Positions 1 to 52,113 of a stretch of 52,113 nucleotides of DNA are shown here, one piece after another. The position numbers and the translations under genes were made by a program. Position 1 is the first letter of the stretch. Each line of letters begins with the position of its first letter. Source of the DNA: Nitrospira sp. (GTDB taxonomy: Bacteria > Nitrospirota > Nitrospiria > Nitrospirales > Nitrospiraceae); contig SPAX01000021.1 in assembly GCA_005239475.1 (NCBI GenBank), forward strand, positions 8,019 to 60,131. The letters run 5' to 3'. Below the pieces are notes generated by a model. It was not told the origin of the DNA, searched no databases, and saw only the letters and a program-made list of their open reading frames with translations.

Positions 1-2
1 TC

Positions 3-197
3 GCCGCCGCCAATTTAAAATACTTTCTCGGTAATCCTGCGGCAGCACACAATCTCTTTCAGAGGGGAATCATTCGATTGCAGAACGTTCCTCCTACATA
101 TATGGGCATCGACGTGAATCGCCTAACGGAAGCGTTACAAGCGCACCTGATCAATCCCTACCCGCATACTCCACTCATATGTTTAGACCAACGGTGA
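3..197 (+). CDS. C-terminal fragment of an unidentified protein, cut by the window edge
   Basis: An open frame runs from the first complete codon of the window to a TGA at 195-197, giving 64 residues (starts AAANLKYFLGN, ends TPLICLDQR). It is too short for the supplied track, and its start lies outside the window. Composition looks protein-like, but I do not recognise the family. It converges on panB, and the gap between them is filled by a hairpin element. The reading could be chance, though 64 open codons at this GC content make a real gene end more likely. Confidence 0.45.
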   Translation, partial: AAANLKYFLGNPAAAHNLFQRGIIRLQNVPPTYMGIDVNRLTEALQAHLINPYPHTPLICLDQR

Positions 198-228
198 GAG
201 AAACAGGAAGGCGAGCAATAGGAACCAA

Positions 229-423
229 GGAGTCTGCGGAAAAACTATTGTGGCACGGTGGAAATTCGATGATCCGCACGTCTAGGACAATAGGAGAACC
301 GCGCGAGACTGGCGGGACGGACGAGACGGGGAGTCCACTCGGTCTACGTCGCGCCTTTCTCGCACGTCGCGCTCGTCACGCGCCACGGTGCGTGGCGCTG
401 GAGGTCTTTTTCAGCAGACTGCT
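229..423. repeat. Inverted-repeat element at the 3' end of panB
   Basis: The left end (AGTCTGCGGAAAAAC) and the reverse complement of the right end (AGTCTGCTGAAAAAGAC) form imperfect terminal inverted repeats of about 17-20 bp, and the right end touches the panB stop codon. An inner hairpin CGCCAC-ggtgc-GTGGCG is visible near 388-404. Each arm has an A5 or T5 run beside it, so folded RNA could end transcription from either side. The arms resemble those of the 126-bp elements at 6958 and 51869, but this copy is longer. No ORF inside looks real. Confidence 0.6.
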
Positions 424-1210
424 AATGGTAGCTTTCGGAATCGGTGGGAAACTTGCCTTCCTCGACTTCTTCTTTGTAGCGGCGAAGCGCTTGGAGCGCA
501 TCCGCCTTGAGATGGGCATACGGCTTCACAAACTTCGGCACAAAGTCGTCAAACAGTCCGAGGAGGTCATAGAGGACCAGGATTTGGCCGTCACAGTGGG
601 GACCGGCCCCGATTCCAACTGTCGGAATGGTCAATTGTTCCGTAATGGTCTTGGCCAATTCTGCAGGAATCGCTTCGAGCACGATCGCGAAGGCGCCGGC
701 TGCTTCAAGGGCTTTGGCATCGTTCAGCAACACCCGCGCATGATCTGATCCTTTTCCCTGTACCTTGTAGCCGCCAAATTGATGAACTGATTGGGGAGTC
801 ATGCCAAGATGCCCCATCACCGGAATGCCGATACCGGTCATCGCGGCTACCCGATCGACCACCACTGCGCCGCCCTCCAGCTTGATTGCCTGGGCCCCAG
901 CCTGCAGAAACCGTCCCGCATTGCGCAGCGCGTCTTCGTGGCTGGCTTGATAGGACATGAACGGCATATCGCTGATGACGAGCGCTCGTTGGGCAGCCCC
1001 TGCCACAAGCTTCGTGTGGTAGAGCATGTCGTCCATCGTCACAGAGAGCGTATTGGCCTTCCCCTGTACGACCACACCCAAGGAATCCCCGACCAGAATC
1101 GCCTCGATGCCGGCCTGTTCGATAATGCGTGTAAAGAGCGCGTCGTAGGCCGTGACGACGATGAGCTTTTTCTTGTCGTGCTTGTAGCGCTGAAACTCTG
1201 GGATCGTCAT
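422..1210 (-). CDS. panB: 3-methyl-2-oxobutanoate hydroxymethyltransferase (ketopantoate hydroxymethyltransferase)
   Basis: First committed step of pantothenate and coenzyme A synthesis: transfers a hydroxymethyl group from 5,10-methylene-tetrahydrofolate to 2-oxoisovalerate in the cytoplasm. The 262-residue protein has the metal-binding GDSLG motif (about residues 41-45), MSYQ, GHLGMTPQS, the catalytic glutamate region VLEAIP and a late GIGAG loop, all typical of PanB. The track starts at a TTG one codon upstream. I chose the ATG at 1210 because it overlaps the metF stop as TGATG, a usual sign of translational coupling. It is last in the folD-metF-panB group; PanB uses the same folate product that MetF reduces. 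Length is normal and no key motif is missing. Confidence 0.95.
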   Translation of the reverse strand: MTIPEFQRYKHDKKKLIVVTAYDALFTRIIEQAGIEAILVGDSLGVVVQGKANTLSVTMDDMLYHTKLVAGAAQRALVISDMPFMSYQASHEDALRNAGRFLQAGAQAIKLEGGAVVVDRVAAMTGIGIPVMGHLGMTPQSVHQFGGYKVQGKGSDHARVLLNDAKALEAAGAFAIVLEAIPAELAKTITEQLTIPTVGIGAGPHCDGQILVLYDLLGLFDDFVPKFVKPYAHLKADALQALRRYKEEVEEGKFPTDSESYH

Positions 1211-2100
1211 CAACCCACTTCCGCTTTGGTGATAATGTCAGCCAGCCGGTGCGTGGCCCTGATGGCCATAATATGAACTCCGTCGCAGTAGGGCTGTACC
1301 GCCTTGATCGTCCGCACCGCAATGTCCACCCCTACATCCTCCGCATGCTCGGGGCCGGCAGCCCTGAGTTCGTCGATCATCTCCTGCGGGACTGACACGC
1401 CAGGAATATTCGCGTTCATGAACTCCGCCATCTTGGCGTTCCGGAGGACGAGAATGCCCGCCAGCACTTTGACATTAAAGGGGCGAACCGCCTTCATGAA
1501 GGACGCAAACTGCTCCGGATGGTAAATCGCCTGCGTCTGGAAAAACTGGGCACCCGCTTTCACCTTTACTTCAAACTTCGCAAGCATGGGTCCCAGCGGG
1601 TCGGCCTCGGGAGTCACCGCACCCGCAATGGTAAACTGCGTTGCACCGTCTAACTTGTTCCCCGCAAGATCCCGCCCGTTGTTGAGTCCCTGCACAAGCT
1701 GCATCACTTGGACGGAGTCCAGATCATAAACCGGCTTTGCTTCTTTGTGATCTCCGACGGTCGGATAGTCTCCGGTGAGGCACAGAATATTGTGGATGCC
1801 GAGCATGGAGGCGCCCATGAGGTCCGACTGGATCGCAATACGATTCCGATCACGACAGGTCATCTGCATGACCGGATCATGGCCGAGTTCGTAGAGGAGT
1901 CTGCAGACAGGGAGAGAACCGGCCCGCACAATGGCGGCCGTGTTGTCCGTCACGTTGACCCCGTGCACACGCCCCACCAACTGCTTGGCATTCTCTAACA
2001 CGCCTGAAATGTTGGTGCCTTTGGGGGGATTGTACTCAATCGTGACAGCAAACTGTCCCTGATCGAGCACATCCTTCAACCGCCGGGGCTCTCGACTCAT
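1210..2100 (-). CDS. metF: Methylenetetrahydrofolate reductase
   Basis: Reduces 5,10-methylene-tetrahydrofolate to 5-methyl-tetrahydrofolate, the methyl donor for methionine. The 296-residue protein is a single TIM-barrel domain without the eukaryotic regulatory extension. It has the N-terminal TIEYNPPKG segment with the proton-donor glutamate (E22), the RDRN segment (83-86) and LTGD (108-111), matching the flavin- and folate-binding positions of bacterial MetF. The ATG is preceded by a hairpin element rather than a clean leader, so read-through from folD is probable. Its stop overlaps the panB start (TGATG). The electron donor (NADH, ferredoxin or other) cannot be read from this sequence. 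Confidence 0.93.
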   Translation of the reverse strand: MSREPRRLKDVLDQGQFAVTIEYNPPKGTNISGVLENAKQLVGRVHGVNVTDNTAAIVRAGSLPVCRLLYELGHDPVMQMTCRDRNRIAIQSDLMGASMLGIHNILCLTGDYPTVGDHKEAKPVYDLDSVQVMQLVQGLNNGRDLAGNKLDGATQFTIAGAVTPEADPLGPMLAKFEVKVKAGAQFFQTQAIYHPEQFASFMKAVRPFNVKVLAGILVLRNAKMAEFMNANIPGVSVPQEMIDELRAAGPEHAEDVGVDIAVRTIKAVQPYCDGVHIMAIRATHRLADIITKAEVG

Positions 2101-2128
2101 TTTTTTCCTAACCCCCTCACTCTAACAA

Positions 2129-2219
2129 GGAGGTGGCTGGGTTGCTCCATCGTGCGCGCGTCCAACGAGGGGAGTCCGCGACCGCGCGTTGCGCGAGCAC
2201 AGGAGCACCCAGCCACCTC
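2129..2219. repeat. Family B hairpin element between folD and metF
   Basis: A roughly 90-bp imperfect palindrome. The outer arms GGAGGTGGCTGGGTTGCTCC and GGAGCACCCAGCCACCTC pair with few mismatches. The core carries CGCGCGTCCAACGAGGG and CCGCGCGTTGCGCGA, which recur almost unchanged at 18270-18318. The right arm reaches into the folD stop codon. It lies inside the folD-metF transcript and could modulate expression or RNA stability. Confidence 0.7.
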
Positions 2220-3078
2220 ACATCATTCCTGCCATTCTCTTAGCAGACTCCACCGTGTTGTCCAGCAGCATCGCAATCGTCATCGGCCCCACACCACCCG
2301 GTACAGGACTAATCCAGCCTGCCTTTTGACTGACCGGTTCAAAATCAACATCGCCGACAACTTTCCCATCGGGGAGCCGGTTCATCCCCACATCGATGAC
2401 GACTGCCCCTTCGCGCACCATGTCGGCCGTGACAAATTTGGCTTTCCCAATCGCGACCAGCAAAATCTCGGCTTCGCGACAGACCGCCGGCAAATCCTTG
2501 GTCTTGGAGTGGCAAATCGTCACTGTGGCGTTGCGCTGGAGCAACATAAGCGCCAACGGCTTGCCGACGATGTTACTCCGTCCCAATACGACCGCGCGCT
2601 TCCCTTCAATGTTCACACCGGTGGATTCGATCATCTTGATGACGCCCTTCGGCGTACAGGCTTCAAACACCGGATGCCCCTCAACGAGTCGACCGAAATT
2701 GTACGGATGAAACCCGTCTGCGTCCTTGTCGGGCGACACCGCTTCGAGAACGACTTTGCTGTCGATATGCTTCGGGAGCGGCAACTGCACCAATATCCCG
2801 TGGATCTTGGGATCGGCGTTCTCCTTTTCGATCAAGGCCAACAACTCTGCTTGCGTCGTGCTTGCCGGCAATTTGTGATCATCGATATAGATGCCCGCCG
2901 CATCACAGGCTTTCTGCTTGCTCTTCACATAGAGATGCGAGGCGGGATCGTCGCCCACCAGGATGGTCGCCAGACCGGGCTTCATCCCGGTCTGAGCCAA
3001 GACCGCAGCTGATTCGGTTGCCAACCGCTCACGTACTTGCAATGCCAAGGCTTTGCCGTCGATCAAACGAGCTGCCAC
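2218..3078 (-). CDS. folD: Bifunctional methylenetetrahydrofolate dehydrogenase / methenyltetrahydrofolate cyclohydrolase
   Basis: Interconverts 5,10-methylene-, 5,10-methenyl- and 10-formyl-tetrahydrofolate with NADP. The 286-residue protein shows YVKSKQKA with the catalytic lysine (K54), GILVQLPLP (about 94-102), PDKDADGFHPYN and the Rossmann segment GRSNIVGKP (166-174), ending with the family signature PVPGGVGPMT. The track extends to 3144, but the natural start is the GTG at 3078: it has GGAGGAGG five bases upstream, gives the usual FolD N-terminus (xAARLIDGKALA), and leaves a likely promoter at 3120-3149 outside the gene. It leads a one-carbon set with metF and panB. Confidence 0.95.
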   Translation of the reverse strand: MAARLIDGKALALQVRERLATESAAVLAQTGMKPGLATILVGDDPASHLYVKSKQKACDAAGIYIDDHKLPASTTQAELLALIEKENADPKIHGILVQLPLPKHIDSKVVLEAVSPDKDADGFHPYNFGRLVEGHPVFEACTPKGVIKMIESTGVNIEGKRAVVLGRSNIVGKPLALMLLQRNATVTICHSKTKDLPAVCREAEILLVAIGKAKFVTADMVREGAVVIDVGMNRLPDGKVVGDVDFEPVSQKAGWISPVPGGVGPMTIAMLLDNTVESAKRMAGMM

Positions 3079-3119
3079 GGATTCCTCCTCCGTTGAGAGA
3101 TCATCAGGAAAAACAGGGC

Positions 3120-3149
3120 ACCATAGCAGGGCATTTTTGAGCAAGTCAA
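3120..3149 (-). promoter_or_regulatory. Candidate sigma-70 promoter of folD-metF-panB
   Basis: Read on the minus strand: TTGACT (3149-3144), an 18-base spacer, then TATGGT (3125-3120). The predicted start of transcription, near 3113, leaves a leader of about 35 bases before the folD GTG at 3078. It lies inside the N-terminal extension of the track ORF, which supports the shorter FolD start. Confidence 0.5.
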
Positions 3150-3163
3150 CGACCAGCCAAGCC

Positions 3164-3288
3164 GTGAGGCGTCAGGCGTGAGGCGTGAAACGTGACACGT
3201 AAGACGGGAGACAAAAGAAGAAACAATCCGTTCTCTCTCCATACCCCTCACGCCTTACCCCTCACGCCTAACGCTTTACGCCTTACGT
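3164..3288. repeat. Inverted array of degenerate 8-10 base iterons
   Basis: The left half iterates units such as CGTGAGG, CGTGAAA and CGTGACA; the right half iterates the complementary CCTCACG, CCTTAC and CTTTACG. The two halves can pair imperfectly over about 40 bases. The array lies between the divergent folD and beta-propeller promoters. No coding frame fits it. Confidence 0.65.
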
Positions 3289-3295
3289 CTGTTTC

Positions 3296-3325
3296 TTGAC
3301 AGGCTATTCGCCTGACAGCTACGAT
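3296..3325 (+). promoter_or_regulatory. Candidate sigma-70 promoter of the plus-strand island
   Basis: TTGACA (3296-3301), an 18-base spacer, then TACGAT (3320-3325), about 55 bases before the ATG at 3382. The -35 box is perfect and the -10 matches four to five of six. It probably serves the beta-propeller gene and the overlapping gene after it. Confidence 0.45.
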
Positions 3326-3381
3326 GGATTCGTCAACCACGATCAAGAGCCCTTGACCTTGCGAGCAGAATCTCCCCCGTG

Positions 3382-4395
3382 ATGTCCCTTCTAACACGCG
3401 TCATCAGCCATCCAGCCGCCTGGCTTATCTGGATCATCCCCGGTGTGATCGTCAGCCCGCTCGGCGCCCAGATCACCGTGACGGAACTCCAGTCTCCCTA
3501 TAGCTTTGTGAACGATCCCCTCGAGAAAGGCTATTTCATCTCGAGCGTCAACGGAGAGGCGGAGACCGCCGATAACAACGGGTTCATTACCAAGCTCGAT
3601 CCTTACGGCAAACTCCTCAATCTCAAATTCATCCAAGGCGGGAAGGACGATATCACCCTCCATGCCCCTAAAGGCATGGCCTTGGTGGAACACGTGCTCT
3701 ACGTAGCCGATCTCGATACCCTACGGGGCTTTGACACGATCACCGGTAAGCCCGTCATGGCGCTCACCATCCGATCGCCCGCTACCTCGCAGTCGGGGCT
3801 ACCACAGGCCTCGTTGACCGACGTAACCTTCGATGGCAAGGGCCACTTGTATTGCTCCGATCAGAAGACCAACACAATCTACCGCGTCGATCTGGCCACC
3901 CAGACGTTTTCAGTGCTGGTCACAGACCGAGCCCTGGCCGGCCCTTCAGGCCTTGTCGTCCATCCCAAATCAGGCCAGATCATTGCGGTGAGCTGGGACA
4001 AGGGCAAGATTTCCGAGGTCTCGCCGGAAGGCGTGGTAACGGAACTCTTCTCCAACGGATTCTTTTCCAACCGCTTTCAAAATCTTCGCGGGGTGGATTT
4101 CGACCGTTGGGGCAATATGTACGTGTCGGATTCCACGACGGGAAAAGTCTGGCGCATGAGCTGGGACAAGCGGTTTCAAGTCATCGCCGAATTCTTACCT
4201 TCGCCGGGAGATCTGAGTATCGACCGTGCGAACAACCTCATCCTTGTTCCGTATGAATTGGCCCATGCGGCCGAGATGAACGGGCTTGAAACCCCCAGTG
4301 ATGGGAAGCCCAAGAAAGAAAAACGGACGTTGGCGGACTATGGCTTCATCCCCCCACCACCGAAGCCGGCACCGGAAGGGCCCACAAACAAATGA
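3382..4395 (+). CDS. Exported NHL/SMP-30-like beta-propeller protein
   Basis: A 337-residue protein with an N-terminal hydrophobic stretch ending near SPLGAQ that looks like a signal peptide, so it probably acts outside the cytoplasm. The rest is a run of strand motifs of the NHL or SMP-30/gluconolactonase kind: VLYVADLDTLRGFD, HLYCSDQKTNTIYRVDL, IIAVSWDKGKISEVSPEG, NMYVSDSTTGKVWRMS. This suggests a five- or six-bladed propeller. No catalytic metal site can be assigned, so a binding or scaffold role is as likely as an enzyme. The C-terminus is Pro/Lys-rich. The track begins at a GTG one codon earlier; I prefer the ATG. It overlaps the next gene by four bases (ATGA), so the two are probably co-translated. 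Confidence 0.75.
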   Translation: MSLLTRVISHPAAWLIWIIPGVIVSPLGAQITVTELQSPYSFVNDPLEKGYFISSVNGEAETADNNGFITKLDPYGKLLNLKFIQGGKDDITLHAPKGMALVEHVLYVADLDTLRGFDTITGKPVMALTIRSPATSQSGLPQASLTDVTFDGKGHLYCSDQKTNTIYRVDLATQTFSVLVTDRALAGPSGLVVHPKSGQIIAVSWDKGKISEVSPEGVVTELFSNGFFSNRFQNLRGVDFDRWGNMYVSDSTTGKVWRMSWDKRFQVIAEFLPSPGDLSIDRANNLILVPYELAHAAEMNGLETPSDGKPKKEKRTLADYGFIPPPPKPAPEGPTNK

Positions 4396-5090
4396 GCCAA
4401 TGCGCCTATTGTACACAACGCAAAGGCAAACGGCCCTGCCCCGCCTTGGCGGGGCCGATCTGCAGCCAGTGTTGCGGCGAACACCGGATCGTACGGATCT
4501 CATGCCCGGCTGACTGCGTGTACCTCGAATCCGGAAGCGACTATCAGCAGAAGCGACTGGCAGTTCAATTCATGCCGGTGCGCCGAGACTTCTATCGTGA
4601 ACTGGAGGAACTGGGCGGCGAGAAGGCCGTAGCCCTGTTTAATCTCGTCGAAGTGGTGATCTTTGGTTACTTCCAGGGTCGCCGCGACGGACAGGATGCG
4701 GAAATCGTGGCGGCACTACAGGCCTTGCGGCGAACGCTCAGCCCCCTCCATGTGCCTGCCGGACCGATGCCGGTCTTCGCGGAACATCTGAAGAAGGAAT
4801 ATGACACGTTCAAGAAGCAGAACCCTCAACAGATCGCCGATATGTCCTCCGCGCCAGAGATATTGGACCATACAATCACTTTCGTTTCCCGCTTTTCCGG
4901 TACTGACTTCCAATCACAACGGTTCCTCGGCGGACTCATCGGCTATGTGCGAGCCTACCATCCCGAGATTGCAGAGCACTTGACCAAGCAACGTGAACCT
5001 GGCCACATCATCTTGCCTGGACAACAGTTCATACCCCCCGCGGCCCCTGAGCCCCATACCCATGGCCCGGGGTGTCAACACCACCACTGA
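4392..5090 (+). CDS. Cys-rich N-terminal, His-rich C-terminal protein of unknown function
   Basis: 232 residues. The first 42 carry eight cysteines (CAYC, PCP, CSQCC, CPADC), the pattern of a small zinc-binding knuckle. The middle is predicted helical (about residues 50-190). The last residues, HTHGPGCQHHH, form a second metal-binding-looking tail, loosely like the SEC-C type. No signal peptide is seen, so it is probably cytoplasmic. Its ATG overlaps the stop of the beta-propeller gene (ATGA), which implies a shared role or at least linked expression. I do not recognise the family. A metallochaperone, a metal sensor or a zinc-structured scaffold would all fit. Confidence 0.75.
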   Translation: MSQCAYCTQRKGKRPCPALAGPICSQCCGEHRIVRISCPADCVYLESGSDYQQKRLAVQFMPVRRDFYRELEELGGEKAVALFNLVEVVIFGYFQGRRDGQDAEIVAALQALRRTLSPLHVPAGPMPVFAEHLKKEYDTFKKQNPQQIADMSSAPEILDHTITFVSRFSGTDFQSQRFLGGLIGYVRAYHPEIAEHLTKQREPGHIILPGQQFIPPAAPEPHTHGPGCQHHH

Positions 5091-5126
5091 CGGGTAGCCA
5101 CTCCCGAAGATGGGTGACCACACACC

Positions 5127-5450
5127 ATGAGTGCAGATAAAGAACGAAAGATTAGAAAAGCACGCCGGGTGGAGTTGCGCTGCACCCTGGGATTTTCTTC
5201 CGGAGAGGTCGAAGGCGACGCCACGATCACAAACATCTCGACGTCAGGTTGTCGAGCCGAATCTGACATCAATATGGCGGAAGGACTCGACGCTCAGGTC
5301 ATACTTCAGCTTCCCGACCAGTCACCACCAGTGAAAGTAGAACGAGCCTCAGTGCGCTGGGTTTCAGGCCGTGCATTTGGCCTGAGCTTCATTCTGTTCT
5401 TCCCGTCCGAGCGAGCCCGCCTCCGCACATTCATCGAAAAAATCAAATAG
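5127..5450 (+). CDS. PilZ-domain protein (probable cyclic di-GMP receptor)
   Basis: 107 residues, a single PilZ domain. The cyclic di-GMP motifs are visible: the basic N-terminal run KIRKARRVELRC, fitting RxxxR, and NISTSGCRAES, fitting (D/N)xSxxG. A final segment, RWVSGRAFGLSFILFFPSERARL, matches the end of the domain. Stand-alone PilZ proteins bind cyclic di-GMP and act on motility, pili or exopolysaccharide machinery; the partner here is unknown. It follows the Cys/His-rich gene by 36 bases on the same strand. No strong Shine-Dalgarno sequence is seen. Confidence 0.85.
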   Translation: MSADKERKIRKARRVELRCTLGFSSGEVEGDATITNISTSGCRAESDINMAEGLDAQVILQLPDQSPPVKVERASVRWVSGRAFGLSFILFFPSERARLRTFIEKIK

Positions 5451-5480
5451 CGTTCTCTCTTCTACTTTCCACACTCCCCA

Positions 5481-5575
5481 AGCAGCGCGGTTTCATGGAC
5501 TCAAACTGCGCACATTGAACGAGCACATTCTTGTTGTACGGGCTAGAGCACGGGAGTCCGTGAGACCGCGCTGCT
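5481..5575. terminator. Inverted repeat spanning the convergent 3' ends of the PilZ and cyclophilin genes
   Basis: AGCAGCGCGGTTTCATGGACTC at 5481-5502 pairs with GAGTCCGTGAGACCGCGCTGCT at 5554-5575 with about two mismatches in 22 bases. The right arm overlaps the cyclophilin stop codon. A 51-base loop separates the arms and there is no clear T-run, so it may be a bidirectional terminator, a processing site or another small mobile hairpin. Confidence 0.45.
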
Positions 5576-6212
5576 ATTCGACAATCGTCACCGTCATCTC
5601 AATCCGATCGTTCGGTAGGTCGTGGTCGTTTCTCGGCACGTTCACAATCTTATCGGCAACGCCAAGGCCTTTGATCACCTCACCAAACGCCGTGTATTTT
5701 CCATCGAGGAAGGGGGACTGCTCGACGACAACGAAAAACTGCGACCCCGCGGTGTCAGGCTCGTTCGCTCGCGCCATCGACACAATGCCCCGCTTGTGAG
5801 GAATATCGCTGAACTCCGCCTTGAGCAAGATGGGATTGCCCTTCTCATCTTTAGGCCCACCCTGCCCATAGGTGTCCTTGCGCAGTGAGTTCTTAGTATT
5901 GGGATCACCACCCTGGATCATAAAGCCTGGGATAACCCGGTGGAAGATCGTCCCATCGTAATAACCGGACTTGGCCAACTTGATAAAGTTTTCAACATGC
6001 TTCGGGGCCACATCCGGATACAACTTGATATGGATGTCTCCAAACTTAGTTTTGATAATAGCTTTTGGAGCAGGGGCCGAGGGAGGCGCAGCCGGTTTCA
6101 CGTCGGCCTTCCCTCCACAACCCGTGAGGAGACCGATCGCCAACAGCACTCCACACAGCACGAGACTTCTCATGGCAACAGAGTCACGCGTCATAGCCCA
6201 CCAACCTTGCAT
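5574..6212 (-). CDS. Cyclophilin-type peptidyl-prolyl cis-trans isomerase, lipoprotein
   Basis: A signal sequence ends in the lipobox LLTGC, followed by a Pro/Ala-rich linker and a complete small cyclophilin domain: FHRVIPGFMIQGGDP (catalytic arginine and core), AGSQFFVVV and FGEVIKG. It should catalyse proline isomerisation during folding of exported proteins while anchored to a membrane by lipid. In-frame ATGs at 6212, 6194 and 6173 are all possible; the last gives a textbook 19-residue lipoprotein leader. It follows a very similar cyclophilin by three bases, so the two look like a tandem duplication whose copies now use different anchoring. Confidence 0.88.
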   Translation of the reverse strand: MQGWWAMTRDSVAMRSLVLCGVLLAIGLLTGCGGKADVKPAAPPSAPAPKAIIKTKFGDIHIKLYPDVAPKHVENFIKLAKSGYYDGTIFHRVIPGFMIQGGDPNTKNSLRKDTYGQGGPKDEKGNPILLKAEFSDIPHKRGIVSMARANEPDTAGSQFFVVVEQSPFLDGKYTAFGEVIKGLGVADKIVNVPRNDHDLPNDRIEMTVTIVE

Positions 6213-6215
6213 CGT

Positions 6216-6824
6216 TTACTCAACCACCACTACCGTCACCTCCGCCCGTTCATTCGGAAGGTCGCGGCTGTTTTTCGGCAAACTGACAATCTTGTCCGCC
6301 ACCTCCATCCCCTTCACCACCTCGCCAAAGACCGTATACTGCCCATCGAGAAAATTCGAATCCTTGACGACAATGAAGAACTGCGAACCGGCACTGTTGG
6401 GATCGCTCGTGCGCGCCATGGAGAGAATCCCTCGTCGGTGAGGAATGTCGTTGAACTCAGCCTTGAGCCGCTGACTCGGCCCACCCTGACCGTAGGTCTC
6501 CGGCTTATTCAGATCTTTAGTGTTGGGATCGCCCCCCTGGATCATGAAACCTGGAATCACCCGATGAAAGATTGTTCCGTTGTAGAAGCCGGATGTCGCC
6601 AACGCGATGAAATTCTCAACATGCTTGGGCGCCTTCTCAGGGAAGAAGACGATATCCATGTCGCCAAACTTTGTTTTGATAATGGCCTTGGGACCTTTCG
6701 TCCCTTCTGCTTTCCCCGCTGGAGCCTTGTCAGCTGCAAAGAGGGCACCCATACCCAGCAACAGACTCCCACCGAGCACGAGCGTCACCGCCACCATTTT
6801 CACCATGATTCGTCTCTGCATCAT
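6216..6824 (-). CDS. Cyclophilin-type peptidyl-prolyl cis-trans isomerase, periplasmic
   Basis: The 202-residue product has a hydrophobic signal peptide ending near ALFAAD without a lipobox cysteine, then the same cyclophilin core as its neighbour: AIIKTKFGDMDI, FHRVIPGFMIQGGDPNTKD, AGSQFFIVV, FGEVVKGM. It is probably a soluble periplasmic isomerase. The track starts at a GTG (6827) that sits against the GGGAGG ribosome binding site; the ATG at 6824 or 6821 has better spacing and 6824 is used here. It is first in transcription order, with the lipoprotein copy just downstream. Confidence 0.9.
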   Translation of the reverse strand: MMQRRIMVKMVAVTLVLGGSLLLGMGALFAADKAPAGKAEGTKGPKAIIKTKFGDMDIVFFPEKAPKHVENFIALATSGFYNGTIFHRVIPGFMIQGGDPNTKDLNKPETYGQGGPSQRLKAEFNDIPHRRGILSMARTSDPNSAGSQFFIVVKDSNFLDGQYTVFGEVVKGMEVADKIVSLPKNSRDLPNERAEVTVVVVE

Positions 6825-6957
6825 CACCCTCCCTGAAATAATGACTGACCCCGTTGTAAAACAATTCTTCCCTGCCGCCTAGCAGGCTACGAAAAAAATT
6901 AGTTTGTACACCATACACGCTGGAATCTTACAGCATAGTCTCACTGTCAACATAGCC

Positions 6958-7083
6958 CTCAGGATGCTCAAAAAGGCCGTCCAGCAAGGCCGCAGCGAGC
7001 GAAGAGGCGAGGCGTACGCTTCGGTACGTTGAGCCTCTGAGCGATGCGAGAACGCCGCTGGCGGTCTTTTTCAGCATCCTGAG
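6958..7083. repeat. Family A terminal-inverted-repeat element, 126 bp, 3' of rnc
   Basis: CTCAGGATGCTCAAAAAGG at the left matches the reverse complement of the right end, CTTTTTCAGCATCCTGAG, and pairing continues into GCCGTCCAGC / GCTGGCGGTC, giving about 27 paired bases. The element ends three bases from the rnc stop. Each arm pairs up to a T5 run in one direction, so it could work as a bidirectional intrinsic terminator between rnc and the cyclophilins. The 51869-51994 element has the same length and ends but different stem sequence. Confidence 0.75.
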
Positions 7084-7086
7084 AAA

Positions 7087-7806
7087 TCAGGTCCCTACCT
7101 GTCGAAGAGCCTGCTTCGCCGCCTGTTGCTCTGCTTCCTTTTTGCTTCGCCCGGACCCCATGCCCACGACCTCGCCTTGAATGGACAGTTCCACCTCGAA
7201 TAACTTCTGGTGGTCGGGCCCTGTTTCTCGAACGGTCGCATAGCGTGGCAATGCGTCATGCCGCTTTTGACACCACTCCTGAAACTGGGTCTTGTAGTCG
7301 CCCGCTCCAGGCTGCTCCTCTTGCGCGGCAATATGCGTGAGTTCCTCTGAGAAAATGTGGCAGGTCACCGTGCGGCTTGCCTCGAATCCTCCGTCAAGAT
7401 GAACCGCCGCAAGCACCGCCTCCAGCGCATCGGCCAACAACGAGTCTTTCTCACGTCCCTTCGAACGATCCTCCCCGCGCCCGAGCTTGAGATGTTCCCC
7501 CAGTCCGAGCCGGCGGGCTACCTGCGCCAACGATGCTTCACTCACCAACTGTGCTTTCAGCTTCGAGAGAGTCCCTTCTGAAGACTGCGGCAACGCAGAG
7601 GCCAGATATTCACTCATCACAAGCGACAACACGGCATCGCCGAGAAATTCGAGCCGCTCATTATGTTGAGGCGAAGCCGTTTTCTGTTCGTTGACGAGAG
7701 AGGAGTGCGTCAAGGCTTCCTCGAGCAAGGCAAGCGCCTTGAATCGATAGCCCAACGAGGATTGGAGCGAGTCGGCAGAAGAAGCTGAAGTCATAGTGAC
7801 GAGCAC
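7087..7806 (-). CDS. rnc: Ribonuclease III
   Basis: Cuts double-stranded RNA in rRNA and mRNA maturation. The catalytic domain carries the signature NERLEFLGDAVLSLVMSEYL with the metal-binding acidic residues, then a second acidic site near DALEAVLAAVHLDGG. A C-terminal double-stranded-RNA-binding domain follows (DYKTQFQEWCQKR to KKEAEQQAAKQAL). The 239-residue length is normal. The track start is a GTG at 7806 with GAGGG very close upstream; an ATG at 7794 (MTSASSADS) is the alternative. It is last in the fatty-acid operon; rnc next to acpP-fabF is a common bacterial arrangement. Confidence 0.95.
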   Translation of the reverse strand: MLVTMTSASSADSLQSSLGYRFKALALLEEALTHSSLVNEQKTASPQHNERLEFLGDAVLSLVMSEYLASALPQSSEGTLSKLKAQLVSEASLAQVARRLGLGEHLKLGRGEDRSKGREKDSLLADALEAVLAAVHLDGGFEASRTVTCHIFSEELTHIAAQEEQPGAGDYKTQFQEWCQKRHDALPRYATVRETGPDHQKLFEVELSIQGEVVGMGSGRSKKEAEQQAAKQALRQVGT

Positions 7807-7844
7807 ATCCCTCGCACAGGCCTCTTAGGCGCCGGGATTTCTAA

Positions 7845-8012
7845 CAGGATGCTCAAACCGCCCGCCAGCCTGTCTTGTTCATTTGGTCTGTTCGGTCTAT
7901 CTGGTCTGTCTTGTTTAATTGGTTTGTTTGGTTTGTCTTGTTTATATGGTTGAACCAGACTATCCGGATAAACCAGATGAACTAGATAAACAAAACAAAC
8001 CAGATAGACCGG
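7845..8012. repeat. Half family A end followed by an inverted iteron array
   Basis: CAGGATGCTCAAACCGCCCGCCAGC at 7845-7869 matches one end of the family A elements but has no clear partner end. It is followed by iterated TTGGTCTGT / TTCGGTCTA / TTGGTTTGT units (about 7880-7950), then complementary ACCAGA / AAACAAAAC units (about 7950-8010). The halves can pair. It fills the space between fabF and rnc; no gene is seen here. Confidence 0.6.
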
Positions 8013-8055
8013 GCTTGTCACAGGCGTGCGACCAGTGAAGTTCTGGCCTACCCAT

Positions 8056-9309
8056 CTAGTTGTTCCGCAGCCGGCTGAAGAGCAGGCAGGCATTGACCCC
8101 GCCGAATCCAAAAGAATTCGATAGCGCCACCGTCACCGTAACCGGTCTGGCCCTGTGCGGAATATAGTCCAGATCGCAGGCAGGATCCGGATGATCCAGG
8201 TTGATCGTCGGAGGAAGTATCCCGTGGTGAAGCGCCAGAACACAAAACACCGCTTCAATCCCACCGGCTGCCCCGAGTAAGTGGCCGGTCATCGACTTGG
8301 TCGAACTCACCGGGATGCGGTAGGCCCGCTCGCCGAACACCTGCTTGATGGCCTTGGTCTCAATCGCATCCGCCATCGTCGACGTACCATGCGCGTTAAT
8401 ATACCCGACCTCGTCCTTGCTGATACCGGCATCCTTGAGCGCCAGCTCCATGCACCGAACTGCGCCTTCTCCCTCTTCAGACGGGGCAGTAATATGGTAG
8501 GCGTCGCTGTTCATGCCGTAGCCGATCAATTCGGCATAGATCCGAACGCCACGCCGTCGCGCATGCTCCAGTTCCTCCAAGACCACGACTCCGGCGCCTT
8601 CGCCGAGCACGAACCCATCGCGATCCTTGTCGAACGGCCGACTCGCTTTCGTCGGATCATCGTTGCGAAACGACAAGGCTTTCGACGCTGCAAACCCTGC
8701 AACCCCCAACGGCGTAATGGCGGCTTCCGCCCCACCCGCGATCATGACATCGGCATCGCCGGCCTGAATCAGCCGATACGCGTCACCGATACAGTGATTG
8801 CCCGTCGCACAAGCCGTCACCGCACAGGAGTTTGGTCCCTTGGCGCCCAATCTGATTGCCACCTGCCCGGAAGCCAGGTTGATAATGGTCATCGGAATGA
8901 AAAACGGTGAGACGCGCCCGGGGCCTTTTTCCTGCAGAATCTTGTGGTAGTGTTCGATCGACCCAAGCCCCCCGATGCCCGATCCGATATATACACCGAC
9001 TTTCGTGGCCTCTTCCGGCGCCACGGTGAACCCCGCATCATCCACCGCCAGCTGGGCAGCGCCCACGGCATAATGGATGAACGTATCCATCTTTTTAATT
9101 TCTTTTTTCTCGATGAACTGGGCTGGATCGAAGTCTTTCACTTCACCGGCGATTTGGGCATCGTACGCCGCAGGATCGAATTTCGTGATTCGACCGATGC
9201 CGGATTCACCGGCACAAATGGCCTTCCAGGTCTTTTCGACACCCGTCCCCAGAGGCGTAATCAGCCCCAGACCGGTCACCACAATCCGCCTGGTCGAACG
9301 AGGACTCAT
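8056..9309 (-). CDS. fabF: Beta-ketoacyl-[acyl-carrier-protein] synthase II
   Basis: Elongating condensing enzyme of type II fatty acid synthesis. From the ATG at 9309 it has 417 residues with the catalytic cysteine in TACATGNHC (C167) and histidines in INAHGTST and [12 protein letters not shown], the usual Cys-His-His triad, ending with NSFGFGG. The track starts at a GTG one codon upstream; AGGA is better spaced for the ATG. It follows acpP by 15 bases and its substrate is the product of that gene. Length and motifs are standard. Confidence 0.96.
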
Positions 9310-9324
9310 CACGTCCTACAACCG

Positions 9325-9558
9325 CTAGGCCTTTTCCTTAATGTAGTCCAGTGCTTTCCCAACCGTCAGAATCTTCTCTGCGTCTTCGTCGGGAATCTCA
9401 ATGCCGAATTCTTCTTCGAGGGCCATCACCAGCTCAACCGTATCGAGCGAGTCGGCGCCGAGGTCTTCCACGAAACTGGCTTCGGGCGTGACCTCATCCT
9501 CTTCGACTCCGAGCTGCTCACCGATAATTTTTTTTACCCGTTCATCCACAGTACCCAT
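9325..9558 (-). CDS. acpP: Acyl carrier protein
   Basis: A 77-residue acidic helical protein with the phosphopantetheine attachment motif [16 protein letters not shown], where the serine of DSL carries the prosthetic group and acyl chain. It is nearly the textbook ACP sequence from [17 protein letters not shown] to ALDYIKEKA. The track ORF reaches 9630; I chose the ATG at 9558 because it gives the family length and has AAGGAGG upstream. An ATG at 9582, also with a good GGAGGG, would add eight residues. It sits between fabG and fabF. Confidence 0.96.
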
Positions 9559-9649
9559 TGATTTCCCTGCCTCCTTCCCCATCCTAGACCCTCCTTGTCG
9601 CTGCGAATCTGCCGCCGCAGCATCATACAATATTCTGTCCGCACAGTCG

Positions 9650-10393
9650 TCAGGGCATCAACATTCCACCGTTCACGTGCAACACGTGCCCGGTGATGTA
9701 GGCTGCATCGTCCGACACGAGAAAACGCACCGCCGCCGCAATATCGGCCGGTGTGCCCAACCGTCCCAATGGGATTTGCTTCTGGAGCGTCTCTTTGACC
9801 TCCGTCGACAATCCCTGCGTCATGGCAGTATCGATAAATCCCGGCGCGACCGCGTTCACCGTGATTGAACGGCTTGCATATTCCCGTGCAACCGTCTTCG
9901 TCAACCCGATCACCGCCGCCTTCGATGCCGCATAATTGGCCTGGCCCACATTACCCATCACTCCGACGATCGAAGCAATGTTGACGATACGACCATACCG
10001 CTGCTTGGTCATTGGGAGCAAGACCGCCTTTATACAATTGAACGTCCCGTTTAAATTTACCTGGAGCACTAGGTTCCAGTCTTCCTCCTTCATCCGCAAC
10101 AATAGACCGTCACGCGTAATCCCGGCATTGTTCACCAGAATATCGACCTTCCCCCATTCCTTGAGCACCTGGTCGACCATGGTTTTGGTGTCCGCGGCGT
10201 CCGCCACATTCACTTTTACATTCAAAGCCTTGCGCCCCAACTGCTCCACCGCCATAACCGTGTCCTTCGACCGGCCCTGATCAAGATCGGCGACCACAAT
10301 ATCAGCCCCGGCTTGAGCCAACGACTCTGCTATCGCCCGGCCGATCCCTTGCGCCGCCCCTGTGACAATCGCAACCTTACCATGGAGTAACAT
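9650..10393 (-). CDS. fabG: 3-oxoacyl-[acyl-carrier-protein] reductase
   Basis: NADPH-dependent reduction of beta-ketoacyl-ACP. 247 residues from the ATG at 10393: cofactor-binding [10 protein letters not shown] (11-20), NNAG (88-91) and the catalytic Ser-Tyr-Lys set S141, Y154, K158 ([19 protein letters not shown]). The track adds five residues from 10408, but the AGGAG that precedes ATG 10393 lies inside that extension. The short-chain dehydrogenase fold and its place between fabD and acpP make the assignment firm. Confidence 0.95.
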
Positions 10394-10414
10394 CCGCTCG
10401 CTCCTCATATACTT

Positions 10415-11374
10415 TCACGCACCGAACGCAGCGCGGGTCGCCTCAAGCGACTTAGGATCATTGACATTCAGGGTCACCGCTTCCGGCAGAATCCGTTTGA
10501 TCAAGCCGCTCAACACCGTTCCAGGCCCAACTTCGACGAAGGTCATCACACCCATCGCGGCCATGGCCTTCACCGAGTCTTCCCAGAGCACCGACGAAGG
10601 AAGTTGACGTACCAACGACGCCTGGATATCACCGGCCTTGGTGATCGCCCTAGCTTCTGCATTATTCACCAAGGGCATCTTGAGATCGGACCACGTGATG
10701 GCCGCCAACTCTCCAGCAAGTCGATCGGCCGCTTTCTGCATCAGGGGTGTATGCACCGGCACACTCACGGGGAGAGGGATCGCCTTCTTACACCCTTTGG
10801 CCTTTGCCAGTTCGATGGCCCGTTCCACAGCAGCCTTTTCCCCGGCGATGACAATCTGGCCAGGCGAATTGAAGTTCGCCGCAGCCACAACTCCCACAGA
10901 TGAGGCCTCTCGACACACCTCTTTTACCACGTCAGCGGCGAGACCGAGAAGCGCAGCAACAAGCCCAGTCCCCGGTGGCACCGCTTCGGCCATATAGCGA
11001 CCTCGCTTCTGCACGATCGCCACCGCCTCACGATAGGTCACCCCCCCCGCTGCGACAAGAGCCGAGTATTCACCCAGGCTATGACCGGCTACCGCGACTG
11101 GCGTGATCCCCAATGGCTCGAGCGCATGGAGCGCGGCGATACTACTCACCAACAATGCTGGCTGAGTATATTCCGTGAGATTCAATCGGTCCGCTGGTCC
11201 CTCAAAACACAGCGCGGCAATGTCATATCCCAGCACCGACGATGCCTCTTCGTAGAGACTTCTGATGCTCGGATGGGTCTCTACCAACGCTCTCCCCATC
11301 CCGACTGACTGAGACCCCTGGCCTGGGAAGACCAACCCAATACTGGATGACCTGGTTGATTGGAGAGTCGCCAT
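10415..11374 (-). CDS. fabD: Malonyl-CoA:ACP transacylase
   Basis: Loads malonyl groups onto ACP for chain extension. 319 residues: N-terminal FPGQGSQSVGMG, the nucleophile elbow GHSLGEY (S99) and VPVHTPLM with the partner histidine. A 187-base gap separates it from fabH, longer than elsewhere in the operon, and it holds a perfect TTGACA, so an internal promoter is possible. The ATG at 11374 has only weak ribosome-binding signals. Confidence 0.95.
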   Translation of the reverse strand: MATLQSTRSSSIGLVFPGQGSQSVGMGRALVETHPSIRSLYEEASSVLGYDIAALCFEGPADRLNLTEYTQPALLVSSIAALHALEPLGITPVAVAGHSLGEYSALVAAGGVTYREAVAIVQKRGRYMAEAVPPGTGLVAALLGLAADVVKEVCREASSVGVVAAANFNSPGQIVIAGEKAAVERAIELAKAKGCKKAIPLPVSVPVHTPLMQKAADRLAGELAAITWSDLKMPLVNNAEARAITKAGDIQASLVRQLPSSVLWEDSVKAMAAMGVMTFVEVGPGTVLSGLIKRILPEAVTLNVNDPKSLEATRAAFGA

Positions 11375-11467
11375 ACTACCGGAGTGATTACACGAGGCTA
11401 CTGGTTACGCTCATTATCGCGGCACTCGAAGCTGGAATGGGCACACCGTGCCGTCTCCGTGGGTTTA

Positions 11468-11496
11468 GATATCGTCGAATTTCCTTTGAATGTCAA
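11468..11496 (-). promoter_or_regulatory. Possible internal promoter before fabD
   Basis: Read on the minus strand: TTGACA (11496-11491), a 17-base spacer, then GATATC (11473-11468). The -35 is perfect but the -10 is weak. Its position in the only long gap of the fatty-acid operon is what makes it worth noting. Confidence 0.25.
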
Positions 11497-11561
11497 CGGG
11501 AAAAGTTGTTCGGCGGAAAGGCAAGTAACGCGGGGATAGAGGCCTGCTTCAATCCGCCACA

Positions 11562-12536
11562 TCACCATCGAATAAGAGCGGACGCCCACGTCAATCCGGC
11601 GCCGAAGGCCCCTAACATCACCAGGCTCCCTTCTTTGATTCGCCCCTGGCGCAGGGCTTCATCCAAGGCAATGGGGATCGAGGCCGCTGACGTATTCCCA
11701 TACCGATCGAGATTCAGCATCACTTTCTCTGGCGGGAGTCCGAGACGCTCGGCGACCGCCTTGAGAATACGAACATTCGCTTGGTGCGGCACATAGAGGT
11801 CGAGATCCTCAACACGGAGATGATTCGCCGCCAAGGTTTCTCGCGCGACTTCTTCCAAGGTCCGAACCGCCACCTTAAAGGTCTCGTTCCCCTTCATCTT
11901 GATGTACTGCATCCGTTCCGCCACGACCTTTTCAGAGGGCGGCAAACGTGATCCTCCCCCCGGCACCGCAATCAAATCGCAGAGGGCGCCATCGGATCGA
12001 AGATGCGTAGACAGGATGCCCCGGTCGTTCTCACTGGCGCTGATGACTGCCGCTCCAGCCCCATCGCCGAACAAAATACAGGTGTTGCGATCGGTCCAGT
12101 CGGTAATCGCTGACATCACTTCCGACCCGACGATTAACACATGGCGCATGCCGGTTTTCACATAGGCATCCGCCACCGATAACGCATAGACGAACCCGCA
12201 ACAGGCGGCCGACAGATCACAGGCCGCCGCACGCGTCGCCCCCAGCTGATGTTGAATCAGACAAGCGGTGGCAGGAAGCGGATAATCACCGGTGCAGGTG
12301 GCCAACAGGATCAGATCGAGATCTTCCGCACTCACCCCCGCGGCCGTTAAGGCCCGCTCCGCCGCTTTCACCGCCAGATCAGAACAGGCTTCACCGGGAC
12401 CGGCCACATGTCGCTCGCGGATACCGGTCCGTTCGACAATCCATTCATCCGAGGTGGCCACCATCCGTTCGAGGTCGGCATTGGTCAGCACCTTGGCCGG
12501 CACGTACGATCCGGTCCCTGCAATCCGGGCCCTCAT
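11562..12536 (-). CDS. fabH: Beta-ketoacyl-[acyl-carrier-protein] synthase III
   Basis: Starts fatty acid synthesis by condensing acetyl-CoA (or another primer) with malonyl-ACP. 324 residues with the catalytic cysteine C112 in SAACCGF, the histidine in PHQANVRI and asparagine in RYGNTSAASI. The residue after the nucleophile is also cysteine, where E. coli has alanine. Its ATG overlaps the plsX stop (ATGA). Primer preference cannot be read from the sequence. Confidence 0.95.
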   Translation of the reverse strand: MRARIAGTGSYVPAKVLTNADLERMVATSDEWIVERTGIRERHVAGPGEACSDLAVKAAERALTAAGVSAEDLDLILLATCTGDYPLPATACLIQHQLGATRAAACDLSAACCGFVYALSVADAYVKTGMRHVLIVGSEVMSAITDWTDRNTCILFGDGAGAAVISASENDRGILSTHLRSDGALCDLIAVPGGGSRLPPSEKVVAERMQYIKMKGNETFKVAVRTLEEVARETLAANHLRVEDLDLYVPHQANVRILKAVAERLGLPPEKVMLNLDRYGNTSAASIPIALDEALRQGRIKEGSLVMLGAFGAGLTWASALIRW

Positions 12537-13558
12537 GCCGACGCATCCTTGGTTGGCTTGGCTTGCGAGAGGCTCTCTTGAATATCACGCTGAATCAGTT
12601 CATCGACGCGACTCTCTGCCAATCCCTTCGCCCGGCGGATGGCATTCTTGATCGCCTTGGCGGATGAACGGCCATGGCAGATCATGGTAATGCCATTGAC
12701 GCCCAGGAGCGGCGCCCCGCCAAATTCCGCGTAATCGATTCTTTTCTTCAAGTTAAGCAGCGGCTTGGCAATGAGCGGATAGGCCAAGCGGCCGAAGAAG
12801 GATCCGGAAATTTCCTTGAGCAACAATTTCTTGATCGTATCGGCCACTCCCTCGGAAATCTTCAGCGCGACGTTCCCAATGAAGCCATCACACACCACCA
12901 CATCAGCGCTCCCACTATACACCTCACGGCCTTCGATATTGCCGATGAAGTTGAGTGAACTGGCTTTGAGGAGCTTGAACGCCTCCTTCGTGACCTCATT
13001 CCCTTTGCTGTCTTCTTCCCCGATACTCAACAGCCCGATACGTGGGTTGGGCTTCCCAAAAAGATATTTGCCATACTCATTCCCCATAATGGCGAATTGG
13101 GCCAGATGCTGAGCCGTACAATCCACATTAGCCCCCACATCCAACATGATTGCCGTACCGGTCAGAGTGGGCAGGCTTGTCGCGATCGCCGGCCGCTCGA
13201 CGCCCTTCGTCAGCCCCAGCACAAAGAATGACGCCACCATGCTGGCGCCGGTGTTCCCGGGACTGACCACAGCGCTCGCCTCGCCACTCTTGACCAACTC
13301 AGTGGCAATCCAGATAGAGGAATCCCGCTTCTTACGGGCCACGGTAGCCGGCGACTCGTGCATCTCGACGACCTGCGAGGCATGCCTAATAGACAGGCGG
13401 GAGTCCGAGCAACCAAGACGGCGACATTCGGCGGTGAGAATGGCCTCGTCACCGACCAGCAGCACTTCGACATCACATTCCCGGGCGGCCTGGAGAGCCC
13501 CTTCAATGGCCGGGGCCGGTCCATGGTCGCAGCCCATGGCATCAAGCGCAATCTTCAT
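12533..13558 (-). CDS. plsX: Phosphate acyltransferase PlsX
   Basis: Converts acyl-ACP to acyl-phosphate, the acyl donor for glycerolipid synthesis with PlsY. 341 residues beginning MKIALDAMGCDHGP, the diagnostic N-terminus, followed by SPGNTGA, GANVDC and VCDGFIGNV. It overlaps fabH by four bases and follows rpmF after a gap of about 190 bases in which I see no gene. The rpmF-plsX-fabH order is widespread in bacteria. Confidence 0.95.
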   Translation of the reverse strand: MKIALDAMGCDHGPAPAIEGALQAARECDVEVLLVGDEAILTAECRRLGCSDSRLSIRHASQVVEMHESPATVARKKRDSSIWIATELVKSGEASAVVSPGNTGASMVASFFVLGLTKGVERPAIATSLPTLTGTAIMLDVGANVDCTAQHLAQFAIMGNEYGKYLFGKPNPRIGLLSIGEEDSKGNEVTKEAFKLLKASSLNFIGNIEGREVYSGSADVVVCDGFIGNVALKISEGVADTIKKLLLKEISGSFFGRLAYPLIAKPLLNLKKRIDYAEFGGAPLLGVNGITMICHGRSSAKAIKNAIRRAKGLAESRVDELIQRDIQESLSQAKPTKDASA

Positions 13559-13751
13559 AGCGGCTAAGTACTCATCGGATGATGACGTGTCACGTGGTCA
13601 TGAAAAAAGAGCAGCCGTACCACGCAACATGCGGCAGGAGTTTAGAGCAGTGAAATGATCGACGCAACAGGCAAACAAGCACAATCCCGTGATGATCCGC
13701 TGAGCCATCGAACCCTGCAGATACGGCCCAACGGCCCCGCCGTGAACCAGT

Positions 13752-13937
13752 CTAGGACTCTTCGACCTGGATGACCGCCTTGCCTTTATACGTTCCGCAA
13801 TTCAAGCAGGTGTAATGCGGCAGCTTGATCTCGTGGCACTGCGGACAGACGGACATGCCCGGCGGTGTGATGCGCAGTTTTTGTGTGCGCCGCTTGTCGC
13901 GTCGTTCCCGTGAATGTTTATGTTTCGGATTTGGCAT
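13752..13937 (-). CDS. rpmF: 50S ribosomal protein bL32
   Basis: 61 residues starting MPNPKHKHSRERRDKRR, with a zinc-ribbon pair CPQC...CLNC (four-cysteine form), the normal size and layout for L32. It lies between yceD and plsX as in many bacteria. The retained cysteines suggest a zinc-bound form of the protein. Confidence 0.97.
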   Translation of the reverse strand: MPNPKHKHSRERRDKRRTQKLRITPPGMSVCPQCHEIKLPHYTCLNCGTYKGKAVIQVEES

Positions 13938-13974
13938 GGCAACTCCTTCTCACTCTCGATAGCAGGCGGTCGCG

Positions 13975-14565
13975 CTATGATGCTGACGGTCCGCCGGTCT
14001 TGCGTTTCATTCCCTGGACCACCCGAAATGTCGGAATCGGTGGTTCCGCGGCACACTGGCAGGGCCCCTCATTCAAATTTTTCCCACATCGCGCGCAGAG
14101 CCCCAAACAGTCGTCGCTGCAGAGAGGCTGCATCGGTGCGGACAGGATCACGTGTTCACGCAACATGGGAGCTAGTTCCAACTGGTTGCCCTGATATTGA
14201 TACTGATCGTCAGGCTCCTCATCTTGTTCGGCCTCCACGACCTTCGCACGCGCCTTTCGGGGATCGACTCGCTTCGGATGACGCGGCGCTGACTTGGGCT
14301 CGGGGATAAAGGCCGCCCGCACAGAAAAAGCCAGCGGGTCCTCATACTCCTTCAAGCACCGCACACATTCTCGGACGATCGTGCCTTCCAGCACACCGGT
14401 CACGGCGACCAGCCCTTCGACGTTGGTCAGGTCCAGACTCACAGCCAGCGGACCCAGGACCACGGCCTCATCCTCGGTGAGGCCGAGTTCTTCAGCCGTG
14501 ACCTCGCCGACCAGCGAGAGTCCATCTATAGTGATGTCCGCCAGCAGCGGCTTAAGCAGATCCAT
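13975..14565 (-). CDS. yceD: YceD/DUF177-family protein
   Basis: A DUF177 protein, which in bacteria and plastids is tied to 23S rRNA accumulation and is usually found upstream of rpmF, as here. Visible are CVRCLKEY in the middle and the C-terminal cluster CSDDCLGLCARCGKNLNEGPCQC, typical of the family. The track starts from a TTG at 14595; I prefer the ATG at 14565 (MDLLKPLLADITIDG), which gives a family-like N-terminus and has AGGTAGG upstream. ATGs at 14589 and 14583 are alternatives. Confidence 0.88.
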   Translation of the reverse strand: MDLLKPLLADITIDGLSLVGEVTAEELGLTEDEAVVLGPLAVSLDLTNVEGLVAVTGVLEGTIVRECVRCLKEYEDPLAFSVRAAFIPEPKSAPRHPKRVDPRKARAKVVEAEQDEEPDDQYQYQGNQLELAPMLREHVILSAPMQPLCSDDCLGLCARCGKNLNEGPCQCAAEPPIPTFRVVQGMKRKTGGPSAS

Positions 14566-14604
14566 CGCGGCACCTACCTGCATTCCCATCCCCAACGTGA
14601 CCAG

Positions 14605-14865
14605 TTATCGCTCTTCTGCAAAGCTGATGAGGGCGATGTGCCGAGCCCGCTTAACGGCGGCCGTCAATTCGCGCTGGTGCCTCATACAATTGCCGGAGAT
14701 ACGCCGCGGGACGATCCGACCCCGCTCAGTTAAAAAGTTTCTCAGCAGCCCAACATCTTTAAAATCGATCGACCCTTTATCAATACAAAACCTGCAAGGC
14801 CGTCTACGTTGGAAAAACCGCCCGCCACCACCGCCGTCTCGGTCTCCGCCCTGTTCACGCTCCAT
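14605..14865 (-). CDS. rpsR: 30S ribosomal protein bS18
   Basis: 86 residues. A Gly/Asp-rich N-terminus precedes the conserved core [36 protein letters not shown] and [19 protein letters not shown]. bS18 pairs with bS6 on the platform of the small subunit, and its gene follows rpsF and ssb in the usual order. A gap of about 130 bases with inverted repeats separates it from ssb, so relative expression could be set there. Confidence 0.97.
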
Positions 14866-14886
14866 AACCGTCTCCCTCTCTGTTGG

Positions 14887-14992
14887 CAGGATGCTGAAAA
14901 GTCCGCCACCGTTAATGGAAGGTTAAGGCCCAGGTTGAGGCCGAGAACAAAAAGTCGGGACTTTGCTCAACCTTAACCTTGACCTCAGCCTA
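14887..14992. repeat. Half family A end plus inverted AGGTTAAGG array between ssb and rpsR
   Basis: CAGGATGCTGAAAAGTCCGCCA at 14887-14908 is a family A end without an obvious partner. It is followed by AAGGTTAAGG and GGTTGAGG on one side and their complements (CTCAACCTTAACCTTGACCTC) on the other, forming an imperfect hairpin of about 75 bases. The whole sits inside the rpsF-ssb-rpsR transcript. Confidence 0.5.
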
Positions 14993-14993
14993 T

Positions 14994-15398
14994 TTAGACA
15001 TGCTCTTCGGGTTCATACCCAGCATCATCATGTGCCGGCGCCTCAGTACCGCCGCCACCACCGCCATCCTGGCGTTTCGGCATGAATGTCACCGTTTGGG
15101 CTACTACCTCATGTTTGCTGCGCTTCTGGCCGTCTTCTGTTTCCCACCGGCGCTGCTGCAGCCGCCCATCGACGATGATTCCGTTCCCCTTGCTCAGGTA
15201 CTGTCCGCAATGTTCCGCCTGCTTGCCGAAGACGACAATGTCGACAAAACAGACTTCTTCTTTCAATTCATCGCCCTGCTTATATCGCCGGCTGACCGCG
15301 AGGCCCAAACTGGCCACCGGCGTCCCGTTCGGCGTGTACCGCAACTCAGGATTCCGCGTGAGGTTCCCGAGGAGGATGACTTTATTAAACCCTGCCAC
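14994..15398 (-). CDS. ssb: Single-stranded DNA-binding protein
   Basis: 134 residues from the GTG at 15398: an OB-fold starting with the standard SSB N-terminus xAGFNKVILLGNLTRNPELRYTPNG, a glycine-rich linker and an acidic tail ending YEPEEHV. The usual C-terminal DDDIPF-like partner tip is not present in that form, though the tail is acidic. GTG 15398 has GGAGGAG seven bases upstream; the track TTG at 15404 is too close to it. It overlaps rpsF by 14 bases. Confidence 0.93.
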   Translation of the reverse strand: MAGFNKVILLGNLTRNPELRYTPNGTPVASLGLAVSRRYKQGDELKEEVCFVDIVVFGKQAEHCGQYLSKGNGIIVDGRLQQRRWETEDGQKRSKHEVVAQTVTFMPKRQDGGGGGGTEAPAHDDAGYEPEEHV

Positions 15399-15732
15399 CG
15401 GCAAACTCCTCCGATGCCGCCTCGTGTGGCCGTGGTGGCACCAGTTCTTTTTTGAGGTGGACAGTCAAAAACTTGATGATGGGGTCTTCCAGCCGATAGG
15501 ATCGCTCTAATTCACCAACCGTGATGTTGGGCGCCCTAAAGTAGAAGTAGACGTATGTGCCTTTGCGCTCCCGCTTCACCTCGTAGGCGAGTTTCTTCTT
15601 ACCCCAGTTTTCTGATTTGATGAACTGCGCGCCGGTCTTCTCTGCCACCGCCTTCATCTTCTCGATCAAGGCAGCGGTCTCCTGGTCGGAGACAGACGCA
15701 CGAATAATGAACAGAGACTCGTAGAGCTCCAT
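15385..15732 (-). CDS. rpsF: 30S ribosomal protein bS6
   Basis: 115 residues starting MELYESLFIIRASVSDQ, with a ferredoxin-like fold signature through WGKKKLAYEVKRERKGTYVYFYF. The track ORF begins 15 codons earlier, but AGGAGG lies about eight bases before the ATG at 15732 and the family length agrees. It heads the ribosomal/fatty-acid operon and is preceded by a likely promoter and a hairpin that may be an autoregulatory site. Confidence 0.96.
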   Translation of the reverse strand: MELYESLFIIRASVSDQETAALIEKMKAVAEKTGAQFIKSENWGKKKLAYEVKRERKGTYVYFYFRAPNITVGELERSYRLEDPIIKFLTVHLKKELVPPRPHEAASEEFAGGRV

Positions 15733-15754
15733 GCAGCAATCCTCCTGGACAAAG

Positions 15755-15775
15755 GCCCCGGAACAAGTCCGGAGC
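15755..15775 (-). promoter_or_regulatory. Candidate S6:S18-type leader hairpin of rpsF
   Basis: On the minus strand the leader folds as GCTCCGG-acttgtt-CCGGGGC just before the rpsF ribosome binding site. In several bacteria the bS6:bS18 complex represses its own mRNA through a leader hairpin with a conserved CCG; the CCG here and its place fit that idea. The match is by position and a short motif only. Confidence 0.3.
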
Positions 15776-15815
15776 AAGGTGTAGGCACGCTGGATTCAGC
15801 CAGCGCGAAGGGGTG

Positions 15816-15845
15816 AAGTTAGCACAGGCCTTGAGAAAGTGTCAA
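15816..15845 (-). promoter_or_regulatory. Candidate sigma-70 promoter of the rpsF operon
   Basis: Read on the minus strand: TTGACA (15845-15840), an 18-base spacer, then TAACTT (15821-15816). Predicted transcription start near 15808 gives a leader of about 75 bases containing CGCTGG-ctgaat-CCAGCG and the hairpin at 15755-15775. Confidence 0.5.
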
Positions 15846-15875
15846 TAAACAGCCGCCGATGGGCGCTCGCCTCAC

Positions 15876-16232
15876 CTAGTTCTTTCGCTTGAACATTCGT
15901 GACGGTGCATTTGCTGGAGGCGAAGGACGGGGGCCTGATCCGCTGGGACTAGAAAACGATCTGCCGGAGGAATAGCCAGAATAGGGATAGGGGTAACCTG
16001 ATCGATATCCAGGCCCATACCCATAGAATCCCGGATAGTAGCCAAAGGGGCGCCACCAGAACCCGGGACTAGAGTAGAAGGGGCTGGCCGGGTCATATAC
16101 GTCCGCATACCCGTTCTCCGGAGCCTGACTGAGCATGGCCATCCGTTGCGTCTGATGCAGCGACTCTGCGCAAGCCGTGAGGCTTAACAGCAACACTCCA
16201 CCGATGATAGTCCTCATCCATCGAGTCAACAT
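15876..16232 (-). CDS. Small Tyr/Gly/Pro-rich lipoprotein
   Basis: 118 residues. An N-terminal signal sequence ends in the lipobox LTAC at about residues 18-21. The middle is low-complexity and aromatic (FWWRPFGYYPGFYGYGPGYRSGYPYPYSGYSSG), followed by a Ser/Pro-rich tail. It is probably lipid-anchored in the envelope. It lies 11 bases after a beta-barrel-like gene and may be co-expressed. I do not know the family; such Gly/Tyr-rich tails are common in cell-surface or outer-membrane-associated lipoproteins. Confidence 0.75.
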   Translation of the reverse strand: MLTRWMRTIIGGVLLLSLTACAESLHQTQRMAMLSQAPENGYADVYDPASPFYSSPGFWWRPFGYYPGFYGYGPGYRSGYPYPYSGYSSGRSFSSPSGSGPRPSPPANAPSRMFKRKN

Positions 16233-16243
16233 GGCACCCTCCC

Positions 16244-16885
16244 TCAGAAATGGTAGGAGACGCCGACAAATAATTGGTGCGCCCTGTACGTACTGTCAAA
16301 CCCACCGAACGAACCGAAGGCATCATCAAAGCCAAACTTCGCATCCGTATATTTGTATTCCGTGAACAGCGCCACTTTAGGTGTCACGAATGCGCGAATC
16401 CCTGTGAGAAAATTGAAACCGATCGAGACCTGAGTGTCCGGTTGCGTCTCTACCGAACGACTCAGGCGCGCAATCAAAATGGCAGGCCCAACGCCGAGAT
16501 AGGGCTGAAAGGTCACGCCGGGGTACCGCAACAGAATATTCGCGCCGACATTCGTCACCGCCAGATGAATGCCGGGGCTATTGTCGAGGTTCTTCATGTG
16601 CGGCGTACTGTGGAAAACATCCAACTCGAACCCTAACGAACCGTGAAAGGGATACACCCCGACCTTTCCGCCATAGGCAAGACTGTTCTTCATGTCGAAG
16701 TCTTGCAGTTCTATACCACTGAATGGACCTGTGGTTGTGACATTGCGCAAGGAGTCAGCAAAGCTGTACCCGGCTTGACCCGCCACGTACCATTCCGCCT
16801 GTGCCGGAATCGCAATCAAGGCCACGGCTGTAAGAAGGAAGAGACTGAGGAAGAACTGCCGTCGAACGCGCCACGAGTGCATCAT
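16244..16885 (-). CDS. Outer-membrane beta-barrel protein (OmpA/OmpW-like fold)
   Basis: 213 residues from the ATG at 16885, with a signal peptide ending IPAQA then EWYVAGQAGYSF. Alternating hydrophobic strands follow (SLGFELDVFHS, NILLRYPGVTFQPYLGVGPAILIA, KVALFTEYKYTDAKFG), and the chain ends in phenylalanine (FVGVSYHF), the usual outer-membrane insertion signal. It is probably an eight-stranded barrel; what it transports or binds is not visible. The track starts at ATG 16897; ATG 16885 has GGAG at good spacing. Confidence 0.8.
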   Translation of the reverse strand: MMHSWRVRRQFFLSLFLLTAVALIAIPAQAEWYVAGQAGYSFADSLRNVTTTGPFSGIELQDFDMKNSLAYGGKVGVYPFHGSLGFELDVFHSTPHMKNLDNSPGIHLAVTNVGANILLRYPGVTFQPYLGVGPAILIARLSRSVETQPDTQVSIGFNFLTGIRAFVTPKVALFTEYKYTDAKFGFDDAFGSFGGFDSTYRAHQLFVGVSYHF

Positions 16886-16993
16886 GGTGTGCTCCATGAG
16901 CGGAACTTGTTTTCATTCTACTAAGAATACTTTTGGAAATGTGAAGGAGAAAAAGAAAATAATCGCTTGGATGAAGAGGGGATAGTGCAGTTG

Positions 16994-17099
16994 AAGGAGC
17001 ATCACGTCTGTGCGCGCCGCCGAGCCGGTGAGGCGGCCGGGTCCCCGTTGAGGATTTTGATGAGCTGAGAACGAAGTGAGCCGCCTATTTCAGCAGCCG
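16994..17099. repeat. Family A' element, about 106 bp, 3' of ychF
   Basis: Shares GTGCGCGCCGCCGAG, GTGAGGCGGC and GGGTCCCCGTTGA, plus the end TATTTCAGCA, with the minus-strand element at 30652-30759. The right end touches the ychF stop codon. Inside, GCCGCC and GGCGGC arms can pair. No coding frame is plausible. Confidence 0.65.
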
Positions 17100-17100
17100 A

Positions 17101-18192
17101 TTACACGTTGAAGCGGAAGTAGACGATATCCGCTTCCTTGATCACGTAATCCTTGCCTTCGAGCCGAAACAGTCCCTTCTCCTTCACCTTCGCCTCCGAC
17201 CCGCAGGACATCAGATCGTCATAGTGATAGACCTCGGCGCGGATGAAACCACGCTCCATGTCGGAGTGGATCTTGCCCGCCGCTTGCGGCGCCTTCATGC
17301 CTTTGGGAATCGGCCAGGCCCGGGATTCGATTTCGCCGGCGGTGAAGAAGGTAATGATGTTCAGCAGCGTGTAGGCTTCACGGGTCAGCCGTACAAGACC
17401 CGATTCTGTCAGACCCATCTCTTTCAGGAAGTCGTTTCGTTCGGATTCTGGCAAGGTGGAGAGTTCGGCTTCGAGTTGCCCGCAAATCGTGACGACCCGC
17501 GCGCCACGCGTGTCGGCGAACTCACGAACCATCTTCACCATTGCCTCGTCGGCGCTGACCTGCTCCGACACATTCGCCACGAAGAGCACCGGCTTCGCTG
17601 CCAGCAATTGACATTCATCGAGCACCACACGCTCTTCGGGGGTATAGGTCAGATTGCCCAGCCATTCCCCCTTGTCGAGCAATCCGATCAGTTTGTCTAT
17701 GAACGCCAGCTCAAACGCGGCCTTCTTATCGCCTGCTCGAACTTTCTTTTCTGTCTTTTGCTTCCGCCGATCGAGCGTGTCGAGGTCGGCCAACAGCAAT
17801 TCGGTTTCGATGACGCCGATGTCACGGAGTGGGTTCACCCCTCCGCTGACGTGCACGACATCCGTTCCTTGGAAGCAGCGGACGACATGGAGGAGCGCAT
17901 CGACTTCGCGAATGTGCCCAAGGAACTGATTGCCGAGGCCTTCTCCCTTGCTCGCCCCTTCGACCAAGCCGGCAATGTCGCGGACCTCCAGCGTGCTAAA
18001 GGTCGTCTTCTTCGACTTAAAGAGATCGGTGAGGACTCCGAGTCGCGGGTCCGGCACCAGGGCGATGCCTGTATTGGGATCGACGGTCGCGAAAGGATAG
18101 TTGGCCGCCAACGCGCCGCTACCCGTGAGCGCGTTGAAGACGGTGGTCTTCCCCACGTTCGGGAGTCCGATCATGCCGCAACAGAGTCCCAT
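17101..18192 (-). CDS. ychF: YchF-type ATPase of the Obg/TRAFAC class
   Basis: 363 residues, normal for YchF/OLA1. P-loop GLPNVGKTT (residues 9-17); the usual NKxD guanine motif is replaced by NVSE in LFVANVSEQ, which in this family goes with ATP rather than GTP binding. A coiled-coil insertion is followed by a C-terminal TGS domain (RAEVYHYDDL to VIKEADIVYFRFNV). YchF associates with ribosomes and stress responses. The ATG at 18192 lies in the second unit of a perfect 31-bp tandem duplication and has no good ribosome binding site of its own. It follows pth in a well-known cluster. Confidence 0.95.
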   Translation of the reverse strand: MGLCCGMIGLPNVGKTTVFNALTGSGALAANYPFATVDPNTGIALVPDPRLGVLTDLFKSKKTTFSTLEVRDIAGLVEGASKGEGLGNQFLGHIREVDALLHVVRCFQGTDVVHVSGGVNPLRDIGVIETELLLADLDTLDRRKQKTEKKVRAGDKKAAFELAFIDKLIGLLDKGEWLGNLTYTPEERVVLDECQLLAAKPVLFVANVSEQVSADEAMVKMVREFADTRGARVVTICGQLEAELSTLPESERNDFLKEMGLTESGLVRLTREAYTLLNIITFFTAGEIESRAWPIPKGMKAPQAAGKIHSDMERGFIRAEVYHYDDLMSCGSEAKVKEKGLFRLEGKDYVIKEADIVYFRFNV

Positions 18193-18223
18193 GGAGTCCG
18201 ATCATGCCGCAACAGAGTCCCAT
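18162..18223. repeat. Perfect 31-bp tandem duplication over the ychF start
   Basis: The same 31 bases occupy 18162-18192 and 18193-18223 without a mismatch. On the minus strand each copy ends in ATGGGACTC..., so there are two identical starts 31 bases apart and therefore in different frames. The purine-rich ribosome binding site (GAGGGGGAAGAGAGA) sits before the upstream, out-of-frame ATG, which would give only a peptide of about 34 residues. Confidence 0.9.
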
Positions 18224-18248
18224 TCTCTCTTCCCCCTCAACCCATCAA

Positions 18249-18347
18249 GGAGGGGAAGCCAGGTTGACCGAGGATACGCGCGTCCAACGAGGGCCTTCCG
18301 AGGCCGCGCGTTGCGCGATCAGCAGGTCAGCCTGGCTCCTCCTCTCC
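18249..18347. repeat. Family B hairpin element at the 3' end of pth
   Basis: The core CGCGCGTCCAACGAGGG ... CCGCGCGTTGCGCGA matches the element at 2129-2219. The outer arms (GGAGGGGAAGCCAGGTTGACC and GGTCAGCCTGGCTCCTCC) differ in sequence from that copy but are again complementary to each other. The right arm extends into the last codons of pth and supplies its stop. Confidence 0.7.
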
Positions 18348-18917
18348 TCTTACTTCCTCACGCACATTAAACTGATTCATCGCCACGGCTATCCCCCGGT
18401 GAATCAGACATTCCAACGCATCGACGGCGCCATCGAGACAGGGAGTCAATACCTCGATCTCTGCTCTCGTGAACGCCTGCAACACATAGTCCGCCGAATC
18501 CTGACGTGGTGCCGGTCGGCCGATTCCGATCTTAACTCGCACAAACTGGGGAGTCCCGATCGTGTCAATGACCGACTTGATCCCGTTATGTCCCCCATGT
18601 CCGCCGGCTTGTTTGATCCGAAGACGCCCCAGATCAAGATCAAGATCGTCGTGAACGAGAATCAGATCGCTGGCGGTCAGCGAAAACTCACGCAGGAGGC
18701 CTTTGAGTGGAGGACCCGTGATGTTCATCCAGTCAAGGGTGCCGGCGAGTTCGAGGAGTTCTGACCCAAGTCGTCCCGATCCGCGATGAGCCATGCCGCG
18801 CTTGGCGAGACGGATGGACCACCGAGCCGCGGCCCGCTCGATGACCCACATACCGACGTTGTGGCGGGTTTGGGCATAGGCAGCGCCCGGGTTGCCCAGC
18901 CCAACAATGAGGCGCAA
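18327..18917 (-). CDS. pth: Peptidyl-tRNA hydrolase
   Basis: Recycles tRNA from peptidyl-tRNA released by stalled ribosomes. 196 residues starting MRLIVGLGNPGAAYAQTRHNVG with the catalytic asparagine and histidine (N9, H19), VHDDLDL with the aspartate, and GGHNGIKS. The last residues, EEVRGEEEPG, are Glu-rich and overlap the family B element, so the C-terminus may have been changed by that element. It starts two bases after the rplY stop. Confidence 0.95.
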   Translation of the reverse strand: MRLIVGLGNPGAAYAQTRHNVGMWVIERAAARWSIRLAKRGMAHRGSGRLGSELLELAGTLDWMNITGPPLKGLLREFSLTASDLILVHDDLDLDLGRLRIKQAGGHGGHNGIKSVIDTIGTPQFVRVKIGIGRPAPRQDSADYVLQAFTRAEIEVLTPCLDGAVDALECLIHRGIAVAMNQFNVREEVRGEEEPG

Positions 18918-18919
18918 CG

Positions 18920-19699
18920 TTACTTCTTCTTTTCGGTTTCTTTCTTCTCAGCTTTTGGCGCTGCAGCGACTTTCTTCTCGCCGCCCTTCGCATCAGCCGC
19001 CGGCGCACCGGCTTTCGCCGCTTCGCCACCCTCAGCGGCTTCACCCGCCACTTTGCCTTTTGCGACCACCTCAGGTTCTTTCGCGCCCTCCGGTGCAGCT
19101 GCGCCGGTCGCGAGGAGCGATTCGAGCTTGGCTTCCGTCATCGGCGCTGCCACACTCACGACCATCTGTTCAGGATCGTCGAGATAACGAACCCCTTCGC
19201 GAGCAGCCACGTCTTTCAGATGAAGACCTTGCGCAATGGCGAGCCCCGAGGCATCGACTTCGATGAAGTCTGGCAAAACACCTGGAAGACACTCAATATG
19301 CAACTCGCGCATATTGTGGTGGAGAATGCCACCTTCTTTGACGCCGGCTGGTATCCCGCCGGTCAAATGCAGGGGAACCTTCACGCGAATCGGCTTGTTC
19401 ATCGAGATTTCAAACAGATCCGCATGCAATACATTCCCTTCGACCGGATCGACCTGGAAGTCGCGCAACAGTGCGGTCCGGTTCGGTTTCGACTTCGCAC
19501 CAGTGAGTGTGAGCGACACGAGCGCAGCCCCCCCCGCCTGTGCCTTCAAAATCTTGACCAGGCTATCGGGTTCAATCGTCAAGAGCAGGCATTCGCCCTG
19601 CCCATACAACACACCCGGGACCTTGCCTTCCCGCCGAAGTTGGCGCGCCGCACCCTTTCCCGTTTTCTCTCTCACTGTGACTGCTAGATCAAACTTCAT
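18920..19699 (-). CDS. rplY: 50S ribosomal protein bL25, long (CTC-type) form
   Basis: 259 residues. The N-terminal 5S-rRNA-binding domain (EKTGKGAARQLRREGKVPGVLYG) and the TL5/CTC beta domain (IRVKVPLHLTGGIPAGVKEGGILHHN, PDFIEVD) are followed by an unusually long Ala/Glu/Lys-rich tail of about 60 residues ending KAEKKETEKKK, probably disordered. It sits between prs and pth in the order ispE-prs-rplY-pth-ychF found in many bacteria. Confidence 0.95.
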   Translation of the reverse strand: MKFDLAVTVREKTGKGAARQLRREGKVPGVLYGQGECLLLTIEPDSLVKILKAQAGGAALVSLTLTGAKSKPNRTALLRDFQVDPVEGNVLHADLFEISMNKPIRVKVPLHLTGGIPAGVKEGGILHHNMRELHIECLPGVLPDFIEVDASGLAIAQGLHLKDVAAREGVRYLDDPEQMVVSVAAPMTEAKLESLLATGAAAPEGAKEPEVVAKGKVAGEAAEGGEAAKAGAPAADAKGGEKKVAAAPKAEKKETEKKK

Positions 19700-19750
19700 A
19701 TAAAGGCCTCCGTCCTCTTCTCGCGTGTCTCTAGATGCCTCGATCTCGAG

Positions 19751-20692
19751 TTAGGCAAACAATGAACTCACCGACTCATCTTCATGGATACGCCGAATCG
19801 CCTCACCTAACAGTGGCGCGACCGATAATTGATGTAGCTTGGGGCAGGTCTGTTCTTTGCCCCGCAACGGAATCGAATTGGTCACGATCACCTGCTTCAG
19901 GCAAGATTGCTGGATCCGCTCCAACGCCGGCCCGGTGAGCACCGCGTGGGTACACGCGGTCCACACTTCCCGGGCCCCGCGATCCATACAGGCCTGCGCC
20001 CCCTTCACAATGGTGCCGGCCGTGTCGATCATGTCATCCAGTAAGAGCGCGCTCTTACCCGTGACATCACCGATGATATTCATGATCTGCGTCTGGTTGG
20101 GCCCTTCACGCCGCTTGTCGATAATCGCCAAGTTGGCTTGGAGCCGCTTCGCAAACGCGCGGGCCCGCTCTACGCCACCAGCGTCTGGGGAGACGACCAC
20201 CAGATCACTCACCTTTTGCTTGGTAATGTAATCCAACAGTACCGGTAGCGCATAGAGATGGTCCACCGGTATATTGAAGAATCCCTGGATCTGCCCCGCG
20301 TGGAGATCCATCGTGAGAACGCGGTCAGTGCCGGCGGTGGTGATAAGGTCGGCCACGAGTTTCGCTGAAATCGGCACACGCGGCTGATCCTTACGATCCT
20401 GACGGGCATAGCCGAAATACGGGATGACCGCGGTGATGCGATTCGCGGAGGACCGCTTCAGCGCATCAATAATAATCAGTAACTCCATAAGGGAGTCGTT
20501 GACAGGCTGGCAACTCGACTGCACGACGAACACGTCGGCGCCACGAACGTTTTCCTCAATCCTGACACGAATTTCGCCGTCACTAAATGACGACACCGTG
20601 GCCTCGCCGAGCTTGGTCCCGAGATAGGCACAAATCTCATGGGCCAGGTCCAGATTCGCGTTGCCAGAGAATATCTTTAGCTCTCTGCTCAT
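19751..20692 (-). CDS. prs: Ribose-phosphate pyrophosphokinase
   Basis: Makes PRPP from ribose 5-phosphate and ATP for nucleotide, histidine and tryptophan synthesis. 313 residues with [26 protein letters not shown], the [16 protein letters not shown] segment and the PRPP-binding loop [16 protein letters not shown]. Length and motifs are those of class I enzymes. About 190 bases lie between ispE and prs; I looked there for the tRNA-Gln sometimes found at this place and saw none. Confidence 0.97.
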
Positions 20693-20879
20693 CGATTCCT
20701 CAGATGGTCCTTGGGTACGACTGCGGAACGTTCTGATTTCGTATATGGTCGTCTCGACGGCGGGCGTCGGTGGGCGTCATCACGACCCGCCTACCTCGTT
20801 CGCTACGCGCTGTTGAGGAAGCCAACTAAGGGGCCAAACTGTAACGGAATACACGGGGAGTTGTCAACCGAGCCACGGC

Positions 20880-21821
20880 TTATCGTGCTACTTCGTATCG
20901 CCAGCGGAGCGGGCCTGAACAGATAGGAACGACAAATACGTTCATCAAATTTTCACTCACGAACTGGGCTTGGGCCAGGCGCGCGCGCGCCTCGTCCGCG
21001 AACACTCCAAACACCGTCGCCCCGCTTCCGGACAGCAGCGCGATCTCGGCTCCTTGAGCCTGCAACTTCCCTTTAATTTCCCGAAGTGTCCCATGTGCGG
21101 CGAAGACTGGTGCCTCGAAATCGTTCTCTGCCGCGGCAATCACTTGAGCCCAGCTCACCCGCGATTGCCGGTCGAGTTCTCGCTGGACCTGCGACAGCGG
21201 CGTCACAGCGGTCCTCCTGGCAGCCAATTCTTGATACGCCCACTTGGTATTGACCTCAAATCCAGGGTTGACGAGCACGACCCATCGCGCCCTTTCAATG
21301 ACGACCGGCCGAACTATTTCTCCTCGTCCCGCCACGAAAGCTGAGGGAGCAAAGAAAAAAAATGGCACATCGCTTCCTAATAATTGCCCGACATCGGCCA
21401 TCTGCGCCGGAGACCACTCCAACCGTAATAAATGGTTCAACCCTATGATGGTAGCTGCGGCATCGCTGCTCCCGCCACCGAGGCCCGCTCCCATCGGAAT
21501 GCGTTTACGTAACTCAATGTCGAGCCCTATGGCATGCTGGGCTCGCTCCAACACCGCGGCGGCTGCGCGATAGACGAGGTTGCTCTGATCTGCGGCCAGC
21601 TGCGTCGCATCACACCTCAGCTGAATGCCCTGTCGGCCCTGACGCAGCCTGATCTGCACCTCGTCTTCTAGGGCAACCGTCTGCATCATCGACCAGAGAT
21701 TGTGAAACCCGTCGGAGCGGCGATCGAGGATACGCAGGATCACGTTGATTTTGGCAGGAGCAAATACGGTGATCTCGGAAGGACTCGGCTGCGGATTAAT
21801 CACGGGCTCCCTTGATGGCAT
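20880..21821 (-). CDS. ispE: 4-diphosphocytidyl-2-C-methyl-D-erythritol kinase
   Basis: ATP-dependent kinase of the MEP pathway to isoprenoids. 313 residues of the GHMP kinase fold with FAPAKINVILRILDRRSDGFHN, the ATP loop PMGAGLGGGSSDAAA, and LSGSGATVFGVF near the end. The ATG at 21821 makes it overlap the end of pilR by 26 bases; a GTG at 21803 would shorten the protein by six residues. The overlap joins an isoprenoid gene to a pilus regulator, probably an accident of packing. Confidence 0.94.
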   Translation of the reverse strand: MPSREPVINPQPSPSEITVFAPAKINVILRILDRRSDGFHNLWSMMQTVALEDEVQIRLRQGRQGIQLRCDATQLAADQSNLVYRAAAAVLERAQHAIGLDIELRKRIPMGAGLGGGSSDAAATIIGLNHLLRLEWSPAQMADVGQLLGSDVPFFFFAPSAFVAGRGEIVRPVVIERARWVVLVNPGFEVNTKWAYQELAARRTAVTPLSQVQRELDRQSRVSWAQVIAAAENDFEAPVFAAHGTLREIKGKLQAQGAEIALLSGSGATVFGVFADEARARLAQAQFVSENLMNVFVVPICSGPLRWRYEVAR

Positions 21822-23178
21822 ACTTCTCTAGTCGATAGCGAAAGGATCGCGTGTTGAGCCTGAGAAGCCGTGCGGCTTTTTTCTTCACCCACATGGCCCG
21901 TTCGAGTGCCTTCAAAAGCAGGTCTTTTTCAATGCCGTTGATAAGCCCTTCCAAATCCAACCCGTCTTCAGGTAAATCGGCGGGCACCCCCTGCTGCTGA
22001 GGGGCCACGACGCGATGAAGCCAGCCACGAATATCCGCATCCGAGACCGGCGCGCCGACGGAAAAGGTGACAACGCGCTCAATCAAGTTTTCAAGCTCGC
22101 GCACGTTGCCGCGCCACTCATGGCCCAACAGCACATGCATCGCCTCCGATGTCAATATGGGAGCCGGCTTGCCGCTTTCCTGTGAAAACTTCTCGAGGAA
22201 ATGTTTCGCGAGAAGCGGGATATCTCCCGTTCGAAGCCGCAACGGTGGGAGCCGAATCGGGATCACGTCTAAGCGGTAGTACAAATCTTCGCGAAATGAG
22301 CCGTCGGCCACAGCTTTTTCAAGGTCCTTATTGGTCGCGGCCACAACGCGCACATCGACCTTTACATCCTGATTGCCGCCCACACGCCTGAACTCTCGTT
22401 CCTGAATGACGCGCAGCAGTTTGACCTGAATTGTTGGGGTCGTATCGCCAATTTCATCCAAAAAGATCGTGCCGCCGTTGGCAACCTCGAACAACCCCGC
22501 CTTATTGGCCATTGCGCCGGTAAAGGACCCCTTCATGTGCCCGAAGAGTTCGCTTTCGAGCAACGTCTCCGGCACTGCACTGCAATTCACCGCCACAAAG
22601 GGCATCGGACTCCGGGCACTGTTATAGTGAATCGCGCGCGCCACCAACTCTTTTCCCGTTCCGCTTTCCCCACAAATCAGCACATTGCTCTTGGCGTCCG
22701 CGACTTTGCGCACCACGTCGAACACCTTCTGCATGCTCTCACTCTGGCCGACGATCTGCGCAAACGACGACTGGCTCGCCATTTCGCGCTTCAATAGAAT
22801 ATTTTCCGTCGAAAGACGCCGTTTCTCCAGGGCGTTGCGGATGATCAACTGCACTTCATCGACCTGGAACGGCTTGGTCAGGTAGTCGTACGCGCCCTGT
22901 TTCATCGCATCGACCGCCGAGTCTGCGGTCGCAAATGCCGTAATGACGAGGACCACGGTTTCAGGAGAAGAAGACTTCACCGCCTTCAGGACCGCCATGC
23001 CATCGGCTTTCGGCATGCGGAGGTCGGTGATGACGAGATCGAAGATTTCCTTACTTATATGACCGATGGCCTCTTCGCCATCCGACGCTTCGGTCACAGC
23101 ATAGCCCGAGCGTTTGAGCATGATGCTCAGAACTTCGCGCAGCCCCCTTTCATCATCGACAACTAGGATCTTTTCCAC
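21796..23178 (-). CDS. pilR: Sigma-54-dependent response regulator, probable PilR
   Basis: 460 residues in NtrC order: receiver domain with phosphorylation site D52 (VITDLRMPK), AAA+ domain with Walker A GESGTGKE and Walker B GGTIFLDEIGD, and a C-terminal Fis-type helix-turn-helix (KKKAARLLRLNTRSFRYRLEKY). The sigma-54-contact loop reads GSFTGA instead of the usual GAFTGA. It overlaps its kinase gene by 16 bases, and with pilC next door the PilS/PilR role (control of pilin transcription) is the best reading; a general NtrC-like regulator is the alternative. Confidence 0.85.
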   Translation of the reverse strand: MEKILVVDDERGLREVLSIMLKRSGYAVTEASDGEEAIGHISKEIFDLVITDLRMPKADGMAVLKAVKSSSPETVVLVITAFATADSAVDAMKQGAYDYLTKPFQVDEVQLIIRNALEKRRLSTENILLKREMASQSSFAQIVGQSESMQKVFDVVRKVADAKSNVLICGESGTGKELVARAIHYNSARSPMPFVAVNCSAVPETLLESELFGHMKGSFTGAMANKAGLFEVANGGTIFLDEIGDTTPTIQVKLLRVIQEREFRRVGGNQDVKVDVRVVAATNKDLEKAVADGSFREDLYYRLDVIPIRLPPLRLRTGDIPLLAKHFLEKFSQESGKPAPILTSEAMHVLLGHEWRGNVRELENLIERVVTFSVGAPVSDADIRGWLHRVVAPQQQGVPADLPEDGLDLEGLINGIEKDLLLKALERAMWVKKKAARLLRLNTRSFRYRLEKYAIKGARD

Positions 23179-24860
23179 GGCGTTCGCCCCTCATGCCACA
23201 ACCGCACCCCGGCATCTCCGGAACGCGGCATACATACGACAAACCGTGAGCCTTGCCGCTCCTGACTTTCGACCTTGATCCAACCCCCGTGCAGATCGAC
23301 GATGCGATGCACGGCTGCGAGACCCAGCCCCGAGCCTTCCTTCTTCGTCGTGAAAAACGGAAGAAAGATTTTATCGAGGTTCTGTTTCGGAATCCCTTCC
23401 CCGGTGTCTTGAAACGCAATTTCGATGACGTCGCCTTTTCGGCTGCCGACATCGACGTGGCGGCAGCTCGTCGAAATCGTCAACTGCCCTCCTTCCGGCA
23501 TCGCTTCAAACGCGTTCGTCGCCATGTTCCAGAAGACTTGCCGGAACTGATCTTGATCGACCAGGGCCGCGAGCGTTCCGGTCGCCAGGGACGTAACAAT
23601 TCTGATACTAGAACGTGTTCGCGCTTCATGTTGAACGAGATCGAGCGTCTCAGCAAGTACTTTGTTGAGGTCGTGCTCTGCGAGATTGAGCGCCGGCGGA
23701 CGTGCGTACTGAAGGAATTCAGTAATGATATTGTCGAGCCTGGTGGCCTCCCGAATCGCAATGTCCATTAACCGGCGATTGGTTTCGTCTTCCATGGCAT
23801 CTTTTCGAAGCATTTGCATCGCGCCAGCCAACGCGCCAAGCGGATTCCGAATCTCATGAGCCATCCCGGCAGACATCTCACCCAAACTCGCCAGCCAATC
23901 CTTGCGCCGCATCTCCTCTTCGAGATCCCGAATCTGTGTCAAATCTTTGAACACGCCAACCAAACCTGTCTGCCTCCCCTGCTCGTGCAATGGAGAGAGG
24001 GTCATGCCGAGAATCAGACGATTCCCGTCAGCACGCTTGCATTCCACTTCGAATCGCTGCATCGTCGACACGACGCCTTTGAGTTGCTCGTCTGATTCCT
24101 GGTTAGGGTGCCAGTTGAAGACTTCGCGCCAGGGATGCCCGGCCACATGAGCGATCGAATACCCGGTCGCTTCCTGTGCCGCCGGGTTGAACGAGGTGAT
24201 GCACCCCATGGCATCTGCCGTAAACACGCCGCTGCTGATGCTGTGTACGATATTCTCGTGAAAGGCTTGGAGGCGAGTCAGTCCCTGCTCCTTCTCGCGC
24301 AATGATTGATCCGCATGCTGAAGCTGTTCAGTCAAGGCTCCGCCCAGTATCCCAACGACAAGAAGGGCGAGGGCATAGACGCCGAATCTTTGAAATGTTT
24401 CAGGTGCAGTCAGCCGACTCGGCGGCATCCACCCCCACCCCTCAATCAGCCCATACAACTGAATGTTCGTTAAGACCCCAAACAAAATAATGCAAAAACA
24501 GGCGGTCAAAAGCCCCACTCGACGACGGGGAACGAGACTGGCGACCGCCACCGTCATGACATACAGCACCGCGAAGGGACTCTCGATCCCTCCTGTCCTA
24601 GTAACCAGCACTGTTTCAAGAAAGAAGTCGATTCCCACCTGAGCCCAAAAAAATATCGTGAGAGCTGACGGTGAGGTAAGCGCACGGAGGAGAATGGCGG
24701 AAGGGATCGTCAGGAGGCAGGTGACAATAATTAGGGTGTAGAACGTTTCCACCTGTCCGCCCTTCGCAACTTGGAAGGCGAGAGACAGACCGAGCATGAG
24801 GGCCACGAGGGCCATCCGAAGCCCCATGATCCAATATAATTTCGTGCGTAAATCATTCAT
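23163..24860 (-). CDS. pilS: Membrane histidine kinase with PAS domain, probable PilS
   Basis: 565 residues. About six hydrophobic segments (residues 10-175), a PAS domain (about 200-310), a HisKA dimerisation helix with the phospho-acceptor H335 in GMAHEIRNPLG, and an ATPase domain with DTGEG (485-489) and GSGLGLA (509-515). The polytopic N-terminus without a large periplasmic loop is typical of PilS, which reads pilin levels in the membrane. It pairs with pilR (16-base overlap) and lies beside pilC. The 200 bases before it contain only a doubtful ORF. Confidence 0.85.
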   Translation of the reverse strand: MNDLRTKLYWIMGLRMALVALMLGLSLAFQVAKGGQVETFYTLIIVTCLLTIPSAILLRALTSPSALTIFFWAQVGIDFFLETVLVTRTGGIESPFAVLYVMTVAVASLVPRRRVGLLTACFCIILFGVLTNIQLYGLIEGWGWMPPSRLTAPETFQRFGVYALALLVVGILGGALTEQLQHADQSLREKEQGLTRLQAFHENIVHSISSGVFTADAMGCITSFNPAAQEATGYSIAHVAGHPWREVFNWHPNQESDEQLKGVVSTMQRFEVECKRADGNRLILGMTLSPLHEQGRQTGLVGVFKDLTQIRDLEEEMRRKDWLASLGEMSAGMAHEIRNPLGALAGAMQMLRKDAMEDETNRRLMDIAIREATRLDNIITEFLQYARPPALNLAEHDLNKVLAETLDLVQHEARTRSSIRIVTSLATGTLAALVDQDQFRQVFWNMATNAFEAMPEGGQLTISTSCRHVDVGSRKGDVIEIAFQDTGEGIPKQNLDKIFLPFFTTKKEGSGLGLAAVHRIVDLHGGWIKVESQERQGSRFVVCMPRSGDAGVRLWHEGRTPWKRS

Positions 24861-25062
24861 GATTGGAAGCCCACTGGACGAGAAGGAGATCGGCGGGGCA
24901 TGAAGAAAGAGGTGCCTCGTTCATTCTCCTCGGATAAGGGGCCAGGAACTGTGTCATCGCATATGCGATGAGGCGCCGAGTGGTTTGATCAGAAAGGCTG
25001 AGAGCCTTCATGATGGGAGCTAGGCACCAACTCCGTGAGAGGAACGGAATGAACGCCAACCT

Positions 25063-26280
25063 CTATCCGATCGCAGACGCCATTTTGAAGATCGGGAGGT
25101 ACATCGCAATCACGATAAACCCAATCACAATCCCCAGGAACACCATCATCATTGGCTCAAGCAGTGCCGTCAACGAGGCAACTGCCTGATCAACTTCATC
25201 TTCGTAAAAGTCTGCAATTTTTCCCAACATAGCGTCCAGCGCGCCAGTTGACTCACCGACGGCGATCATATGCGTCACCATCTTCGGGAAGACCCCGCTT
25301 GCTGCCAAGGGATCGGCGATGGTCTTTCCGCCACTGATACTGACGCGCGCGTTGATCAACGTTTCTTCAACAACCTTATTGCCCGAGGTCTTTGCACAGA
25401 TGGTCAAGCCGTCGAGTAATGGAACCCCGCTGGAGAGCAAAGTCCCAAGCGTACGGGTGAACTTGGCAACCGAGGATTTTCTGATTAAGTCTCCAACCAC
25501 CGGTAACTTGAGAAGCAACTTATCAATGACCTTCCGCCCTTGAACGGTCCCATAGTATTTTTTAATACCAACGATGGTCCCCACCATACTCCCAAATATG
25601 AGATACCAGTATGCGATAAAAAAGTTACTGGCATCGATGACAACTTGCGTAGGGCCGGGCAACCCCACTTTCCCGCCTGACAGTTCAAGAAACATCTTTG
25701 CAAAGATTGGTATGACAAAAAGCATGAGCACGGCGATAACAATAACGGCAACTCCCCCGATCGCGGCAGGATAGATCATGGCAGACTTGATCTGCCCTTT
25801 GAGTTTCGCCGCCTTCTCGATGTATATGGCGAGACGCGTCAAGATCGTATCGAGCAGCCCACCCACCTCACCCGCATGCACCAAATTGACGTAGAGATCG
25901 TCGAAGACTTTCGGGTGGCGCCGCAAAGCATCCGAAAAAGTCGAACCGGCTTCCACCTGGGTCTTCACCTCCCCGACTGTCTCTCGCAGCACTTTATTCT
26001 CGGACTGGGTCGAGAGAATTTCGAGACACTGCACCAAGGGCAGACCCGCATTGATCATCGTGCCAAATTGTCGCGTAAATACAACCAAGTCTTTATCGGT
26101 TAGACCAGACCCCAAACTCAGATTGAATCCGCCCTTGCCCTTCTTCTTTTCTTCAAGGCTCGTGACGACGACGCTTTGCTTGCGGAGTTGGTCCACCGCC
26201 TCATCTCGGGTTTTTGCGCTCAACTCGCCCTTCTTGACGGCACCAGATCTGGTTCGCCCAACATACGCAAAGGTAGCCAT
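25063..26280 (-). CDS. pilC: Type IV pilus inner-membrane platform protein PilC (type II secretion F family)
   Basis: 405 residues starting MATFAYVGRTRSGAVKKGELSA. Two repeated T2SSF domains (about 65-190 and 270-395), each followed by hydrophobic segments (AVIVIAVLMLFVIPIFAKM and MMMVFLGIVIGFIVIAMYLPIFKM). It forms the platform on which the pilus motors work. The track starts at a GTG three codons earlier. Pilus ATPase genes are not in the window, so the operon is either split or lies elsewhere. Confidence 0.93.
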   Translation of the reverse strand: MATFAYVGRTRSGAVKKGELSAKTRDEAVDQLRKQSVVVTSLEEKKKGKGGFNLSLGSGLTDKDLVVFTRQFGTMINAGLPLVQCLEILSTQSENKVLRETVGEVKTQVEAGSTFSDALRRHPKVFDDLYVNLVHAGEVGGLLDTILTRLAIYIEKAAKLKGQIKSAMIYPAAIGGVAVIVIAVLMLFVIPIFAKMFLELSGGKVGLPGPTQVVIDASNFFIAYWYLIFGSMVGTIVGIKKYYGTVQGRKVIDKLLLKLPVVGDLIRKSSVAKFTRTLGTLLSSGVPLLDGLTICAKTSGNKVVEETLINARVSISGGKTIADPLAASGVFPKMVTHMIAVGESTGALDAMLGKIADFYEDEVDQAVASLTALLEPMMMVFLGIVIGFIVIAMYLPIFKMASAIG

Positions 26281-26438
26281 ACGCAACACTCACCCTTCGA
26301 TGTGGCCATCGCCCTGGCCGGTTATAAACTGCGAGGAATACCTACCAGGCGAGTCTACTGGCCACCCCAAGACCTGTCAAACAAATGCACAATCTCCGCG
26401 CAGGCGGTGCGGCACGCAGGCTCAAGCGATACAAAGCC

Positions 26439-26975
26439 TTAGCTGCTGATCGCACTCGTGTGCCGATAGCCTCGGTAGAGATAATGCAACCCGGACAACA
26501 GCGTGAAGGAGATCATGATGAGCAAGAGAGGCAACATGACGGAAAGATCGATGTGACGGGAACTCAGGAATATCACTAGTACGACATAAGACAGCTGGAG
26601 AAACGTGGTGCCTTTGCCCAGGAAGGTGGGGGTAATATCCACGCGAGAATCTGTGAAGTGTGCCACCGCCGTTCCCAGCAACAGTATCAAGTCTCGGCTG
26701 ACCACGAGGATGGTGACCCACGACGGAATCAAATGAATCATCGAGAGCGTGATAAACCCGGAGGTGAGGAGCAGCTTATCAGCCAACGGGTCCAGCACGG
26801 CTCCGAGCCGAGTATACTGATTCTTCACACGCGCGATCGCCCCATCAAGCGCATCAGTGACTCCGGCCACGATAAGCACGATGAGCGCTAGATTAAATCT
26901 GCCGTAGATAAGTAACCCGATGTAGCAGGGAATCAGGAGAATACGGAGGATGGTCAAGCTGTTGGGGATATTCAT
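26439..26975 (-). CDS. pgsA: CDP-diacylglycerol-glycerol-3-phosphate 3-phosphatidyltransferase
   Basis: Makes phosphatidylglycerol phosphate, the precursor of anionic phospholipids. The 178-residue membrane protein from ATG 26975 begins MNIPNSLTILRILLIPCYI and has the CDP-alcohol phosphotransferase motif DALDGAIARVKNQYTRLGAVLDPLADK, with all acidic residues in place, and several transmembrane stretches. The track adds nine residues from an upstream alternative start. It is divergent from the small gene at 27118. Confidence 0.93.
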   Translation of the reverse strand: MNIPNSLTILRILLIPCYIGLLIYGRFNLALIVLIVAGVTDALDGAIARVKNQYTRLGAVLDPLADKLLLTSGFITLSMIHLIPSWVTILVVSRDLILLLGTAVAHFTDSRVDITPTFLGKGTTFLQLSYVVLVIFLSSRHIDLSVMLPLLLIMISFTLLSGLHYLYRGYRHTSAISS

Positions 26976-27046
26976 ATCTTCCGGAACACTGCGGCTTACC
27001 ACAGCGGCGGGAAATGATAAGAGGGCGTTACGCGGTTGTCAACGGC

Positions 27047-27075
27047 TTGCAGTCGGCACGGCCCCGCCCTATAAT
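27047..27075 (+). promoter_or_regulatory. Candidate promoter of the 105-residue protein
   Basis: A perfect TATAAT at 27070-27075 with a weak -35 (TTGCAG, 27047-27052) at 17-base spacing. The predicted start near 27082 leaves a leader of about 36 bases before the GGAGGT site and ATG 27118. Confidence 0.45.
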
Positions 27076-27117
27076 TCAAGCTTTGGGCCATTCGATTTGA
27101 GTGGCATGGAGGTCGTC

Positions 27118-27435
27118 ATGAGTTCGCTTCCGCTGCTCTTCAAAAAAGAAGGACTGATTGAAAAGCACCAGGTTGAAGGAGTCGACCCGAGTGATCGGTA
27201 TTTCAATCGCACAGTCCTCGTCAATCGAACCGCCTCAGGCTACGCCGCCAAGGTCATGTATGAGGCCCTGATTGTCGAAGGGCACTCGCATCCGACCATA
27301 GGCGATGCGGTACAAGAACTCATCGAATCGATGCAGGGATTCGGCTTCAGCAGATTGAGGACCCGCGCCAATTTCAAAGGCGCGAAGTATCTCGCCGAAA
27401 AAGAAACCTGGATCGATTACCAGGACCCAGCGTAG
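27118..27435 (+). CDS. Small protein of unknown function
   Basis: 105 residues from the ATG at 27118, which has GGAGGT four bases upstream; the track extension to 26950 crosses the divergent pgsA start and the TATAAT box. The protein is soluble, with a likely beta-beta-alpha pattern (RYFNRTVLVNRTASGYAAKVMYEALIVEG, then a helix IGDAVQELIESMQGFGF). I do not recognise the family. It converges on the beta-lactamase-fold gene, with stops only nine bases apart. Confidence 0.7.
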   Translation: MSSLPLLFKKEGLIEKHQVEGVDPSDRYFNRTVLVNRTASGYAAKVMYEALIVEGHSHPTIGDAVQELIESMQGFGFSRLRTRANFKGAKYLAEKETWIDYQDPA

Positions 27436-27444
27436 CCCCGAATT

Positions 27445-28581
27445 TCACGCAGACACAAACTCTTGATATACCAGGTCGTGAATATACGGGCGGAAGACCT
27501 TAATCTTCTCGTTCCTCCGGCTCGGATGTACCCGGTTGGATAATAGCACCACCTCCAATTCGGACAGCGGATCAATCCACAGCGACGTCCCAGTGTAGCC
27601 GAGATGCCCGAACGACCGCTCGGAGAAACGGGACCCCGATGAGGACGGCGCCGACGGAGTGTCCCATCCCAGCGCCCAACTTGATCGAGTAGCAGATTCT
27701 TGGCGGGTCGTAAACTGCCTGACAAGTTCCCCGTCCAGAATCGACTCTCTTGCATGATAGCCGCGGAGCCAGGCTCCGGAGACAGCCAGCACCGATTCGG
27801 CAGTCCCGAATAACCCTGCATGGCCCGCGACGCCACCCATCGCTGCAGCATTCTCGTCGTGCACCTCCCCACATAAAAATCGATTGCGCCACTCGTCCAG
27901 TTCGGTCGGGGCTATGTATGATGCATCAACGGTTGGGCGTACAACACCAAGTTGCGCTCGCCCTGCCGTAGGGCAAAACATCAGTGGGTCGGCCAGTAGC
28001 GGTCGGATGATGGCTTCTTCGCACCAGAGATCCAGCGCCATTCCACTGAGACGCTCCACCAGAAATCCTAGCAACATGAATCCAAGGTCGCTGTAGACGC
28101 TGCGCTCCCCCCGTGCATAGATCAACGGTTCGTCGCGAATCATCTTCAAGGCATGTTGCTTGACGGGCTGATTCCCGCCAGAGAGCCCTGGGAGAATGCC
28201 TTGTGCGGCAAGCCGCTCGTAGAACGGTCGCCATCCGGGCAGGCCTGAGCGATGGGTCAAGAGATCTCGCACCGTGGCCTGCCCAATCGGCGTCCCTTCA
28301 AGTTCGGCTAATACCTGTTGCACGGGATCCTCAAGAGCAACCTTTGCGCGCTGAATCAGGAGCAATACGGATGTGACCGTTGCCAGCGGTTTCGTGAGAG
28401 AGGCGAGGTCGTAGATGGTCGAGGGTTGTACGGGAAGACCTGGGGGCTCTGACGACAGTCGTCCAGCCACAGCTACACATTGCAGCTCGCCGCGCAGGCG
28501 CACCGCCAACTGGGCACCGGGAAACACACCGTCGTCAACCGCCGATTGCAGTGCTGCCTGAATGACGTAATGGGTAGCCAT
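27445..28581 (-). CDS. Serine hydrolase of the class C beta-lactamase / penicillin-binding family
   Basis: 378 residues from ATG 28581 (MATHYVIQAAL). The SxxK motif is SLTK in IYDLASLTKPLATV, the second motif is YSD in RSVYSDLGFMLLG, and the third is HLG in FGHLGYTGTSLWIDP, the usual triad of class C esterase/peptidase-like enzymes. No signal peptide is visible, so it is probably cytoplasmic, and true beta-lactamase activity is unlikely. It lies just downstream of divIVA at the end of the division cluster; a role in peptidoglycan fragment recycling is a guess. ATG 28599 and a TTG at 28641 are alternative starts. Confidence 0.8.
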   Translation of the reverse strand: MATHYVIQAALQSAVDDGVFPGAQLAVRLRGELQCVAVAGRLSSEPPGLPVQPSTIYDLASLTKPLATVTSVLLLIQRAKVALEDPVQQVLAELEGTPIGQATVRDLLTHRSGLPGWRPFYERLAAQGILPGLSGGNQPVKQHALKMIRDEPLIYARGERSVYSDLGFMLLGFLVERLSGMALDLWCEEAIIRPLLADPLMFCPTAGRAQLGVVRPTVDASYIAPTELDEWRNRFLCGEVHDENAAAMGGVAGHAGLFGTAESVLAVSGAWLRGYHARESILDGELVRQFTTRQESATRSSWALGWDTPSAPSSSGSRFSERSFGHLGYTGTSLWIDPLSELEVVLLSNRVHPSRRNEKIKVFRPYIHDLVYQEFVSA

Positions 28582-28686
28582 AGGCGAGACACCTGTCATT
28601 GGTGGGGGAATACGCTGCCGTGGGTGAGCTGCCTGAAGCAATTTCAGGAACGCATGAGTGGACGAGAAACAGCCACTTCAGACGAG

Positions 28687-29217
28687 TTATAACGCCGGGC
28701 TCGATTCTCCTTCGAGCTTCTCCTCCGATGCGGTCGCGGCATCATGGAATGCTTCCTGTTCTTCCACTTCCAACATACGCTCGAACATCCGCAACGACGC
28801 GCGCAACCGTTCAACCATGAGCAGTCGCTGTTTCTGAAGCGACGAGAGGTCGCGCTGCGTATCGGTCAGCTCGACTCTGGCCTGACGGATCAACTCGCCG
28901 GCCTTCAGTTCAGCCTCCTTGATGACGAGATCTGCCTCCCGTTGAGCATTCCGCTTCACATCCTCTGCCAGCGATTGCGCAGACAGGAGGGTGCTCGACA
29001 ATGTCGCTTCCGTCCGCTTCAGTTCAGCGAGCTGCTGCTCCAGAAATGTGATCTTTTCTCGCTGAACCGAATTGTCTCGACTCAACAATTCGACCGTCTG
29101 TGCCAATTCTTCAAGGAAGCGATTGACCTCTTCCTTGTCGTACCCGCGAAAGCCGACCTTGAACACCATTTGTTGGATATCGAGCGGAGTAATTCTCATG
29201 GCATCCCCCATGGTCAT
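28687..29217 (-). CDS. divIVA: DivIVA-domain protein
   Basis: 176 residues. The DivIVA/GpsB N-terminal membrane-binding motif MRITPLDIQQMVFKVGFRGYDKEEVNRFLEEL is followed by a long coiled coil (about 45-150) and an acidic tail. In Gram-positives such proteins mark curved membrane and septa; the role in diderms is less clear, but the place after yggT and proC in the division cluster is classic. The start could be ATG 29217, 29211 or 29199; the last gives the canonical MRITPLDI N-terminus. Confidence 0.9.
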   Translation of the reverse strand: MTMGDAMRITPLDIQQMVFKVGFRGYDKEEVNRFLEELAQTVELLSRDNSVQREKITFLEQQLAELKRTEATLSSTLLSAQSLAEDVKRNAQREADLVIKEAELKAGELIRQARVELTDTQRDLSSLQKQRLLMVERLRASLRMFERMLEVEEQEAFHDAATASEEKLEGESSPAL

Positions 29218-29218
29218 A

Positions 29219-29515
29219 TCAGTTCATCCTCATGGCTAATTCCTTGAGTGATTGCACAACCGCGATCTGCAAAAAAGTAATGATCAGAATCACGATGATT
29301 GGCGACAGATCGATCCCCATTCGCAATCCGACCCATCGACGAATCGGCGATAAAACAGGTTCGGTCGCACGACCGAGAAATTGCACGATTGGATTCCACG
29401 GATCTGGATTGACCCACGAGATCAGGGCACGCGCAATGATCACCCACATATAGAGCCACAGCACATAGTCAAGGATGGTCGCCGCCGCCGAAAGAGCATT
29501 GCCTGCGACAAACAT
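29219..29515 (-). CDS. yggT: YggT-family integral membrane protein
   Basis: 98 residues with two hydrophobic regions (ILDYVLWLYMWVIIARALISW and IVILIITFLQIAVV) around the conserved WVNPDPWNPIVQFLGRATEPVLSPIRRW loop. The family is implicated in osmotic tolerance and, by gene context, in cell division. The ATG overlaps the proC stop by one base (TGATG). Confidence 0.93.
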   Translation of the reverse strand: MFVAGNALSAAATILDYVLWLYMWVIIARALISWVNPDPWNPIVQFLGRATEPVLSPIRRWVGLRMGIDLSPIIVILIITFLQIAVVQSLKELAMRMN

Positions 29516-30333
29516 CAGCCTCCCAACTCCTTCGATCGTATCGTAGCCGCTTCGACAGCCGCCATCAACGTAGCACGGAATCCCCCCTGTTCGAGCTGAT
29601 GAAGCCCGGCGATGGTCGTGCCACCGGGAGACGCCACTCGATCTTTCAATTGAGCGGGGTGCACCCCTGATTCGAGCACCAACCGAGCCGCGCCGAACAC
29701 CGTCTGAGCGGCAAGGAGTTCGGCGGTCTGCCTCGGCAAGCCCATCATCACCCCTCCATCCGCCAACGCTTCAATGGCCTGAAATACATAGGCCGGCCCA
29801 CTACCACTCAGTCCGGTCACCGCATCCATCAATCGTTCCTCAACCAGCACCACTCGGCCGACCACTTCGAATACCGCTCGAGCTAGACGACTGTCATCTT
29901 CAGAGACCGCGCTGCCCAGGGCAAGGGCGGTCATACCCTCTCGGACCAATGCCGGAGTATTCGGCATCGCACGTACGACCCGCGTCGCTCCGGAAATCTG
30001 TTCTGCGATAGTCCGAATCGTAACCCCTGCCACAATAGATATCACAAGGGCATGGGCCAGGGTCGGGCCAAGCTCACTGAGCACAGCAGGAAGCGTCTGA
30101 GGCTTCACCGCCAAAATAACCACATCCGCCCACGAGACCGCCTCACGGTTCGCGGAACCAACCCGAATACCAAATTGACTCTTCAAGCGATCGCGGCGCT
30201 CAACGACGGGATCCGTTGCCCATATCGACTCCGCAGGACACACCTGTCCAGAGAGGAGACCTCCGATCATGGCCTCAGCCATCTGGCCCCCACCGATGAA
30301 CGTGATCTTGCTCGTGATCACTGGGCTAGGCAC
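29515..30333 (-). CDS. proC: Pyrroline-5-carboxylate reductase
   Basis: Last step of proline synthesis, NAD(P)H-dependent. 272 residues from the GTG at 30333: nucleotide-binding ITFIGGGQMAEAMIGGLL, AVKPQ, RAMPNTPALVREGMTAL and the C-terminal signature DRVASPGGTTIAGLHQLE. The track extends to 30480 through the yggS remnant; GTG 30333 has GGAG six bases upstream and gives the family length. It overlaps the yggS remnant by eight bases, as proC overlaps yggS in many bacteria. Confidence 0.94.
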   Translation of the reverse strand: MPSPVITSKITFIGGGQMAEAMIGGLLSGQVCPAESIWATDPVVERRDRLKSQFGIRVGSANREAVSWADVVILAVKPQTLPAVLSELGPTLAHALVISIVAGVTIRTIAEQISGATRVVRAMPNTPALVREGMTALALGSAVSEDDSRLARAVFEVVGRVVLVEERLMDAVTGLSGSGPAYVFQAIEALADGGVMMGLPRQTAELLAAQTVFGAARLVLESGVHPAQLKDRVASPGGTTIAGLHQLEQGGFRATLMAAVEAATIRSKELGG

Positions 30334-30652
30334 ACCGCGCTCCAAAAATAGCCGTGCCGACTCGCACCATCGTAGCCCCCTCTTCGACTGCAACGTGAGA
30401 ACCGTTTGGCATATCCATCGAGAGTGCCTCCAAAGAGACGGCACTGATCGGTTGGCGTGCGTGGCGCAGCGCCAACTCACGCAGACGACGGGAGTAGAGA
30501 CGAGCCTGTTCCGGATAGCTGGTAGGAGATGGAATGGCCATGAGCCCTTTCACTGCTGCATGGGGCAAGGCCCTTAACCCCGGCATCGCTCCATCAAGCT
30601 CATACGGAAGTAACATGGCCTTCGTCGCCTCCCCTTCAAGATTCACTTCTAA
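30326..30652 (-). pseudogene. yggS: C-terminal half of YggS/PLPBP; N-terminal half missing
   Basis: About 107 codons match the second half of the YggS pyridoxal-phosphate homeostasis protein: EVNLEGEATKA, LRALPHAAVKGLMAIPSP, a degraded LSMDMPNGSHVAV (normally LSMGMSSD) and the well-preserved VEEGATMVRVGTAIFGAR. The first 110-120 residues, including the PLP-binding lysine, are absent. Upstream sequence changes directly into a family A' repeat (30652-30759). The place between pgeF and proC is the standard yggS locus. The replaced SSD motif suggests decay. A start at GTG 30646 is formally possible, but a 106-residue remnant could not bind PLP normally. Confidence 0.8.
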
Positions 30653-30759
30653 CAGGATGCTGAATAAGTCCGCCAGCAGAGTTCTCGCAACGTTCAGACC
30701 GTCAACGGGGACCCAGCCGCCTCATCACTCGGCGGCGCGCACGGACTCAGCCATAGCTG
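30652..30759. repeat. Family A' element at the yggS break point
   Basis: On the minus strand it reads CAGCTATGGCTGAGTCCGTGCGCGCCGCCGAG ... GGCGGACTTATTCAGCATCCTG. It shares several blocks of 10-15 bases with 16994-17099, and its ends are imperfect inverted repeats of each other. One end coincides with the point where the yggS reading frame stops resembling the family. Confidence 0.65.
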
Positions 30760-30787
30760 AAGCGCCGTCTCTCGAAAGTTCGAAGGT

Positions 30788-30817
30788 ATTGTACCCAAAC
30801 CGCCGGGCAAATGTCAG
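30788..30817 (-). promoter_or_regulatory. Candidate promoter after pgeF
   Basis: Read on the minus strand: CTGACA (30817-30812), an 18-base spacer, then TACAAT (30793-30788); five of six matches in each box. It would transcribe through the repeat into the yggS remnant, proC, yggT and divIVA. Confidence 0.4.
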
Positions 30818-30838
30818 CGCGCACACCCAGACCAGCTC

Positions 30839-31573
30839 CTATCGGTTAGAGAGCAGGGCAATTCCGCTTACCATCGTCCCATTCACCCGACCTTCCCGTC
30901 TATAGGAATAAAAGAGCTGATCCTGGCAGATCGTGCAGAGATTCACCGACGAAACAGAGGGTGCGGACACACCCTCTCCTTCCACTTGCCGACGGATCAG
31001 GGCCTTGAGATCCAGTCGAGCCTTGTGCCCTCGATACTCCCGCACAACCAACTCCCAATCAGGCAATCCCATTCGGAGCTGGTCGAGCACTGGATCGTCC
31101 ACTTCATAGCAGCAGGGACCGGCCGAGGGTCCAATACTGACTCGCAGATCCGACCGCATCGATCCGAATCTGGTCGCCATCAGCGTAATCGTCTTCGGAA
31201 CAATCCCTGCGGCTGCGCCCCGCCAACCGGCATGAATCGCCGCCACAACACGCCGATGTGGGTCATGCACGAGCACAGGGACACAATCCGCCGTGCGCAC
31301 GGCCACCGTCACGCCGGGTTGATCGGTCACCAGCGCGTCCCACCCACCAGGGAACTGATCCGACTCAGTGAGTGGACGATCCACCACCAAGGCATCGGTC
31401 CCATGCACTTGCTTGACGGACAGCAGCCAACCACGCCCCTGCGCCCCAGACTGACGAGCGGGCACTCCTACATCGAGTGCCAGCGAGTCCGCATGACTGC
31501 GCGTGCCGAAAAAATGTCGGACGCCGTCGCGCGCGGACGCGAAGGCAGGAACCGTGATGACCGCTGCGCTCAT
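30839..31573 (-). CDS. pgeF: Peptidoglycan-editing/purine nucleoside phosphorylase family protein (YfiH, DUF152)
   Basis: 244 residues from ATG 31573. It has the family histidine-cysteine metal site residues in VKQVHGTDALV, TADCVPVLVHD and AAIHAGWRGAAAGI, then GPSAGPCCYEVDD and the C-terminal NLCTICQDQLFYSYRREG. Members have been described as removing wrongly added amino acids in cell wall precursor synthesis and as multi-substrate nucleoside enzymes (laccase-like activity was also reported). It follows ftsZ, a common position. The track ATG at 31579 is two codons upstream; GGAG spacing favours 31573. Confidence 0.93.
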   Translation of the reverse strand: MSAAVITVPAFASARDGVRHFFGTRSHADSLALDVGVPARQSGAQGRGWLLSVKQVHGTDALVVDRPLTESDQFPGGWDALVTDQPGVTVAVRTADCVPVLVHDPHRRVVAAIHAGWRGAAAGIVPKTITLMATRFGSMRSDLRVSIGPSAGPCCYEVDDPVLDQLRMGLPDWELVVREYRGHKARLDLKALIRRQVEGEGVSAPSVSSVNLCTICQDQLFYSYRREGRVNGTMVSGIALLSNR

Positions 31574-31617
31574 GGCCATACTCCGCTCAGACTACTCAAC
31601 CCTACAGACCTGTCGGC

Positions 31618-32814
31618 TCAGTCGACCTGCTTGCGCAGGAACGTGGGCACATCCCACTCATCATCAGTGACCGCCGTAGTTCGCTCCATCGATTCTCTTC
31701 CATCTCCCATCCGCCGCAAGAAGGTCGGACGGTCGAGATCTTTGAAGGGCCGCTCCGCATACGATCGTTCTCCCGTCGTCTGGCCTGTGCCGGTCATCGT
31801 CTGTTGCCCGGTGCGGGAAGTCCGAGCCGCAGCCACGGGAATGGGAGCAGACTGCTCCTCCCGTTCAAATCCGGTGGCAATCACCGTCACGACCAGGTCG
31901 TCGCCCATATCGGGGTTGATCACCTGTCCGACAATGATATTGGCTTCAGGATCGGCTGTCTGTTGGACAATCGTGGCCGCTTCCTCAATTTCGTGCAGCG
32001 ACATGTTGGGTCCGCCGGTGATATTCAGCAACACACCACGCGCGCCCTCCACGCTGCCTTCCTCCAATAATGGACTGCAAATCGCCTTTTGCGCCGCTTC
32101 GATCGCCCGATTCGTTCCGCGCGCCACCCCCATGCCCATCACGGCGCGACCCGTATGCGACATCACAGTGCGGACATCGGCGAAGTCCACGTTTACATGG
32201 CCGGTGGTCGTGATCACATCCGCAATCCCTTGAATAGCCTGTCGGAGGACATCATCGGCCACCTTGAAGGCTTCGAGTAGCGGCGTTGCTTTGTCGACGA
32301 TGCCGAGCAATCGCTGATTCGGGATCACGAGCAAGGTATCCACATGGCGACGGAGATCGCGAATCCCTTCATCCGCATAAACCATCCGGCGATGACCTTC
32401 GTATGAAAAAGGCTTTGTCACGACCCCGACCGTCAAGATCCCGAGTTCGCGCGCAATGCTCGCCACGATCGGTGCGGCACCCGTCCCGGTTCCACCGCCC
32501 ATACCCGCAGTCACGAACACCATGTCGGCTCCCTCAAGACACTCCCGAATCTGATCTTTGCTTTCTAACGCCGAGTCTTTTCCAACTTCCGGCTTCGCCC
32601 CGGCGCCGAGTCCCCTGGTCCGCTCAGGACCCAGTTGAACCTTATACGACGCCTGCGATCGATCCAACGCCTGGAGATCGGTATTCGCCGCGATGAAATC
32701 GACCCGCGCCAATCCGGACGTGATCATGGTGTTAAGGGCGTTGCACCCGGCGCCACCGACACCGATCACTTTGATCCGAACGGGGGACACGACATCCTCT
32801 TCAAATGAAAACAT
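31618..32814 (-). CDS. ftsZ: Cell division protein FtsZ
   Basis: Tubulin-like GTPase that forms the division ring. 398 residues from ATG 32814, preceded by GGGAGGTG. It has [13 protein letters not shown], the tubulin signature [13 protein letters not shown] and the T7-loop region [12 protein letters not shown] linker of about 80 residues ends with two copies of the conserved C-terminal peptide: DRPTFLRR (31711-31734) and, at the true end, [11 protein letters not shown] (from 31653). That peptide normally occurs once and binds FtsA, ZipA and other partners. The gene follows ftsA by about 54 bases. Confidence 0.97.
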
Positions 32815-32868
32815 CAAGACACCTCCCTTGATAGAATCCGCGTAACGGCCATCCGCCTCGCGGAATGG

Positions 32869-34113
32869 TTAAAAGAACTCGAACATCCAGGACTTCATAC
32901 GATCGAATACCTTATGCATCGGCCTCCCGCTGCGCAGGCCAGCCGTGGCCATCTCCTCAACATGGTGCCGGGCATGGAGCAACAGGCCGACGCCCGTGGC
33001 ATGCATGGGATTACTGACGATGTCGCGCAGCCCTCCGATCCCACTGGGTGCGCCGCGGCGAGCCGGAAGATTCAGAACCTGCTCTGCCGCATCGGGCATC
33101 CCTTCCAACAACGACGTTCCACCTGTAATCACCGCCCCTGCCCCCAGCATGCCCTCGTAGCCGGCACGCGCGATTTCCCGGCGAACCAGCTCGAATATTT
33201 CTTCGACACGCGGCTCAAGAATCTCGGCAATGTCACGGCGCGAAAACGTTCGTGCAGGACGGTCCCCGACCGACGGGACTTCCACCGTTTCATGGCCCTG
33301 CACCAGTCCTGTTCGGGCGATCCCGCGCAGCAGCTTGATCTTCTCGGCTTCGGTCTGAGAGGTCAGCAGCCCGATCGCGAGATCCTTCGTCAGATTCTGC
33401 CCGCCGATCGGCAAGACCGCGGAGTGCCGAATACTCCCATCGAGGAAAATCGCAAGGTCGGTCGTTCCACCACCGAGATCGACCATGACGACCCCCAGGT
33501 CGCGCTCTTCCTGGCTGAGGACGGCCTCACTGGAAGCCAAAGGCTGCAGCACGATATCCACGACATCGAGCCCCGCGCGATTCACGCACTTGATGATGTT
33601 CTGCGCTGAAGTCACGGCGCCGGTAATCACATGCACGTTGACTTCGAGACGGTTTCCGGACAGACCCAACGGCTCCCGAACCCCCTCTTGTCCGTCCACC
33701 ATGAATTCACGAGGCAGCACATGAAGAATCCGTCGTTCATGGGGGATGACCGCCAGAGTCCGCGCGCTCTCGATCGCACGCTGAATATCTTCCCGCGTGA
33801 CTTCTGCCTTTTTGAGCGCCACGACCCCCTTGCAGTTCTCCGCGGAGATGTGGCTGCCAGCGATGCCGGTATAGACGGAATTGATCTGGACCGCCGCCAT
33901 CAGTTCGGCTTCCTCAACCGCCTTCTTGATCGATTCCACGGTACTCTCGATATCGACCACAACGCCTTTACGAAGCCCTCGCGACGGGCTGGATCCGACA
34001 CCGATGATGTTGAGCGTCCCCTCATCGGTGACTTCCGAAACTATGGCGCAGATCTTCGTGGTCCCGATGTCCAACCCCACAAGAATCTGATCACGCTTTG
34101 ACACAGCCCTCAC
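32869..34113 (-). CDS. ftsA: Cell division protein FtsA
   Basis: Actin-like membrane tether for FtsZ. 414 residues: LVGLDIGTTKICAIV (phosphate 1), a 1C subdomain, VMVDLGGGTTDLAIF (phosphate 2), GAVITGGTSLLEG (adenosine), and a C-terminal amphipathic helix ending FDRMKSWMFEFF for membrane binding. The start is a GTG at 34113 overlapping the ftsQ stop as GTGA, a translational-coupling arrangement; GTG 34104 is a second option. Confidence 0.96.
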   Translation of the reverse strand: MRAVSKRDQILVGLDIGTTKICAIVSEVTDEGTLNIIGVGSSPSRGLRKGVVVDIESTVESIKKAVEEAELMAAVQINSVYTGIAGSHISAENCKGVVALKKAEVTREDIQRAIESARTLAVIPHERRILHVLPREFMVDGQEGVREPLGLSGNRLEVNVHVITGAVTSAQNIIKCVNRAGLDVVDIVLQPLASSEAVLSQEERDLGVVMVDLGGGTTDLAIFLDGSIRHSAVLPIGGQNLTKDLAIGLLTSQTEAEKIKLLRGIARTGLVQGHETVEVPSVGDRPARTFSRRDIAEILEPRVEEIFELVRREIARAGYEGMLGAGAVITGGTSLLEGMPDAAEQVLNLPARRGAPSGIGGLRDIVSNPMHATGVGLLLHARHHVEEMATAGLRSGRPMHKVFDRMKSWMFEFF

Positions 34114-34979
34114 ACCCTTTCTCGCACAATGACACGGTTGTCATAACGCAGATCGATCTCGCTCACCTCGCGCTTCCGACCATCGAATGAGGCAGTTTTG
34201 AATGACGGTTTCACTTTCCGGAACCGCTCCCACTGATCAACCAGGGAATCGGCACCAAACTGGAATCGCACCCCATTGGCTGACGCCACCACATTTGAAG
34301 AATTCGTGAGATCGACTTCAACACGCCCGTCGAGGGTATTGGCGATGAGCTTGGCCAGTACGACCCCGGACTGAACCGCGTTGCGGACGCGTGCCTCGCC
34401 GCGTTGAAGAGACTGAGGCTCCAACCCGGTCAACAACGGCAGCGTCTGGTCATCCTGCTTGCCCAACTTGGCAAGAAGGTATCCGCTCTCATCGCTCAAC
34501 CAATGATCCCCGCCCGTCCGAATAATGGCAGCCGGCGTGCGTTCCAATACGGTGACATGCAGCAGATGTGGGGGCCTGCGTTCGACCGTCGCCTCCTTAA
34601 CCCAGGCATGCGTCTTCACTCGCTCGGCAAGAAACGCTGTACTGACTTGATGGAGGCCCGTGCCCGGCTTCAAGACGAGCCGCTCCAACACTTCCGGTTT
34701 CGTCACGTGGTGAATCCCCTCAACCTCTACCTCGCGGATTTCCAGCCAGCCCTGAAGAATCGGCCCCATCTCTCGCGTTACCATAGTCAGCCCCCAAGCC
34801 AACGCCGCAAGACCGACGATCCATTTCCCCACCCGCAGCGTACGCCGGCCCCTCGAAAGAAGTTTCTCTCGACGCACCTGTTGCCGCTGATCCGAGAGCT
34901 GACTGGCGCGCGCGCCCCTCCATTGGTTCAGCCGAGGGCCTATGGCATGCACCGTTCGCTTCCGCATGGACAGCTTCAT
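34110..34979 (-). CDS. ftsQ: Cell division protein FtsQ
   Basis: 289 residues: a basic cytoplasmic N-terminus, one transmembrane segment (VGKWIVGLAALAWGLTMVT), a POTRA domain (IREVEVEGIHHVTKPEVLERL) and an extracytoplasmic beta domain. It links FtsL/FtsB and septal synthesis in the divisome. It overlaps ddl by four bases (ATGA) and ftsA by four (GTGA). Sequence conservation in this family is low; the assignment rests on topology and position as well. Confidence 0.93.
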   Translation of the reverse strand: MKLSMRKRTVHAIGPRLNQWRGARASQLSDQRQQVRREKLLSRGRRTLRVGKWIVGLAALAWGLTMVTREMGPILQGWLEIREVEVEGIHHVTKPEVLERLVLKPGTGLHQVSTAFLAERVKTHAWVKEATVERRPPHLLHVTVLERTPAAIIRTGGDHWLSDESGYLLAKLGKQDDQTLPLLTGLEPQSLQRGEARVRNAVQSGVVLAKLIANTLDGRVEVDLTNSSNVVASANGVRFQFGADSLVDQWERFRKVKPSFKTASFDGRKREVSEIDLRYDNRVIVRERV

Positions 34980-35986
34980 GGATTACGTCCTTTCCCTTCC
35001 TGATGCCCGAAGCGGGCGACGCGAACGAGTGCGGACTCGAGAATCCGTTCAGTCAGCTCGTCATAGTCAATCGTGGCTCGCATCGCCGCCATCGGCAGCA
35101 AACTGGTTTCGGTCATGCCCGGTGCCGTATTGATCTCCAACACAAACGGACGGCCTCGCGGGGTAATGCGGAAATCGACCCGGGCCGCTCCTTCACAGCC
35201 CAACACCTCGTAGGTGCGCAGCGCCAACGCGCGAATCTGCCTGGTCACCGCCGCCGTCAATGGCGCAGGGCAGAGGTACTGCGTTTTCCCCTTTTCATAC
35301 TTCGCTGCAAAATCATAGAACCCTCCCGGCGCCACAATTTCCACGGCAGGAAGCACCAATGGAGAAACCTCGTGCCGCCCGATGATCGAGACCGTGACCT
35401 CGTGCCCCGGAATGTAGGCCTCGACCATCGCATCCGTATCGTAGCAATGGGCCAAGGCCAGCGCGTCATGCCATTGCGAGGGCTTCCGCACGATGGTGAC
35501 GCCAATCGTGGACCCTTGCGACGCAGGTTTCACTACGACCGGCCAACGCAACTTCGCTGCCCGCAACAGGGTGGCGCTTGAGACCTTCTTCCCGCGCTTT
35601 ACAACGGTGCCGGCTGGCACGGGAATACCCGCTGAGGCCAAGAGTGTTTTCGTCGTCACTTTATGCATGCCGATCGCGCTGGCCTGGATGCCGGATCCGG
35701 TGTAGGGAATTCCCAGGGTTTCCAAGAATCCTTGAATCGCGCCGTCTTCCCCGCCTGGTCCGTGCAACGCGAGAAACGCCAGGTCGATCTTCTGATCGTA
35801 CAGATCCTGAGAGAGCGTCGCGCCGACATCGATGGCCACCGCATTGTAGCCACGGCGAACCAGCGACCGATGGACCGCGGCGCCTGTCCGGAGCGAGACG
35901 TCACGCTCGGCTGATTGCCCACCCATCAATACCCCGATACGGGCACGGGTCAAAAGGGGTCGCTCTGTTAAGCGAGGCTCGCTCAT
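34976..35986 (-). CDS. ddl: D-alanine-D-alanine ligase
   Basis: ATP-grasp ligase making the D-Ala-D-Ala end of the cell wall precursor. 336 residues with GVLMGGQSAERDVSLRTG, LHGPGGEDG, VVKPASQGSTIGV and the metal-binding segment RVDFRITPRGRPFVLEINTAPGMTETSL. The region that fixes specificity looks typical of D-Ala rather than D-lactate ligases. It lies between murB and ftsQ as in E. coli-like clusters. Confidence 0.95.
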   Translation of the reverse strand: MSEPRLTERPLLTRARIGVLMGGQSAERDVSLRTGAAVHRSLVRRGYNAVAIDVGATLSQDLYDQKIDLAFLALHGPGGEDGAIQGFLETLGIPYTGSGIQASAIGMHKVTTKTLLASAGIPVPAGTVVKRGKKVSSATLLRAAKLRWPVVVKPASQGSTIGVTIVRKPSQWHDALALAHCYDTDAMVEAYIPGHEVTVSIIGRHEVSPLVLPAVEIVAPGGFYDFAAKYEKGKTQYLCPAPLTAAVTRQIRALALRTYEVLGCEGAARVDFRITPRGRPFVLEINTAPGMTETSLLPMAAMRATIDYDELTERILESALVRVARFGHQEGKGRNP

Positions 35987-35990
35987 ACCG

Positions 35991-36941
35991 CTACGTCTCT
36001 CCTACAATTTTGAGTTCGAGATCTAACCGCACACCAGTCCGACGGCGAATGGTGCTGCGAACCTCCCCAATCAGCGCAATCACGTCCGCCGCGCGCGCCT
36101 GCCCCCGGTTGACCATGAAGTTGGCATGCTTCAATGAGACTTCCGCATCGCCGACGCGTGCCCCCTTGAGGCCGACCGCCTCGATCAACCGGCCGGCAGA
36201 ATCGTTCGGAGGATTCTTGAATACACAACCCGCGCTCGGCATCGCGAGCGGCTGCGTGTCCCGTCGATAGCGGAGATAGTCCTTGACCACTCGCTCAATC
36301 TCCGATCGGACCCCTTGCGTTAATTGAAGCCACACCCCCACGACGATGCCGCGAGGCAGCAAGGCCCGTCGATACTCGAACCTCACCTGGGCAGCCTCCA
36401 CTTCTATGATCCGGCCTGTCATGGTCACCATACGAACGGCCTTGATCGAATCCTTCATTTCCCCGAGCTTCGTGCCGGCGTTCATCACCACACAGCCGGC
36501 CACCGTACCGGGAATTCCCGCCGCCCATTCCAATCCCGCAAGGGAGTGGCGGATGGCGTATCCGATCAATGTCGGCATCCCGACTCCCCCTTCGGCATAG
36601 AGGACAGACCCCGGTTCTTCTTTGATCCCCCGCAACCGCACCAGGCTGACCACGATGCCACGGATGCCCCCGTCCCGGATGAGCAGATTCGTCCCACCCA
36701 GGACAAACAACGGGATCTTACGGGCGCGCGCCTGCTTGACCACCAGACAGACATCCTCAATGTCAGCCGGTTCCACCACGACATCCGCCGGCCCTCCAAT
36801 CTTGAACGAGGTGTACTCTCGCAACGGAGCCTGGAAGGATACGGATCCCCGGAGACCTGCCACCGCACCCCGCACATCTGCCCGCGTAAATCGCGCATGC
36901 ACTCTCGCAGCTGTCGTGACAGGCCGACCTCCTCGCTTCAT
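35991..36941 (-). CDS. murB: UDP-N-acetylenolpyruvoylglucosamine reductase
   Basis: FAD enzyme completing UDP-N-acetylmuramic acid. 316 residues from ATG 36941, just past the murC stop; the track extension to 36980 lies inside murC. It has LREYTSFKIGGPADVVVEP and PGTVAGCVVMNAG for FAD binding and PSAGCVFKNPPND near the active site, where cysteine takes the place of the catalytic serine of E. coli MurB (GSFFKNP). Many bacterial homologues show the same Ser/Cys exchange. Confidence 0.93.
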   Translation of the reverse strand: MKRGGRPVTTAARVHARFTRADVRGAVAGLRGSVSFQAPLREYTSFKIGGPADVVVEPADIEDVCLVVKQARARKIPLFVLGGTNLLIRDGGIRGIVVSLVRLRGIKEEPGSVLYAEGGVGMPTLIGYAIRHSLAGLEWAAGIPGTVAGCVVMNAGTKLGEMKDSIKAVRMVTMTGRIIEVEAAQVRFEYRRALLPRGIVVGVWLQLTQGVRSEIERVVKDYLRYRRDTQPLAMPSAGCVFKNPPNDSAGRLIEAVGLKGARVGDAEVSLKHANFMVNRGQARAADVIALIGEVRSTIRRRTGVRLDLELKIVGET

Positions 36942-36945
36942 AGCA

Positions 36946-38337
36946 TCATGCGGTGGGGGCCAATCGGGCCAACAGTCCAAGCCCGGTCTTCCAGATATCC
37001 CCCGCCCCCATTGTGATGACGAGATCCCCCGGTTTCAGATAGGGCAGCACCTGATCCACCAACATGTCTTTTTGTTCCACAAAGGTCACGGACGGATGGC
37101 CGGCCGCACGAACAATATCGGCCAACTTGGCTCCGGACACCCCGGGAATCGGTTGCTCCCCTGCCGCATAAATTTCCGTCAAGAACAGTACATCCGATTG
37201 CTCGAACGCGTTCGCAAAATCCTCCAACAAGTCTCGCGTCCTGGTATAGCGATGCGGCTGAAACAGTACCACCAAGCGCCGGTCCCCCCACCCTTGCTTC
37301 GCCGCGGCCAGGGTGGCCTTGATCTCAGTCGGATGATGCCCGTAATCGTCCACGACCATGATCCCATTGGCTTCCCCTCGCAGATGAAAGCGACGCTCTA
37401 CCCCGGCATAGGCCGCCAGCGCTTTCCTGATGAGATCCACCGGCACATCCAATTCGATGCCGATCGCAATCGCCACGAGCGCGTTGGAGACATTGTGGCG
37501 GCCGGGCACCGCCAGGCGGAACGGGCCCAGATTGCGCCCACGGAACTGCGCCCGAAACTCAGCGCCCCATTGGTTCAAGTTGATTTCTGTCGCAAAGAAG
37601 TCCGGCGTGACACCCTCACGCTCACTGAGCCCGTAGGTCTGATAGCGCTTCACGATATTTGGGAAGAGCGCTCTGAGCCGATCATCGTCCGCACACAACA
37701 CGGCCAACCCATAGAACGGCACCTTATTAATAAACTCGAGAAAGCACTCGTTGATCCGCTCCATGCTGCCGTAGTGTTCGAGATGTTCCCGGTCAAGATT
37801 CGTGACCGCGGCGATAGTCGGAGACAGACGGAGAAACGACCCATCGCTCTCATCTGCTTCCGCCACAAGGAGATCGCCTCGGCCAAGGCGGGCATGACTC
37901 CCCAGCGCATTCACTTTGCCCCCGATCACCATGGTGGGATCCAACCCGCCCTGTGCCAGCACATTGGCCACCATCGACGTCGTCGTGGTCTTCCCGTGGG
38001 CGCCGGCAATGGCGACCCCGAACTTCAGTCGCATCAGCTCCGCTAGCATCTCGGCCCGAGGAATCACGGGAATCTTCTTTGTCTTCGCCGCCACGACCTC
38101 GGGGTTCTGTGCCGACACGGCGGAGGAGATGACCACCACTTGAGCCTCCCCTACATTCGATTCCTGATGGCCGACAAAGATGCGTCCGCCGAGTTCTTCC
38201 AATCTCCGCGTCGTATCGGAGGCCTGCAAATCCGAGCCCGTCACTTTATATCCCAGCGTCAACAACACCTCGGCGATGCCGCTCATCCCCGATCCCCCGA
38301 TTCCGACTAGATGGATCTGCTGCGTCTTACGAAACAT
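36946..38337 (-). CDS. murC: UDP-N-acetylmuramate-L-alanine ligase
   Basis: Adds L-alanine to UDP-MurNAc. 463 residues from ATG 38337 (MFRKTQQIHLVGIGGSGMSGIAEVLL), the standard MurC N-terminus and length. The ATP loop is AGAHGKTTTTSMVA, followed by EADESDGSFL and VDDYGHHPTEI. The track ORF reaches 38493 through the end of murG; an ATG at 38442 has a strong GGAGGG, but that sequence is also murG coding and would add 35 unusual residues. Confidence 0.93.
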   Translation of the reverse strand: MFRKTQQIHLVGIGGSGMSGIAEVLLTLGYKVTGSDLQASDTTRRLEELGGRIFVGHQESNVGEAQVVVISSAVSAQNPEVVAAKTKKIPVIPRAEMLAELMRLKFGVAIAGAHGKTTTTSMVANVLAQGGLDPTMVIGGKVNALGSHARLGRGDLLVAEADESDGSFLRLSPTIAAVTNLDREHLEHYGSMERINECFLEFINKVPFYGLAVLCADDDRLRALFPNIVKRYQTYGLSEREGVTPDFFATEINLNQWGAEFRAQFRGRNLGPFRLAVPGRHNVSNALVAIAIGIELDVPVDLIRKALAAYAGVERRFHLRGEANGIMVVDDYGHHPTEIKATLAAAKQGWGDRRLVVLFQPHRYTRTRDLLEDFANAFEQSDVLFLTEIYAAGEQPIPGVSGAKLADIVRAAGHPSVTFVEQKDMLVDQVLPYLKPGDLVITMGAGDIWKTGLGLLARLAPTA

Positions 38338-38404
38338 CGGCGCGCGCCTTACTCCACCGGCCGGTGGATACAAATGTGACCCCTGTCCGCGTTGCCCAAT
38401 ACCA

Positions 38405-39523
38405 TTAGACTCCTTCCGCTCCACCAGACTGGTTGACATCATGATAGCCCTCCATGAGTGCGTAGCATTCGCGGACGATGACCTCGGCCGCATCGGTTCG
38501 CCTCATCGCTAGACTTGCTGCCCCCATCGCCCACAATCGCTCCGGATCCCTGAGAATGGTCACCACGGTGCGAACCAACATGGGTCCTGTGAGCGCAGAT
38601 TGCGGGAGTACCACGGCGGCCCCGGCTGCTTCCATTACCTTGGCATTCTTCGTTTGGTGGTCGTAAATGGCCGACGGCAACGGAATAAGAACGGCCGGCT
38701 TTCCGCACGCCGTAAGTTCCGCCACCGTCATGGCGCCGGCTCTCGCCACGACCAGATCCGCCTCCCGTAATGCCACGGGCATATCGTAGAGAAACGGCGT
38801 TACCCGCGCGGCAATGCCGGCGCGACGATAGGCCTCGGCCACCCGCGCATGATCGAACTCGCCAGTCTGATGGGTCACTGTGAGATGTGACAGTTGCGTC
38901 ATCAGTTCGGACAATCCTTCCATCACCGCTGCATTGATCGCCTTCGCCCCCTGGCTTCCGCCAAAAATCAATAGATGAAACGGTCCCGACTTTTCCCGGC
39001 TCTGTTGATTACCCTCCAGGAACGCCTTTCGAATCGGAGTCCCTACCACCCGCACCTTGGAACGATTGAACGAGTGAGCCGCCGACTCAAATGCAAGAAA
39101 GACGCGTTGCGCGAATGGTCCCACCGCCTTGTTCGCCATGCCAGGATCTGCATTCGGTTCAAGAATCACGCGCGTCACCCCGGTCAATGCTGCCGCAAGA
39201 AGCATCATAGGACTCGTATAACCGCCAACCCCGATCACCAGATCCGCCCGTCTGGTTCGTAGAATCCGCAGGCACTGCCACAAACTGACCGGCAGCGCGC
39301 ACAAGCCTGTCACCAACCCGAACAGCCCCTTCCCCATCACCGGCCTGGCACTGATCAAGGCCAGCTCGAATCCCTCGTGGGCGAGCACGTTCGATTCAAG
39401 TCCACGCGCTGTCCCCACGAAGAGCACCTTGGTCGTGGGATCGTGCCGGAGAAACTCTCGCGCCAACGCCACAGCCGGATAGAGATGGCCACCGGTTCCT
39501 CCTGCTGCAATGACGATCGTCAT
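38405..39523 (-). CDS. murG: UDP-N-acetylglucosamine transferase MurG
   Basis: Peripheral membrane GT28 enzyme converting lipid I to lipid II. 372 residues starting MTIVIAAGGTGGHLYPAVALA (donor-loop glycine motif), with GVGGYTSPMML, FGGSQGAKAINAA and VVARAGAMTVAELTACGKPAVLIPLP for the UDP-GlcNAc site. The track gives one 824-residue ORF to 40879; its first half is a wrong-frame reading of ftsW. MurG starts at ATG 39523, overlapping the ftsW stop as ATGA. Confidence 0.95.
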   Translation of the reverse strand: MTIVIAAGGTGGHLYPAVALAREFLRHDPTTKVLFVGTARGLESNVLAHEGFELALISARPVMGKGLFGLVTGLCALPVSLWQCLRILRTRRADLVIGVGGYTSPMMLLAAALTGVTRVILEPNADPGMANKAVGPFAQRVFLAFESAAHSFNRSKVRVVGTPIRKAFLEGNQQSREKSGPFHLLIFGGSQGAKAINAAVMEGLSELMTQLSHLTVTHQTGEFDHARVAEAYRRAGIAARVTPFLYDMPVALREADLVVARAGAMTVAELTACGKPAVLIPLPSAIYDHQTKNAKVMEAAGAAVVLPQSALTGPMLVRTVVTILRDPERLWAMGAASLAMRRTDAAEVIVRECYALMEGYHDVNQSGGAEGV

Positions 39524-40716
39524 TCGTAATCCGACCCACCACGTCCACCACGGGACCCGCCGGCATGCCGGTCGCGAGAAATACTGAGCAAGATCCCCAC
39601 GCCGATCAGACTGACCACCAACGACGACCCTCCGTAGCTGACGAACGGTAAGGTAAGCCCTTTCGTCGGCAAGAGCCCCGTCACCACCGCCGCATTCACC
39701 AACGCCTGGCCGCCGATCAACAAGGTAATACCCATGCCCAGATAGCGGCCGAACGGCATCCGCGCACGCGCGGCGATCTGAAACCCCCGCCACACAAAAA
39801 ATGCAAACAGCAGGGTCACGGTGGCGGTCCCGATGAGCCCCAGTTCTTCGCCGACCAGCGCCAGGACAAAGTCTGTATGCGCCTCCGGAAGGAAGTAGAG
39901 CTTCTGTTTGCCCTCGCCCAATCCCACCCCGAACGGACCGCCGCTGCCAAAAGCCAAAAATGATTGCGTGATTTGGAACCCGGCATCCGACGCATCCTTC
40001 CATGGAGCAAGAAATGTCATGAGCCGTTGACGTCGATAGCTGGAACCGAGAACCAGCACCAGCACGACCGGAATCGCGCAGAGGCCTAAGGCCAATAAAT
40101 GGGAGATACGCGCCCCAGCGAGAAAACACATCCCGACCGTCACCAGTCCGAGCACCACGACCGTCCCAAGATCCGGCTCGAGCAGCACCAGGCCACCCAG
40201 TAGTCCGACCACGATCAAGGCCGGCAGAAGACCATCGCGAAACAACGTGATCTTGTCCCCCTTTTTGGTCAAATACGCCGCCATATAGATGACCGCCGCG
40301 AGTTTGACCATTTCCGCCGGCTGCACCGAGATGGGCCCCAACCGCAACCATCGCCGCGCCCCCTTGGCCGCCGTACCGAGCGACGGTACCAGTACCATGA
40401 CAAGCAGCAGCAACATGCAGACCAACATCGGAATAGAGAGCTTCTTCCAGAGCGTGTAATCGATTCGCGACGTGAGATGCATCAACAGAAAACCAAACGC
40501 GAGCCAGGCGACCTGCCGTTTCAGAAAAAACCCGGGATCCTGAAACCGGTTGCCCGCCACGATGGCGCTCGCGCTGAACACCATCACGAGTCCCACCAAC
40601 GCCAGAGTCATGGTGACCGCCAGGAGCGTGTGGTCCGCCGCCACCCGCTGCTTCCCCGATCGTTGGCTGGTCTGGGACCATGGCAGGGCCAACGTCCCCG
40701 CTGATCGATGCGCCAT
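39520..40716 (-). CDS. ftsW: Septal peptidoglycan polymerase FtsW
   Basis: SEDS-family glycosyltransferase of the septum. 398 residues with about ten transmembrane segments; VMVFSASAIVAG, QVAWLAFGF, LLEPDLGTVVV (with the catalytic-type aspartate) and a C-terminal LPFVSYGGSSL motif are diagnostic. It works with FtsI, encoded upstream in the same cluster. An Arg/Gly-rich cytoplasmic tail follows. Confidence 0.95.
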   Translation of the reverse strand: MAHRSAGTLALPWSQTSQRSGKQRVAADHTLLAVTMTLALVGLVMVFSASAIVAGNRFQDPGFFLKRQVAWLAFGFLLMHLTSRIDYTLWKKLSIPMLVCMLLLLVMVLVPSLGTAAKGARRWLRLGPISVQPAEMVKLAAVIYMAAYLTKKGDKITLFRDGLLPALIVVGLLGGLVLLEPDLGTVVVLGLVTVGMCFLAGARISHLLALGLCAIPVVLVLVLGSSYRRQRLMTFLAPWKDASDAGFQITQSFLAFGSGGPFGVGLGEGKQKLYFLPEAHTDFVLALVGEELGLIGTATVTLLFAFFVWRGFQIAARARMPFGRYLGMGITLLIGGQALVNAAVVTGLLPTKGLTLPFVSYGGSSLVVSLIGVGILLSISRDRHAGGSRGGRGGSDYE

Positions 40717-40748
40717 TGCTCAGAACCGCCCCTCCCTCGCCTTGCACG

Positions 40749-42158
40749 TCACGCCGGTAAGGCATGAACCAATGCCTTGAATTGACGACCACGGTCTTGA
40801 TAGTCCGCAAACATGTCGAAGCTGGCGCAGGCCGGGGACAACAGTACGACGTCACCCGGTGATGCCCCCTGCGCCGCAAAATTCACGGCCTCCCGCAAGG
40901 TGGCCGCCTCGGTCATCGTGGCGACACCCTCCCACGCCCGTCGCAAAAGCGGGGCCGCTTCTCCGATCAGAATCACGCACGTCACCCGCCGGCCGACCGC
41001 CTGGGCGAGTCGCGAAAAGTCGCCACCCTTGTCCCGTCCGCCAGCAATAAGCCAAATCGGTTGATCGATGCTCTCCAGCGCTTTGAGTGTGGCATCGACA
41101 TTCGTGCCCTTCGAATCATTCACAAATCGGACACCTCGACGCTCTCGGACAACTTCAAGGGCATGTTCGAGCCCGGGGAACGTCGCGAGGACGCGACGAA
41201 TCGCGTCGAGAGAACAGCCGCACAGCATGGCATAGGTCGCGGCTGCCATAACGTTCTCCACATTGTGGCTCCCGATGATACGGATCTCGCTTCGACGGCA
41301 AACCTCCTGCCGTACACCGGTGACCGTCGTCACGATCCGATCGCCTTCGAGGTAGGTTCCTCCAACCAGGTCGGCACCGATCGCCGACCTGCTCGTAAAC
41401 CCCAGTCGTTTCGCACGGACACGATGTCGCAACGCGGCCACACGGTCATCGTCAAGGTTGAACAGGGCAAAATCAGACTCAGTTTGGTTCTCGAAGATCC
41501 GCTGTTTAGCCGCGACGTATTCGTCCAGCGACTCATAACGGTCCTGGTGATCGACCGTCACGTTGAGCAGGGCAGCGATCCAGGGATGGAATCGATCGAT
41601 CGTTTCCAGTTGGAAGCTGGAAACCTCCACGACAAGATAGTCGTATGGACTCGGTTTCCCTGCCTGGCTGGCGTGAAGGTCTTCCACCGCCGCCTCACTC
41701 AAGGCGGTGCCCAAATTGCCGCCGACAAACGCCCGCTTGCCGCTCTCGGCAAAAAACTTGCCGACCAGAGTCACAGTGGTGCTCTTGCCATTGGTCCCTG
41801 TGATCGCGAGGAGCGGGCTCCGGAGGAACTGCGAGGCCAACTCCAATTCGCCGATCACCTTCACGCCGCGCCGCCGCACCGCTTCAAGCGTGGCCAGTCG
41901 ATAGGGCACTCCAGGGCTGATCACCACCAGGTCAGCCTCGTCGAGCGACGATTCGTACCGCGCCCCGACGGTTACGCCGACGTGATCGCGGTCGATGCCG
42001 CCGAGGACTGCGGTCAGTTCTTCCGATTCCTTCCGGTCGGCTACCGTGACACGTGCTCCCGCCGCCTGAAGCAGCCGGCAAGCGGCCGCACCGCTTCTGG
42101 CAAGTCCCATTACCGTGACACGTGCTCCCGCGAGTTCCACAGCCGCTTCTCCCACCAT
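40749..42158 (-). CDS. murD: UDP-N-acetylmuramoylalanine-D-glutamate ligase
   Basis: Adds D-glutamate in cell wall precursor synthesis. 469 residues: N-terminal UDP-binding [24 protein letters not shown] loop [15 protein letters not shown], central [10 protein letters not shown] and late [11 protein letters not shown]. The peptide GARVTV occurs twice, 25 residues apart, with nearly identical DNA (CCGTGACACGTGCTCCCG), a small internal repeat. It starts four bases after mraY. Confidence 0.95.
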
Positions 42159-42162
42159 GCCG

Positions 42163-43239
42163 TCACCGGAGCTTTAAGGTACTCAGACTCAGCAAGGCCA
42201 ACAGGATGGCGATGATCCACAAACGCACTACGACCTTGGGCTCCTCCCATCCTTTCATCTCAAAGTGATGATGGATAGGTGCCATGAGAAAAATGCGCTT
42301 TCCACGCGACTTGAACGAAATGACCTGAAAAATGACCGAGACCGCTTCAATCACAAACACTCCGCCAACCATGAGAAGCAGCAGCTCGTGCTTGCTGATC
42401 ACCGCGACCGTACCCAGCGCCGCTCCCAGGGGAAGCGAGCCCACATCCCCCATGAACACAGAAGCCGGATAGGTGTTGAACCACAGAAACCCCAGGCTCG
42501 CCCCCAGGATGGCGGCGGTGAATACCGCGAGTTCACCCGCGCCTTCGATGTGCTGGATGAGAAGATAGTCCGACATGAGTCGATGGCCTGCGACATAGGC
42601 CACGATCGTATAGGCCAATGCCGCGATCATGACCGGTCCGATCGCTAACCCATCGAGACCATCGGTCAGATTGACGGCATTGGAACTCCCGACAATAACC
42701 AGTACGGTAAAGACGACATACCACCAGCCGAGATCTGGAACGAAATTCTTGAAAAACGGGATGCTGAGCTTGGTCGTATAGTCGGGCAGGAAATAGAGAA
42801 CCAGCGCAATTGCCAAGGCCAGCGCCACTTGCGCCGTGAATTTCTGCCCCACCGACAACCCCTTCGATTGGGCCTTGATGAACTTGAGATAGTCGTCGGC
42901 AAATCCAATCGCCCCAAACCCCAGCATGGCGACGAGGACAAGCCAGACGTAGGGCTTCGCGATGTCGGCCCAGAGGAGCGTCGAGAGGACCACGGCGAAG
43001 AGGATGAGAATCCCGCCCATGGTGGGCGTGCCGCTCTTCGCCAGGTGGTGTTTAGGCCCGTCGCCACGAATCTGCTGACCCAGTTTCATGTCTTGCAACT
43101 TCCTGATCACCCACGGCGCCAACACAAAGGCGATCAAGAACGCCGTCACGGCCCCATAGATGATCCGGAAGCTCAAATACCGAAAGACGTTCAGAAACGA
43201 ATATTCCGTATGAAACGGATACAGCCAGTTGTAGAGCAT
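42163..43239 (-). CDS. mraY: Phospho-N-acetylmuramoyl-pentapeptide transferase
   Basis: Makes lipid I from UDP-MurNAc-pentapeptide and undecaprenyl phosphate in the membrane. 358 residues, about ten transmembrane segments; [20 protein letters not shown] (metal-binding aspartates), [10 protein letters not shown] and the histidine-rich loop [16 protein letters not shown] are all present. It lies between murF and murD in the usual order. Confidence 0.96.
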
Positions 43240-43306
43240 GCCGTCTTTACCTTAATAATGAGCCTGCCCGTCCGACCGACTCTTGTGTCGGATTGACGCC
43301 GACTCC

Positions 43307-44761
43307 TTACGATGCCTGCTTGATGACAGCCCTCATCCCCGTCAGAACCTGCACAACCTGTTCCATTTTCATGCCGCGAGAGGCTTTCACCAACACCACG
43401 TCACCCTGCCGCACGACCCTCTTGAGGTAATCAGCCGCGGCAGCCGCATCGACCACTTCGTCGATCTGCGGACCTGCCATCCCGCCCCTCCGAGCTCCTT
43501 CCGCAATGTCCCGACCCAATGTCCCGCAGACGATCAGCCGCGACAGCCCCTGTGTGGCAAGAAACTGTCCAACGTCCCGGTGCATCTGAGCAGTCTCAGG
43601 GCCGAGCTCTAACATGTCTCCCAATACGGCAATCCGCTCGCGTGCAGGACTCCACTGTGCCAGCAATTGGAGCGCCGCTTTCATCGAAGCGGGGTTGGCG
43701 TTGTAGCAATCGTTAATGATGTGGACGCCATGATGGGTCACTACCTGCGATCGCATCGCGGCAGGACGGAATCGGCCCAGCCCTTGGGCAATCATCGAAC
43801 CGGACAGGTTCAGCGCAGCACCCACAGCCGCGGCGGCGAGCGCATTGGTGACGTTGTGGGTACCATGCACCTTGATTCGAACAAGCGTGGGGCGGCTCTT
43901 TCCAGGGAGATGCAAACGAAAGGTCGTTCCTTGGCGAACATCGGACGTGACCCCGCTCGCGCGGACATCGGCCATCTCCGAAAATCCGAACGACATGACA
44001 CGGCATTGCGCACGCGCGGCGAGATAGTCAAAGTAGGGATCGTCGGCGTTCAAAATTGCCACGCCATCGGCCGAAAGCATGTCCAACAATTCGGCCTTGG
44101 CCTGCGCCGACCCCTCCATACTTCCGAAGAACTCGAGATGATCGGGGCCGATATTGGTGATCAACCCGATCGTGGGCCTAACAATCTCGCAGAGCCTGGT
44201 CGTCTGCCCTTGCTGATCCACCCCCATCTCAATGACGGCCGCTTGATGGCGGGCCGTGAGCCGAAGCAGGGTATAGGGTACGCCGATCCGATTGTTGAAA
44301 TTCCCCTCCGTCTTCAACACCGGCCACCGCTGGGCCAACACCGATGCCACCATATCTTTCGTCGTCGTCTTGCCGTTGCTCCCGGTCACCGCGACGACGG
44401 GAATATGGAACCGGCTACGATGGTGGGTCGCCAATTGCTGGTAGGCAAACAGGGGATCGCGCACCCCGAAGAGAAAGGGCGCAGATCGGCCGTCGATCCG
44501 GCATACCGCGGCAGCGCTTGAGGGAAGACGGTATTCATCGTGAACGATGGCTCCGGCCGCACCTTGCGCGAGGACGGCTGGCACAAACTCATGGCCATCG
44601 AATCGATCGCCTCTGAGCGCCACAAACAGATCACCACGGCGAACAGATCGAGAATCCGTGCTGATCTGTCTGATCCGGCGCTTCCCCGAAATCGAATCTT
44701 GCCCCGCGAGAACCTTCACGCTGATGACTTCTCGTAATTCCTCGACCGTAAAGAGTCCCAT
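43307..44761 (-). CDS. murF: UDP-N-acetylmuramoyl-tripeptide-D-alanyl-D-alanine ligase
   Basis: Adds D-Ala-D-Ala to the precursor. 484 residues from ATG 44761, which has GAGG five bases upstream and the family-like MGLFTVEELREVI start. ATP loop VTGSNGKTTTKDMVA, then NIGPDHLEFFGS and NDCYNANPASMKAAL. The track TTG at 44812 adds 17 residues; a GTG at 44806 would overlap the murE stop as GTGA and cannot be excluded. Confidence 0.93.
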   Translation of the reverse strand: MGLFTVEELREVISVKVLAGQDSISGKRRIRQISTDSRSVRRGDLFVALRGDRFDGHEFVPAVLAQGAAGAIVHDEYRLPSSAAAVCRIDGRSAPFLFGVRDPLFAYQQLATHHRSRFHIPVVAVTGSNGKTTTKDMVASVLAQRWPVLKTEGNFNNRIGVPYTLLRLTARHQAAVIEMGVDQQGQTTRLCEIVRPTIGLITNIGPDHLEFFGSMEGSAQAKAELLDMLSADGVAILNADDPYFDYLAARAQCRVMSFGFSEMADVRASGVTSDVRQGTTFRLHLPGKSRPTLVRIKVHGTHNVTNALAAAAVGAALNLSGSMIAQGLGRFRPAAMRSQVVTHHGVHIINDCYNANPASMKAALQLLAQWSPARERIAVLGDMLELGPETAQMHRDVGQFLATQGLSRLIVCGTLGRDIAEGARRGGMAGPQIDEVVDAAAAADYLKRVVRQGDVVLVKASRGMKMEQVVQVLTGMRAVIKQAS

Positions 44762-44802
44762 CGAATCCTCGTCCTGCGCGATCTCGGCCGTGGCATGGAC
44801 TT

Positions 44803-46320
44803 TCACGCGCAATCCTGCAATTGCTGAATCGCCTCGCGAGCCACCTCACGATCGTCAAAATGAAACTTCTTGTTGCCGATGATTTGATAGTCTTCATGTC
44901 CCTTGCCGGCAATGAGCACCATGTCGCCGCGGCGGGCCTCGCGGATGGCGGCGCCGATCGCCTCACGGCGGTCCGGCACCAAGTGATACTGCACATGACT
45001 GCGGCGCTCTAGCGCATCGCGTACGCCGACCTCTACTTCACGGAGGATTGCCAGCGGGTCTTCGGTTCGAGGGTTATCGGACGTCAAGACCACCACGTCA
45101 CTGTATTCCACGGCGGCGCGACCCATCTTCGGCCGCTTCCCTCGGTCCCGATCACCGCCGCAACCGAATACCGTAATGATCCGATCGGTCTTTAATGCCT
45201 GGGCGGCCGTGAGCAGCCGGACAAGTGCATCTTCGGTATGAGCATAATCGACGACAACGGTAAAATCTTGTCCGGAAGAGACCCGCTCGAAGCGACCTGG
45301 GACATTGCTGATATGGGCGGTCGCTTCGCAGATCTGATCGGACGTCGCCCCGTCGTGCAGCGCCACCCCGATCGCCCCCAGCAAGTTGTAGACGTTGTGC
45401 TCCCCGACCAAGCGGCTCTCGACAGTAAACGTGCCTGCGGGAGTCGCCGCAGTAAAGATCGTCCCGGTAAGCGAGAGGCGCACTCGTTCCGCTTTGAGAT
45501 CGGCCTGGTTGTGAATGGCATAACCCCAGACAGGCGCAGGACAGGCTGCCCGGATCGCGTCCCCGCGAGGATCGTCCACATTGACGATGGCGCGCTTCCC
45601 GGCCTTCTGCCCCTCGGCCAATCCAGTAAACAGTCGCAACTTCGCCTCAAAGTATTCATCCATCGTGTGATGAAAATCGAGATGATCCTGCGTGAGGTTC
45701 GTGAAGACCGTCACGTCATACTCGCAGCCCGAGGTCCGGTCTAACGCGAGGGCATGGGACGATACTTCCATCACTGCAGCAGTAAGTCCGCACTCGACCA
45801 TCTTCGCCAAGAGTTCTTGAAGCTCCAGTGCACCGGGCGTCGTGTGAGAGGCCGGAAGTGTCTCCTGCCCGATCTGGTACCCCACCGTGCCGATCAAGCC
45901 CACCCGTCGGCCGATCCCTTCCAGTAACGCTTTGCAGAGATACGTGGTCGTCGTCTTTCCATTCGTACCCGTCACGCCAATCATCTTGAGACGGGCGGAT
46001 GGGTCCCCATAAAACCGGCTGCCGAGAAGACCTAGCGCCTTGCGCGAATCAGCCACCAATACGAACGGTAAGGGCCCTGACACCACCGACGCCTGCGCGA
46101 CCACCGCAACCGCTCCAGCCTTGATGGCCTGTTCGACAAATCCGTGTCCATCAACGCGTTCACCCTTGACGGCTACAAAAAGGCTCCCGCCCGTCACGGC
46201 CCGCGAATCATCCGTGATCGCATGCACCGGACGACTCACATCGCCTCGCTGCTCCAGAATCTCGACCCGCCCACGGAGCGCCGCGAGCAACTGCGTGACG
46301 GTGATGGGATCGCGCGCCAT
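44803..46320 (-). CDS. murE: UDP-N-acetylmuramoyl-L-alanyl-D-glutamate-2,6-diaminopimelate ligase
   Basis: Adds the third amino acid of the stem peptide. 505 residues: TDDSRAVTGGSLFVAVKG, ATP loop TGTNGKTTTTYLC, NLTQDHLDFHHTM, and DNPR in LTSDNPRTEDP, the motif that goes with meso-diaminopimelate rather than lysine. This indicates Gram-negative-type peptidoglycan. It begins six bases after the ftsI stop. Confidence 0.96.
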   Translation of the reverse strand: MARDPITVTQLLAALRGRVEILEQRGDVSRPVHAITDDSRAVTGGSLFVAVKGERVDGHGFVEQAIKAGAVAVVAQASVVSGPLPFVLVADSRKALGLLGSRFYGDPSARLKMIGVTGTNGKTTTTYLCKALLEGIGRRVGLIGTVGYQIGQETLPASHTTPGALELQELLAKMVECGLTAAVMEVSSHALALDRTSGCEYDVTVFTNLTQDHLDFHHTMDEYFEAKLRLFTGLAEGQKAGKRAIVNVDDPRGDAIRAACPAPVWGYAIHNQADLKAERVRLSLTGTIFTAATPAGTFTVESRLVGEHNVYNLLGAIGVALHDGATSDQICEATAHISNVPGRFERVSSGQDFTVVVDYAHTEDALVRLLTAAQALKTDRIITVFGCGGDRDRGKRPKMGRAAVEYSDVVVLTSDNPRTEDPLAILREVEVGVRDALERRSHVQYHLVPDRREAIGAAIREARRGDMVLIAGKGHEDYQIIGNKKFHFDDREVAREAIQQLQDCA

Positions 46321-46326
46321 GGCCTC

Positions 46327-48045
46327 TTAGTAGTCCTTCATCGCCAGTGCGACTTTCACAGTGTCCTCCCTGGACACACCAAGATAGTTGAGCACCTGCT
46401 CCCCGACACGCCCAAAGACGGGTGCCGCCACAGCCCCGCCCCAGGCTTCGCCTTGCGGTTCATCGAGAACCACGATCATCGCCAGCCGAGGAGATTCTGC
46501 CGGCACATACCCGACAAATGACCCGACAAACTGCGTCGAGGAATAGGCGCCGGTTCGCGGATCGATTTTTTGCGCGGTCCCGGTTTTGCCCGCCACACGA
46601 AATCCAGGAATAGCCGCCTTCGCCCCTGTCCCTCTTGTCACGACACCTTCCAGCACCGTCATCATCGTCCGAGCCGTGTCCGGTGACACGACTCGCCGCT
46701 TTACTTGTGGTAGTACTTCCTTGAGTAAGCGACCTTTCTGATCGCGAACTTCGGACACCACATAGGGCTTCATCATCACGCCCCCATTGGCGAGAGTTGC
46801 CACCGCCGACACCATCTGGAGGGGCGTCACCCCGACCTCCTGTCCCATCGAAATTGACGCCAGCGATCGACCGCCCCAGTCTTTGGGATCCTTCAAGAGC
46901 CCGCTCACTTCACCCGGCAGGTCAATCTCCGTACGTTGGCCGAATCCAAATGCTTGAAGGTAGCGATAGAGCCGCTGCTCTCCGAGAGCCATTCCGGTTT
47001 TGGCTGCGCCGATGTTGCTGGATTTCTGAATCACCTCGGAGAACGTCATCCACCCCAGCTTGTCATGGTCATGAATCGTCGTGTTCGCGACCACCATGCG
47101 GCCGTTTTCACCGAAGATCATGGAACCGGGCGTCATCACTTTTTCTTCAAGCGCTGCTGCCGCTACCACCACTTTCATGGTCGACCCGGGCTCGTACGTA
47201 TCTGTCAGAGCACGATTACGCCACCGATCGGGCGTCAACGCGGCGACGACATTCGGATCAAATCGTGGACTGACGGCCATCGCGAGAATCGCACCAGATT
47301 GTGGCTCCATGACGATGATCGTCCCAGACTTGGCATGGGTATGAGTGACGGCCTCGTCGAGTTCTTTTTCTGCAATGTACTGGATGACCTCGTCGACGGT
47401 CAGCGTGAGGGCATGCCCCGGCGTAGGCACTTGCTCTGCCAAACCCTTGGGAAAAACCGTGCTGCCTAACGCATCGCGCTGCAACACGGTGACGCGTTTT
47501 TCTCCATGCAGATGCGAATCGTATCGCCGCTCGAGCCCCTCAAGCCCTTGCCCGTCCATCCCGGAAAATCCAAGGACATGGGCCAGCAACGGGCCCTTGG
47601 GATAAAACCTCCGTCCCTCCATCACCACACCGATGCCATCCAACGACAACTGCTCCAGCCGACGGCCTTGCTCGGGCTCAACCTTTCGTGCCAGCCACAC
47701 GAAGCTCTTATCTTGCCGGAGCTTTCTCTCAAGCTCACCGCTTCGAATATGGAGCACCTGAGAAAGATGGCGGGCGACGGTCGACGGGCTCTCCAGCAAC
47801 GTCGGTACGCCGAACACAGATGGAACCTCCACATTCATCGCGAGCACTTTGCCGTGCCGATCCGACACCATGCCCCTGGCCCCCTCGAAGGACACGGTCT
47901 TTTGATGTTGCCGATCTGCCTTGGCCGTGAGTTCTGCTGCTTGAAGCACTTGGAGCGTGACCAGCCGAAATAGAATGATGCTGAACCCGCAGAGCAGCAG
48001 GAGCAACATCACATAGCGACGCCCGCGAGAAGGGACAGCAGTCAC
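46327..48045 (-). CDS. ftsI: Septal penicillin-binding protein 3 (FtsI)
   Basis: Septal peptidoglycan transpeptidase. 572 residues from the GTG at 48045: a short cytoplasmic part, one transmembrane anchor (YVMLLLLLCGFSIILFRLV), a pedestal domain and the transpeptidase with S288-TMK, SSN (QKSSNIGAAK) and KTG (VAGKTGTAQK). The track ORF starts at 48423 by reading through ftsL in another frame. GTG 48045 overlaps the ftsL stop (GTGA) and has GGAGGGGG upstream. No PASTA domains follow. Confidence 0.93.
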   Translation of the reverse strand: MTAVPSRGRRYVMLLLLLCGFSIILFRLVTLQVLQAAELTAKADRQHQKTVSFEGARGMVSDRHGKVLAMNVEVPSVFGVPTLLESPSTVARHLSQVLHIRSGELERKLRQDKSFVWLARKVEPEQGRRLEQLSLDGIGVVMEGRRFYPKGPLLAHVLGFSGMDGQGLEGLERRYDSHLHGEKRVTVLQRDALGSTVFPKGLAEQVPTPGHALTLTVDEVIQYIAEKELDEAVTHTHAKSGTIIVMEPQSGAILAMAVSPRFDPNVVAALTPDRWRNRALTDTYEPGSTMKVVVAAAALEEKVMTPGSMIFGENGRMVVANTTIHDHDKLGWMTFSEVIQKSSNIGAAKTGMALGEQRLYRYLQAFGFGQRTEIDLPGEVSGLLKDPKDWGGRSLASISMGQEVGVTPLQMVSAVATLANGGVMMKPYVVSEVRDQKGRLLKEVLPQVKRRVVSPDTARTMMTVLEGVVTRGTGAKAAIPGFRVAGKTGTAQKIDPRTGAYSSTQFVGSFVGYVPAESPRLAMIVVLDEPQGEAWGGAVAAPVFGRVGEQVLNYLGVSREDTVKVALAMKDY

Positions 48046-48377
48046 TCGTTCCCCCTCCCGGTTGAGACATGTCTCGCCAGACGGATTTGCTCCACGGGTG
48101 GGAGGGACAGGCTCGGAGCCTCTCCCTGCTGATGCACCACCAGCACTTGCCCCTGCTGCGGCGGAACCAGCCCCAACTTTTCCGTCGCCACCTTCGCGAT
48201 CCGCTCCGGAGCCGTCAGCGCAGAAAACTTCACTTGCAATTGATCCCGCTCTCGCTCCAGCAAGACTTTCTGGACCTTCAATCGTTCGATCTGATAGCCC
48301 ACTCGAACGACATCGACACGTTCCCACACAAACACAAAGACCAGCAGCACACCGGCCACAATCGTCAGTGCCTTCAT
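48042..48377 (-). CDS. ftsL: Cell division protein FtsL
   Basis: 111 residues with the FtsL layout: an N-terminal transmembrane helix (ALTIVAGVLLVFVFVWERVDVV) and a coiled coil (YQIERLKVQKVLLERERDQLQVKFSAL), then PERIAKVATEKLGLVPP. It forms a complex with FtsQ and FtsB that activates FtsWI. The ATG overlaps the rsmH stop (ATGA) and its own stop overlaps the ftsI GTG. No ftsB gene is in this window. Confidence 0.9.
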   Translation of the reverse strand: MKALTIVAGVLLVFVFVWERVDVVRVGYQIERLKVQKVLLERERDQLQVKFSALTAPERIAKVATEKLGLVPPQQGQVLVVHQQGEAPSLSLPPVEQIRLARHVSTGRGNE

Positions 48378-49291
48378 GAATGACCCTCCTTGGATACCCG
48401 TTGGGCAGCCCGTAACTTGGCACTGCGGGATCGGGGATTCCCGTCCGATTCTTCCCTGGTGGGAACCTGCGGCTTCTTGGTGAGCACCAGCAATGCAGGA
48501 TTGTCCTTTCCGGAGAGCGCCCGAAACGTATGCTTCACAATTCGATCTTCGAGTGAATGAAATGAAATCGCACAGAGGCGGCCGCCGGGAGACAAGACAT
48601 CTACCGCATCGCGCAACGCCGGTTCGAGACAGTCCAGCTCCTGATTCACTGCAATGCGAACAGCTTGGAACGTGCGAGTGGCACAGTGGAGACGACCATG
48701 CCGATAATTCGTCGGAACCGCTCCTTCAATCACGGAGACCAATTCTTTCGTCGTTGCCAAGGGATGGCGTTCACGCGCACGAACAATGGCACGCGCTATT
48801 CGTCGAGAAAACCGTTCTTCGCCGAATTGAAAAATCGCGTCGGCCAGCTGCGCTTCCGGCCATCGATTGATCAAGTCAGCTGCGGTCCCGCTCATCGATT
48901 GATCCATGCGCATGTCCAACGGACCGTCTCCTTGAAAGCTAAAGCCACGAGCAGGTTCTTCCAACTGCGGGGACGAGACTCCAAGGTCAAACAGGATTCC
49001 ATCGACCTGGCCAATGCCACTGACAGCAAGATGCTGTTTCAGATCCATAAAGTGACCATGGATAAGGATTACGCGGTCGCCGAATCGTGCGAGCCTTTCT
49101 CGGCTAGCTGCAATGGCCGCCGCATCGCGATCAAGCCCGATAAGCCTGCTGGCAGGACCGCTCGCCTCAAGAAGTTTTTCAGCATGCCCACCATACCCCA
49201 CCGTACAGTCAAGATAGGTTCGGCCATCATCTTGAACAAGCCAAAACAGTGCTTCTTCTGACATGACCGGGAAATGCCTGGAGACCCCCAT
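48374..49291 (-). CDS. rsmH: 16S rRNA (cytosine-1402 N4)-methyltransferase
   Basis: Methylates C1402 in the ribosomal P site. 305 residues starting MGVSRHFPVMSEEALFWL with the SAM-binding loop YLDCTVGYGGHAEKLLE, FDLGVSSPQLEEPARGFSF and the C-terminal SFHSLEDRIVK. It is first in the cluster here; mraZ, which normally precedes it, is missing. The ATG at 49291 has no clear Shine-Dalgarno sequence; the PVMSEE region is the conserved part. Confidence 0.94.
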   Translation of the reverse strand: MGVSRHFPVMSEEALFWLVQDDGRTYLDCTVGYGGHAEKLLEASGPASRLIGLDRDAAAIAASRERLARFGDRVILIHGHFMDLKQHLAVSGIGQVDGILFDLGVSSPQLEEPARGFSFQGDGPLDMRMDQSMSGTAADLINRWPEAQLADAIFQFGEERFSRRIARAIVRARERHPLATTKELVSVIEGAVPTNYRHGRLHCATRTFQAVRIAVNQELDCLEPALRDAVDVLSPGGRLCAISFHSLEDRIVKHTFRALSGKDNPALLVLTKKPQVPTREESDGNPRSRSAKLRAAQRVSKEGHS

Positions 49292-49338
49292 AATCTATTA
49301 GTTGCCAAATTCACCCACTTCTTCCCACTAACGCGCGC

Positions 49339-49366
49339 AGTATACACTCACTCAAAGACTTGTCAA
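49339..49366 (-). promoter_or_regulatory. Sigma-70-like promoter of the division and cell wall cluster
   Basis: Read on the minus strand: TTGACA (49366-49361), a 16-base spacer, then TATACT (49344-49339). This is the closest match to consensus in the window. Predicted start near 49332, about 40 bases before the rsmH ATG. No MraZ binding repeats (TGGGN) are evident around it. Confidence 0.65.
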
Positions 49367-49379
49367 TAGAAAATTCATG

Positions 49380-49568
49380 GACTTATGAAGCCTGGGGGTT
49401 TCTGTTTGGGGCCTTGTCCCGTCGACAAAGTGCCTCCGATTTGGGAGGCTGTCCCCCGGCTTTCAAATAAGTCCAAGCAAGGGTATAGAAAGGACCTACC
49501 ATCCCCAACATATGGAACGGAAGGGGGTATGAAATGACTCCCTTCGTGGGATTTTGAGCTTCTATGAC
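49380..49568. other. Non-coding part of the 475-base gap before rsmH
   Basis: No gene is seen in this part of the gap. It contains a small hairpin GCCTCC-gatttg-GGAGGC flanked by GACA and TGTC (about 49425-49455), and sequence richer in A/T than the surroundings. It could be the leader of the plus-strand genes that follow, or a remnant of inserted DNA. I found no match to a riboswitch consensus I know. Confidence 0.4.
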
Positions 49569-49724
49569 ATGCTAAGAATTGCTGGCGAGACCTTTTTTGA
49601 ATTATCGCAATCTCTCAGGCATTACCGCGTTAGCTGTGGGCTATTTGACACCAACTTACTCAAATTGATTGATGAAAAAGATAGGGAAAGCCAATTGAAC
49701 AATCTGTTAAACGCACGGAGTTAG
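49569..49724 (+). CDS. Possible 51-residue small protein in a low-GC patch
   Basis: ATG at 49569, TAG at 49722-49724, below the length limit of the track. The product (MLRIAGETFFELSQSLRHYR to NNLLNARS) has helix-like, charged, protein-like composition, and the frame is open for a further 12 codons upstream. There is no convincing ribosome binding site. It may be a fragment of a lost gene rather than a functional one. Confidence 0.25.
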   Translation: MLRIAGETFFELSQSLRHYRVSCGLFDTNLLKLIDEKDRESQLNNLLNARS

Positions 49725-49732
49725 CGATTTCA

Positions 49733-49761
49733 TTGACAAGAGCTCGAGTCGAGTTGAAAAT
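49733..49761 (+). promoter_or_regulatory. Candidate promoter directly before the repeat-protein gene
   Basis: TTGACA (49733-49738), a 17-base spacer, then GAAAAT (49756-49761). Transcription would begin almost at the ATG (49767), implying a leaderless or nearly leaderless mRNA, consistent with the absence of a Shine-Dalgarno sequence there. Confidence 0.35.
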
Positions 49762-49766
49762 GATTT

Positions 49767-50819
49767 ATGCGTTCGCTCACAACAACCAAGACCCTCTGCG
49801 TGACCGTCTTGGGGGGAGTTACCCTCGCATTCAGCGGTATCACCACCGTCACGGTATCAGCGGCATCACCGCTCTATTGGTGCCCTGATCAACAATCCGA
49901 TCGGCAATATTCAGCGAAGCAAGGGCCGGGGTGCGTGCCGCTTGTTGAAAATGAAGAAACCGTGACAGCAGAGCAAGAAGGGGGAACACCCACGGGCGAC
50001 AAGCCGCCACGCGACTTCAAAGTCGAGAATCTGCAGGGCGACGTATCGACGTTTCTGAACAAGTATCGCGACTTCCTCGATTGCTGCAAGACCGATCTCT
50101 CGGAACTTCAGCAGGTCGAAGAAATGGGAGACGAGGTCGGAGATTTGCTCAAATCCACCCAGACCAATATATCGAATCATTCGATGGCATCGCGCGGCAT
50201 CATGCTCCGCGAAATGATCCCGACTGTCGCCAAGGTTCGCGCTGACCTGAAGAACCTGCGCGCGACGCTCGAACGTATCAGCACCTCGACCAACACCCGC
50301 GATTCAGGAGACTTTGAAGAATCAGGTCGGGAAGCGCACGCGATTCGCGAAATGGAAGAATCGATTGAGAGAGACATCCGAGCGCCGAAGCTGTCGACAG
50401 GGCCAAAGACGGGCGCCAGTATCGGCAACGCACCAGCGGCAGGGCCGAGTATCGGAAAAACCCCGAAGACCGGCAACACGATCGGCGCGGAAGGCGTCAC
50501 CGGCCAAGACATCGGGGCGTCATCGAAAAGCAGCCACGACATCGGCAGCTCAGGCCCAGTTGGGTTTGGGATCGGCGCAACCGGCCGCGCAGGGCCTTCA
50601 CTCGGAGAATCAAACCTCAATAACGAGTCATCTTCAGCCGTCGGCTCGTCGCTCCAACGTTCGACAGTAGGGTCCAGCCTCTCGGATTCGACGGTCGGAT
50701 CGAGCTTCGGCGGCTCTAGCGTGGGCTCAAGCCTCGGGGAGTCGAGTGTTGGCTCGTCGTTCGGGTCATCTTCAGTCGGTTCGACCATCCAAGAACGGGG
50801 CACTGGCCCACCGCAGTAA
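49767..50819 (+). CDS. Secreted protein with decapeptide and nonapeptide repeat arrays
   Basis: 350 residues of unknown function. Residues 1-32 look like a signal peptide. Four cysteines follow in the next part (two single, one adjacent pair CC at 106-107). Residues 90-205 are predicted helical or coiled. From 211 to 280 the sequence is built of exact ten-residue units ending in IG or LG (NAPAAGPSIG, KTPKTGNTIG, AEGVTGQDIG, ASSKSSHDIG, SSGPVGFGIG, ATGRAGPSLG). From about 291 to 339 it switches to nine-residue units (SSLQRSTVG, SSLSDSTVG, SSFGGSSVG, SSLGESSVG, SSFGSSSVG). Such tails may form a thin beta-solenoid or a disordered, surface-exposed region. No family is recognised. Confidence 0.8.
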   Translation: MRSLTTTKTLCVTVLGGVTLAFSGITTVTVSAASPLYWCPDQQSDRQYSAKQGPGCVPLVENEETVTAEQEGGTPTGDKPPRDFKVENLQGDVSTFLNKYRDFLDCCKTDLSELQQVEEMGDEVGDLLKSTQTNISNHSMASRGIMLREMIPTVAKVRADLKNLRATLERISTSTNTRDSGDFEESGREAHAIREMEESIERDIRAPKLSTGPKTGASIGNAPAAGPSIGKTPKTGNTIGAEGVTGQDIGASSKSSHDIGSSGPVGFGIGATGRAGPSLGESNLNNESSSAVGSSLQRSTVGSSLSDSTVGSSFGGSSVGSSLGESSVGSSFGSSSVGSTIQERGTGPPQ

Positions 50820-50824
50820 TCCTC

Positions 50825-51844
50825 TCACTGGCTAGGCAGGATGGTGGGGACCGACTCCCACTCCTCTCCCCTGTTCCGACTCTTATACAAGCCGCTCCCA
50901 TTCGTCCCAAGATAAAACAGCTTCGGATCGGTGGCGCTCTGCGCGAGGGACCGCACGTTGAGAGTCGCCAACCCTTTATTCTGCGTGGTCCATGTGTTCC
51001 CTCCGTCTTCACTCCGGTGGATGCCTTCCCGGCCACCCAGGTAAATCACGCCCTTTCTCGTCCGATCCAAGACCATCGAAAACACCATTTGGTCCTGCAA
51101 GGACTGGCCGATGCGCACCCACGACGTCGCCGCATCCATCGACTTATAGAGCCCTTCGAGCGTCGAGGCATACACCGTGTCCGCCTCATAGGGATCGACC
51201 AGAATCGCCGTGACATTCAGCGCGCGTGACGATTTGATGATGGCGGGGGACACGAGTCCGTTATTCACTTTTTCCCAATGCCCCGCTTGATCGACTGATT
51301 TATAGACACCGCCACTCGTGCCCGCATAAAGGATCGATGGCCTCGTGGGGTCCAGCCCGAGCGTCACCACCATCAGCACTTCTTTCATGCCGTCCATGCG
51401 CTTCGTCCAACTGTCGCCGGCATTCTTGGTTTCAAACACGCCCATCGTCGTTGCGACGAACAGATGCTGGTTGTCCGCCGGATCGAAGACAATCTGATTG
51501 ACCACGGAAGAGATCGTCACATCGTCCAACCCAGCTCGTTGCGAGACCCATCGCTGCCCTCCATCATAACTCTTGTACACCGCATCGCCCTTCGTGCCGG
51601 CATACACCGTGGCCGGGTAAGCCGGATCAAGCGCCATCGAAATCACGCGCGAGTGGCTCATGCCTTGCGAAAGATTCGTCCAGGTCTGGCCCCCGTCGCG
51701 CGTCTTATAGATGTAGTCGTTCGTCGCGACGTAGATGATGTCAGGATTCTTCGGATGGAGCTGGATGACGACGATGGCATCACTGCGATTGCAGCCGGAG
51801 AGAGCCGCAACAAAAAGAAGCAGAAAGGCAAGAGCGTGTGTCAT
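50825..51844 (-). CDS. Lipoprotein with seven Asp-box (BNR/sialidase-like) repeats
   Basis: 339 residues. The signal sequence ends in the lipobox ALSGC (about residues 14-18). The rest is a beta-propeller of BNR/Asp-box type: KTRDGGQTW, KSYDGGQRW, ETKNAGDSW, KSVDQAGHW, KSMDAATSW, RSEDGGNTW and KSRNRGEEW, seven in all, alternating with VYAGTKGDAVY-type strands. This suggests a seven-bladed propeller of the Ycf48/sortilin/glycosidase class. No sialidase catalytic residues can be assigned, so a binding or assembly-factor role is more likely. It converges on the repeat-protein gene, five bases apart. Confidence 0.82.
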   Translation of the reverse strand: MTHALAFLLLFVAALSGCNRSDAIVVIQLHPKNPDIIYVATNDYIYKTRDGGQTWTNLSQGMSHSRVISMALDPAYPATVYAGTKGDAVYKSYDGGQRWVSQRAGLDDVTISSVVNQIVFDPADNQHLFVATTMGVFETKNAGDSWTKRMDGMKEVLMVVTLGLDPTRPSILYAGTSGGVYKSVDQAGHWEKVNNGLVSPAIIKSSRALNVTAILVDPYEADTVYASTLEGLYKSMDAATSWVRIGQSLQDQMVFSMVLDRTRKGVIYLGGREGIHRSEDGGNTWTTQNKGLATLNVRSLAQSATDPKLFYLGTNGSGLYKSRNRGEEWESVPTILPSQ

Positions 51845-51868
51845 GCGTTGAACGTTGCAGAATCAATC

Positions 51869-51994
51869 CAGGATGCTCAAACAGGTCATCCAACAAGGCC
51901 GCAGGGAGAATCGAACGGCGAGACGTGCGGCCGTATGCACGTTGAGGTGTTCGATCGACTGAGAACGCAGTTGGGGACCTGTTTCAGCATCCTG
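51869..51994. repeat. Family A terminal-inverted-repeat element, 126 bp, 3' of yajQ
   Basis: The left end CAGGATGCTCAAACAGGTCATCCAAC pairs with the right end GTTGGGGACCTGTTTCAGCATCCTG. It has the same length and outer ends as 6958-7083, but the stem bases differ in both arms so that pairing is kept. The element ends two bases from the yajQ stop codon. Confidence 0.75.
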
Positions 51995-51996
51995 TT

Positions 51997-52113
51997 CTAG
52001 CGGTAGTTGGTGAACTGGAGATCAATTCCAAAGTCTTTGCTCTTGAGAAACGCCATCGCCGCTTGGAGATCATCCTTGCTCTTGCTCAGCACGCGCACTT
52101 GCTCGCCCTGAAT
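51997..52113 (-). CDS. yajQ: C-terminal part of a YajQ-family nucleotide-binding protein, cut by the window edge
   Basis: 38 codons ending in [41 protein letters not shown]. The pattern VRV(T/S)xKxKDDLQxxxxxLKxxDFxxxLQFxNxR is the typical YajQ/UPF0234 end. YajQ proteins bind nucleotides, including cyclic di-GMP in some species, and can act as regulators. The N-terminal three quarters lie beyond the window. Confidence 0.8.

Follow-up and report, generated by a model that had tools for sequence, protein, structure and literature searches.

Several short repeats described in other bacteria resemble the Nitrospira hairpins analyzed here in one respect or another. RUP of Streptococcus pneumoniae, a MITE of IS630-Spn1, is likewise short, multicopy and non-coding, with inverted ends that match an insertion sequence (IS) and a TA-containing target (PMC2229807), but the Nitrospira element has an IS5-family candidate partner, a 4-bp YTAR target and a conserved structured hairpin core. 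YPAL (RU-2) of Yersinia is a palindromic mobile element of ~168 bp with filled and empty sites and possible effects on upstream transcripts (PMC2759123, PMC2229807), and its printed ends ttcagactgctgacaaa and tttgtcaataacctca resemble, by eye, the CAGRCTGYTGACAAA-type IS ends in locus L230 (PMC2759123). It differs in its duplications of 3-26 bp, in that no IS partner is reported and, by eye, in its core. ERIC (IRU) is a 127-bp intergenic MITE with an orientation-dependent effect on the upstream mRNA (PMC2229807), but it is unlike the Nitrospira element in sequence, ends and host group. REP/REPIN sequences, too, are repeats that form hairpins close to stop codons, and some of them influence translation if no more than 15 nt away (PMC12306157), whereas the Nitrospira element is several times longer, has a 4-bp duplication and is without a RAYT link or a GTRG foot of its own. 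Papers on Geobacter also mention multicopy sequences resembling those in many genomes.

The window, i.e. the whole 52,113-nt stretch of DNA that was analyzed, belongs to contig C124 of a 3.56-Mb Nitrospira draft genome. We consider it likely that its hairpins belong to a MITE family, i.e. to short non-coding DNA transposons that an IS5-family DDE transposase mobilises in trans. The two hairpins and their neighbours are as follows:

6216..6827, minus strand: cyclophilin-type peptidyl-prolyl isomerase gene, downstream of copy 1
6879..6882, no strand: CTAG beside the tail end of copy 1, surviving half of the presumed target duplication
6883..6959, minus strand: tail of copy 1; its end is formed by the second terminal inverted repeat, which reads CAGGCTACGAAAAA inward from there
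6960..7081, minus strand: hairpin part of copy 1, 122 nt, sense ends CAGGATGCTGAAAAAG...CTTTTTGAGCATCCTG, 145.7 bits with covariance model R1
7087..7806, minus strand: rnc (ribonuclease III), directly upstream of copy 1, stop codon 7087-7089
51869..51994, minus strand: hairpin copy 2, 126 nt, 106 bits with R1, without a recognisable tail
51997..52113, minus strand: 3' end of the DUF520 (YajQ) gene that precedes copy 2; its TAG stop is at 51997-51999

With the sense orientation defined as CAGGATGCTGAAAAAGTCCGCCAGC...GCTGGACGGCCTTTTTGAGCATCCTG, both hairpins are oriented as the surrounding minus-strand genes, copy 1 starting 5 nt past the rnc stop codon and copy 2 lying 2 nt past the TAG stop of the yajQ-like gene. 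An earlier note on this DNA had pointed to the identical outer ends CAGGATGCT...AGCATCCTG at both places and had quoted the arm sequences correctly, but it gave the two copies the same length, where we find 122 and 126 nt, and its limits for copy 1 (6958-7083) took in two pairing flank bases on each side. The hairpin that it regarded as the element is real but is only part of it: with its 77-nt tail, copy 1 is a 199-nt element (6883-7081) that extends to a terminal inverted repeat followed by CTAG, and the target duplication on the hairpin side has decayed (7082-7086). On both strands, copies 1 and 2 fold far better than dinucleotide shuffles (z from -5.95 to -8.7).

Further copies in the genome, on which the earlier note had made its reading depend, are plentiful. 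Exact patterns match 56 to 65 times in the own genome, so that the pair in the window makes up little of the family. When copy 1 served as the query of a BLAST-type search, at least 41 matches of 90-100% identity were obtained, 40 of which have the full length or nearly so (40 candidates scored). The exact pattern was positive in 31 of 32 genomes of the genus, and the element is present in many Nitrospira MAGs, with tens of copies per Nitrospira genome. Its apparent confinement to one genus was an artefact of a too strict pattern, as the search with R1 found the element in 129 of 296 genomes sampled across the phylum and in 78 of 79 same-family genomes (table count), with up to 116 matches per genome and a weaker signal further out. 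The most distant R1 matches are weak, and one (L364) is unlike the element. In Rfam, curated and permissive, no family matched the Nitrospirota elements above the curated score. The Nitrospira hairpin had no match in plasmids and phages, and a search of the literature on Nitrospira or Leptospirillum repeats and MITEs found nothing on the element and no named repeat.

In its full form the element consists of YTAR, a hairpin of 122-126 nt, often a tail of ~77 nt with an inverted terminal repeat, and YTAR again. Among 92 copies found without using the flank, 65 have CTAG, TTAG, CTAA or TTAA on the hairpin side. Downstream of the hairpin, the ~77 further bases common to many copies end in TTTTTCCGCAGCCTG, followed by CTAG or a variant. 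The reverse complement of this consensus tail end, CAGGCTGCGGAAAAA, repeats the hairpin end CAGGATGCTGAAAAA in inverted form, and the hairpin exists because the element has a terminal-repeat-like sequence together with an inverted copy of it ~100 nt inside. Tail-less copies also occur; one of them, the 165-nt copy in L171, has perfect ATAG duplications.

Comparison of filled with empty sites showed insertion. The filled locus L142 reads ...CTAG, element, TTAGagatag, and the empty L334 reads ...TTAGagatag; L171 reads ATAG, the 165-nt copy and ATAGgaat, against ATAGgaat alone in L296; and L307 reads TTAG, element, cTAGgca, against a single TTAG in more than ten orthologues. At the 3' end of rnc the element was found in 3 of 30 Nitrospira loci (L248, L260 and L266) and was not there in the rest. 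Insertion occurs into an existing NTAG/YTAR site with a 4-bp duplication, which has decayed in many copies, both window copies included. At four loci (L036, L166, L058 and L176) genes lie between two inverted element ends 0.8-1.8 kb apart with CTAG-type flanks; these could be due to chance or could be composite transposons.

Two transposase loci of the genus (L225 and L228) contain an IS of ~1.32 kb with ends CAGGCTGCGGAAAAAC on both sides and with flanks CTAG/CTAA and CTAG/CTAG. The consensus tail end of the element is identical to both ends of L225 and L228, L225 agrees with the consensus tail at 22 of its last 23 positions, and the repeat at the hairpin end agrees with the IS end at 13 of 16 positions (3 differ). 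The transposases of L225 and L228 score 267 and 281 bits against the NCBIfam IS5-family model NF033581 (cut-off 140), as compared with 176 and 182 bits against the IS1182 model, under its cut-off of 270. A related IS (L245), with ends such as CAGGCTGTTGAAAAAC, fits the tails in other genera (L348, L367 and L370). Some IS5-family groups use YTAR targets; a paper search for YTAR use by these groups found nothing. Of the 32 genomes of the genus, 2 contain the best-matching transposase and 9 contain any relative; an obvious partner is thus missing from most genomes that host the element. The earlier remark that no transposase is nearby holds for the transposase families searched, which gave no match on the window's contig, and a search for the best-matching IS did not find it in the whole own draft genome either.

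The element is thus short (122-126 nt, or ~200 nt with the tail), multicopy (tens of copies) and without a transposase gene, its terminal repeats match those of an IS, its 4-bp YTAR duplication is of the type seen at that IS, and the candidate partner is of the IS5 family. The IS5-like ends and 4-bp duplications therefore argue for a MITE (a non-autonomous DDE transposon) and not for a REP element. Judging from the ends and the target, an IS5-type transposase probably moves the element in trans. The notion of a non-autonomous element, already put forward in the earlier note, agrees with the insertion polymorphism, the target duplication and the ends like those of an IS5-family IS. With these data a bacterial MITE family gains a candidate partner, a target and empty-site proof, in a hard-to-grow nitrifier phylum.

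At least four further relatives, all of them decayed or rebuilt, lie elsewhere in the window (about 290-421, 7845-8074, 17009-17100 and 30653 onward):

290..421 (left limit approximate), minus strand: diverged copy directly 3' of the panB stop (TTAG, then CAGTCTGCTGAAAAAG...), core replaced
7845..8074, plus strand: rebuilt copy, left end and family tail retained, flanks CTAA and CTGA
17009..17100 (left limit approximate), minus strand: decayed copy with an alternative core, directly 3' of ychF
30653..30740 (right limit approximate), plus strand: decayed copy with the same alternative core as 17009-17100, preceded by CTAA

In the copy at 7845-8074 the core was swapped for a 119-nt AT-rich inverted repeat (59+59 nt), and the insertion shifted the stop of fabF into the element tail, so that the fabF stop codon (8056-8058) is now supplied by the right end of the element. 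The fabF-rnc spacer received two independent insertions, one at TTAG in sister genome G026 (L307) and one at a nearby CTAA in the window (7845-8074). The copies at 17009-17100 and 30653-30740 have in common the alternative core TCAACGGGGACCC..GCCGCC..CGGCGGCGCGCAC, which suggests a second core type on the same ends.

The position of the element relative to genes is strongly one-sided in two counts, both made over copies that share history and whose tail ends are uncertain where they are tail-less. Of the 61 hairpins taken from the own genome and the genus, 27 follow a stop codon without a gap, their preceding base being the last of the in-frame stop of a long reading frame, as compared with 5 of 61 for the other side (p = 8e-6). 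In G026 (1.2 Mb), with genes from a home-made simple codon-model caller that covered 78% of the sequence, the hairpin end is no more than 10 nt from an upstream stop in 30 of 45 copies and the other end in 5 of 45 (p = 2e-5), and the upstream gene points into the hairpin in 33 of 45. CTAG is rare here: the 1.2 Mb contain 934, with 381 inside genes, 459 in the spaces between them and 92 at stops. A random non-genic CTAG there lies at a stop in ~17% of cases, half per orientation, and the 17 exact cases among the 45 copies exceed this (p = 5e-8).

As the target holds TAG or TAA, an insertion at a stop codon would duplicate the stop and leave the gene intact, and insertions of this kind would survive. 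The target sequence accounts for such harmless insertion at stop codons but not for the orientation, and a palindromic target alone does not explain the orientation bias. We infer that the hairpin-first orientation is preferentially kept because a strong 3'-end hairpin is tolerated or useful; its use could lie in 3'-end protection or in termination at the AAAAAG...CTTTTT stem. Of the earlier idea of a 3'-end device, the orientation-biased site directly past stop codons is real, and the device function is a possible interpretation of the element. The conserved core and the one-sided stop preference make a testable case of a transposon that supplies 3' ends to core genes such as rnc, panB and ychF, and insertion history may shape gene expression in Nitrospira-type organisms.

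The hairpin core is also conserved in its pairing. In alignment A1 (94 diverse copies, mostly Nitrospira) 95.4% of the cells pair, and 53 cells, in 16 pairs, are changed on both sides against 4.8 cells and 3.9 pairs in shuffles; in A2, with 37 copies that represent many genera and several families across the phylum, 82 two-sided cells compare with 15.1, where cells are sequences rather than events and the control is by shuffling, not by a tree. The pair at A2 column 5 is AU in 24 copies, CG in 7, UA in 4 and GC in 2, and AU, UA, GC and CG all occur at column 23; a single pair thus shows as many as four types, which requires more than one independent paired change. The coordinated arm change that the earlier note had seen between two copies is real across the family, and the reading in that note is not refuted by a lack of further copies or, as measured against shuffles, of covariation.

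The outer nine pairs are separated from AAAAAG/CTTTTT by a G-G mismatch (columns 10/120 in A2), which 91 of 94 copies in A1 and all 37 in A2 retain. In the 37 phylum-wide copies GTTCTC, ACGTAC..GTACG and TGCGGCC, the motifs of the loops, hardly vary (1.4-1.8 bits per column), unlike the middle stem (0.56-0.65 bits). Distant copies keep the loop motifs, and their outer stem is lineage-specific. Nearly invariant loops and the G-G mismatch together with covarying stems suggest a selected DNA or RNA fold, and the earlier proposal of selection on structure gains support from covariation at many pairs, from the alternative pair types and from the mismatch. Selection on the core as a fold would preserve the complementarity of the arms even as their sequence drifts. 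In 138 of 145 and in 36 of 38 copies the better fold is that of the strand antisense to the upstream gene, and unmatched changes are more numerous in the internal than in the terminal arm (GU 18 vs. AC 68 cells). This asymmetry and the fold energies point to the antisense strand, but are confounded because the terminal arm is also more conserved; if RNA is the selected form, it may be the antisense strand.

The hairpin may even be a structured RNA/DNA cassette with a function of its own, such as an mRNA 3'-end device or a protein-binding hairpin, with the MITE as its vehicle. This reading is compatible with the one we prefer, and we hold it as a tentative possibility. Loops that are nearly invariant phylum-wide around a variable middle stem, a mismatch kept in all 37 of those copies, the strong bias for one orientation right after stop codons and the better fold of the antisense strand are all in its favour. 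Less easily reconciled with it are the missing Rfam match, the polymorphism of the copies between species (3 of 30 at rnc) and the cores that were swapped for unrelated palindromes with the ends retained (window 7845-8074, L069 and L077). Polymorphic copies and swapped cores mean that no single copy looks indispensable.

A broader version of this view, about which we are rather doubtful, would make the core an ancient structured module of nucleic acid, spread through the phylum and with a binding partner or activity of its own, which would repeatedly gain the ends of IS5-type transposons active locally and be planted after stop codons as a ready-made 3' UTR, and whose apex CCTCACGTAC-loop-GTACGCTCCGG may be shared with E. 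coli qseE-qseG, prophage contigs and sX9. If it is true that the core is shared beyond the phylum, several unexplained multicopy hairpins would be connected. The apical core of L373, a class-level relative, matches E. coli over 46 nt at 87%, with matches in 3034 of 5426 genomes, and the one annotated E. coli match that was inspected lies in the qseE-qseG spacer. Class-level relatives have an apical core similar to the first stem of the Xanthomonas sRNA sX9 (Rfam RF02228), which reads CGUAC..GUAC-CUCCGGUU; the qseE-qseG spacer with this core scores 31 bits against sX9, under the cut-off of 44, and the Nitrospirota elements had no match to sX9. An exact core pattern was found in 13 viral contigs, in most cases inside longer hairpins. 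In another search of viral contigs with a core pattern, none of the 20 matches scored in the covariance model. Model R2, made from the phylum-wide copies, gave only weak local scores for the E. coli and prophage hairpins; homology of the apical core beyond the phylum would thus be a lead that R2 did not confirm.

As separate observations, the long qseE-qseG hairpin (L398:655-780; L399 around 901-944) has an apex that matches the distant Nitrospirota apex, and viral or prophage contigs (L400-L412) contain similar hairpins with different flanking stems.

Complementary arms might in principle be maintained without selection. Template switching during replication is a known mutational mechanism in hairpins and would copy changes from one arm to the other. 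The changes are often adjacent blocks in both arms, and the larger number of unmatched changes in the internal arm would fit as well. However, such switching should erase the G-G mismatch amid covarying pairs, which is kept in nearly all copies, and the internal loops stay asymmetric. We therefore regard it as an unlikely source of the complementarity.

For the origin of the copies, the MITE assignment has to be weighed against a REP/REPIN-like element moved by a RAYT (Y1, HUH), with CTAG as the tetranucleotide at the hairpin foot. A tetranucleotide is found at this place, the own genome has two Y1_Tnp genes, and an element copy in L091 lies ~0.8 kb from a Y1 gene. But CTAG flanks both ends and is single in empty sites, which makes it target and not element, the ends match a DDE IS instead, and in L091 it is another inverted repeat that bounds the Y1 gene; the element flanks neither of the two Y1_Tnp genes in the own genome. 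The 4-bp duplications largely rule out this origin, and we find it very improbable. The Y1 transposase in L091 (1432-2403) has, by eye, a DnaA-like C-terminal helix-turn-helix and is flanked by the inverted repeat GGGGTCATTGCTTGACTTTGCA, a motif that also occurs beside an element copy in L052.

Ordinary intrinsic terminators that only seem repeated through gene duplication are the explanation we credit least: at least five consecutive T in the distal arm (121 of 146 copies in sense, 128 of 146 in antisense) and the position after stop codons would suit them, but orthologous sites without the element, unrelated neighbouring genes and a simple scan that found no terminator around copy 1, where the inter-arm loop is far larger than the scan allows, refute such an origin. 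An intrinsic terminator would have a compact GC stem, a loop of 3-8 and a U tract, of which the element has the U tract, but with a very large loop. Integron attC sites, which are also hairpins after a stop codon, were set aside as unlikely, given the YTAR duplication.

The window contains other repeats as well. An 80-nt repeat, CGCGCGTCCAACGAGGG..CGACCGCGCGTTGCGCGAGCA, is found at 2140-2219 and at 18262-18341, and a very similar sequence forms the replaced core of the element copy in L077 (168 nt). Close to the second of these, at 18162-18223, 31 nt are present in perfect tandem duplication.
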